Source: Gallionella sp. (lineage in GTDB: Bacteria; Pseudomonadota; Gammaproteobacteria; Burkholderiales; Gallionellaceae). Taken from it: a stretch of DNA of 41,103 nt. The stretch is from assembly GCA_025350705.1 (NCBI GenBank), contig JANXXH010000037.1, positions 1 through 41,103 of the forward strand, in the 5' to 3' direction. Made by a program: the position numbers and the translations under genes. Positions 1 to 41,103 of the stretch are shown here, in pieces. Numbering within the stretch: the first letter of the stretch is position 1; every line of letters begins with the position of its first letter. Under the pieces are notes generated by a model. It worked only from the letters and a program-made list of their open reading frames with translations, searched no databases and had not been told where the DNA came from.

Positions 1-1181
1 CCAAATACAAAGGCGCGCCGCATGAATGCGCGGCTTGCCACCTGAAGGCCGATAAACATAAAGGGCAATATGGCAAGAAATGCGAAACCTGCCATGTGGA
101 AAAAGACTGGAAGAAAATCGATTTCGATCATGACACAAAAACGAAATTCAAACTGCTGGGCAAGCATGAGCTGACAAAGTGCGTAAGTTGCCACAAGACA
201 CCGCTCTACGCCAAGGAGAAAACGCCGACTACGTGTATTGCGTGTCATCGCAAGGATGATGTGCACAAGGGTGCGTTGGGCGATAAATGTGCTACTTGCC
301 ACAACGAAGAAAAATGGAAGTCCGCCAAATTCAACCATGACAAAGACACCAAATTCTTGTTATTGGGCAAACACATCACGACCAAGTGCGAGGCATGTCA
401 TAAACCGGAATTGAAAGTTGCCGCAGAAAAAATTGCCACGACTTGCATGGGTTGTCACAAGAAGGATGATAAACACAAGGGGAGCTTCGGCGCGAAGTGC
501 GAGACATGCCACGCTGAAAAAGATTGGAAGACGATCAGTTTTGATCACACGCGCGATACGAAATATCCATTAAAAGATAAACATGAAAAGGTTAAATGCA
601 TAACCTGCCATACCGGTAATTTGTATCAGCAGAAATTAGCTCAGGATTGTGTTTCCTGTCACAAAAAAGATGATGTGCATAAGGACAAGCTGGGCAAGCG
701 TTGCGAATCCTGCCACAGCGAAAAAGAGTGGAAGAATGCAAAGATCGACCACGGACGCGCACGCTTTCCATTGCTGGGTTTGCATATAAAAGTGGAATGC
801 AAGAAATGCCATCAGACGCAACTCTTTCGCGATGCGCCATCCGATTGCTACTCATGCCATAAAAAGGATGATGACAAGGTGCATAAGCGCAGGCTGGGTA
901 AAAAATGCGAGTCATGCCATAACGCGCGATCATGGAAATCCTGGGATTTCGACCACGACAAACGTACCGCATTCAAGCTTGATGGAGGCCACAAGAAACC
1001 GGATTGCTATGCTTGCCACAAAAAGGCAGTGGATGTCCGCTTTTTGATTCCGCGCTCTTGTGTCGGTTGCCACGAGGAGGATGACGTGCACTTGGGCCGG
1101 TTCGGCCAGCTATGCGAACGTTGTCATGTCACCACTGATTTCAAAACACTACTCATAGGTTCAGGGACAAAGAATCGTTGA
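1..1181 (+). CDS. Multihaem c-type cytochrome, 5' end missing
   Basis: The reading frame is open from base 3 to a TGA/TAG-type stop at 1181 and runs off the left edge, so the start and signal peptide are not visible; the GTG at 96 is internal. The fragment holds 17 CXXCH haem-binding motifs, two of them before base 96. It is built from a tandem module of 68-70 residues, marked by tryptophan codons at 108, 315, 525, 729 and 933. Each module carries three CXXCH motifs, an FDHD-type segment with a distal His, a GKH box and a KKDDVHKG-type box. It is very rich in lysine. c-type cytochromes with such dense haem chains act as periplasmic or extracellular electron wires. With the next two genes it suggests an outer-membrane electron conduit. 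The family assignment is firm; the exact role and cell side are inferred. Confidence 0.93.
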   Translation, partial: KYKGAPHECAACHLKADKHKGQYGKKCETCHVEKDWKKIDFDHDTKTKFKLLGKHELTKCVSCHKTPLYAKEKTPTTCIACHRKDDVHKGALGDKCATCHNEEKWKSAKFNHDKDTKFLLLGKHITTKCEACHKPELKVAAEKIATTCMGCHKKDDKHKGSFGAKCETCHAEKDWKTISFDHTRDTKYPLKDKHEKVKCITCHTGNLYQQKLAQDCVSCHKKDDVHKDKLGKRCESCHSEKEWKNAKIDHGRARFPLLGLHIKVECKKCHQTQLFRDAPSDCYSCHKKDDDKVHKRRLGKKCESCHNARSWKSWDFDHDKRTAFKLDGGHKKPDCYACHKKAVDVRFLIPRSCVGCHEEDDVHLGRFGQLCERCHVTTDFKTLLIGSGTKNR

Positions 1182-1216
1182 TAGATCATCTCAATTTATC
1201 AATAGTTTATCGATTA

Positions 1217-1235
1217 TGTGTGTAAATTACACACA
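1217..1235. promoter_or_regulatory. 19-bp perfect palindrome, candidate operator
   Basis: TGTGTGTAA, a single A, then TTACACACA: a perfect 9-bp inverted repeat with a 1-base centre. It sits between the two cytochrome genes, 154 bases before the second start. The one-base centre and the lack of a T run argue against a transcription terminator. It looks like a binding site for a dimeric regulator, but no regulator is identified. Confidence 0.4.
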
Positions 1236-1388
1236 CGATGGGTGTTTTGTGTTAATCTGCAAATGTTAAATTTAAAAATTGGGGTTATTTAGAGGGTTCA
1301 AATATTTTTCCGTTGAATCGGAAGCGTGGCTAGATGGAGTGCTTTGCCGGATTTTACGGAAGCACGAAAGATTTGAAGGAGCAACAAA

Positions 1389-2327
1389 ATGAACAAATTT
1401 AAAATTGAGACCCAATCTGTATCCGATGTCACTAATTCGCTGCGGGGAATCGGGCTGTTGTTTATGTTGTCGTTGCTGGCCTTGATGCCTATTGCATTGG
1501 CTCAGGCAGCTGAGGTCGGCTCCGCAAAGTTTAACCATATCAAGACAGGATTTAATCTGGCCGGTCCTCATGCCTTGGCTCCGTGTGATTCTTGCCATGT
1601 CCAAGGCGTGTTCAAGGGAACGCCAAGGGATTGTGCAAGTTGCCACAGCGTTGGCAACCGTATGGGAGCAACGGCAAAACCTAATACCCATATTTCCACC
1701 GTAGCTCCATGCGACAGCTGTCACAGATATACAACCTGGACGCCGGCGACGTTCAGTCACGTGGGTGTGGCACCGGGTGCTTGCATGACTTGTCATAACG
1801 GCTCGACGGCGACAGGCAAACCAAACGGACATATTTTCACCTCGGCATCTTGCGATGGCTGCCACCGTACTGCGGCATGGTTACCGGCGGGTTATGACCA
1901 CAAGGGTGTGCTGCCGGGTACTTGTACAACCTGCCATGGGATATCTGCGACAGGCGTTCCGAGCGGGCACTTGGGCGGTATGGCTCCTGGACAATGCGAC
2001 GGTTGCCACACTACCAAAGCTTGGGTGCCGGCAAGCTATGACCATAAGGGCGTGGTAGCGGGCACTTGCGCGACTTGCCACAACGGCATCACGGCGAAAG
2101 GTGTGGGCGGTGTACCTACAACTCAGCACCCGTCATACTCAGGCCATGTGCCTACGACTTTTTGGACTTCATGTGATATCTGCCATAAGTCATTTACAAG
2201 TTTCGCCAATGCCAAAGTGCATGGTTCGGGTGCATCTGTTACAGGAAAATGCAATACCTGTCACAGTGAGCACAACAATTCACAATCGTGCGATAACTGC
2301 CACTCCACAAGCACTTGGAATAAATAA
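1389..2327 (+). CDS. Secreted undecahaem c-type cytochrome
   Basis: 312 residues with 11 CXXCH motifs. The N-terminus has a hydrophobic stretch (about residues 23-40) ending in an AQA-A signal peptidase I site near residue 41, so the protein is exported. The ATG at 1389 has a good ribosome site (GAAGGA, about 7 bases upstream). The middle consists of a repeating unit of about 40 residues with paired motifs (CDSCH/CDGCH then CMTCH/CTTCH/CATCH), separated by W-x-PA-x-(F/Y)-x-H and GxxPGxC segments. The haem spacing differs from the preceding cytochrome, so the two are not recent copies. It lies between that cytochrome and a beta-barrel gene, as expected for the periplasmic or surface partner of a porin-cytochrome complex. 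Which side of the outer membrane it occupies cannot be read from sequence. Confidence 0.92.
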   Translation: MNKFKIETQSVSDVTNSLRGIGLLFMLSLLALMPIALAQAAEVGSAKFNHIKTGFNLAGPHALAPCDSCHVQGVFKGTPRDCASCHSVGNRMGATAKPNTHISTVAPCDSCHRYTTWTPATFSHVGVAPGACMTCHNGSTATGKPNGHIFTSASCDGCHRTAAWLPAGYDHKGVLPGTCTTCHGISATGVPSGHLGGMAPGQCDGCHTTKAWVPASYDHKGVVAGTCATCHNGITAKGVGGVPTTQHPSYSGHVPTTFWTSCDICHKSFTSFANAKVHGSGASVTGKCNTCHSEHNNSQSCDNCHSTSTWNK

Positions 2328-2446
2328 TGAGATCGGCAGATTTACCTCTAGGGGTCTTGTAAGCTACGCGCATTGCGCCTCGATAGGGTTTCCCAGCGTA
2401 TGTTTCGTTGGGTGCGGCTGTTGCGGCATTGAAAAAAGGAAGAAGA

Positions 2447-4597
2447 TTGAAGGCCCGTAGAGCGTTGCAAGTCATACTGAATATCACCGGCTCATTCATT
2501 CGTTTGTTCGTTGTCTTGTTGTTGAGCGGAGTTGGTATGGAGTCGGCTTATGCACATGTGATCGATCGCATCGAGATCAATCACGTCGGTGATGAGGCAG
2601 AGATCCAGATCATTTTCGATGTGAGGATTCAATATCTGCGCGAGGCATCGCTTAACAATGGTCAGGTGCATCTTTTCTTTGGCCTCCTGGAGGCTGACCC
2701 GGATCGGACCTTCATGGTTCCGGAGTCCATGGATTCACCGCCATCGGATATCGCGCCGCATTTCACCATCAGTTATCCCGAACTCGATTCGTCGCTTGCC
2801 ATCAAGTTCGATCAGCAAGTGAAATATCGTGTTCGACCCGGCAATGACGGGCGCAGCATCAGCGTTTATATTCCCGCCCTCAAGCCGAAGATCGAACTCC
2901 CCGCCGCACTATCCTCAACTATGCGTACACAGGAGGAAATCGAGTTGGAGGCAAAGCAATTGATCGATAATGCGCGTGATGCGATGGGTCAAAACCAGTT
3001 CGCAACTTCAATCGAAGCTTTGAATAAGTTGCTCAATCTTCCTCCCAACCAGCAATCCCAGCTTGGGCAGAAACTGATAGGCGAGTCGCGCGAGAAGAAC
3101 GGCGAGTTTGCAAAGGCGCGCGTTGAGTACGAGTTATATTTAAAAATCTATCCAGACGCTGCGGATGTCGCGCAGGTGAAAGATCGGCTGGCACATTTGC
3201 CCGCAGAGGCGGACAAGCAGGCAGCACGCGCCGCCCGGAAGAAGGTCATCGATGAGAAAATGATGGTCTATGGCAGCTTCTCACAAAATTACTACAACGG
3301 TGTATTGCGACTGGATACCAATACCGCAGGCAGCACAACTACGCAAACATGGACTGGCACAGATCAATCGATGCTGGTCTCATCATTGGATTTGACCGGG
3401 CGCAAACGTACCGAGAACGCCGATACGCGCTTGGTGGTGCGAGAATCGTACAATGCGAACTTCCTGCCGGGACAAAACAGCAGCAATCGCCTGAATGCCG
3501 CATATGTGGAGCAAAGTGGGCGAGACCACAGCTACCTGTACCGTTTGGGTCGGCAGATGGGAACGGCGGGTGGCGTGCAGGGGCGTTTTGACGGGGTATG
3601 GTTGGGTTACAGTCTTGCATCCGCCTGGCGTGTCAATGGTGTTGCAGGATCACCGGTGGATATTTATGGCAGCACAGCCGAAAGAAAAACTTTTACCGGC
3701 ATCAGTGTCGATCTTATCCGCGCGCCTGAACAATGGAGCGGCAGCAGTTATCTGATCCAGCAACGCGTTGGCGAAATCACGGATCGTCAAGCTATCGGTT
3801 TGGAAACACATTATTTTGATATACAGCGCAATTACACAGGACTGTTTGATTACGATACCGTATTCAAGGCAGTCAATATCGCGATGTTCCAGGGGAACTG
3901 GACGACGGCATCAGGCGGCAACTACAACCTGCTGGTGGACCATCGGAAAACGCCATCATTGCAGATCACTAACGCGCTGCCGGGTTATGCGATGCAATCC
4001 ATACCGGCACTGGTTCAATCGGGAGTGTCAATTGAGACCCTGCGAGATGACGCCCAAACGTTAACCGCAATATCCAACCTGCTCATGATCGGGACAACCC
4101 AACCCTATTCCGCACACTGGCGATTGGGCGGCGATTTTCGTATCTTGAATACAACAGGTACTGGGGGGGTGGGTCCGATTGATCCTTTAACGGGATTAAA
4201 CAAAGCTCCGGCGACACAGGGGGCAGGGAATATGTATATATATTCCGCACAAGCGATAGGCAATAATTTGCTGATCGATAACGATATGGGCGTAGCGAGC
4301 GCCAGTTATATCAATGCCCAATCATATAAGGGCCAGTCATTGGCTTACACTCAAAGCGAGATATTGCGGCAATACTGGCGGCTGGATGTTTCGCTACAGC
4401 TATACAACCAGAATGACAATCTGGGTGTTCATCAGGCGCGTATCACTCCCAGTCTGAAGTTGAGCTACCACTTGAACGACTCGGTCAGCTTTGAAAGCGA
4501 GGGAGGGATAGAAAGCACCCATACCGAAAGCGCAACCCAAAGCGACCAAACACAACGCCGGTATTATTACGTTGGTTACCGCTGGGATTTCCGATAG
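2447..4597 (+). CDS. Outer-membrane beta-barrel candidate with TPR-like N-terminus (porin of cytochrome complex)
   Basis: The frame is open from TTG 2408, but TTG 2447 is preferred. It has an AAGGAAG ribosome site a few bases upstream and gives a clean signal peptide ending in SAYA-H near residue 36 (716 residues). After the signal there is a beta-rich domain (about 40-155) and a helical TPR-like segment (about 165-255) with the FAKARVEYELYLKIYPD pattern typical of tetratricopeptide units. The rest (about 270-716) alternates polar and aromatic residues as in a transmembrane beta-barrel and ends in YYYVGYRWDFR. No CXXCH motif is present. Following two multihaem cytochromes, it is best explained as the barrel that lets the haem chain cross the outer membrane, as in PCC or Mtr-type complexes. 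I do not recognise a close Pfam barrel family, so the porin role is inferred. It ends only 3 bases from the convergent folA. Confidence 0.8.
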   Translation: MKARRALQVILNITGSFIRLFVVLLLSGVGMESAYAHVIDRIEINHVGDEAEIQIIFDVRIQYLREASLNNGQVHLFFGLLEADPDRTFMVPESMDSPPSDIAPHFTISYPELDSSLAIKFDQQVKYRVRPGNDGRSISVYIPALKPKIELPAALSSTMRTQEEIELEAKQLIDNARDAMGQNQFATSIEALNKLLNLPPNQQSQLGQKLIGESREKNGEFAKARVEYELYLKIYPDAADVAQVKDRLAHLPAEADKQAARAARKKVIDEKMMVYGSFSQNYYNGVLRLDTNTAGSTTTQTWTGTDQSMLVSSLDLTGRKRTENADTRLVVRESYNANFLPGQNSSNRLNAAYVEQSGRDHSYLYRLGRQMGTAGGVQGRFDGVWLGYSLASAWRVNGVAGSPVDIYGSTAERKTFTGISVDLIRAPEQWSGSSYLIQQRVGEITDRQAIGLETHYFDIQRNYTGLFDYDTVFKAVNIAMFQGNWTTASGGNYNLLVDHRKTPSLQITNALPGYAMQSIPALVQSGVSIETLRDDAQTLTAISNLLMIGTTQPYSAHWRLGGDFRILNTTGTGGVGPIDPLTGLNKAPATQGAGNMYIYSAQAIGNNLLIDNDMGVASASYINAQSYKGQSLAYTQSEILRQYWRLDVSLQLYNQNDNLGVHQARITPSLKLSYHLNDSVSFESEGGIESTHTESATQSDQTQRRYYYVGYRWDFR

Positions 4598-4600
4598 AAG

Positions 4601-5095
4601 CTAGCGCTTTGTGTCGTACACCACGAAGTGATAAGAATATTTATTGTTCTCATCTGGCGTGTGACTCATGCGTTCGGTCTGCTGCCACAGATTTCGGTCT
4701 AATTCCGTGAAGTGCGCATCGCCTGAAATATCGGCATCGATCTCGGTCAGGTAGATACGGTCGGCGAATTTAATCGCCTGACGATAAAGCTCCGCTCCGC
4801 CGATCACAAAAATCTCCTCGTCATTACTGCATGCCGAAATCGCCGCTTCGAGCGAGCTCACTACGATCACACCAGGCGGCGAATAATTTACATTGCGCGT
4901 CACCACCACCGAAGTGCGCCCCGGCAAAGGTTTGCCGATGGATTCATAGGTCTTGCGCCCCATCACGATGTGATGCCCCATCGTGAGCGCCTTGAAGTGT
5001 TTCAGGTCGGCGGGTAAATGCCAAGGCAGGGTATTGTTGATGCCGATCACGCGGTTCTTCGCCATCGCGACGATCAATGAAACGCGCGGTTTCAT
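4601..5095 (-). CDS. folA: Dihydrofolate reductase
   Basis: 164 residues, normal length for bacterial DHFR. It reduces dihydrofolate to tetrahydrofolate with NADPH in the cytoplasm. The N-terminal VAMAKNRVIG and LPWHLPADLKHFK stretches carry the substrate-site Trp and Asp. GRKTYESIGKPLPGR is the cofactor loop and FVIGGAELYRQA the second NADPH motif. It lies 22 bases downstream of thyA on the same strand. That is the usual pairing, because thymidylate synthase makes the dihydrofolate that this enzyme recycles. The gene is convergent with the outer-membrane barrel gene, with almost no gap. Confidence 0.97.
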   Translation of the reverse strand: MKPRVSLIVAMAKNRVIGINNTLPWHLPADLKHFKALTMGHHIVMGRKTYESIGKPLPGRTSVVVTRNVNYSPPGVIVVSSLEAAISACSNDEEIFVIGGAELYRQAIKFADRIYLTEIDADISGDAHFTELDRNLWQQTERMSHTPDENNKYSYHFVVYDTKR

Positions 5096-5117
5096 ACCGT
5101 GCCGTGATAAAAGGTTT

Positions 5118-5912
5118 TCATACCGCGACAGGTGCCTTGATCGCCGGATGCGGATCGTAGCCTTCCAGAGTGAAATCTTCGAACTTGAAAGCGAAGATGT
5201 CTTTCACCGACGGATTGATCTTCATCGTAGGCAGCGGACGGGGCTCGCGGGACAATTGTAAATGTGTCTGCTCCATATGGTTTGAATACAGATGCGCATC
5301 GCCGAAGGTATGCACGAAATCGCCGGGTTTGAGATTGCACACCTGCGCGACCATCAACGTGAGCAGCGCGTAGCTCGCGATGTTGAATGGCACACCGAGA
5401 AAGATGTCAGCGCTACGCTGATATAGCTGGCAGGACAATTTTCCATCCGCGACATAGAACTGGAAGAACGCATGGCAGGGCGCGAGCGCCATCTGGTTGA
5501 GCTCGCCGACGTTCCATGCCGACACGATCAGACGGCGCGAATCCGGGTTCTTTTTGATCTGCGCGATGACTTCGGAAATTTGATCCACCACGCGGCCATC
5601 CACGGCCGCCCAAGAGCGCCACTGCTTGCCATATACCGGGCCGAGGTTGCCGTTCTTGTCTGCCCACTCGTCCCAGATGCTGACGCCGTTATCATTGAGA
5701 TACTTGATGTTGGTGCTGCCCTGCAAGAACCACAGCAACTCATGCACGATGGATTTCATGTGGCATTTCTTGGTGGTGACCAGCGGAAAGCCTTGCGAGA
5801 GATCGAAGCGCATCTGGTAGCCGAACACGCTGACTGTGCCGGTTCCAGTTCGGTCTGATTTTCTTGTGCCGTGATCGAGCACATGCTGCATCAGGTTGAG
5901 GTAAGTATGCAT
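5118..5912 (-). CDS. thyA: Thymidylate synthase
   Basis: 264 residues, exactly the length of E. coli ThyA, starting at the ATG whose complement is 5910-5912. The frame stays open upstream to 6281, but that extension overlaps the divergent aminopeptidase gene and has no ThyA similarity, so it is rejected. The protein methylates dUMP to dTMP using methylenetetrahydrofolate. Visible motifs: RTGTGT near the start, the catalytic cysteine in [10 protein letters not shown], the dUMP-binding QRSAD and the folate-site region FNIASYALL. The C-terminus ends KAPVAV, as expected for this enzyme. It is the first gene of a thyA-folA pair. Confidence 0.98.
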
Positions 5913-5934
5913 AATTCTTTGAGTTGAATGCCCG

Positions 5935-5940
5935 TATAAT
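5935..5940 (+). promoter_or_regulatory. -10 promoter element (TATAAT) for aminopeptidase gene
   Basis: A perfect TATAAT lies 31 bases before the aminopeptidase start, in the 58-base gap between divergent thyA and that gene. No convincing -35 box is found at 16-18 bases spacing, so only the -10 is claimed. Confidence 0.5.
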
Positions 5941-5970
5941 CGCGGCATGAAATGACTTTTCGAGGACGTA

Positions 5971-7419
5971 ATGCTAGCACAACTGACCGCATCTCCCGCT
6001 GTACCAAAAGCAGTGAACGCAGCACACCTGCTGGTGCTGTTGCCCAAAGGCAAGACCCTGCCCGGCGATGCGCCGCATCGCGAATTACTGGCCGCAGTAC
6101 TCAAGCGGCGCGGCATCAAGGCTGAGGAAATTGCCGAAGCGCCCATTGCCGCAAACCATTCAGACGGCAGCCTGGTCGCCTGGGCGATGCTGGATTTCGA
6201 CAAAACGAATTTTGCCGTGCAGACGCAGGCGCGCAAGGCCATGCAGATGTTGCTGGGGGAGCAACCAGGCAGCATCGCCATCGTCGTGCAGGGCGACGCA
6301 GTCCAACGTCAGCAAGCCGCCGAGGCTGCTGTGTATGCAGCATGGGTGAACGGCGCTCCATTACCATTGCACAAGAAAAAATCCGACCAGCGCAAGCCGC
6401 TGCAAAAGATCACGCTGTATGGCTTTGCTGACAAGAAAATATTCGATGCGCTCAAGGCGCAGGCCGAAGGCAATCTGCTGTGCCGCACGCTGACGGTGCA
6501 GCCGCCCAACGAACTCACTCCCACGCTGTACCGCAAGCGCATCAAGGAGCTCGCCAAACAAAACGGCTGGCAGTTCAAGGAATTCGACCTGAAGGCATTG
6601 CGCAAGATGGGCGCGGGCGCATTTGTCGCGGTGGCGCAGGGCAGCCATGATGAAGATGCCGCCATCGTGCATCTGCGCTATCGCCACGCCAAGGCGAAAC
6701 AGACCGTTGCGCTGGTCGGCAAGGGCATCTGCTTCGACACCGGCGGACACAACCTCAAGCCCGCGCGCCACATGCACGGCATGCACGAGGACATGAACGG
6801 CTCGGCAGTCGCGCTCGGCACCATGCTTGCGGCCACGCAACAAAAGCTGCCGGTCAACATCGACTGCTGGCTGGCCATTGCGCAAAACCACATCAGCCCG
6901 AAAGCCTACAAGCAGAACGACATCGTCAAGGCGCTGAACGGCACAACCATCGAAATCATGCACACCGACGCCGAAGGCCGCATGGTGCTGGCCGATACGC
7001 TCACGCTGGCTTCGCGAGAAAAACCGAATCTGATTATCGACTTCGCCACGCTCACCGGCAGCATGCACGTTGCGCTCGGCGCGCGCTACAGCGGCGTGCT
7101 GGGTAACCGCGATGCTTTGCTGCAACAGGCCGTACAAGCCGGGTTGCAAAGCGGAGAGCGGCTGTGCGCCTTCCCGATGGACGACGATTACGAACCCGCG
7201 CTGGATTCCAAAGTTGCCGACATCAAACAATGCACGCTTGATGGCGAAGCCGACCACATTCTCGCAGCACGTTTTCTGAAACGCTTCCTGGAGCACGATG
7301 TGCCGTGGCTGCATGTGGACTTGTCTTCCAGCCGTTGCGAGGGCGGGCTGGGTAGTGTGGCGAGCGATGTGACCGGGTTCGGCGTGGGCTGGGGATTGCG
7401 GATGTTGCAGTCCAGGTAA
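5971..7419 (+). CDS. M17 family leucyl aminopeptidase-like protease
   Basis: 482 residues, slightly shorter than E. coli PepA. ATG 5971 has a GAGGA ribosome site 6 bases upstream. M17 enzymes are cytoplasmic hexameric metallopeptidases that release N-terminal residues from peptides. The C-terminal catalytic domain (from about residue 170) shows [11 protein letters not shown] with the metal-ligand Lys and Asp, a Lys in [19 protein letters not shown] with a ligand Asp, and [12 protein letters not shown] with the Asp, Glu and catalytic Arg. The signature starts with His instead of the usual Asn (NTDAEGR), and GGHNLK replaces the usual GGISLK. This marks a divergent subfamily rather than canonical PepA. 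All metal ligands appear present, so it should be active. Confidence 0.93.
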
Positions 7420-7552
7420 GTTTAGATGCTAGGGCAGCAAAGTGCCAAGAGCAGATAACCAAATACAGTATAGAATATTCACGGCCTCAATAGCAGCGAG
7501 TATTGCATCAGCATAGCATTGTCATCCAGGTGAATGGATAAAGAGGGGTCTT

Positions 7553-9241
7553 ATGACCAGACACAAACAGGTTCAGCAGAAATCCGAGGTGCTGTTGCAA
7601 CGCCACCAGGCATTGATGAAATCTGCACTGGAGGGTATCCACGTAATGGATATGTTGGGCAACATCGTGGAGGTCAACGATACCTTCTGTCATATGCTGG
7701 GTTACACCCCAAAAGAGATGTCACGGATGAACGTGGCTGATTGGGACGCGCAATGGTCGCGAGCAGAATTGATGGAGCGCTTCAAGAAGCTGGTTCGTTC
7801 AAACAGCGCATTGTTCGAGACCAAGCACCGCCGCAAAGACGGCACACTGCTTGATGTCGAGGTTAGCACTACTGGTGCGGAAATAGACGGGCAGTATTAC
7901 CTCTTTGCTTCAAGCCGCGACATCACCGAACGCAAACGAGCTGAGGAGGCGCTGCGCGAACAGGAAGAATTTTTTCGCATGATCGCCGAGAACGTCGACG
8001 ACTTTATCGCGGTGCTCGATCTGGAAGGACGGCGGCTCTACAATAGCCCTTCATATGCAAGATTTTTTGGCGAAACTGAAACCATTAAAGGCACCGACTC
8101 ATTCGCCGAAATACATCCGGATGACCGGGAGCGTATCAAAAGGGTATTTAACGAAACCGTACGATCCGGCATCGGCCATCGGGTGGAATTCCGGTTCGTG
8201 CTGGCGAACGGCAGTATCCGCCACATGGAGTCTGTCAGCGGGCTGATCAAAAATAGTCAGGGCAAGGCATTGCGAGTGGTCGTCGTGTCCCGCGACATCA
8301 CCGAGCACAAGCGGGTTGAGGAAGAACTTCGCATCGCCGCGATCGCTTTCGAGACACAGGAAGGCATTATGGTCACCGATGCCCAAAGCGTGATTCTGCG
8401 AGTCAACCGCGCCTTCACCGGGATCACCGGCTACTCAGCAGAGGAAGTCGTGGGCAAGAAACCACGCCTGCTCCAATCGGGCCGCCACGATGCGGCCTAC
8501 TACGCCATGATGTGGGATAGCCTGCTGCGCACCGGTGGATGGCAAGGCGAAATCTGGAACCGGCGCAAGAACGGTGAAGTGTATCCGGATTACCACACCA
8601 TCACCGCTGTAAAGGGAGACAACGGAGATATCACCCACTACGTCGCCACGATGCTCGATATTACTGAGCGCAAGCGAGTGGAGGAGCAAATCCATGGCCT
8701 GGCTTTCCATGATGCTTTGACGCAATTACCCAATCGCCGCCTGCTGAAAGACCGGCTGGAACAGACTATGGCTGCCAGCAAACGCAGTGGCATATACGGT
8801 GCATTGATGTTCCTGGATATGGATAATTTCAAACCACTCAATGACGCGCATGGACATGATGTAGGCGATTTGTTGCTGGTGGAAGTTGCACACCGCGTCA
8901 ACAGCATTGTGCGTGCGATGGACACTGTCGCGCGTTTCGGCGGCGATGAGTTTATAGTGATGCTCAGTGAACTGGATGCGGACAAGGTCGAATCCGCCAC
9001 ACAAGCCCGCATCGTTGCAGAAAAGATCCTCGCCCTTCTGGCCAAACCCTATGTGCTGAAATTTCAGCGCGAGGGTATAGCGGAAAATACCGTCGAGCAC
9101 CATTGCACATCGAGTATCGGCGTGGTGGTATTCGATGGTGAAGGCAGCGCGGATGATTTTATCAAGTGGGCCGATTTGGCGATGTATCAGGCTAAAGAAG
9201 CGGGGCGCAATTCGATCCGGTTTTATGGTTCTGAAGCTTGA
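7553..9241 (+). CDS. Diguanylate cyclase with three PAS domains
   Basis: 562 residues with no transmembrane segment. Three PAS/PAC sensor domains lie at about 20-130, 140-255 and 265-385, each ending in the linker DITERK or DITEHK. A GGDEF domain follows at about 390-555. The active-site FGGDEF is intact near residue 462. RAMD lies five residues before GGDEF, which is the RxxD inhibitory site for product feedback. There is no EAL domain, so it should only make cyclic di-GMP. The ligands of the PAS domains cannot be told from sequence. Start ATG 7553 has an AGAGGGG ribosome site at normal spacing. It stands alone, so its output target is not shown by context. Its third PAS and GGDEF are clearly related to the split cyclase at 17941-19982. 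Confidence 0.95.
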   Translation: MTRHKQVQQKSEVLLQRHQALMKSALEGIHVMDMLGNIVEVNDTFCHMLGYTPKEMSRMNVADWDAQWSRAELMERFKKLVRSNSALFETKHRRKDGTLLDVEVSTTGAEIDGQYYLFASSRDITERKRAEEALREQEEFFRMIAENVDDFIAVLDLEGRRLYNSPSYARFFGETETIKGTDSFAEIHPDDRERIKRVFNETVRSGIGHRVEFRFVLANGSIRHMESVSGLIKNSQGKALRVVVVSRDITEHKRVEEELRIAAIAFETQEGIMVTDAQSVILRVNRAFTGITGYSAEEVVGKKPRLLQSGRHDAAYYAMMWDSLLRTGGWQGEIWNRRKNGEVYPDYHTITAVKGDNGDITHYVATMLDITERKRVEEQIHGLAFHDALTQLPNRRLLKDRLEQTMAASKRSGIYGALMFLDMDNFKPLNDAHGHDVGDLLLVEVAHRVNSIVRAMDTVARFGGDEFIVMLSELDADKVESATQARIVAEKILALLAKPYVLKFQREGIAENTVEHHCTSSIGVVVFDGEGSADDFIKWADLAMYQAKEAGRNSIRFYGSEA

Positions 9242-9297
9242 GTAATCGCTGCGAGGAAAATTGAACGATACCTGCGGGTCGGTAGCAGACTTTTCTT

Positions 9298-10110
9298 TTA
9301 TTGTATTTCGGCTGAAAAAGGCCGTGCCGCATTCATCGACCAATCCCAGAGTTGTTGCGCCAAGTGTTGATCCAATGACAGAGATGCAGGCTGGACGGCA
9401 GCGCACTGGTCGAAATATTTGCCAGTGATGCCTTTGACCTCGGGTGATGCGGCGAGATACACCGGGGTGCGCGCGCCTTCTGCCACGGATGCCCCCGCCA
9501 TGTCGAATGCGTTGTGCAGCAATTTGGTGCCGATCACGCCGGGATGCAGGCTGTTGGATGTGAGCCACGGTGCATGCCGCGCCAGTTCGTTGGCGAACAG
9601 CACATTGGCTAGTTTGGAATTGGCGTAGGCGTGGTAGCCATCGAAATGTCGCTTGTTGTTAATGTTGTCAAAGTCGATGCGCCCGCCTGTATGGACGACT
9701 GAGCTGACCGTGACCACGCGCGGCCCGGGCGATTTTTTCAGCAGTGGCAGCAAAAGGTTGGTGAGCAAGAAATGCGCGAGGTGGTTCACCCCTAGCGTCA
9801 TCTCGAATCCATCTTTGGTAAGTCTGAGCTCGGTCATGTATACGCCGGCATTGTTGATCAGCACATCCAGTTGCGGCAGTCGCGCGGCGAGGTTTTGCGC
9901 CATGCGTGCTACAGCTGAGAGATCGGCGAGGTCGGCATGGGTCGTGTGCAGCACGGCATTGGGTGCAGAACGCTGGATCGTATCGCGTGCAAGCTGTATT
10001 TTTTCTGCGCTGCGTCCGTGCAGTATTACTTGATGCCCGCTGCAGGCGAGTATTTTTGCAGTCTCCAAGCCGATACCGTCGGTTGCGCCGGTGATCAGGA
10101 TGGTCTTCAT
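9298..10110 (-). CDS. Short-chain dehydrogenase/reductase
   Basis: 270 residues with a classical SDR layout. The nucleotide-binding TGATDGIG lies at residues 8-15, an NNAG motif near residue 86, the catalytic Ser in VTVSSVVH, and the catalytic YANSK (YxxxK). The overall pattern, including GVNHLAHFLLT and NSLHPGVIGTKL, is closest to the retinol dehydrogenase/protochlorophyllide-reductase-like branch. The substrate cannot be assigned. It lies 2 bases after the acylphosphatase gene on the same strand, so mscL, acylphosphatase and this gene may be cotranscribed. It converges with the PAS-GGDEF gene. Confidence 0.92.
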   Translation of the reverse strand: MKTILITGATDGIGLETAKILACSGHQVILHGRSAEKIQLARDTIQRSAPNAVLHTTHADLADLSAVARMAQNLAARLPQLDVLINNAGVYMTELRLTKDGFEMTLGVNHLAHFLLTNLLLPLLKKSPGPRVVTVSSVVHTGGRIDFDNINNKRHFDGYHAYANSKLANVLFANELARHAPWLTSNSLHPGVIGTKLLHNAFDMAGASVAEGARTPVYLAASPEVKGITGKYFDQCAAVQPASLSLDQHLAQQLWDWSMNAARPFSAEIQ

Positions 10111-10112
10111 GG

Positions 10113-10388
10113 TTAGCCAATAACCTCGAAGCGGGAGTAGCTGCCGCCATCCGGCGCGATGTCGACATGTGTTACTTGCGCATGTTGCGGGCCGCGATGC
10201 GCCCAGCGCACGATCGCATCCACGGCGGCGGCTTCGCCCTGCACCGCGGCTTCAACTGTGCCATCGCTGCGGTTGCGCACCCAGCCTGCGACTGCCAGAC
10301 GCTGGGCCTCACTTTGCATCGAGTCGCGAAAGAACACGCCTTGCACACGGCCATGGATCACGAGGAGTAGCGTTTTCACGAGCAACAT
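10113..10388 (-). CDS. acyP: Acylphosphatase
   Basis: 91 residues from ATG 10388, or 88 from GTG 10379. The GTG overlaps the TGA stop of mscL as GTGA, suggesting coupled translation, and it gives the more typical N-terminus (about eight residues before GRVQG). The enzyme hydrolyses acyl phosphates such as acetyl phosphate. Seen: [13 protein letters not shown] with the phosphate-binding loop and catalytic Arg, and [13 protein letters not shown] with the catalytic Asn. Small cytoplasmic protein with the family's full length. Confidence 0.94.
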
Positions 10389-10792
10389 GTTTTCGTTGAA
10401 TTATTTTTCAACAGATCACGAATTTCCGTCAGCAGTACTTCTTGCGCCGGCGGTGCGGCAGGTACGGCTGCATCGGCTTTCTTCTTCATCTTGTTGATGC
10501 CTTTGATGACCATGAAAATAACCGCCGCGATGATCGTAAAGTCCACAACCGTTTGTATGAATTTGCCATAGCTGATCAATACAGCAGGCGCAGTTGCGGT
10601 TGCCCCCTGCAAAGTAAAAGATAATTTCGAGAAATCCACCCCGCCAACCAGTACGCCGATTGGGGGCATGACGACATCGGTAACCAGAGAAGAAACGATT
10701 TTCCCAAATGCGGCGCCGATAATGACACCGACGGCCATATCAACCACGTTCCCCTTGACTGCAAATTCCTTGAATTCCTGGATCATGCTCAT
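10376..10792 (-). CDS. mscL: Large-conductance mechanosensitive channel
   Basis: 138 residues, normal for MscL, the inner-membrane homopentamer that opens under osmotic downshock. The N-terminal helix [33 protein letters not shown] contains the pore-lining TM1 with its conserved Gly/Ala pattern (given here only as a region, residues 1-33). TM2 is at about 68-95 ([16 protein letters not shown]), followed by a basic KKK segment and a cytoplasmic helix. The extreme C-terminus (TKTCCS) is unusual in having two adjacent cysteines. An AAGGAG ribosome site lies 7 bases before the start. It overlaps the downstream acylphosphatase gene. Confidence 0.97.
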
Positions 10793-10964
10793 GATTTTTC
10801 TCCTTGATGGTTATTAGTTAAGCCGCAGAATCTGACGTTAACATATGTGAGGAACATAATGAAGAGCACGCCTTGTACGCGGTTATCAATGTCGAGGCGT
10901 GGCACCTAGTTGAATGTGGCATTCATCTTGAATGGCAGGGGAATGCCATGGTATTTTGCCGTGA

Positions 10965-12746
10965 CTAGCTTGCTGGCGGAGCGACCTTGATGACTTCTTC
11001 CAGCGTCGTTGTTCCTGCTGCAATTTTCATTGCGCCGGAGATGCGCAGCGGTTTCATGCCTTCACGGTAAGCAACTTCACGGACACGTGCGATGTCGGTG
11101 GTCGGGGTGACGAGTTTGCGTATCTCGGGCGACATCATCAGGATCTCATAGATGCCGACGCGCCCCTGATAACCCGTCATGCGGCATTCGAGACAACCGA
11201 CCTCATGTTGCAACTGTGTCGGGCGGCTGGTTTTCCACGGAGCGACGAGATCGTCCCAGAATTTATTTTCTTCATCTTGCGGCGGGAGCGGTTGCTTACA
11301 ATGAGGGCACAGCGTGCGCACCAACCGCTGCGCCATGATGCCGAGCACCGTGGCGTTGATCATGAAAGGCGCGACGCCGAGATCGAGCAGGCGGGTGATG
11401 GCCGATGGCGCGTCGTTGGTGTGCAACGTGGACAGCACGAGATGGCCGGTCAGCGCGGCCTGTATCGCCATGTCGGCGGTTTCCAGATCGCGTATCTCGC
11501 CCACCATGATGATGTCCGGATCCTGACGCATCAATGCGCGCAGGCCGTCGACGAAATTGAGGTCGATGCCGCTTTGCACCTGCATCTGGTTGAACGCCGG
11601 TTCCACCATTTCGATCGGGTCTTCGATGGTGCAGACGTTGACTTCGGGCGTGGCCAGATGTTTGAGCGTGGAATACAAGGTGGTGGTCTTGCCCGAGCCG
11701 GTCGGGCCGGTGACGAGGATGATGCCGTTCGGTTGCGAGGTCATTTTGTCCCAGCGTGTGCGATCTTCGTCAGAAAAGCCGAGTTCGGAAAAATCGCGCA
11801 CCAGCACTTCCGGATCGAAAATACGCATCACCAGTTTTTCGCCGAATGCGGTCGGTAGCGTGGACAAGCGCAACTCCACTTCTTGTCCATCGGCGGCACG
11901 CGTTTTGATGCGGCCGTCCTGAGGGCGGCGTTTCTCGATCACATCCATGCGTCCGAGTAGCTTGATGCGGCTGGTCATCGCAACCATCACCGACATCGGG
12001 ATCTGATAAACCTGATGCAGCACGCCATCGATGCGGAAGCGCACCAGCCCGATGTCGCGCCTCGGTTCGACATGGATGTCCGACGCGCGCTGCTCGAAAG
12101 CATATTGCCACAACCAGTCAACGATCGTGACGATGTGCTGGTCGTTGGCATCGAATTGTTGTTTGGTCTTGCCCAGCTCGACCAATTGCTCGAACGAAGC
12201 TTGCCCGGATTTGTTTTGCTTGTTGGACTGTGCCGCATTTTTCACCGAGCGGGCCAGATTGTAGAACTCGACCAGATAGCGGCTGATGTCTTCCGGTGTG
12301 GCGACGACGCGGCGGATGTCCTTGCGCACGGTCTGTTTGAGAACATTTTCCCAGTCACGCAAAAAAGGTTCGGATGTGGCGATGACGACTTCGGTCTGAG
12401 TCATTTGCACCGGCAGGATGCCGAAACGCGAGGCATAGTCACTGGACATGATGTCGGTGACAGCTGAAAAATCGATCTTCATCGGATCGATGTGTAAATA
12501 TTCAAGACCAACGCGTTCGGCTAGCCATTCTGCCAGCGCTTCCTGATGCAAAACTTTGTTCGGTGGCAGCAGCGATTTAAGGTTTTTTCCTGCTATGACC
12601 AACAGCGGATGAACGCTGAGGCGTTGCCCTCGTCGCTCGGCAATCAATGCATCGGCCGCATCTTGGCTGACCATGCCATCGGCAACCAGCATGCCGAGAA
12701 GCTCAGGCAAAGTCAGTTTGTGTTCGTGCGTACTCATCTTCTCCAT
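10965..12746 (-). CDS. GspE/PilB-family secretion ATPase, solitary
   Basis: 593 residues. These ATPases power assembly of type II secretion pseudopili or type IV pili from the cytoplasmic side of the inner membrane. An N-terminal MshEN/T2SSE-N-type domain (about 60-170) is followed by the motor domain. ASDIHVEP and the arginine-rich segment precede Walker A GPTGSGKTTT (about residue 345), then the Asp box, Walker B DIIMVGEIRD and the His box LSTLHTND. Near the C-terminus CPHC and CLEC form the zinc tetracysteine typical of GspE/PilB. No inner-membrane platform, pilin or secretin gene lies nearby, so the system it serves is unknown. Start ATG 12746; ATG 12737 is also possible. Confidence 0.93.
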   Translation of the reverse strand: MEKMSTHEHKLTLPELLGMLVADGMVSQDAADALIAERRGQRLSVHPLLVIAGKNLKSLLPPNKVLHQEALAEWLAERVGLEYLHIDPMKIDFSAVTDIMSSDYASRFGILPVQMTQTEVVIATSEPFLRDWENVLKQTVRKDIRRVVATPEDISRYLVEFYNLARSVKNAAQSNKQNKSGQASFEQLVELGKTKQQFDANDQHIVTIVDWLWQYAFEQRASDIHVEPRRDIGLVRFRIDGVLHQVYQIPMSVMVAMTSRIKLLGRMDVIEKRRPQDGRIKTRAADGQEVELRLSTLPTAFGEKLVMRIFDPEVLVRDFSELGFSDEDRTRWDKMTSQPNGIILVTGPTGSGKTTTLYSTLKHLATPEVNVCTIEDPIEMVEPAFNQMQVQSGIDLNFVDGLRALMRQDPDIIMVGEIRDLETADMAIQAALTGHLVLSTLHTNDAPSAITRLLDLGVAPFMINATVLGIMAQRLVRTLCPHCKQPLPPQDEENKFWDDLVAPWKTSRPTQLQHEVGCLECRMTGYQGRVGIYEILMMSPEIRKLVTPTTDIARVREVAYREGMKPLRISGAMKIAAGTTTLEEVIKVAPPAS

Positions 12747-12773
12747 CCGGGGCTTTTCCAGTAGCTTTGCCAG

Positions 12774-12802
12774 ACTATACTGTTATCGTGTTACTTGCTC
12801 AA
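12774..12802 (-). promoter_or_regulatory. Sigma-70 type promoter for the GspE-like gene
   Basis: Read on the minus strand, TTGAGC (12802-12797), a 17-base spacer and TATAGT (12779-12774): four and five matches to the two consensus boxes at optimal spacing. The -10 box is 28 bases before the ATPase start. It lies in the gap after yqaA, so the ATPase gene need not depend on read-through. Confidence 0.6.
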
Positions 12803-12805
12803 CGG

Positions 12806-13225
12806 CTATGTAACAGCCAGAGCGAGCACAGCATAACGCGCACATTTTCCGATTGCCATGAACAGCGCGGCTTGCAACGGATTCAGGCGCAGCCAACCGG
12901 CAACAAGGCACAGCGCATCGCCGATCAGTGGCACCCATGCCAACATCAGTGCCGGCGTACCGTAGTGCCGCATTTTCTCAACGTGTTTGAGTTGCTGTGT
13001 CTGGACATGAGTCTGGGGCAACAGCCAGCCCATGCCGAAGGTCACCATGCCGCCCAGTGTGTTGCCGAGGGTGGCGACGAATAGTGCAGTCCGCAGCGTT
13101 TCGGGATAGGCCTTGAGCACGCCGAACAATACGGCTTCAGAACCGCCCGGCAACAGCGTGGCCGCGAGGAAGCTGGAGATGAACAGCCCCCACAGGCTGA
13201 TGTCGCTGGTGAAAAAATCTGTCAT
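12806..13225 (-). CDS. YqaA-like inner-membrane protein (DedA/SNARE-associated superfamily)
   Basis: 139 residues and mostly hydrophobic, with about three to four membrane segments. The ATLLPGGSEAVLFGVL stretch near the start, GNTLGGMVTFGMGW, and ALMLAWVPLIGDALCLVAGWLRL are the pattern of the small YqaA subgroup of the DedA/VTT superfamily. Proteins of the wider superfamily move lipids or support membrane homeostasis; the function of YqaA itself is not settled. It follows lpdA by 40 bases on the same strand. Confidence 0.85.
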   Translation of the reverse strand: MTDFFTSDISLWGLFISSFLAATLLPGGSEAVLFGVLKAYPETLRTALFVATLGNTLGGMVTFGMGWLLPQTHVQTQQLKHVEKMRHYGTPALMLAWVPLIGDALCLVAGWLRLNPLQAALFMAIGKCARYAVLALAVT

Positions 13226-13265
13226 GCGCTTTGCATATGCGGCCTCAGGGAGCGCAGCAGATTCT

Positions 13266-15041
13266 TTAGCGCTTCTTCGGCGCCATGATGTCGGTGATCG
13301 TGCCTTCTGCCATTTCAGCCGCGAAGCACAATGTTTCCGACAGTGTCGGGTGCGGATGAATAGTCAGGCCGATGTCTTCCATGTCCGCGCCCATCTCCAG
13401 TGCCAGCACCGCTTCGGCGATCAACTCGCCGGCATTCACACCGACGATGCCCGCGCCCAGAATGCGACGCGAAATCGGGTCGAGCAGCAACTTGGTCGCC
13501 CCTTCGCTACGACCTATCGATCCTGCGCGACCGGAGGCCGCCCAAGGGAACGAAGCTTTTTCGTATTCGATGTTCTGTGCCTTGGCCTGTGTTTCGGTCA
13601 GCCCCATCCATGCGACTTCGGGATCGGTGTAGGCGACGGAAGGAATGGTCAACGGTTCGAAGAACGCCTTGTGTCCGGCGATGACTTCTGCCGCCACCTT
13701 GCCTTCATGCACGGCTTTGTGTGCCAGCATCGGGTCGCCGACGACGTCGCCAATCGCAAAGATGTGCGGCATGTTGGTGCGCATTTGATTGTTTACCGGA
13801 ATGAAGCCGCGCTCGTTGACGGTCACGCCGGCGGCATCTGCGCCGATGTCGCGCCCGTTCGGACGGCGACCGACTGCCATCAGCACGCGGTCGTAGAGTT
13901 GCGGCTCGGGTGCTTGTTCGCCTTCGAAGGTGACCTTGAGTCCATCCTTCTTGGCTTCGATCTTGGTGACCTTGGTCTTCAGGTAGATCGCCTCGTAGCG
14001 TTTTGCGATACGCGTGTGCAACGGCTTGACCATGTCCTTGTCCGCACCCGGCATCAGTTGATCCATCAATTCGACCACGGAAATCTTTGCGCCCAGCGCG
14101 TCATACACGGTCGCCATTTCCAGTCCGATGATGCCGCCGCCGATGATCAGCATGCGCTTGGGTACATCCTGCAATTGCAGTGCGCCGGTGGAGTCGATGA
14201 TGCGCGGGTCGTCGTAAGGGAAGCCGGGGATGCGTGCCACGCTGGAACCTGCGGCGATGATCGCAGTATCGAAGCTGATAGTTTTATTGCCCTCCTTGGT
14301 TGCTACGGAGAGGTGATTGGGCGAAGTGAATTTCGCGGTGCCTTGCACTACCTGCACTTTGCGTTGCTTGGCCAGCATGGATAATCCGCCGGTGGATTTG
14401 GCGATGACGTTTTCCTTCCATGCGCGGATGGCATCGATATCAAATTTTGGCTTGCCAAACGTCACGCCATGTTGCGATACCTCTTCCGCTTCGGTAATAA
14501 CCTTTGAGATATGCAGCAGTGCCTTGGATGGAATGCAACCGACGTTCAGGCACACACCGCCCAGCGATGCATGCTTCTCGATCAGCACCACCTGCTTGCC
14601 CAGGTCGGCTGCGCGGAATGCGGCGGTGTAGCCGCCGGGACCCGCGCCGAGTACCATAACTTCGGCGTGGATGTCGCCTCTGGTAAAGGCTCTTGGGGCG
14701 GGAGCCGGTGCAGGCGCAGCAACGGTAGATTTGTTATTGGAAGACGCTGCTGTAATTGGCGCACTGGCTGCTGATTTCGCGGCGGGTGTGGTGACTGCTG
14801 AGCTGCTTTCCAGCGTCAGGATCACGCTGCCTTCTGAAACTTTATCACCGACCTTGACCTTGAGGTTTTTCACCATGCCGGCGACTGGGCAGGGCACTTC
14901 CATTGCGGCCTTGTCGGTTTCCAGCGTGATCAGCGATTGCTCTGCCTCGACTTTGTCACCGGCCTTTACAAATACTTCGATGACCGCAACGTCTTTAAAA
15001 TCGCCGATGTCAGGTACTTTTACTTCTATGGTTTGGCTCAT
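13266..15041 (-). CDS. lpdA: Dihydrolipoamide dehydrogenase (E3) with N-terminal lipoyl domain
   Basis: 591 residues. It is an FAD enzyme that reoxidises the dihydrolipoyl arms of 2-oxoacid dehydrogenase complexes and passes electrons to NAD. Residues 1-80 are a lipoyl domain with the attachment Lys at position 44 in [10 protein letters not shown] flexible Ala/Pro linker follows (about 82-118), then the flavoprotein: GAGPGG, redox disulfide CLNVGC, second dinucleotide site GGGIIGLE, and C-terminal IHPHPTLSE with the catalytic His. The fused lipoyl domain is typical of E3 from betaproteobacterial pyruvate dehydrogenase operons. Here aceE and aceF are not adjacent; proA is upstream. An AAGGAAG ribosome site precedes ATG 15041. 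Confidence 0.97.
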
Positions 15042-15067
15042 GTTTGATTTCTTCCTTGTGGATTAAT

Positions 15068-15091
15068 GTAGGGTGAGTACACGCACCCTAC
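15068..15091. repeat. Short palindromic element GTAGGGTG...CACCCTAC
   Basis: Perfect 8-bp arms (15068-15075 and 15084-15091) around an 8-base loop, between proA and lpdA and touching the end of proA. No T run follows on either strand, so it is not a typical terminator. The arms resemble those of the palindrome at 17216-17243 (both start GTAGGG), suggesting a dispersed REP-like family. Confidence 0.5.
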
Positions 15092-16350
15092 TAATTTCGT
15101 ATCTGCCCGTTGCCCAGCACGATATATTTCTGAGATGTCAGCCCTTCCAGGCCGACCGGTCCGCGCGCGTGGATCTTGTCGGTAGAGATGCCGATCTCCG
15201 CGCCGAGTCCGTATTCGAAGCCGTCAGCGAAACGCGTCGAGGCATTCACCATCACCGAGCTGGAATCAACCTCGCGCAAAAAGCGCATTGCCTTGGTGTA
15301 ATTCTCGGTGACGATGCAATCGGTGTGTTGTGAACCGTAGGTGCTGATGTGCACGATGGCTTCATCGATGCCGGCCACTACCCGCACCGCGAGTATCGGT
15401 GCCAGATATTCGGTGAGCCAGTCTTCTTCGGTGGCGACTTTCATCTGCTTGACCAGCACGCGCGCAGCCTCGTCGCCGCGTAACTCGACATTTTTATCGA
15501 GATAGATCTTGCCTAGCTTGGGCAAGACTTTTGCAGCAACACTTTGCGCGACCAGCAAGGTCTCCATCGCGTTACACACGCCGTAGCGGTGCGTCTTGGC
15601 GTTGTCGGCGATGCGTATGGCCTTGTCTATATCGGCTTCGTCGTCGATGTAAACATGGCATACGCCATGCAGGTGCTTGATCACCGGTATCCTGGAATCC
15701 TCGGAGATACGCTCGATCAGGCCCTTTCCGCCACGCGGCACGATCACATCCACATATTCTTTCATCGTGATCAGTTCGCCCACGGCAGCGCGATCCGCGG
15801 TGGAAATGACCTGCACTGCTGTTTCCGGCAACCCGGCTGCACGCAGTCCGGCATGCACGCAGGCCGCGATGGCCTGGTTGGAATGTATCGCTTCAGAGCC
15901 GCCGCGCAGGATAGCTGCATTGCCGGATTTTATACACAGTCCGGCTGCGTCCGCTGTGACGTTTGGGCGTGACTCGTAAATGATGCCGATCACGCCAAGC
16001 GGCACGCGCATCTTGCCGACCTGTATGCCGGAAGGGCGATAATTCAAGTCGCTGATCGCACCGATCAGATCGGGCAATTGCACGATCTGCTGCAAACCCT
16101 CGACCATGCCGCGTATGGTCTTGTCGGTCAGCGTGAGTCTGTCCACCGATGCTGCATCCAGACCTTTGGCCTTTGCATCAGCGACATCAGTGGCGTTGGC
16201 GGCGATCAATTTTGCGCTGTCGCGCAGGATGGCATCCGCGATAGCAAGCAACGCGCGGTTTTTCTTTGCAGTGTCAGCCTGCGCCATCAAGCGCGAAGCC
16301 GCGCGTGCGGCCTGACCTACGCCTTTCATGTATTCTTTGAGGTTATTCAT
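15091..16350 (-). CDS. proA: Glutamate-5-semialdehyde dehydrogenase (gamma-glutamyl phosphate reductase)
   Basis: 419 residues from ATG 16350 (MNNLKEYM), the normal length. The open frame reaches 16431, but the extra 27 residues overlap the divergent trpC start and are not family-like. It reduces gamma-glutamyl phosphate to glutamate semialdehyde with NADPH, the second step of proline synthesis. Seen: [23 protein letters not shown] (a stretch around residues 110-135), [10 protein letters not shown], the catalytic Cys in [11 protein letters not shown], and the C-terminal [17 protein letters not shown] region. proB is not in the window. The ribosome site is weak. Confidence 0.97.
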
Positions 16351-16430
16351 CTCATACTTTATAAAAACGAATAGAGCGCATTTTAGCACTTGGGGTAAAA
16401 TGCGCGACTTTCTTAAATGCAGGCGCAACA

Positions 16431-17219
16431 ATGTCCGACATACTAAACAAGATACTCGCGGTAAAGGCGCAAGAGGTCGCCGCAGCTAAACCTGTCAAGC
16501 CGTTGCCGCAGCTGCGCACCGAGGCCGAGCAGGCCGCGCCTGTGCGGGACTTCACCGGCGCGATACGCGCCAGGATCGCGGCAGGCAAACCGGCGGTGAT
16601 CGCGGAGATAAAAAAGGCCAGCCCGAGCAAGGGCGTGCTGCGCGAGGATTTTCGTCCCGCCGAGATCGCCGCGAGCTATGCGCAACACGGTGCGGCCTGC
16701 TTGTCGGTGCTGACCGACGAGCAATTCTTTCAGGGCAGCGCGGAGTACTTGCGCCAGGCACGAGCAGCCTGTGCTTTGCCGGTGCTGCGCAAGGATTTCA
16801 TCGTGGACGAATACCAGATCTATCAGGCCCGTGCGATGGGGGCGGATGCGATCCTGCTGATCGCCGCTGTGCTGACTCACAAACAGATGCAGGCGTTCGA
16901 GGCGCTGGCGCACAGCTTCGGCATGGCGGTGCTGGTGGAAGTGCACAACGGAGAGGAACTGGACGCCGCGCTGCAACTTTCCACGTCGCTGATCGGGGTG
17001 AATAACCGCAATCTGCGTACCTTTGAAGTGAGTTTGCAAACCACGCTGGACTTGTTGCCGCGCATCCCCAAGGATCGCATCGTCGTCACTGAAAGCGGCA
17101 TCCTCACAGCGGCAGATGTAAAAAAGATGCTCAGCCATCAGGTGCATGTATTTCTGGTAGGCGAGGCGTTTATGCGAGCCCGTGATCCTGGGGTGGAATT
17201 GGCAAGGATATTTGCGTAG
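16431..17219 (+). CDS. trpC: Indole-3-glycerol phosphate synthase
   Basis: 262 residues and monofunctional (no fused TrpF). It closes the indole ring in tryptophan synthesis. It is a TIM barrel with the expected motifs: [13 protein letters not shown] with the catalytic Lys near the N-terminus, [25 protein letters not shown] with a second catalytic Lys, LVEVHN, GVNNRNL and VTESGI. The other trp genes (trpE/G/D usually upstream in betaproteobacteria) are not adjacent here. The stop codon lies inside a perfect palindrome (17216-17243), after which coq7 starts. Confidence 0.97.
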
Positions 17220-17243
17220 GGGCGTGATAAATCACGCCCCTAC
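17216..17243. repeat. Perfect 13-bp-arm palindrome between trpC and coq7
   Basis: GTAGGGGCGTGAT (17216-17228), AA, ATCACGCCCCTAC (17231-17243). The trpC stop codon is inside the left arm. A GGGGGA ribosome site for coq7 follows directly. There is no T run, so it is more likely a REP-like palindromic repeat or an mRNA-stabilising hairpin than a terminator. Compare 15068-15091. Confidence 0.65.
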
Positions 17244-17254
17244 AGGGGGATGTC

Positions 17255-17881
17255 ATGTTGGAAATGGATAAGCTGATCGTTGAGTTCGATAAAGGACTGC
17301 GTACTTTGTTCAGTCAGGCGCACAGCGCGCGCCCACACCCCGATACGGGCATTCCCGATACTTCATTAAGTGATGCCGAGAAGAAACATGCAGCCGCACT
17401 GATGCGCGTCAATCACAGCGGGGAGATTTGCGCACAAGCGTTATATCAGGGACAGGCGTTAACGGCGCGCGACCCCGCCGTGCAACAAAAACTTCAGCAG
17501 GCAGCTCAGGAAGAAACCGAACATCTCGCCTGGACGGCCAGACGTGTGCACGAGTTGGGCGGACATCTGAGCTTGTTGAATCCGTTCTGGTACACAGGTT
17601 CGCTGGCGATCGGCGCATTAGCGGGACTGCTGGGCGACAAATGGAATCTCGGTTTTCTCGCAGAAACCGAACGTCAGGTCGGGCACCATTTGCAGAGCCA
17701 TATGGATCGGTTGCTGCCGCAGGATGAAAAAAGCCGCGCCATTGTGGCGCAAATGTACACGGACGAGACAGGTCACGCCGACATGGCCGCTACCTTGGGT
17801 GGTGCTGATTTGCCGCAGCCCGTTCAACTGGCGATGAAGTTGAACGGGAAAGTCATGACAGCGTTGGCATACCATGTTTGA
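17255..17881 (+). CDS. coq7: Coq7-family 2-polyprenyl-3-methyl-6-methoxy-1,4-benzoquinone monooxygenase
   Basis: 208 residues. A di-iron hydroxylase of ubiquinone synthesis that adds the last ring hydroxyl, working at the inner membrane. Iron ligands are visible in the ferritin-like four-helix pattern: the Glu of RVNHSGEI, EETEH, the Glu of LAETERQVGHH, and DETGHA. A hydrophobic helix (about 110-130, FWYTGSLAIGALAGLL) fits membrane docking. Beta- and some gammaproteobacteria use Coq7 instead of UbiF. It starts at ATG 17255 (or ATG 17264) after a GGGGGA ribosome site and may be read with trpC. Confidence 0.96.
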   Translation: MLEMDKLIVEFDKGLRTLFSQAHSARPHPDTGIPDTSLSDAEKKHAAALMRVNHSGEICAQALYQGQALTARDPAVQQKLQQAAQEETEHLAWTARRVHELGGHLSLLNPFWYTGSLAIGALAGLLGDKWNLGFLAETERQVGHHLQSHMDRLLPQDEKSRAIVAQMYTDETGHADMAATLGGADLPQPVQLAMKLNGKVMTALAYHV

Positions 17882-17940
17882 TGCCGGCCATCGATACGCA
17901 AAGCCGGTCAGCCCCGTATTAAATAGATTGAAAGTGACGT

Positions 17941-18666
17941 ATGCCATTTAAAGGTATCGACACTATTAAGCTAGCCTTGCCGCAAGCCACCCGCAATAAA
18001 GAGTGGCATCGCCTGGGCTGGTCGTTGCCATGGTTGGTGCTAGCTATCGTTTGGGTGGCCACCTATCAGATCTGGCAGAGCGAGCGACACGATGCCATAA
18101 AGAGTATGCAAGTCGACTTCGATTTTCGTGTGCGCGAGACTAACACCAGTATAGAGCAGCGCATGAAAGCCTATGAACAGATTTTGCGCGGTGTGAGGGC
18201 TTTATTTTTAGCTTCCAATAAAGTTTCGCGCGATGAATTTCGTGGATACATCGATTCATTGCATCTTGAGGATAATTATCCCGGTAGCCGAAACATAGGT
18301 TTTGCGCAGGCGGTGCCTGGAGCGAGAAATGCTGCCGTGAGCAAGCAGGCGGGGTCGGCCAAAGGCGCGCGAGCAAGCATTGCTGTGGTCAGCCACTTGG
18401 AGCCGCTCTCTGCCGATAACGGATTTCCCCTTGGCTCCGATTTGTCTTCCGATCCGGTACGTCGCACGGCTATGGAGCTGGCACGAGATACAGGTCAAGC
18501 AGTTAATTCCGAGAAAGTGCTACTGCCAAAAGAAGCCAATGAAGATGCGCGTATTCAAGGCGGCTTTGTGATGTTTATGCCAGTGTACAAAAAAATGCAC
18601 CGCATGCCACCCTCACCGAACGCAGAGCCAATATCATCGGCTGGGCCTATGCGTCATTCCGCATGA
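17941..18666 (+). CDS. N-terminal part of a frameshifted CHASE-PAS-GGDEF protein
   Basis: 241 residues. A cytoplasmic N-terminus and one membrane segment (about 27-45) precede most of a CHASE sensor domain (about 75-215; pattern RGVRALFLAS, YPGSRNIGFAQ, GGFVMFMPVYK). The frame then goes wrong after TACAAAAAAATG: a run of seven A at 18589-18595. Read with a -1 shift there, the continuation is NAPHATLTERRANIIGWAY then ASFRMTDLMKG, which is normal CHASE sequence and joins the next gene in frame. The residues after the run in this frame (MHRMPPSPNAEP and on) are out-of-frame junk. The full product would be about 680 residues. This is either an inactivating mutation, a sequencing error, or transcript/ribosome slippage on the A run. 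Confidence 0.85.
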   Translation: MPFKGIDTIKLALPQATRNKEWHRLGWSLPWLVLAIVWVATYQIWQSERHDAIKSMQVDFDFRVRETNTSIEQRMKAYEQILRGVRALFLASNKVSRDEFRGYIDSLHLEDNYPGSRNIGFAQAVPGARNAAVSKQAGSAKGARASIAVVSHLEPLSADNGFPLGSDLSSDPVRRTAMELARDTGQAVNSEKVLLPKEANEDARIQGGFVMFMPVYKKMHRMPPSPNAEPISSAGPMRHSA

Positions 18667-19982
18667 CAGACCTGATGAAGGGTATCCTTGGGGATATCTC
18701 CAACGAGATCGACATTGAAATTCATGATGGTGAGATCATCAGTGACGAGTCGATGATTTATGACCCCGATATCAGCGGCGTCGGTGGCAATCCGGATGCG
18801 CTCTACAACAGCATTAGCCGCATTGAGGTCGCACATCATTCATGGACGGTAGTGATTCATTCGCTGTATGGTTTTGAAATAAAGGCAGACAAGGAAAAAG
18901 CGAAATTTGTTGCTTATGTCGGAATTGAAACGAGCCTGCTACTGGCAATATTGGCTTGGCTGCTGGTGCGAGGCCGGGTGCGCGCTATGCAAGCTTCCGA
19001 GGAGCTTAATCGGGAGTTGACCGAGCACAAGCGGGCGGAGGAAGGTCTGCGCCTTGCTGCCACCGTGGTTAATACCGTTGAAGAGGCTGTACTGGTTACT
19101 GATGCAAACAATTTGATAGTTGCGACTAATCCCGCCTTTACAACTACTACCGGATATTTGTTGGAAGATGTGGTCGGCAAAAACCCGAGTATTCTTGCCA
19201 GCGGCAAGCACTCGAAAGAGTTCTATAAAGAGTTGTGGGAAGTGCTGCTTGCCACTGGTAGCTGGCATGGCGAAATGTGGGATAAGCGCAAGAGTGGAGA
19301 GCTTTATGTAAAGTGGTCGTCCATCAAGCTGGTGCGCGATGAGCATGACCAGATTACACACTATGTGGCAGTGTTCTCCGACATCAGCGAACGCAAGGCA
19401 TCAGAAGAGCGCATGCAACACCTCGCGCATTACGATGCGCTGACCGATTTGCCCAACAGGGTGCTGTTCATAGACACTCTCCAGCAGGAAATAGCCCGTG
19501 CCAAACAGGATAAGCTTGATAAGCGTGATAAGGCAAATAAGAAGCGCTTGGCTTTGATGTTCCTTGACCTTGATAAATTCAAAACCATCAACGATACGCT
19601 CGGCCATGCCGTCGGCGATCTGTTGCTGAAAGAGGTGGCAAAACGTTTGCTGAATTGCGTGCGTGAGACGGACACGGTTTCGCGCTTGGGCGGCGATGAA
19701 TTCGTCGTGCTGTTGCCAACCGTTGAAGCAGAACAGGATGCAATGTTGGTTGCTTACAAGATACTGCATGCCCTTGGTCAGACTTTCGAGTTAGTCGGGC
19801 ACAGCTTGCACATTTCGGTAAGCATCGGCCTTGTCTTGTTCCCGGAGCATGGCAGTGATGAAGAGGAGCTCACCAAAAACGCCGACATTGCCATGTACTA
19901 CGCCAAAGCTAGCGGGCGTAACAACGTGCAAATCTTCCAGCCGGACATGCTGGGGATCGGGCCGCATTGCGATCTGGATTGA
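18663..19982 (+). CDS. C-terminal part of the frameshifted protein: PAS-GGDEF diguanylate cyclase
   Basis: 439 residues if started at ATG 18663, which overlaps the stop of the preceding piece as ATGA. It begins inside the CHASE domain (frame open back to the A run at 18589). A second membrane segment follows (about 80-100, VGIETSLLLAILAWLLV), then a PAS domain (about 125-245) ending DISERK, then GGDEF (about 255-425). The active site RLGGDEFVVLLP is intact. RETD lies five residues before GGDEF, so the RxxD feedback site is present. Taken with the upstream piece it is a membrane receptor that makes cyclic di-GMP in response to a periplasmic ligand. Alone, this piece could still be a membrane-bound cyclase lacking its sensor. 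Confidence 0.88.
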   Translation: MTDLMKGILGDISNEIDIEIHDGEIISDESMIYDPDISGVGGNPDALYNSISRIEVAHHSWTVVIHSLYGFEIKADKEKAKFVAYVGIETSLLLAILAWLLVRGRVRAMQASEELNRELTEHKRAEEGLRLAATVVNTVEEAVLVTDANNLIVATNPAFTTTTGYLLEDVVGKNPSILASGKHSKEFYKELWEVLLATGSWHGEMWDKRKSGELYVKWSSIKLVRDEHDQITHYVAVFSDISERKASEERMQHLAHYDALTDLPNRVLFIDTLQQEIARAKQDKLDKRDKANKKRLALMFLDLDKFKTINDTLGHAVGDLLLKEVAKRLLNCVRETDTVSRLGGDEFVVLLPTVEAEQDAMLVAYKILHALGQTFELVGHSLHISVSIGLVLFPEHGSDEEELTKNADIAMYYAKASGRNNVQIFQPDMLGIGPHCDLD

Positions 19983-19989
19983 TCAATGC

Positions 19990-20406
19990 CTAAAGCTGAA
20001 TAACCTTATAATCATGGGTGATTGCGGCGGTATGGCCGAGCATGATGGAGGCCGAGCAGTATTTTTCGGCCGATAGTTTAATGGCTTTCTCGACGGCCTC
20101 GGGTTTGATGTCTTTGCCCGTTACGACGAAGTGCATGTGGATTTTGGTGAATACTTTGGGTTCGGTTTCGGCGCGCTCTGCTGTCAGTTCCACATAGCAA
20201 TCGGAAATCGCCTGGCGGCTTTTCTTCAAGATCGAAACCACATCGAAACAAGTGCAGCCACCCGTGCCGAGCAGGAGCATTTCCATGGGACGCGGACCGA
20301 GGTTCCTTCCACCCGCAGTTGGTGGCCCATCCATCAATACCGCGTGATTGCTTTCGGATTCCCCCAGAAAAGAGGCTTGTTCCACCCATTTGACGCGAGC
20401 TTTCAT
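19990..20406 (-). CDS. OsmC/YhfA-family protein
   Basis: 138 residues. OsmC-like alpha/beta protein with the two conserved cysteines, one in GTGGCTCFDVV and one in AEKYCSASIML. In the OsmC/Ohr family these reduce peroxides. The YhfA-like subgroup, to which the LGPRPMEMLLLGTGGC pattern points, has no firmly known substrate. Its ATG overlaps the TGA of the upstream ElyC-like gene (ATGA, 20403-20406), so the two are coupled. It converges with the cyclase gene with a 7-base gap. Confidence 0.92.
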   Translation of the reverse strand: MKARVKWVEQASFLGESESNHAVLMDGPPTAGGRNLGPRPMEMLLLGTGGCTCFDVVSILKKSRQAISDCYVELTAERAETEPKVFTKIHMHFVVTGKDIKPEAVEKAIKLSAEKYCSASIMLGHTAAITHDYKVIQL

Positions 20407-21230
20407 ATTGTTCCCTTAATAAATGGCAAGATAGTTCTATTAGAGATTGCCAACTTTACCCGATACCAAAGCAAACCGATAATTTCGTGAACGAAAATCT
20501 TGCTTTCGATTAGCGACCCGGCTTGAGGCAGGAAGGCGAGCAAATCGATTTGATAACGCGTGGTGAAAGCAGTGGGCGCTTCGATGACCTCGAATCCGGC
20601 ATGACGGAAAATGTTGGCGGAGCGCGGCATGTGCCAGGCATGAGTGACAAGATATATTTTGTGGATGCCTGCTTGTTGCAGGGTGTGGAACGAGTGATAA
20701 GCATTATCAAAAGTGTTGTCCGACGTATCTTCCGTCCAGGTCACTGGCACATGAAAGTCTTGTTCGAGCACTATGCGCATTTGTTGCGCCTCGGAAAGGT
20801 TGTTGCCTAGCGGTTTTCCACCAGTAACGAGTATCGGTTTGCCGGTTTCCCGCTGAAGTTTAGCCCCGTAGCGCAAGCGAACCAGCTCGGCATCGCTGAT
20901 CGTATCCTGCCCCGCATATTCCGGCGCGTGGAAATAGGTTCCTCCGCCCAGTATTACGATCGCATCGGTGGTTTGAGGTTGGTCATGCGGGCTTCTGCTA
21001 TCCGAATAACCGCTATTTAGGGGGGAGGTTTGCGCCTCCAGCAAATGCAACGCACCCTCGGCGAAATAGGGTGTGGAAGCTATCCAGAGAAAAGCAAACG
21101 CGACAAGAATCAGCAGTCTGGCTAGTTTAGGGCGGCGATAGAACAGGAAAATTCCCAGCCCAAGCAGAAGTAATAAGCTGAGCGGGGGCAGCAAAAAAGT
21201 GGCAATTAAGTTGGTGATGAACCAGGACAT
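20403..21230 (-). CDS. ElyC/YdcF-family DUF218 membrane protein
   Basis: 275 residues. Two N-terminal membrane helices (about 8-30 and 37-55) are followed by a DUF218 domain. It shows AIVILGGGTYF, the GKPILVTGGKPLG box, a TSDNTFDNA motif and YLVTHAWHMPRS. The ElyC branch supports envelope and peptidoglycan precursor metabolism (undecaprenyl phosphate) in E. coli. Equivalence here is inferred from architecture. First gene of a two-gene unit with the OsmC-like gene and divergent from rplM. Confidence 0.9.
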   Translation of the reverse strand: MSWFITNLIATFLLPPLSLLLLLGLGIFLFYRRPKLARLLILVAFAFLWIASTPYFAEGALHLLEAQTSPLNSGYSDSRSPHDQPQTTDAIVILGGGTYFHAPEYAGQDTISDAELVRLRYGAKLQRETGKPILVTGGKPLGNNLSEAQQMRIVLEQDFHVPVTWTEDTSDNTFDNAYHSFHTLQQAGIHKIYLVTHAWHMPRSANIFRHAGFEVIEAPTAFTTRYQIDLLAFLPQAGSLIESKIFVHEIIGLLWYRVKLAISNRTILPFIKGTI

Positions 21231-21342
21231 GGCAAAAATCAGAGTTCTAGAATGTTCATATCTTACTGGGTTTCATTCATTTTTCTGAAATATGCACATC
21301 ATGGCCAGCCTCGCGGATGTTTAGTCCGGGGAGAAATAGCGT

Positions 21343-21372
21343 TTGACAGTGACGGGTAGGCTGCAATAGAAT
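21343..21372 (+). promoter_or_regulatory. Near-consensus sigma-70 promoter for rplM-rpsI
   Basis: TTGACA (21343-21348), 18-base spacer, TAGAAT (21367-21372). The -35 is perfect and the -10 has five of six matches. The -10 box covers the upstream ATG at 21371, which shows that this ATG is not the rplM start. The transcript leader would be about 40 bases. Confidence 0.85.
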
Positions 21373-21418
21373 GCGCGCCCTTCGAGGTTTACTTATTGAA
21401 TTTTTAGGAATTGTGGCT

Positions 21419-21856
21419 ATGAAAACATTTTCCGCTAAAGCCGAGGAAGTCCAGCACGACTGGCTCCTGGTAGACGCAGCAGATCAGGTGCTGGGCCGTT
21501 TGGCCGCACAGATCGCTTCGCGCCTGCGTGGCAAGCACAAAGCGATTTACACACCGCACGTGGATACCGGCGATTTCGTTGTCGTGGTCAATGCCGACAA
21601 GCTGCGCGTGACCGGCAACAAGGCGGAAGGCAAGCTGTATCATCGCCATACGACTTACCCTGGCGGTCTGTACACCACCAACTTCGCCAAGATGCAGGCG
21701 CGTCATCCGAGCCGTGTGCTGGAAAAGGCCGTCAAGGGCATGTTGCCTAAAGGCCCGCTGGGCTATGCGATGTTGCGCAAGATGAAGGTGTATGCCGGCG
21801 GCGCACATCCGCATGAAGCGCAGCAACCGAAGCCCGTTAATTTGTTGAAGGCATAA
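21419..21856 (+). CDS. rplM: 50S ribosomal protein L13
   Basis: 145 residues from ATG 21419 (MKTFSAK). The frame is open from ATG 21371, but that codon lies in the promoter -10 box and the extra 16 residues are not in L13. It binds 23S rRNA early in large-subunit assembly. Family features: [39 protein letters not shown] (about 35-57), the HRHTTYPGG segment and [16 protein letters not shown]. Six bases separate it from rpsI, the conserved partner. Confidence 0.98.
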
Positions 21857-21862
21857 TCTATT

Positions 21863-22255
21863 ATGAGCGTAACTTATAACTATGGTACCGGCCGCCGCAA
21901 GAGTGCTGTGGCACGTGTGTTTATGAAGGCAGGCAAAGGCGACATCGTGGTGAATGACAAGCCGGTGGACGTGTTCTTCTCCCGCGAGACCGGTCGCATG
22001 GTCGTGCGTCAGCCGCTGACACTGACCGAAACTCTGGGCAAGTTCGACATCATGGTGAACGTAACCGGTGGTGGTGAATCGGGTCAAGCCGGTGCGGTGC
22101 GTCATGGTATCACCCGTGCATTGATCGACTACGATGCCACGTTCAAGGCAGTGTTAAAGCAAGCTGGCCTGGTGACTCGCGATGCACGTGAAGTGGAACG
22201 CAAGAAGGTCGGTCTCCGCAAGGCGCGCCGAAGGAAACAATTCTCCAAGCGTTAA
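21863..22255 (+). CDS. rpsI: 30S ribosomal protein S9
   Basis: 130 residues, full length. It contains [14 protein letters not shown] at the start, [15 protein letters not shown] in the middle and the basic tail [17 protein letters not shown], which reaches the P-site tRNA in the ribosome. Second gene of the rplM-rpsI operon, followed by an intrinsic terminator. Confidence 0.98.
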
Positions 22256-22275
22256 CGCTTGGTGGATATGTCGCG

Positions 22276-22298
22276 AAGCCGCCTCCGGGCGGCTTTTT
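22276..22298 (+). terminator. Intrinsic terminator of rplM-rpsI
   Basis: AAGCCGCC, loop TCCG, GGCGGCTT followed by a run of five T. The stem is GC rich and the T run starts in the right arm. A smaller stem (CCAAGCG-TTAA-CGCTTGG) spans the rpsI stop just upstream. Confidence 0.92.
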
Positions 22299-22347
22299 CA
22301 TTGAACTTTTGATGTAGAATGCGTGACGGTTATTTATGGAAGTAATG

Positions 22348-23376
22348 ATGATCAAGGTTGGCGTGGTTGGCGGAACTGGCTACACCGGAGTCGAATTGCT
22401 GCGGTTGTTGGCTGCGCATCCTCAGGTGGCATTGCAAGTGATAACCTCGCGTGCTGATGCCGGTACGCTGGTCAGTCAAATGTTTCCTAGTCTGCGCGGT
22501 TATGTGGATATGCCGTTCACGCATCCAGACCAGGCACATCTGGAACAATGCGATCTGGTGTTCTTCGCTACCCCCCACGGCATTGCGATGCAGCAGGCAC
22601 GCGTGCTACTGGATGCGGGCGTAAAAGTGATCGACCTGTCCGCAGACTTTCGTTTGCGGGACATTGCCATCTGGGAAAAATGGTATGGCATGAGCCACGC
22701 TTGTCCTGATCTGGTTGCTGAAGCAGTGTACGGTTTGCCGGAAGTTAATCGTGAGCAAATCAAAACCGCACGGTTGGTCGCGAATCCGGGTTGTTATCCG
22801 ACGGCGGTGCAATTGGGATTCATTCCCTTGCTGGAAGCCGGAGTGATAGAGCCTGCCGGTTTGATCGCAGATGCCAAGTCAGGCGTTTCTGGGGCCGGAC
22901 GCAAGACGGAAATGGCCAATTTGTTTTCGGAAGCCGCAGATAATTTTAAGGCTTATGGAGTGGATGGACATCGCCATCTGCCCGAGATCAGCCAGGGTCT
23001 GGCGCATGTGCTGGGTGGGAAAGTCGGACTGACTTTTGTCCCGCATCTCACCCCGATGATACGCGGCATCCATGCCACGTTGTATGGCAAGCTGACTCGC
23101 AAGATAGATTTGCAGGCTTTGTTCGAGCAGCGTTATGCGAACGAACCATTCGTGGATGTGATGCCGACTGGCAGTCTCCCAGAAACACGCTCGGTGCGCG
23201 GTGCGAATCATTGTAGAATCGCGGTACATAAACCCCAAGGCGGAGATACTGTGGTGATATTGTCGGTGATTGATAATCTGGTCAAGGGCGCGGCGGGTCA
23301 GGCGGTGCAGAACATGAATATCATGTTCGGGTTGCCGGAAGCCACCGCATTGAATAACGTTCCGCTGTTGCCCTGA
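22348..23376 (+). CDS. argC: N-acetyl-gamma-glutamyl-phosphate reductase
   Basis: 342 residues from ATG 22348 ([14 protein letters not shown]), chosen because GGAAG lies 5 bases upstream; in-frame ATGs at 22336 and 22345 are also possible. It reduces N-acetylglutamyl phosphate with NADPH in arginine synthesis. Seen: nucleotide-binding GGTGYTG at the start, [18 protein letters not shown], the catalytic Cys in [23 protein letters not shown] and HRHLPEI. Other arg genes are absent here; the neighbours are ribosomal protein and envelope genes, an arrangement I know from other betaproteobacteria. A TAGAAT box at 22315-22320 may be its -10. Confidence 0.97.
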
Positions 23377-23377
23377 T

Positions 23378-24154
23378 ATGAAGCGTGGGATACCCTGTAT
23401 GTGGCGTGGAGTCGAACGTAGAGTTGGACGCAGGTTCAGCATATCCGCACCGCAGATGTCGGTACGTCCGCACATTCCCTGGTATTTGCGCTGGGGTATG
23501 GTGTTGCCGTTCGTGTTGGCGGCAATCGCATTAGCTTGGTGGGCGTATGATCACGGTCTGGAGTTCGCCGGATTCCATCGGGGTCAAGCTGAACAGGAGT
23601 TATCCAGGTTACACGATCAGGTCGCAAAATTGACGGATGAAAAAGCACAACTGACCAATCAGGTGGCGCAATATGAGCGGAAAATTCAAATCGAGCAGGC
23701 CAGCAATCAGGCAACATCCGAACAGTTAAAGAATCTGGCGGATGAAAACGTCCATCTTCAGGAAGACCTGGTATTTTTCCAGAATCTTACTGCGGCAGGC
23801 GGTAAAGAAGGCGAACTGGGAGTGCATCGTTTAACGCTGGAAAGAGACAAGATTCCCGGAGAATATCGTCTGCGTATGTTGCTGGTGCAGAGTGGGCAGC
23901 GAGCCAAGATATTTAGCGGCAGCTATCAGTTGGTTGCCACGGTTGTGGAAAATGGGCAAACCTCCAGCCATGTATTCCCACGTGACGAATCAGGAAATGC
24001 ACAATTTAAGCTCAGCTTCAGGTATTATCAGCGTATTGAACAAAACATCCAGTTGCCACCCAATGTGCAATTGGAAAATGTGCAGGTGCGCATATTCGAA
24101 CGTGGTGGGGTTGAGCCGAAAGTGCGTCAAGATGTAAGTGTGTCAAAAGTTTAA
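23378..24154 (+). CDS. DUF6776-like membrane-anchored coiled-coil protein
   Basis: 258 residues from ATG 23378. ATG 23456 (MSVRPHIPWYLRW) is an alternative start that would fit the membrane anchor better, and neither has a clear ribosome site. One membrane helix (about 38-58) follows a basic N-terminus. Then come a coiled coil (about 68-130, repeated Leu/Gln/Glu heptads) and a beta-rich C-terminal domain (about 140-258), probably periplasmic. The layout and its place between argC and a bactofilin gene match the DUF6776 proteins of betaproteobacteria, whose function is unknown. Its position suggests a role with the bactofilin in envelope organisation, which is only inference. Confidence 0.8.
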   Translation: MKRGIPCMWRGVERRVGRRFSISAPQMSVRPHIPWYLRWGMVLPFVLAAIALAWWAYDHGLEFAGFHRGQAEQELSRLHDQVAKLTDEKAQLTNQVAQYERKIQIEQASNQATSEQLKNLADENVHLQEDLVFFQNLTAAGGKEGELGVHRLTLERDKIPGEYRLRMLLVQSGQRAKIFSGSYQLVATVVENGQTSSHVFPRDESGNAQFKLSFRYYQRIEQNIQLPPNVQLENVQVRIFERGGVEPKVRQDVSVSKV

Positions 24155-24164
24155 GGAGCGAACA

Positions 24165-24572
24165 ATGTTCAGTAAAAAACACAGCAAACCACAAACCCAG
24201 ATTGATTCGTTGATTGGGGCAGGAACGACCATCGAAGGTAATTTGAATTTTAGCGGTGGATTGCGCATCGATGGGCAGGTTAACGGCAACGTTGTTGCAG
24301 AACAGGGCAAGCCCAGCACGCTGGTATTGAGCGAGCATGCGCAGGTGAATGGCGAGGTTAACGTCACTCATTTGGTAATCAATGGCACAATCTGCGGCCC
24401 GGTGTTCGTCAGCGAATATATGGAACTACAGAGCAAAGCCAAGGTCAATGGTGACGTACATTACACGACGCTGGAAATCCAGTTGGGCGCAATCGTTGAA
24501 GGGCATCTGATACATACCAGCACCTCGGTTCAAGACAAGGTAGTGGCGTTCAAGTCGAGCAATGGCGAATAA
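24165..24572 (+). CDS. Bactofilin
   Basis: 135 residues from ATG 24165 (MFSKKHSK), which has an AAGGAG ribosome site; the frame is open further upstream but without support. Bactofilins polymerise without nucleotide into filaments that place cell-wall or envelope machinery. Seen: IDSLIGAGTTIEGNL and then a run of short beta-strand turns (FSGGLRIDGQVNGNV, SEHAQVNGEVNVTHLVINGTI, KVNGDVHYTTLEIQLGA), the right-handed beta-helix signature. An M23 peptidase lies about 3 kb away; bactofilins often pair with such enzymes. Confidence 0.94.
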   Translation: MFSKKHSKPQTQIDSLIGAGTTIEGNLNFSGGLRIDGQVNGNVVAEQGKPSTLVLSEHAQVNGEVNVTHLVINGTICGPVFVSEYMELQSKAKVNGDVHYTTLEIQLGAIVEGHLIHTSTSVQDKVVAFKSSNGE

Positions 24573-24590
24573 TTTATTGAGGAGCACCAA

Positions 24591-24941
24591 ATGAATGCAA
24601 TGACTGAAGTGCAAGATCCGCTGTTGTTCACCGACAATGCGGCCAACAAAGTGAAGCAATTGATCGAGGAAGAAGGCAATGCCGATCTGAAACTGCGCGT
24701 GTTCGTCAGCGGCGGAGGGTGTTCCGGATTTCAATATGGCTTCACTTTTGACGAAGTGACCAACGAAGACGACACCGTGCTGAACAAAAATGGCGTGCAA
24801 TTGCTGATCGACCCGATGAGTTTCCAGTATCTGGTTGGTGCGGAAATCGATTATCAGGAAGGTTTGGAAGGCGCACAGTTCGTCATCAAGAATCCGAACG
24901 CGACCACTACTTGTGGTTGCGGGTCGTCTTTTTCTGCTTAG
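24591..24941 (+). CDS. erpA: Iron-sulfur cluster insertion protein (A-type carrier)
   Basis: 116 residues. It carries a cluster-binding cysteine in [12 protein letters not shown] and two in the C-terminal CGCGSSF, the three-Cys signature of A-type carriers. The Phe/Gln after GCSG and the DPMSFQYL segment favour ErpA over IscA. It delivers Fe-S clusters to apo-proteins, including enzymes of isoprenoid synthesis and respiration. Last gene before a strong bidirectional terminator. Confidence 0.95.
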
Positions 24942-24960
24942 ACCATACGGTCTGTTTTAC

Positions 24961-24993
24961 AAAAGCACGGGGCGCGAAGCGCCCCGTGCTTTT
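24961..24993. terminator. Bidirectional terminator between erpA and the HDAC-like gene
   Basis: Perfect 15-bp arms (AAAAGCACGGGGCGC and its complement) around a GAA loop. The A run on the left and T run on the right let it act on both strands, fitting the convergent genes on either side. Confidence 0.93.
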
Positions 24994-25020
24994 GTGGGGA
25001 TTTAAAAGATGCGACTCTGG

Positions 25021-25959
25021 TCACGGGTCGCTGAGTACTTTGATATGGGCCAACGCACTTCGGCCTAGTGCGTGCAGTTCATAGCCGCCCTCCAGGACAG
25101 ACACGATGCGGCCATGTGCATACTTGTCAGCGATACGTTTTAATTCCACTGTCACCCACGAATAGTCTGGTTCGGTAAGTTTGAGCATTGCCATATCGTC
25201 ATCGCGGTGCGCGTCGAACCCTGCCGAGATCAGCAGCAACTCTGGCTGGAAACGTTCCAGGGCGGGCAGCCAATATTGAGTGACAGACTCGCGAAATCTC
25301 TCTCCGGTCGTTCCGGCAGCAAGCGGTACGTTGATGATATGGTCGTTGCCACTATTGGCTCCACAATAGGGATAAAACGGGTGCTGGAAAGTGGAGCACA
25401 GCATCACGCGCGGGTCATCGTGAAAAATATTTTCCGTGCCGTTACCGTGATGCACGTCGAAATCAGCTATCGCCACGCGTTTCAAACCATGCTGTGCCAG
25501 CGCATGCGCCGCGCCCACCGCAACATTATTGAAAATGCAAAACCCCATGGCTCTGGCACGTTCGGCATGATGGCCGGGCGGGCGGATGTTGCAGAAGGCA
25601 TTCGCGACTTTTTCGTTCATAACCAAATCCACGCCCAGCACCACGGCTCCAGCAGCGTGCAAAGCCGCTTGATAGCTGAACGGATTCAGCGCGGTGTCCG
25701 CGTCGAGTTGTACGACACCCTGTGGCGGCACACTGGACTCGATCGAAACTATGTAGGTTGCGTCATGCACGCGCAATAGTTGTTCGAACGTCGCCTCAGG
25801 CGCATCATGTCGCTGCAACTGTTTCAGCAATCCTGACGCAACCAATTGATCCTCGATGGCAAGGATGCGTGCCGGAGATTCCGGATGATGCGCGCCCATG
25901 TCGTGTTTAAGGCAGAGCGGATGGCTGATATAGGCGGTTTGTGCAGTGGCGTTGGTCAC
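25021..25959 (-). CDS. Histone deacetylase family hydrolase (acetoin-utilisation AcuC-like)
   Basis: About 312 residues from GTG 25959. An ATG at 26025 would give 334 residues but overlaps the upstream gene by 65 bases, and its extra residues are not family-like. It is a zinc amidohydrolase related to eukaryotic class II deacetylases. Seen: tandem His in IRPPGHHAE, the zinc ligands in DFDVHHGNGT and SAGFDAHRDD, and the catalytic-site Tyr region LEGGYEL. Bacterial members act on acetylpolyamines or acetyl-lysine; the substrate here is unknown. It directly follows the DUF202 gene (1-base gap with the GTG start). Confidence 0.92.
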   Translation of the reverse strand: MTNATAQTAYISHPLCLKHDMGAHHPESPARILAIEDQLVASGLLKQLQRHDAPEATFEQLLRVHDATYIVSIESSVPPQGVVQLDADTALNPFSYQAALHAAGAVVLGVDLVMNEKVANAFCNIRPPGHHAERARAMGFCIFNNVAVGAAHALAQHGLKRVAIADFDVHHGNGTENIFHDDPRVMLCSTFQHPFYPYCGANSGNDHIINVPLAAGTTGERFRESVTQYWLPALERFQPELLLISAGFDAHRDDDMAMLKLTEPDYSWVTVELKRIADKYAHGRIVSVLEGGYELHALGRSALAHIKVLSDP

Positions 25960-25960
25960 A

Positions 25961-26329
25961 TCATTGTGCGACGAAAAGATAAACAACCAGTGCGAGTCCC
26001 AGAAAAGCGACCAGTAAATTGACAATCACGCCACCATTGGCGCTATAACCATCAGGGATTTCGATTGGCTTCAGCGTCTTGATCACTTTTCGGTACTGCA
26101 GGGTTGCCGTTACGGCAGAATATGCGCCGAGCAGTACAAAGGCGATGCCGACCAAGAATGAAATGCCTCTCTCAACAGGCACTCCTGATTTGGGTGATAA
26201 CAAGTGCAGGAACAGTCCAAACCGTTCTATGACGAAACCGAAAGCCATCAGCGTCAGGCTGGTTCGGTTCCACGCAAGCAAGGTTCGTTCTGCCGCAAAG
26301 AACACTCTTGGGTCGTTGAGTTCGGACAT
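25961..26329 (-). CDS. YidH/DUF202 family inner-membrane protein
   Basis: 122 residues. The family signature RVFFAAERTLLAWNRTSL is at the N-terminus, followed by three membrane helices (about 22-42, 55-78 and 98-120). Function unknown in the family. It is upstream of and nearly touching the HDAC-like gene, so the two probably share a transcript. Confidence 0.92.
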   Translation of the reverse strand: MSELNDPRVFFAAERTLLAWNRTSLTLMAFGFVIERFGLFLHLLSPKSGVPVERGISFLVGIAFVLLGAYSAVTATLQYRKVIKTLKPIEIPDGYSANGGVIVNLLVAFLGLALVVYLFVAQ

Positions 26330-26385
26330 TGTGTTGCCTTCCTGAATATAAAGTGTCTCGCAAGGGCAAATTGGAAATCAGTGCG

Positions 26386-27492
26386 TCACCGATTGCGATA
26401 AACCGCGCCTAATATGCATGGATGTTTTGCACCGGTGACCTGCGGCAGATTAGCAGGCTTGCCATGCAGGGTTTGTTGCGCCAGCCAGGCAAAGGCGGTG
26501 GCTTCAAGATAATGGCCATCTACGCCGAGGGAGTTGGTTGTTTTTACTTCGCAGTCAGGCAGCAATGCCGTTAGGCGGTTAAGCAGGGTTTGGTTGCGCG
26601 CGCCGCCGCCGCATAAATAAATTTCTGTTGCGCCGTGACAATGATTTTGGATGGCTAGTGTGATGCTACGGCAAGTCAGTTCCAACAGCGTGGTTTGCAC
26701 ATCCTCCGCGCGCTCATTCCCTATCGATTTATTTTGCAGCCAAGCCATGTTGAACCGATCACGTCCGCTGCTTTTGGGAGGCGGCAGGGCGAAGTAGGGT
26801 TCAGCGAGCATTTGTTCCAGCAGTGCGGGCAGCACTTTGCCGGATGCTGCCCAAGTACCGTTATCATCATAGGGCTTGCCCATGTGTTGCATACACCAGG
26901 CATCCATCAGCAGGTTGCCGGGGCCGCAGTCGAAGCCGGAGGTGTAGTCGCGTGGTGGAAGGTTGGTCAGGTTGCTGATGCCGCCGATGTTGACTATGAC
27001 GCGGTGGATGTTTGGGTCACGCAGTACATGATCGTGAAATGCGGGAACCAGTGGCGCGCCTTGTCCGCCAGCGGCGATGTCGCGGCTGCGAAAATCGCTG
27101 ACCACGGTTATGCCGGTCAGTTCAGCGAGTAGTGCGGCGTTGCCGATTTGCAGGGAATAGCCTTGGTCGGGGCGGTGACGAATGGTTTGGCCGTGGCAGC
27201 CGACAGCTTTGATTTCTTTGTTTGATGTTTTGGCTTGAACGAGCAATGGCGCAATTGCGGCGGCATACATTCTTGCCAGCTGATTGCCTATGACCTGTGC
27301 AAGATGCAATTCGTTTTGACTGGGCAGGTGCAATGCCAGCAAGGAATTTTTTAATGTATCGTCAAAGGGCTGATAGTGTTTGGCGAGTTGCAGCGGTTTG
27401 GACTGGCTTAAATCGACAAGGACGGCATCAATGCCGTCCAGGCTGGTTCCTGACATCAAACCGATATAGAGCTCAGGCTGCGGCACTGGCAA
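26386..27492 (-). CDS. anmK: Anhydro-N-acetylmuramic acid kinase
   Basis: 368 residues, full length. It phosphorylates and opens 1,6-anhydroMurNAc released during cell-wall turnover, giving MurNAc-6-phosphate. Seen: YIGLMSGTSLDGIDAV (ATP site, N-terminal), GCHGQTIRHRP, the SDFRSRDIAAGGQGAPL segment with the catalytic Asp, NIGGISNLT, FDCGPGNLLMDAW, and the GGGARN motif near the C-terminus. It starts 1 base after the M23 peptidase gene, a pairing that links wall cleavage with recycling. Confidence 0.97.
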   Translation of the reverse strand: MPVPQPELYIGLMSGTSLDGIDAVLVDLSQSKPLQLAKHYQPFDDTLKNSLLALHLPSQNELHLAQVIGNQLARMYAAAIAPLLVQAKTSNKEIKAVGCHGQTIRHRPDQGYSLQIGNAALLAELTGITVVSDFRSRDIAAGGQGAPLVPAFHDHVLRDPNIHRVIVNIGGISNLTNLPPRDYTSGFDCGPGNLLMDAWCMQHMGKPYDDNGTWAASGKVLPALLEQMLAEPYFALPPPKSSGRDRFNMAWLQNKSIGNERAEDVQTTLLELTCRSITLAIQNHCHGATEIYLCGGGARNQTLLNRLTALLPDCEVKTTNSLGVDGHYLEATAFAWLAQQTLHGKPANLPQVTGAKHPCILGAVYRNR

Positions 27493-27493
27493 A

Positions 27494-28807
27494 TTAGTCG
27501 AGCTTCGCGAGGTTGGTGTTGCGCAGCAGATTCAGGCGCGCAACGAAGTCGTCTGCCACGGGTTGAAATGCAGCGAGGTATGCACTGTCGATGGGTTTTG
27601 CATCGGGCAAGGCAACGCGCAACGGGTCGCGTTGCTGGCCGTACATTCTGAATTCATAATGCAGATGCGGCCCGGTTGTCAATCCGGTCATGCCGACGTA
27701 ACCGATGACTTCACCTTGCGCGACATGTTGGCCTTTATGCAGAGCCTTGGCAAAGCGCGATAAATGGCCATATACAGTGGTGTAGCGACCTTGATGATTT
27801 ACCATGATGACGTTGCCATAGCCGCCTTGTTTGCCGACCACGGTAACCGTACCATCAGCCGTCACTCTGACTTTGGAACCCATAGGTGCGGCGAAATCGG
27901 TACCCTTGTGCGAGCGCCATTTGTTGAGTATCGGGTGATAACGGGAGAGGGAGAAACGTGAACTCACGCGAGAAAATTCGATAGGAGAACGCAAAAAGGC
28001 TTTGTGTACGCTTTTGCCTTCCGGGGTGTAGTAATCGCCATGCTGCTCGTCCTTCTGGAAATAGACAGCACGGTAAACACGTCCTTGATTGATGAATTCA
28101 GCAGCCTGGATGCGGCCCGCACGTAACATTGCACCATTGTTGTATGTCATTTCATACACTACGGTGAACTTGTCGCCTTTGCGCAAATCATGGTGGAAAT
28201 CGATGTCGCCACTGAAAAGTTCGTTCAATTGGTTGGCGGCAGCTTCGGGCATGCCCGCCTCATCAGTGGCGGCATACAAGTTGGTCTTGATTTCGCCGGT
28301 ACGAACGAACAAACGTTTTTCCAGTTGTGCTGGCAAGATATTGGTTTTGAAAATGCCATCCTGTTTTTCAATTAATATCTGCGTGCCATTGTTACCCAGA
28401 TAACGCAACGCGATCAATCCACCAGAAGCGGTAGTTTCAGCTTGTATTTCGGTACCGACCGGTAATTTGCGGAAAGACGAGGCTTCAGAAGCTTTTCGCA
28501 AATAGTCACTGGCGCTTGCATCTTCAATACTCAGGCGGCGTAACAGCTCATCCACGGTATCGCCGCGTTGCACGCGTTCATTGCGCCAATAACTGGCTGC
28601 GGGAGTTTCGTCAACAGTGGCTGGGGATAATGAAATTTCTTCAATGGCGACATTGGCCGAGGTCAAATCAAAATCGCTTTGTGGCACAAGGCCAAAAGCT
28701 GTGACTACACCCAGCAACGGCAGGGTAGACAAAGCAACGAACCAGCGCAGCTTTTTTTTGCTTTCTGGCATTTTGCTTTCTTGGCTGGGCGTATTTTGAG
28801 TTAACAT
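27494..28807 (-). CDS. M23 family peptidoglycan endopeptidase (MepM-like)
   Basis: 437 residues from ATG 28807 (MLTQNTPSQ), which has an AAGGA site 8 bases upstream; the frame is open to 28918 without support. An N-terminal membrane anchor (about 22-42) leads into the periplasm. It is followed by an OapA/LysM-like segment with VQRGDTVDELLRRL, a second beta domain, and the LytM/M23 domain (about 300-410). The zinc site is complete: HKGTDFAAP and HLHYEF, with an active-site HLSRF. It should cut peptide cross-links in the wall. First gene of a pair with anmK and divergent from tyrS, an order conserved in betaproteobacteria. Confidence 0.95.
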   Translation of the reverse strand: MLTQNTPSQESKMPESKKKLRWFVALSTLPLLGVVTAFGLVPQSDFDLTSANVAIEEISLSPATVDETPAASYWRNERVQRGDTVDELLRRLSIEDASASDYLRKASEASSFRKLPVGTEIQAETTASGGLIALRYLGNNGTQILIEKQDGIFKTNILPAQLEKRLFVRTGEIKTNLYAATDEAGMPEAAANQLNELFSGDIDFHHDLRKGDKFTVVYEMTYNNGAMLRAGRIQAAEFINQGRVYRAVYFQKDEQHGDYYTPEGKSVHKAFLRSPIEFSRVSSRFSLSRYHPILNKWRSHKGTDFAAPMGSKVRVTADGTVTVVGKQGGYGNVIMVNHQGRYTTVYGHLSRFAKALHKGQHVAQGEVIGYVGMTGLTTGPHLHYEFRMYGQQRDPLRVALPDAKPIDSAYLAAFQPVADDFVARLNLLRNTNLAKLD

Positions 28808-28986
28808 TCGTGAATCCTTGAGTTGCGTTACCTTATTCAGGCAATTGTTCAGGTTAATGATTAAGCGCACTTTACCAGAAAGTGGCATCCCCTCAAAACT
28901 GAACTGATAAGAGGCCAAACCCGACAGATGAAAGGTTATAAGAAAAGGGATGAGCAGTTTGTTCCTTAATTCCGTACTTGAATTTG

Positions 28987-30201
28987 ATGAAGAATATGAC
29001 TGAAATGACGCATCCCGACGCGCTGGCGCAAATCAAGCGCGGCTCTCACGAGCTGTTGCTCGAAGACGAATTGAAACAAAAGCTCGCGCTGGGGCACCCG
29101 TTGAGGGTCAAAGCGGGCTTTGACCCGACTGCGCCGGACTTGCATCTCGGTCATACCGTGCTGCTCAACAAGATGCGCCAGTTGCAGGATTTAGGTCATC
29201 ACGCACTTTTTCTGATCGGAGACTTCACCGGGATGATCGGCGACCCGACAGGGAAAAACACCACACGTCCGCCGTTGTCGCGCGAGCAGGTTCTGGAGAA
29301 TGCCCAGTCTTACCGCGACCAAGTGTTCAAGGTGCTTGACGCGGAAAAGACCGAGATCGTTTTTAATTCCACATGGATGGACAAGTTCAGCGCGGTGGAT
29401 TTGATCAAGCTGGCGGCCACCCACACGGTGGCGCGCATGCTGGAGCGCGACGATTTCGGCAAACGATACAAAAGCAACCAGCCGATCGCCATCCATGAAT
29501 TCATCTATCCGCTGGTGCAAGGCTATGACTCCGTGGCACTCAAGGCCGACATCGAACTGGGCGGAACGGATCAGAAATTCAACCTGCTGATGGGGCGCGA
29601 GTTGCAGAAGCACTTTGGGCAACCCGCGCAGTGCATACTCACGATGCCACTGCTGGAAGGATTGGACGGCGTGAATAAAATGTCCAAATCTATGGGCAAC
29701 TATATCGGCATCACCGACACGCCTCAGGATATGTTCGGGAAGTTGATGTCGATTTCTGATACTCTGATGTGGCGTTATCTGGAATTGCTATCTTTCCGCA
29801 AGCTGAACGAAATTGCCGGTTGGCGCGAAGAAGTGGAGGGCGGGCGCAATCCGCGCGACATCAAGGTGTTGCTGGCGCAGGAAATCGTGGCACGCTTCCA
29901 TACTCGGCAAGCCGCGGAAGCCGCCTTGGCAGAATTCGAAGCACGCTTTCGCCAAGGCGTATTGCCGGAAGACATGCCAGAAATCAATGTGACTTCATCC
30001 AATGGCAGTATTGCTGTTCCGCAATTGCTCAAGCAGGCGGGTCTGGTGGAAGGAACTTCCGAAGCCATGCGCATGATTCAGCAGGGCGCCGTCAAGCTGG
30101 ATGGTGAGCGCGTCAATGACAAAAACGTGGTTGTCAAAGTCGGGGCGGTCGTGGTGGCGCAGGTTGGCAAGCGAAAGTTCGCCAGAGTGACAGTGGGTTA
30201 A
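28987..30201 (+). CDS. tyrS: Tyrosyl-tRNA synthetase
   Basis: About 404 residues from ATG 28987; ATG 28996 and 29005 and TTG 28978 are also in frame and no ribosome site decides. A class I synthetase charging tRNA-Tyr. It has the HxGH motif as [10 protein letters not shown] near residue 55, the [10 protein letters not shown] (KMSKS) loop near residue 230, and a C-terminal S4 RNA-binding domain (about 335-400, [16 protein letters not shown]). The HxGH spacing and length suit the TyrZ-like type common in proteobacteria. Confidence 0.96.
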
Positions 30202-30257
30202 CATGCATCTCTTGCGGTAACATTCAATTGCAGCAGCAACAACTTAATGGGGTATCC

Positions 30258-32048
30258 GTGTTAAGTAAGCTCGGTAAATATGAGATCAAGCGCGAACTCG
30301 GGAGGGGTGCAATGGGCATCGTCTACGAGGGTTTCGATCCTTTTATCGAACGTACTGTAGCCATCAAGACTATTCAGAAATCCATGATCGACAAATCCGA
30401 GTCTCAGGAGATACTGGGCCGATTTCGTCGCGAAGCCCAGGCGGCTGGACGCCTCACGCATCCTAATATCGTTTCTGTTTATGAATATGGCGAGGATGGC
30501 GATGTGGCATTCATCGCCATGGAGTTCATCGTTGGCATAGAGTTGAAAGAGCACTTCGACAAGACGATACGATTCCAAATAAGTGACAGTGCAAAAATCA
30601 TGACCCAGCTTCTTGATGCGCTTGAATATTCGCACGCCCGCGGGGTGGTGCACCGGGATATAAAACCCTCGAATATCCTGATCACCACAGACGGACAAGT
30701 GAAGATCGCGGATTTCGGGATAGCAAAGATCGAATCCTCCGAGCTTACGCAAGTCGGAACCGTGCTGGGTACGCCCTCTTACATGTCGCCGGAACAATTC
30801 ATGGGGCAAGCCGCGGATCGCCGCAGCGATATTTACTCTGCGGGTGTCATCCTCTATCAGTTCCTCACCGGAGAGCGGCCATTCACCGGCAGCAATATGA
30901 CCATGATCATGCATAAAGTCATGAATCAGGCGCCTATTCCTCCGGTTGAATTCAATCCCGACATACCGGAAGCGCTGCAAGAAGTGGTAAAGAAGGCCAT
31001 GTCCAAGCAACCGGAAGATCGCTTTCAAACGGCGGCTGAGTTTATGAAAGCGCTAAAGCTTGCGGTGGAGTCCTCGGCATCTGCGTCCCAAACGTCTTAT
31101 TCGGAAGCGACGAAAACTTCAAGGCCAGCGCAAAGTCCGCAGAAAAATGGAATCGGCCAAAACTCGATCATCGATTTCAATATGGCGGATTTTGATGCGC
31201 GCCTGAAAGTGTCGCAGCAAGAGGCAGACCACAAATCTGCAATGCCGAACTTTGAGAATCAACCGGATAATTCATTGCGGGAAATCAATCAGGAGTTCCT
31301 TCGATTGAGTCCATCTCAACAGAACGAGATAACGGCAATTACAAACCCGGCGTCCGCATTGCCAAAATCCATGCAGAAATCGCCTTCAGCAACGGGCGGG
31401 TCAGGCCTGCTTGCCGGGTTGGCAAAAGAAGCGAAAGAGAGAATAGGTTCCAAGCAGTCTACATTGCAGGAAAGCCAGGCCAATGCCCAGCGCGTAGACG
31501 GTGCGTTAAACAGGATCGTTCAATTTTTACATCCATTTATTCAGCACGTGAACGATGTAGAGCCGACGATAAACCGAACCTATCGTTTCGATGCGCGGAC
31601 TGTCTACTCCAACCTGAAGTGGCGCGATGCTACCATTGAGAGCCGCAAGCAGAGCCTTTCTGATGCGGCGCTTACGGATCATGTCATATTCAGCGTTAAT
31701 TTGTGCGCACCAGAGCCCGTGTTGCTTAAACGGCCTTGGGGGCCACTCGAAACATTAAAGAAGGAGCTGCATCATTTGAGGTTGCGCATGATTGACGATA
31801 TGGAAGCAGTCAACAAGAAGCCGAAGCAAGAGTGGCTCGAGGCGCAGTTAGCCGCTGACTTTCCGGTACAGATCAAGTTCCAGGGTAACTATAACGAGAG
31901 CAATATCGATGTGATGTGTCGCAACATGGGCACTTTCGGAGTTGCTGTCTATCAACTCGATCCAGACGATGTAACTCCAGCGTTCCTTGATGATATTGGC
32001 CTGTTTCTTCTCGGGCGCACGAATAAGTTACCGCCGCAACTGCGGTGA
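30258..32048 (+). CDS. Soluble Ser/Thr protein kinase with uncharacterised C-terminal half
   Basis: 596 residues from GTG 30258 (a GGGGTA site lies just upstream; a TTG at 30228 is the farthest in-frame start). An intact Hanks-type kinase domain fills about 7-270: GRGAMGIVYEG loop, VAIK lysine near 36, HRDIKPSN near 132, DFGIAK near 152 and SYMSPEQF. A low-complexity Ser/Gln/Asn linker follows (about 275-410). The last 175 residues form a folded-looking domain with TYRFDARTVYSNLKW, LKRPWGPLETLKKELHHL and a FQGNYNESNIDVMCRN segment that I do not recognise. There is no membrane helix and no PASTA domain, so it is not a wall sensor. The tyrS/rpsU neighbours do not reveal the target. Confidence 0.93.
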   Translation: MLSKLGKYEIKRELGRGAMGIVYEGFDPFIERTVAIKTIQKSMIDKSESQEILGRFRREAQAAGRLTHPNIVSVYEYGEDGDVAFIAMEFIVGIELKEHFDKTIRFQISDSAKIMTQLLDALEYSHARGVVHRDIKPSNILITTDGQVKIADFGIAKIESSELTQVGTVLGTPSYMSPEQFMGQAADRRSDIYSAGVILYQFLTGERPFTGSNMTMIMHKVMNQAPIPPVEFNPDIPEALQEVVKKAMSKQPEDRFQTAAEFMKALKLAVESSASASQTSYSEATKTSRPAQSPQKNGIGQNSIIDFNMADFDARLKVSQQEADHKSAMPNFENQPDNSLREINQEFLRLSPSQQNEITAITNPASALPKSMQKSPSATGGSGLLAGLAKEAKERIGSKQSTLQESQANAQRVDGALNRIVQFLHPFIQHVNDVEPTINRTYRFDARTVYSNLKWRDATIESRKQSLSDAALTDHVIFSVNLCAPEPVLLKRPWGPLETLKKELHHLRLRMIDDMEAVNKKPKQEWLEAQLAADFPVQIKFQGNYNESNIDVMCRNMGTFGVAVYQLDPDDVTPAFLDDIGLFLLGRTNKLPPQLR

Positions 32049-32160
32049 GCTTAGTGTCTGCCCAAGCACGAGAACGGAATTCAAGCGTATTTTCGCCGAG
32101 GGCCCCAGATGATCTGCCAAAAGTGAAATTTCATCAGAATTACGATGCGGTAAATTGTGG

Positions 32161-32189
32161 TTGTGGGTGCCGCGCCATTTTGCTAGAAT
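32161..32189 (+). promoter_or_regulatory. Promoter of the rpsU-yqeY-dnaG-rpoD operon
   Basis: TTGTGG (32161-32166), 17-base spacer, TAGAAT (32184-32189), 37 bases before rpsU. The -10 matches five of six and the -35 keeps TTG. The position fits the main promoter of the macromolecular synthesis operon. Confidence 0.65.
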
Positions 32190-32225
32190 TGCGCCCTCAA
32201 TTTTTTAGTAGAAGGTAGTTTGTTC

Positions 32226-32438
32226 ATGACAACAGTACGTGTTAAAGAGAATGAGCCGTTCGAAGTAGCGATGCGTCGCTTCAAGCGATCCGTGGAAAAG
32301 ACCGGCCTGCTGACCGATTTGCGTGCCCGCGAATTTTACGAAAAGCCTACCGCGGAACGTAAACGCAAGCTGGCTGCTGCCGTAAAGCGCCACTACAAGC
32401 GCCTGATGAGCCAAGTTCTCCCCCCCAAGCTCTATTAA
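32226..32438 (+). CDS. rpsU: 30S ribosomal protein S21
   Basis: 70 residues from ATG 32226 ([12 protein letters not shown]); an ATG-less extension to 32220 is not needed. Small basic protein of the 30S platform needed for normal initiation. It shows [31 protein letters not shown] and the basic C-terminal helix. First gene of the macromolecular synthesis operon. Confidence 0.97.
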
Positions 32439-32480
32439 TTAACCTGTCGCGCCTGTCATGGGCGTAACGGTTAGTTTTAT

Positions 32481-32927
32481 ATGGGTCTCAAGCAACAAAT
32501 CACAGATGACATGAAGACCGCGATGCGCGCCAAGGATACGGCACGCCTTGGGGCGATTCGTCTATTGCTCGCCGCGATGAAGCAGCGCGAGGTGGACGAG
32601 CGCATCGAGTTGTCGGATGCGGATGTGGTCGCCATCATCGAAAAGATGAACAAGCAGCGCCGCGATTCTATCAGCCAATACGAAGCGGCGGGCCGTCAAG
32701 ACCTTGCAGATGTAGAAAAGTTTGAAATGAGTGTTTTGGCAGCCTATATGCCGCAACAGCTCAGCGAAGCCGAAATTACCAAAGCTGTTACCGAAGCGAT
32801 TGCCTCAACTGGGGCAGCAGGTCAGCAAGATATGGGCAAAGTAATGGGCATACTCAAACCCAAATTGGCCGGACGCGCTGACATGGGAAAGGTTTCTGCT
32901 CTGATAAAGGCGCAGCTGTCCAAATAG
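32481..32927 (+). CDS. yqeY: YqeY/GatB-related domain protein
   Basis: 148 residues. It has the YqeY pattern: KTAMRAKDTARLGAIRLLLAAMK, an EKMNKQRRDSISQYEAAGR helix, a YMPQQLSE hinge, and the C-terminal GatB-like tail MGKVMGILKPKLAGRADMGKV. The tail resembles the tRNA-contacting tail of the GatB amidotransferase subunit, so tRNA binding is suspected, but function is not established. Its place between rpsU and dnaG is common in proteobacteria. Confidence 0.95.
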   Translation: MGLKQQITDDMKTAMRAKDTARLGAIRLLLAAMKQREVDERIELSDADVVAIIEKMNKQRRDSISQYEAAGRQDLADVEKFEMSVLAAYMPQQLSEAEITKAVTEAIASTGAAGQQDMGKVMGILKPKLAGRADMGKVSALIKAQLSK

Positions 32928-32994
32928 TTTACGGTTAAACCACGCTGCGCGATGTTCAACAGAGCGTCGATCTTGATGAAAGGGCGGTGCTGGA

Positions 32995-34722
32995 GTGATT
33001 CCAAAAAATTTCATTCAGGACCTGCTTAATCGCCTTGATATCGTTGACGTGGTCGAGCGCTACGTGCCGCTCAAAAAGGCCGGAGCAAATTACGTCGCCT
33101 GCTGTCCGTTCCACAACGAAAAATCTCCCTCATTTACCGTTAGTCAGACCAAACAGTTTTATCATTGCTTTGGGTGCGGCGCGCATGGCACGGCGATTGG
33201 TTTTGTCATGGAACATGCCGGACTTGGCTATGTCGATGCGATCGAGGAACTGGCGCGCGGTGTGGGCTTGGAAGTTCCAAATGAACGCCCAGCCGCAGGT
33301 GAAGCGTATCAAAAAGTAGCACCGGATCTGTATGAGGTGATGCAAACCGCCACGCGCTATTACCGCGAGCAGCTCAAGCTGTCGCAACGTGCAATTGATT
33401 ATCTCAAGCAGCGCGGGCTAAGCGGCGAGATAGCCGCAAAATTCGCCATCGGCTATGCACCGGACGGATGGCAGAATCTGGCTGCGGCATTTCCGAATTA
33501 TCAGGATGCCAAGTTGAATGAATCCGGCTTGGTGATCACCAGCGATGAAGCTAAACGATACGACCGCTTTCGCGACCGCATCATGTTTCCAATCATCAAT
33601 GTGCGCGGTCAGGTCATCGGCTTCGGCGGGCGTGTGCTGGACAAGGGCGAGCCCAAGTATTTGAACTCGCCGGAAACGCCGCTGTTCGAAAAAGGCCGCG
33701 AGCTGTATGGACTGTTCCAGGCGCAAAAAGCCATTCGCGCCGGGCAGCAAGTGCTGGTCGTGGAAGGCTACATGGATGTGGTGGCACTGGCGCAACACGG
33801 TGTGGAATATGCCGTGGCAACACTGGGCACGGCGACCACACCGTACCACGTGCAAAAATTATTGCGCCTCACCGAGCATATCGTGTTCTGTTTCGACGGC
33901 GACAAGGCCGGGCAAAAGGCAGCCTGGCGTGCACTGGAAAACGCGCTGCCCTATTTGCAGGACGGCAAGCGCATCAGCTTTTTGTTTTTGCCGGTCGAAC
34001 ATGATCCCGACAGTTTCATTCGCGAATTCGGCAAGGATGTATTTGAGCAGCGCGTGAGGGAGGCCATGCCTTTGTCGTCTTACCTGTTGCGCGAAGTCAG
34101 TTCGGAACTGGATTTGCGCACTCAGGAAGGGCGCAATCAGTTATTGCAGCGCGCCAAGCCGTTGCTGACCGCCATCGCTGCACCAGCCACGGCGTTGCTG
34201 TTGCGCAAGGAAGTCGCCGCGCTTTCCGGCGTGAGCCAGGCAGAACTGGAAGCATTGTATGAGATCAAACCCGTGGCGCGCGCGCCGCGTATCGCTTTCC
34301 AAAAAGCCGGGCGCGCCCCGCCTTCGGCACATCGCTTATTGCTGCAATGTCTGATCGCGCAGCCCGCGTTAGGGCGGCAAATGCCCAGCGAGTGGCATGA
34401 ACAAGGACATGAAGCCGAGGCGGTTCTGGCGGTGCTGATGGTATTGCGTGAAACTGATTTCACGCTGAACAGTCCTACCCTCACGCAGTTATTTCAAGGT
34501 ACGGCACATGAGAAAACCTTGGTAATGGCTGAAGCGGATATGCTGAATTGGAATGACGACTTTGACGTGGCTGCCGAGTTTGCCGGACTGATCAGCAAGT
34601 TCAACGAGGGCCAACACCGGCAACAGCTTCAAGCCCTGGAGGCTAAAGGTTTGAACCTGACCGATCCGGAACGTGAGCAGTACCGGCTTTTGCAGCGTCT
34701 AATGAGGGTAGGAAAAAGTTGA
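32995..34722 (+). CDS. dnaG: DNA primase
   Basis: 575 residues from GTG 32995. It makes RNA primers at the replication fork. The N-terminal zinc-binding domain has CPFH and CFGC (residues about 40-65). The RNA polymerase core and TOPRIM domain follow (about 110-370), including YLKQRGLSGEIAAKFAIGYAP, GFGGRVLD, VVEGYMDVVAL with the acidic active site, and FDGDKAGQKAA. The C-terminal region that binds DnaB helicase is the most divergent. Third gene of the rpsU operon. Confidence 0.97.
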   Translation: MIPKNFIQDLLNRLDIVDVVERYVPLKKAGANYVACCPFHNEKSPSFTVSQTKQFYHCFGCGAHGTAIGFVMEHAGLGYVDAIEELARGVGLEVPNERPAAGEAYQKVAPDLYEVMQTATRYYREQLKLSQRAIDYLKQRGLSGEIAAKFAIGYAPDGWQNLAAAFPNYQDAKLNESGLVITSDEAKRYDRFRDRIMFPIINVRGQVIGFGGRVLDKGEPKYLNSPETPLFEKGRELYGLFQAQKAIRAGQQVLVVEGYMDVVALAQHGVEYAVATLGTATTPYHVQKLLRLTEHIVFCFDGDKAGQKAAWRALENALPYLQDGKRISFLFLPVEHDPDSFIREFGKDVFEQRVREAMPLSSYLLREVSSELDLRTQEGRNQLLQRAKPLLTAIAAPATALLLRKEVAALSGVSQAELEALYEIKPVARAPRIAFQKAGRAPPSAHRLLLQCLIAQPALGRQMPSEWHEQGHEAEAVLAVLMVLRETDFTLNSPTLTQLFQGTAHEKTLVMAEADMLNWNDDFDVAAEFAGLISKFNEGQHRQQLQALEAKGLNLTDPEREQYRLLQRLMRVGKS

Positions 34723-34732
34723 TGAAATCGGG

Positions 34733-34738
34733 TATAAT
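34733..34738 (+). promoter_or_regulatory. Possible internal rpoD promoter (-10 TATAAT)
   Basis: A perfect TATAAT lies 11 bases after dnaG and 53 bases before rpoD, with no clear -35. Internal promoters for rpoD are known from E. coli. A small hairpin (GCCGC-TTTTCT-GCGGC, about 34742-34757) follows and could be an RNA-processing or attenuation site. Confidence 0.4.
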
Positions 34739-34790
34739 CCGCCGCTTTTCTGCGGCTTGACGCAATATTGGGCCTTACGCAATTGGGAAT

Positions 34791-36731
34791 ATGAACATGG
34801 CAAAACTTAAAGACCTTAAAGACAAGAAAAAGCCGATCAAGAAACAAGCTGTCGTTATCGCGCCGCCTGTCATTGATCAACTACAGGATATCGAGGCGAG
34901 GCGCACGCGCCTGAAAGCCCTGATCGTGCTGGGCAAAGAACGCGGCTATCTCACTTACGCGGAAATCAATGACCATTTGCCGGACATGCTCGAAGTAGAG
35001 CAGATCGAGGGCGTGGTCAGCATGATCAATGAGATGGGTGTTTCGGTGTGCGACGTGGCTCCCGATGCTGAAACGCTCATCATGACCGATGTCGCCCCTG
35101 CGGTGGCGGATGAAGATGCGGTGGAAGAAGCAGAGGCCGCGCTTTCTACTGTGGACTCGGAATTTGGCCGTACCACCGATCCGGTGCGTATGTATATGCG
35201 CGAAATGGGCACGGTCGGGTTGCTCACTCGCGAAAAAGAAATCGAGATCGCCAAGCGCATCGAAGAAGGCTTGAAGCACATGATTCAGGCGATTTCTGCA
35301 TGCCCGGCGACGATAGCTGAAATCCTGGCGTTATCCGCTAAGATCGAAAACAATCAGATGCGCATCGACGAACTGATCGATGGATTTGTGGATGTCGCAG
35401 ATGAAGCCGTCATTGCTGTAGAGGGTGATGAAGAGGTTGAAGAGATCAGTGCCAATGATACTGATGAAGAAGAAGACGAAGAGGCGGCAGCAGCTGCTGC
35501 GGCTGCTAATTTGGCGCAGTTGAGGGAAGATGCTCTGGCGCGTTTCGCTGTGATCACCGATTTGTTCAACAAGCTGGGCAAGGCTTACGCCAAATATGGC
35601 TACCGCAGCAAGCAATACGACAAATTACAGGCTGGCATCTCTGACGAACTGATGAGGTTCCGTTTCTCCGCGAAGCAAGTGGATGCGCTGTGCGACACCA
35701 TGCGCGGCTTGGTCGAGGAAGTGCGCCGCAGTGAGCGCAGCATTCAGGAAATGTGCGTGACCAAGGGCAAGATGCCGCGTCCGCATTTCATCAAGACCTT
35801 CCCCGGAAATGAAGATAATTTGAAATGGGTTGCGCAGGAACTGAGGACGAAAAAACCATATAGTGAAACGCTAGAGCGTTACCAACATGCCATCGTAGAG
35901 CAGCAAAAACGGCTGCTGGATCTGCAGCAGCGCGTTGGTATCCCGATACGCGACCTGAAGGAGATCAATCGGCAAATGACCAACGGCGAAGCCAAGGCGC
36001 GCCGCGCAAAGCGCGACATGATCGAGGCCAACCTGCGTCTGGTGATTTCCATTGCCAAAAAATACACCAACCGCGGCCTGCAATTCCTCGACCTGATTCA
36101 GGAAGGCAACATCGGCCTGATGAAAGCGGTGGACAAGTTTGAATACCGTCGTGGTTATAAATTTTCCACCTACGCCACCTGGTGGATACGCCAGGCGATC
36201 ACTCGTTCGATTGCCGATCAGGCGCGCACCATCCGTATCCCGGTGCACATGATCGAGACCATCAACAAGATGAACCGCATCTCGCGTCAGATCATGCAGG
36301 AGACCGGGCAGGAGCCGGATGTTGCGACCTTGGTGGCCAAGATGGAAATGCCTGAAGACAAGATACGCAAGATATTCAAGATCGCCAAAGAGCCGATTTC
36401 CATGGAGACCCCGGTGGGCGATGACGACGATTCACACTTGGGTGACTTCATTGAAGACTCGCATACTGCCGTGCCGATCGATGCGGCGATATATGAGAGC
36501 TTGCGCGGCGCTACCTCGGATATTCTGGACAGCCTGACTCAAAGAGAAGCAAAAGTATTGCGGATGCGCTTCGGCATAGAAATGAACACCGACCATACGT
36601 TGGAAGAGGTGGGAAAACAATTCGATGTCACCCGCGAACGTATCCGTCAGATAGAAGCCAAGGCACTGCGCAAGCTGCGCCATCCTTCGCGTTCAGAGAA
36701 GCTGAAGAGCTTTCTCGACAGCGAAAACTAA
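34791..36731 (+). CDS. rpoD: RNA polymerase primary sigma factor (sigma-70)
   Basis: 646 residues. Region 1.1 lies at about 20-85. Region 1.2 contains [23 protein letters not shown] (about 130-152). A non-conserved region has an acidic stretch followed by eight alanines (about 205-245). Region 2 covers about 410-480, with [27 protein letters not shown] (-10 recognition and core binding) and [14 protein letters not shown]. Regions 3 and 4 follow, with the helix-turn-helix [32 protein letters not shown] at the end (roughly 595-630). It is the housekeeping sigma factor, last gene of the macromolecular synthesis operon. Confidence 0.98.
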
Positions 36732-36747
36732 GCCGATCATCACTAAA

Positions 36748-36948
36748 GGGCACTTCTAAAAATTTAAAGTTCTGATGAAACTACTAGCCATCCCACTAGG
36801 CCGCCAAAGAACGGCGACCAAGTGGTTGGTTATAAGCAAGACAAGGCGCGAGCAAAAAATTGCGACGCGGCATATATTTGATATGTAAGTTGCGATTTTT
36901 TGTGAGCAACGCCGTATTGCGACGAAATTTGGATTTTAAGAAATGCCC
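36748..36948. mobile_element. MITE-like non-coding element, 201 bp
   Basis: The left end GGGCACTTCTAAAAAT (36748-36763) and right end ATTTTAAGAAATGCCC (36933-36948) are inverted repeats with two mismatches in 16. The element is flanked on both sides by TAAA (36744-36747 and 36949-36952), or CTAAA if the end is set one base in. That looks like a target-site duplication. Inside there is a long imperfect hairpin: GGCGCGAGCAAAAAATTGCGAC (36845 on) pairs with TTGCGATTTTTTGTGAGCAACGCC (36890-36913) around CATAT/ATATG. No transposase is encoded, so it would be moved in trans, possibly by an IS5-like transposase. It sits in the gap between rpoD and the tRNA gene. Confidence 0.75.
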
Positions 36949-36959
36949 TAAACTTTCAC

Positions 36960-37036
36960 GGGTCGTTAGCTCAGTTGGTTAGAGCAGAGGACTCATAATC
37001 CTTTGGTCCGGGGTTCAAGTCCCTGACGACCCACCA
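36960..37036 (+). tRNA. tRNA with CAU anticodon (elongator Met or Ile2)
   Basis: 77 bases with all arms. The acceptor stem is GGGTCGT/ACGACCC with an A discriminator and encoded CCA. The D arm is AGCTCAGTTGGTTAGAGCA. The anticodon stem GAGGA/TCCTT holds the loop CTCATAA, and the T arm is GGGGTTCAAGTCCC. The anticodon CAT reads AUG as Met, or AUA as Ile after lysidine modification by TilS. The body resembles the Ile2/Lys-like type more than initiator Met, since the acceptor starts with a paired G1-C72. Automatic tools may call it Met; I cannot settle which. Confidence 0.95.
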
Positions 37037-37045
37037 TTAAACACG

Positions 37046-37077
37046 CGGCTTGCAGAGATGTAAGCCGTTTTGTTTTT
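37046..37077 (+). terminator. Intrinsic terminator after the tRNA gene
   Basis: CGGCTTGCA (37046-37054), loop GAGA, TGTAAGCCG (37059-37067) pair over 9 bp with one G-U, followed by TTTTGTTTTT. A clear factor-independent terminator ten bases after the tRNA 3' end. Confidence 0.88.
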
Positions 37078-37106
37078 AAGTAAAAGATAATAAGGAACAT
37101 CAAGTC

Positions 37107-37160
37107 AGGTGACAAAGTCACCTCATAAAGGTGAGTTCATCTCGGGTAAGGAAGTTACCC
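37107..37160. repeat. Cluster of small hairpins at the 3' end of fcl
   Basis: Two perfect stems: AGGTGAC-AAA-GTCACCT (37107-37123) and GGGTAA-GGAAG-TTACCC (37144-37160, overlapping the fcl stop). Between them GGTGAG (37131-37136) could pair with the CACCT of the first stem instead. There is no T run on either strand. They probably protect the fcl mRNA 3' end or slow polymerase; the alternative pairing is noted under findings. Confidence 0.5.
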
Positions 37161-38135
37161 TCTGAGTTGCTGCTGATTTTCTAAAAACCATTGGTATGCA
37201 TCGCGCAGTCCATCTTCCAAGCCGATCTCTGCCTGCCAGCCCATCGCTTTAAGGCGGGAAACGTCCATCAACTTGCGCGGGGCACCATCAGGCTTGCCGG
37301 CATCGAAGGTAATATGACCTGTGAAGCCGGTGACGCGTGCCACCGTTTCAGTCAGTTCGCGGATAGAGCAATCCACGCCGCTGCCCACATTGATGTGGGA
37401 AAGCATGGGCTGCGTGTGTGCACGATACGTTGTCTCGTTCAACTCCATCACATACACACTGGCAGCCGCCATATCATCCACATGCAAAAACTCGCGCATG
37501 GGCTTGCCGCTTCCCCACACAATAACTTCATGCGCTCCTGATTGCACAGCCTCGTGAAACCGCCGCAACAGCGCCGGGATCACATGCGAATTTTCGGGAT
37601 GGTAATTATCATTGGGGCCATACAAGTTGGTGGGCATTACACTGCGATAATCGCGCCCATACTGCCGATTGTAACTTTCACATAGCTTGATTCCGGTGAT
37701 CTTGGCAATTGCATAAGGCTCGTTGGTCGGTTCCAGCATGCCGGTCAGCAATGCATCTTCCTGCATAGGTTGGGGCGCCAACCTGGGATAGATGCAAGAC
37801 GAACCCAGAAACAGCAATTTCTGTATGCCGGTATTGTGCGCTGTGTGAACCAGGTTGCATTCCACCATCAGGTTCTCGTAAATGAATTCGGCAGGATAGG
37901 TATTGTTGGCGTGAATCCCGCCTACCTTTGCAGCCGCCATGTACACCTGGTCAATCTTCTCGGCACGAAAGAAAGCTTCGACCTCGGCCTGCCGATTCAA
38001 GTCCAGCTCCGCGTGAGTGCGGGTGATGATATTTTGGTAACCAAGCGATTCTAGCCGTCGAACAATGGCCGATCCCACCATCCCACGGTGACCAGCCACA
38101 AAAATAGCCGGTGAGGTATCACGAGCCAAGATCAA
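37155..38135 (-). CDS. fcl: GDP-L-fucose synthase
   Basis: 326 residues. It converts GDP-4-keto-6-deoxymannose to GDP-L-fucose with NADPH, by epimerisation then reduction. An SDR-type fold with [15 protein letters not shown] at the N-terminus, [10 protein letters not shown], the [10 protein letters not shown] segment with catalytic Ser and Cys, and [12 protein letters not shown] with the catalytic Tyr and Lys. [24 protein letters not shown] (about 170-193) is the GDP-sugar region. The start is TTG 38135, which overlaps the gmd stop as TTGA. No better start lies between it and the conserved N-terminus. Last gene of manC-gmd-fcl. Confidence 0.96.
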
Positions 38136-39256
38136 GTCTCTCTTGATACGGCTACCTTGTAGCCATGTTTGTTGAGCAACGCATGACTGCGGGCCTGCTC
38201 CAGGTCGTAAGCAACCATCTCTCGCACCATTTCAGCCAAGGTGATTTCCGGTACCCAGCCGAGCTTCTCTTTGGCCTTGGTTGGGTCACCCAGCAGTGTT
38301 TCCACCTCGGCTGGCCGAAAGTAACGCGGATCAACCGCCACGATCACATTGCCCGGCTTGAGCGCAGGCGCCTTGTCACCGGCGATCTTTTCTACCACCG
38401 CCTTTTCATCCAGGCCGGCACCTTCGAAACGCAGGGTGATCCCGAGTTCAGCCGCACTCATACGGATGAAATCGCGTACCGAATGTTGAACCCCGGTCGC
38501 GATCACGAAGTCCTCAGGCTTGTCTTGCTGCAGCATCAACCATTGCATCTTCACAAAATCCTTTGCGTGCCCCCAGTCGCGCAATGCATCCATGTTGCCC
38601 ATGTAAATGCAAGACTCCAACCCTTGAGCGATGTTTGAAAGTCCGCGCGTGATCTTGCGAGTAACAAATGTCTCGCCGCGGCGCGGCGATTCGTGGTTGA
38701 ATAATATCCCGTTGCAAGCATACATGCCATAGGCTTCGCGGTAGTTCACCGTGATCCAGTAGGCGTAAAGCTTGGCCACTGCGTAGGGGCTGCGCGGATA
38801 GAACGGAGTGGTTTCCGTCTGCGGAGTCTCTTGCACCAAGCCATAAAGTTCCGACGTGGATGCCTGGTAGAAACGCGTTTTTTTCTCCAGCCCCAGGATT
38901 CGAATCGCCTCTAGCAGCCGCAACGTTCCCATGCCGTCTACATCGGCGGTGTATTCTGGCGACTCGAAACTTACCGCGACATGTGACTGCGCCCCGAGGT
39001 TATAAACTTCGTCGGGTTGCACTTGCTGGATGATCCGGGTAAGGTTGGAGGAATCGGTAAGGTCGCCATAGTGGAGCACGAAGTGCTGGTTTTTGACGTG
39101 TGGATCTTCGTAGATGTGATCGATCCGCGCCGTATTGAAAAGCGATGCACGGCGCTTGATGCCGTGGACCTGGTAACCCTTTGCCAGCAGGAACTCGGCA
39201 AGATACGAACCGTCCTGGCCGGTGACCCCAGTGATTAATGCGCGTTTTTGTTTCAT
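38132..39256 (-). CDS. gmd: GDP-mannose 4,6-dehydratase
   Basis: 374 residues. It turns GDP-mannose into GDP-4-keto-6-deoxymannose using bound NADP. Seen: [16 protein letters not shown] at the start, [41 protein letters not shown], the catalytic QASTSELYG and [10 protein letters not shown] (YxxxK), and [17 protein letters not shown]. It shares 4 bases with fcl, so the products are probably made in step. The GDP-fucose or GDP-rhamnose-type sugar would go into O-antigen, capsule or exopolysaccharide. Confidence 0.97.
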
Positions 39257-39374
39257 TTGCAGTCCTTACAACGGATAAAATAAAAAATGGGCCGCCCGGC
39301 GAGTTCAGGGAAAACCAAATCATCAATAACGGTGATTGGATGAGCTGTTTTATTTGCCATTGTGCCTAACGGGT

Positions 39375-40799
39375 TCATTGGTGGCGACCATATACATCGT
39401 CGAAGCGCACGATATCATCTTCACCCAAATACTCTCCGCTTTGCACTTCGATCATGACCAGATCGACAACACCTGGATTTTGCAAGCGGTGTTTGTGGCC
39501 GGCGGGGATGTAGGTGGATTCGTCAGTGTTGACGAAAAGTTCCAGGTCACCGTTGACAACCTTTGCCATTCCGCTGACTACGATCCAGTGCTCGCTGCGA
39601 TGGTGATGCATCTGCAGGCTGAGGCTCGCCTCAGGTTTGACTACGATACGCTTGATCTTGAAGCGCGGGCCTTCTTCCAGAACGGTGTAAGTGCCCCAGG
39701 GGCGATGCACAGTAGTGTGCAGCCTGTGCGCTTCATGCCCTTGTGCCTTGAGTCGGGTGTACAGGTGCTTCACATCCTGGGCGCGGCTGCGGTCAGCAAC
39801 CAAAACGGCATCCGGGGTATCGATGATGATAAGATTGTCGATGCCTACGGCGCCGACGAGACGCTGATTGCTCTGGATGTAGCAGTTGCTGACGTCATGC
39901 AGTATGACATCGCCTTCGATGCGATTGCCTTCAGTATCGGGTGGGGTGAGATCTCCTAATGCGCTCCATGAGCCGATGTCGCTCCAGCCGATGCTGCATG
40001 GCACCACGGCGACGTTCTTCGACTTTTCCATAACGGCATAATCGATGGAGTCGTCTGGTACAAGACCAAAAGTTTCCGGATCAAGCTCGATCTGAGTGTG
40101 ATTTTTGCTTTGTGCCAGGCGTGATTGCTCCATGCAGGCACGGGTGGTCGCTAAAATATTCGGGCAATGAAGATGCATTTCGCGCAGCAAGGTTCCCGCC
40201 GAAAAACAGAACATGCCGGAGTTCCACAGGTAGTTGCCTGATGCCACATATTTTTGAGCCTTTTCAAGGCTGGGTTTTTCGACGAAACGCAGGACCTTGT
40301 TACCATCAGCTTCGATATAGCCGTAGCCTGTTTCGGGCGTATCAGGGTGGATGCCGAAAGTGACAAGCTTGCCCTGTGCGGCCAGCTGCATCGCCACCAC
40401 AACGGCTTGGGCAAAAGCCGTTTGATCGGCAATCAAATGATCGGCGGCGAGCACCAGCAAGAGTGCATCTTCACCATGACGGGCAGCCACATGCAATGCC
40501 GCCGCAGCGATGGCGGGCGCAGTATTGCGGCCAAACGGTTCGAGAATGTAGCTGTTCACCAGGTCTTTGTGCTGGACGGCGACCTCACGGTATTCGTCCT
40601 CGGTCTTGAAGAAGAGCTCGCGGTTGGTAACGGTGAGGGTCTCAACCACACCTGGCTGCGCCACGCCGCGTAGCCAGGCTTTTTGCAGCAGGCTCTGCCC
40701 ATCCGCCAGCCGGATAAATGGTTTGGGGTGTAACTCGCGGGAAACAGGCCAGAGCCGGGAACCAGCTCCGCCACAAAGAATCGTCGGGATCAGTTTCAT
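39375..40799 (-). CDS. manC: Mannose-1-phosphate guanylyltransferase / mannose-6-phosphate isomerase
   Basis: 474 residues, the bifunctional length. The N-terminal nucleotidyltransferase has ILCGGAGSRLWPVSRE and HPKPFI (GTP and sugar-phosphate site), then VLAADHLI and FVEKPSLEKA. The C-terminal cupin domain (about 365-465) carries HRPWGTYTVLEEG, QMHHHRSEHWIVVSG with metal-binding His, and YIPAGHKHRLQNPG, as in type II phosphomannose isomerases. It supplies GDP-mannose for gmd and fcl, 118 bases downstream. Probably the first gene of this operon; a weak -10 (TACAAT on the minus strand, 40849-40844) precedes it. Confidence 0.96.
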   Translation of the reverse strand: MKLIPTILCGGAGSRLWPVSRELHPKPFIRLADGQSLLQKAWLRGVAQPGVVETLTVTNRELFFKTEDEYREVAVQHKDLVNSYILEPFGRNTAPAIAAAALHVAARHGEDALLLVLAADHLIADQTAFAQAVVVAMQLAAQGKLVTFGIHPDTPETGYGYIEADGNKVLRFVEKPSLEKAQKYVASGNYLWNSGMFCFSAGTLLREMHLHCPNILATTRACMEQSRLAQSKNHTQIELDPETFGLVPDDSIDYAVMEKSKNVAVVPCSIGWSDIGSWSALGDLTPPDTEGNRIEGDVILHDVSNCYIQSNQRLVGAVGIDNLIIIDTPDAVLVADRSRAQDVKHLYTRLKAQGHEAHRLHTTVHRPWGTYTVLEEGPRFKIKRIVVKPEASLSLQMHHHRSEHWIVVSGMAKVVNGDLELFVNTDESTYIPAGHKHRLQNPGVVDLVMIEVQSGEYLGEDDIVRFDDVYGRHQ

Positions 40800-41103
40800 G
40801 CCAATAGGTGAATCAGTTGTTTAAGTCTATTTTTCATCGACTGATTGTACTAAAACTTTGCGGGCGAAGCATAAGAAATATTAAAAGTGCCCCTCAAATC
40901 GAGTGTGCAATTCAAGAGCAGCTTTGTGTGGAGGGCGAATGCAGTCAACGATATATATTTTGTCAGTAGTGTCCGGTTAATTTACAAATTGCCGAGCCAA
41001 GATTAAATATTGGCGCGGCTTGCGAAGCAATTTATTTTGGTGCCGATTTGAAATCAGTTTACCTATATTCCGGTTCGAGTAACTTCCAGAGATCGATACC
41101 TCT
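40800..41103. other. Gene-free right end with possible IS terminus
   Basis: 304 bases without a supported gene. They hold the upstream region of manC (minus strand). TTAAAAGTGCCC (40881-40892) resembles, in inverse, the left end of the 36748 element. At 40967-40980 there is TAGTGTCCGGTTAA, which looks to me like the inverted end of an IS4- or ISAs1-type insertion sequence. No transposase frame is open before the window ends, so this is only a suspicion. Confidence 0.35.

Follow-up and report, generated by a model that had tools for sequence, protein, structure and literature searches.

The window, a stretch of 41,103 nucleotides from Gallionella sp., is the entire contig C6 of the genome designated here G000, the assembly of which consists of 161 contigs and is 87% complete. 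Base 1 is a contig edge and, because the window is the whole contig, the 5′ part of the first gene is absent through an assembly break. At this edge lie the genes for two multihaem cytochromes and a barrel protein, all on the + strand (Table 1). The initial annotation had seen the same three genes on one strand (a partial cytochrome with 17 CXXCH motifs, a secreted one with 11, and an exported barrel), and we confirmed that observation.

Table 1. Genes and predicted domains at the PCC3 locus (pLDDT, AlphaFold2 confidence)
Feature	Positions	Strand	Details
Periplasmic-type multihaem cytochrome of PCC3, 3′ part	3..1181	+	392 aa, 17 CXXCH; open at contig edge
Extracellular-type multihaem cytochrome of PCC3	1389..2327	+	312 aa, 11 CXXCH, signal-peptide-like N terminus
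PCC3 outer-membrane barrel protein	2408..4597	+	729 aa from first TTG, 716 aa from 2447; export-type N terminus
N-terminal beta-sandwich-like domain (predicted), expected periplasmic	2561..2875	+	Residues 39-143 of 716; block pLDDT 45-87
TPR-like helical domain (predicted)	2930..3193	+	Residues 162-249; block pLDDT 88-94
22-strand beta-barrel (predicted)	3260..4594	+	Residues 272-716; ten-residue blocks mostly pLDDT 83-98, three 68-78
Three-helix insert between predicted strands 13 and 14	3965..4060	+	Residues 507-538, AlphaFold2

Haem-rich cytochromes and a predicted 22-strand barrel

The first cytochrome matched Cytochrome_C7 in Pfam (E = 4.5e-23), and its CXXCH motifs are regularly spaced, at about 18/18/33 residues. 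In the second, which would be placed outside the cell, 7 of the 10 gaps between motifs are 23 to 26 residues. Among shuffles that kept composition (2000 for each protein), the mean number of CXXCH motifs was 0.24 for the first cytochrome (maximum, 3) and 0.11 for the second (maximum, 2). These counts are far lower than the real ones, so the motifs of both cytochromes are not due to chance. When the first cytochrome was aligned with its orthologues from loci L022, L023, and L043, about 200 residues and 7 haems were absent upstream relative to the 24-haem protein of L022.

MtrB is a barrel of 26 strands, and the initial annotation had argued that the geometry here must differ from it. The AlphaFold2 model of the barrel protein (mean pLDDT, 85) bears this out, with a 22-strand outer-membrane barrel predicted with good confidence. 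The three-helix insert would lie on the outer side, judging by strand parity, and might be a lid or a docking site. Pfam, which includes an MtrB/PioB model, gave only weak TPR matches below the cut-offs for the barrel protein (E values up to 1) and no match for the beta-sandwich-like domain. The fold search returned large outer-membrane barrels generally (TonB receptors, CymA, Occ porins, FimD), with AlgE and FimD among the Foldseek matches; MtrB was not among the best 50 matches listed, which proves nothing.

Assignment to PCC3 and a probable second copy in the genome

In the closest complete loci, the gene order is inner-membrane protein (IMP), periplasmic cytochrome (21 to 24 haems), extracellular cytochrome (11 to 15 haems), and barrel. 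The periplasmic orthologues have 24 and 21 CXXCH motifs, against 17 in the part preserved in the window, and the extracellular orthologues have 15 (L022) and 11 (L023). Among 31 intact cytochrome ORFs adjacent to an IMP gene, which were chosen by a position rule from ORFs uncut by locus ends, the counts were 17 to 27, with a median of 24. The IMP is present in L022, L023, L043, and L044 and, in G000, on contig C56. The gene order, haem counts, and IMP of the complete orthologous loci agree with PCC3. What the contig retains is thus nearly certainly a PCC3 electron conduit in its 3′ portion, and the PCC3-like identity first suggested for it is well supported. As in PCC3 (He 2017, PMC5566968; Slit_0867-0870 and Slit_1446-1449 of Sideroxydans lithotrophicus ES-1), a barrel is accompanied by two haem-rich multihaem cytochromes in the same gene content and order, and the IMPs of the orthologous loci have the two WX3HX13H motifs plus SGXXG. 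In PCC3 the IMP gene is expected upstream and its product to span the membrane with five helices; at the window locus that position is beyond the contig edge. The window differs in being cut there, the likeness is drawn from gene content, gene order, and haem counts, and here we add a flavoprotein partner (FP) for the family. Among the best 120 matches listed, neither ES-1 nor Leptothrix was the named source of any barrel, also when a barrel from Sideroxydans served as the query. Contigs that bear relatives of the barrel include ones labelled Methylotenera, Nitrospira, Rhodocyclaceae, and Lysobacter, and orphan barrel paralogues without a large cytochrome exist.

Like MtrCAB and MtoAB, PCC3 combines a barrel with periplasmic (and extracellular) multihaem cytochromes. 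It differs from them in having 22 predicted strands plus periplasmic sandwich and TPR-like domains, versus 26 strands in MtrB, and about 24 haems in the periplasmic cytochrome, versus 10. For the DmsE/MtrA family (TIGR03508), the best scores of the window cytochromes and G000 were 17.8 to 19.5 bits against a cut-off of 192.2, and no MtoA/MtrA above the cut-off was found in G000, at 87% completeness.

The IMP and FP were invisible to the initial annotation because the contig begins inside the cytochrome gene. Recovery of the sequence upstream of base 1, which had been proposed as a check, did not succeed: the assembly contains neither the FP nor the IMP of the window copy. A search of G000 with DNA from the orthologous locus L022 matched three contigs, namely C51, the window, and C56. 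C51 carries a decarboxylase gene with dcd beside it and, by synteny only, is a plausible upstream neighbour of the window. C56 carries an FP and part of an IMP, the sole FP-IMP pair found in G000, with purA and a HisZ-like gene adjoining the FP. We rejected C56 as the upstream part of the window locus, its neighbours pointing to a second PCC3 copy. A second barrel fragment, adjoined by an RNase R-like gene, is on C25, and C56 and C25 seem to be the two sides of that second, likewise broken, copy.

The inner-membrane protein and its flavoprotein partner

In complete orthologous loci, the IMP has two strictly conserved HX13H pairs on two transmembrane (TM) helices. Residues H124, H138, H309, H323, W305, S161, G162, and G165 were found in 35 of 35 sequences and W120 in 33 of 35. 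Loop charges predict that the N terminus is inside and the C terminus outside, and they place one loop, about 127 aa long, in the cytosol. Fold searching (Foldseek/VIA) returned mostly generic helical bundles and no informative match, and therefore the likeness to ferric reductases and NADPH oxidases (NOX) rests on motifs (He 2017); there was no match to FRD in Pfam. By analogy, drawn partly from He 2017, the IMP shares with the membrane domain of NADPH oxidases and ferric reductases two HX13H pairs, carried by TM3 and TM5, and a putative cytosolic reductase partner; the proposed PCC3 reductase differs in being a separate protein with predicted Fe-S clusters. In PCC4 and the porin-less cytochrome/IMP pairs (He 2017), the IMP likewise has two HX13H pairs and the cluster encodes another redox protein. 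According to He 2017 the IMPs are not homologous overall, and PCC4 is without an extracellular cytochrome.

The FP combines Fer4 and Pyr_redox domains (ferredoxin-like/FAD/NAD(P)) with one TM helix. In all 32 sequences, more lysines plus arginines follow the helix than precede it, which makes this membrane-anchored protein probably cytosolic. In its N-terminal domain, the two full CXXCXXCXXXCP motifs of 2[4Fe-4S] ferredoxins are absent (n = 32): the second cysteine of motif I is replaced by S, A, or G (24, 7, and 1 sequences), and motif II has His in all 32. Three sequences were checked for a CXXC pair of the thioredoxin reductase type, and none was found. The flavoprotein domain is that of YpdA/Bdr and thioredoxin-reductase-like ferredoxin-NADP reductases (TIGR04018, E = 2.2e-45; PDB 7a76, E = 4.8e-25). 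As YpdA itself, it falls short, at 154.9 bits against a cut-off of 339.9, and it differs from YpdA/Bdr in adding the TM helix and the double ferredoxin-type domain, in which neither second cysteine is retained.

Among 399 genomes of the order, 21 had the FP, the same 21 had the IMP, and 22, including those 21, had the barrel, a co-occurrence whose P value takes no account of kinship among genomes. The sole exception was G205, 85% complete, which has the barrel without the FP and IMP. In a set of 61 genomes, the FP was found in 12, a strong IMP in the same 12, and the barrel in 13. The FP and IMP are divergent neighbours in 19 of the 21 pairs, their matched stretches 139 to 904 bp apart; in G250, the divergent pair is about 320 kb from the barrel. 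A survey of 80 named loci with three-seed profiles gave an IMP in 35, with the FP beside it in 30; for the remaining 5, the genome has an FP match elsewhere (that of L045 without the N-terminal part). No IMP was in the available stretch of the other 45, of which 35 have less than 6 kb upstream of the barrel; the 10 with at least 6 kb are L054, L068, L082, L092, L099, L101, L105, L107, L118, and L120. Several contigs are represented both among the named loci and among the loci of the genome set, and the two sets were never summed. The protein database holds at least 8000 FP relatives at E ≤ 1e-60, so the FP family is large, and its genome-level specificity holds at the search thresholds used. 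Among the matches listed, one FP (P0223) is labelled Sideroxydans lithotrophicus and another Sideroxyarcus emersonii.

As a conserved companion of the IMP, the FP is new for PCC3. A search of the main texts of He 2017, Hoover 2023, and the CL21 paper gave no flavoprotein or pyridine-nucleotide enzyme, and among the papers listed by our literature search none described the FP for PCC3. Coupling of this sort has in part been published already, because a reductase has been reported near another porin-cytochrome class, and we claim no general priority: a ferredoxin-NADP+ reductase gene is near 7 of 11 Group-1 PCCs from the Sterkfontein ghost-rock metagenome, with "potential functional coupling" (PMC13264449, 2026). 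A further likeness is their porin, of about 20 strands. They differ in their cytochromes, described as large decahaem ones (4 to 5 kbp), are not named PCC3, and are given in the section on them with neither genome-wide co-occurrence nor IMP pairing.

Direction of electron flow

We propose that the FP, held by its single helix on the cytosolic face of the membrane, would take electrons from NAD(P)H and that its Fe-S clusters would pass them to a pair of b haems in the IMP, the two proteins together acting like an NADPH oxidase or ferric reductase divided between them. The cytochrome of 21 to 27 haems would carry electrons across the periplasm, where the sandwich and TPR-like domains of the barrel protein could hold it, and the 22-strand barrel would hand them on to the extracellular cytochrome. 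We are evenly divided on whether PCC3 is a conduit with the FP and IMP as a split NAD(P)H reductase and flow more likely outward. Direction and donor are what we infer here: outward flow, serving either to reduce something outside the cell or to dispose of electrons, is the likelier physiological direction because, to enter by this route, electrons at the potential of Fe(II) would have to climb to that of NAD(P)H and against the membrane potential, and the conservation of the FP alongside PCC3 suggests a route to NAD(P)H. A fuller version, that PCC3 is a five-protein, NAD(P)H-driven extracellular reductase and not an iron oxidase, with a split NOX-like haem-b protein, unusual (3-Cys, His) Fe-S motifs, a wire of about 24 haems, a 22-strand barrel, and quinones bypassed, is a tentative proposal that we would not yet favour over its negation.

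Published expression data bear on direction. Both PCC3 clusters of ES-1 were reported as down on Fe(II) versus thiosulfate (PMC8788666). In a magnetite proteome table for ES-1, the listed PCC3 proteins are at percentiles 0 to 63; the extracellular cytochrome Slit_1448 is 0 in all eight columns, and of the other cluster the porin only is listed. In strain CL21, the IMP gene of PCC3 copy 2 was reported as up in iron-oxidising cells (PMC12442390), a rise that fits inward flow.

Electrons may instead flow inward from Fe(II) or other extracellular donors, the IMP delivering them to the quinone pool and the FP being accessory or of low potential, as held by He 2017 and, for Fe(II), by the initial annotation. 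PCC3 was indeed first described in iron oxidisers (He 2017, PMC5566968), 26 iron-oxidiser genomes of the Gallionellaceae have it whole and a further 11 have it in part, and the CL21 gene rose when iron was oxidisable. The ES-1 transcripts and the zeros for Slit_1448 argue against it, as do the few iron-oxidiser genomes with PCC3 among those studied, as reported in He 2017, and the barrel relatives on contigs labelled for Methylotenera, Nitrospira, and other groups; the constant presence of the FP is unexplained by it. With ES-1 expression against it, CL21 mixed, and the conserved FP favouring outward flow, a role in Fe(II) oxidation is not supported, and we regard inward flow as doubtful.

Two readings take the new partner or the barrel out of electron transfer to the exterior. 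The FP and IMP might stand outside the conduit as a transmembrane source of reductant for cytochrome assembly, keeping haem iron or apocytochrome thiols reduced. Some loci have ccm genes beside the FP: in a Nitrospira locus, a CcmI-like gene separates it from the barrel, and in G578, CcmF, CcmH, and a CcmI-like TPR protein separate it from the IMP. In L074 a Ccm series comes after the barrel, and a CcmA-like ORF adjoins the barrel in 3 of 74 loci. Nevertheless, the FP and IMP track the PCC3 barrel across genomes, and the FP sequences checked have no thioredoxin-reductase-type CXXC pair, which makes a maturation role improbable. The barrel might also be chiefly an export channel, for an extracellular cytochrome or a polymer, with no electrons passing through it. 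Polysaccharide exporters such as BcsC and PgaA have a TPR-plus-barrel layout, which that of the PCC3 protein resembles; AlgE and FimD were among its fold matches, and some paralogues lack a large cytochrome. Because the barrel repeatedly adjoins multihaem cytochromes and co-occurs with the putative b-type IMP, we consider export a very remote prospect.

The FP partner is a concrete prediction of how PCC3 connects inside the cell, and it reduces the question of direction to one simple test, reduction of the chain by NAD(P)H. Sideroxydans lithotrophicus and Sideroxyarcus emersonii are cultured species, and since FP proteins carry their labels, the test is feasible. Genome surveys have counted PCC3 among putative routes of iron oxidation. 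Should electrons leave the cell through it, taking PCC3 in a metagenome as a sign of iron oxidation would be a mistake, and a quinone-independent means of electron disposal would be common to organisms labelled as iron oxidisers, methylotrophs, and Nitrospira.

The truncated PCC3 locus and its relatives

The initial annotation had described a partial cytochrome with 17 CXXCH motifs, a cytochrome with 11, and a barrel, and all three were borne out as described; the motif numbers are far above the shuffled-sequence means (0.24 and 0.11, respectively). Because the window is an entire contig (C6) of a fragmented genome (G000; 2.69 Mb, 161 contigs, 87% complete), base 1 is an assembly edge. Alignment with orthologues, which have 24 (loci L022 and L043) or 21 (L023) haems, showed that about 200 residues are missing from the N terminus of the first cytochrome. 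A probable second copy of porin-cytochrome c complex 3 (PCC3) in G000 is split over two contigs, with purA next to one fragment and an RNase R-like gene next to the other. Breaks in the assembly may stem from haem-repeat genes.

Coordinates of features in the window and in other loci
Sequence	Position	Strand	Feature
Window	3-1181	+	Partial periplasmic-type cytochrome
Window	1389-2327	+	Extracellular-type cytochrome
Window	2408-4597	+	Barrel
Window			folA (DHFR) and thyA, 3' of the barrel, convergent
Window	30228-32048		Ser/Thr protein kinase-like ORF near dnaG and a sigma-70 gene (Pfam)
C56	250-2605		Probable second PCC3 copy, part
C25	10368-11873		Probable second PCC3 copy, part
L120	1377-9746	+	Extracellular-type cytochrome ORF adjoining the PCC3 barrel
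L092	12251-13528		Cytochrome c maturation
L133	9823-14016		Cytochrome c maturation

Barrel matches were present in 13 of 61 genomes (our own, 36 of the same genus, and 24 of the same order). The closest loci by barrel identity, L022 (66%) and L023 (62 to 63%), run from an inner-membrane protein (IMP) gene through cytochromes with 24 and 15 haems (L022) or 21 and 11 haems (L023) to the barrel. The arrangement matches that given for PCC3 by He 2017 (PMC5566968) and Hoover 2023, and the window is a new, 5'-truncated PCC3 member. The named loci come from the barrel alignment and are the best 80 of 109 confirmed; labels among these 80 include Gallionella, Sideroxydans, Nitrosomonadales, Methylotenera, Rhodocyclaceae, Nitrospira, and Burkholderiales. 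Within the same 80, periplasmic cytochromes have 17 to 27 haems (median, 24; 31 intact ORFs) and extracellular cytochromes 6 to 106 (median, 16; 50 intact ORFs). The L120 ORF has 106 CXXCH motifs in 2,789 residues; 85 was the largest count known to the authors of He 2017 (PMC5566968). Other very CXXCH-rich ORFs have 74 (L101) and 75 (L082, on the strand opposite to the barrel), and in L111 and L094 the interval from IMP to barrel holds an additional multihaem cytochrome gene, for a total of three.

Barrel paralogues (42 to 50% identical) with no adjoining large cytochrome occur in L025/L068, L026/L099, L054, and L057. Each is preceded by small exported proteins with 1 to 3 CXXCH motifs and followed by response-regulator-like (Pfam-checked in L025 only) and histidine-kinase-like genes, and is possibly a variant for extracellular redox sensing or signalling.

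A flavoprotein paired with the IMP

In most complete loci a flavoprotein (FP) gene lies 5' of the IMP gene on the opposite strand. The product, of about 430 residues (419 to 503 as called), has one N-terminal transmembrane helix and combines a double ferredoxin-type domain with an FAD/NAD(P) domain resembling TrxR and YpdA. Lysines and arginines are more frequent after the helix than before it in 32/32 sequences, which would place the enzyme part in the cytosol. The Fe-S motifs are C-x5-C-x3-CP and C-x2-H-x2-C-x3-CP (alignment A4, positions 60 to 100 of the first row); in all 32 sequences both lack the second cysteine, which is S, A, or G in one and an invariant His in the other. The same odd motifs occur in two further FPs, a protein labelled Sideroxydans lithotrophicus (3.00-Mb contig) and one labelled Sideroxyarcus emersonii. 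Ferredoxins with unusual motifs are known. Judged from the motifs, Fe-S ligation in the FP appears unusual, and the replaced cysteines would make [3Fe-4S] or His-ligated clusters possible.

FP was found in 12 of the 61 genomes, and all 12 also have a barrel; the remaining barrel genome, G031, had no FP match and is 66% complete. Strong IMP matches (E ≤ 1e-49) fell in the same 12 genomes, and seven others had weak IMP matches only. Across the order, FP occurred in 21 of 399 genomes (13 of 158 genera), IMP in the identical 21, and the barrel in those plus G205 (85% complete). For FP versus barrel, Fisher's P was 4.6e-34, uncorrected for kinship of the genomes.

In 19 of these 21 genomes the FP and IMP genes adjoin and are divergently oriented; in G297 FP, IMP, and barrel form one same-strand cluster, and in G355 FP and IMP are on separate contigs. 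The pair is present in G250 even though it is about 320 kb from the barrel. Among the best 80 of 109 loci, FP is beside IMP in 30 of the 35 that bear IMP; the other five genomes have an FP match elsewhere, that of the L045 genome without its N-terminal part. In the phylum, 4 of 299 genomes had FP; the order sample already included two of these. Of the new ones, G476 has FP in a stretch with the barrel and a 12-CXXCH ORF, and in G578 the stretch around FP holds IMP, two 24-CXXCH ORFs, and no barrel.

Cytochrome c maturation genes lie inside PCC3 loci L062, L072, L074, L092, and L133, in the first three of these 3' of the barrel; in L074 a series (CcmB, C-like, E, F, H, I-like) is directly 3' of the barrel. 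In a Nitrospira contig barrel and FP flank a CcmI-like gene, and G578 has ccm genes between FP and IMP.

Direction of electron flow

H124, H138, H309, H323, W305, and SGXXG are kept in all 35 rows of the IMP alignment. Mean K+R numbers per segment, from N to C terminus, are 4.7, 0.7, 3.9, 0.7, 19.9, and 0.1, and therefore the N terminus is predicted to be inside, the C terminus outside, and a large loop cytosolic. In this topology the histidine pairs would stack one haem near each membrane face. A fold search with the IMP model (pLDDT 78) gave no informative match.

The potential of NAD(P)H is about −0.32 V; at neutral pH, that of Fe(II) is close to 0 V. If FP oxidised NAD(P)H and passed electrons to the IMP haems and out, the flow would be downhill and helped by the membrane potential; running this route in reverse, from Fe(II) to NAD(P)+, would be energetically uphill and against the membrane potential. 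Because the inward path is uphill on both counts, the tight association of FP and IMP favours outward flow, provided that FP serves no other function. Expression data point both ways. In S. lithotrophicus ES-1 both PCC3 clusters were down on Fe(II) (PMC8788666), and in the strain's magnetite proteome table the extracellular cytochrome Slit_1448 is 0 and the other listed PCC3 proteins are at percentiles of 0 to 63. In strain CL21 one PCC3 IMP gene was significantly up when cells were able to oxidise iron, and PCC3 copy 1 fell, not significantly (PMC12442390).

Of 11 PCCs of another class, 7 are reported to have a ferredoxin-NADP+ reductase nearby, and most PCC-bearing MAGs of that study, as heterotrophs, were suggested perhaps to export electrons (PMC13264449); thus, the general idea of coupling and export is partly in print. 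PCC3-specific data on FP co-occurrence, topology, and Fe-S motifs were not found in the literature searched. The value of the finding lies in FP as a proposed fifth PCC3 component and in its bearing on the direction of electron flow.
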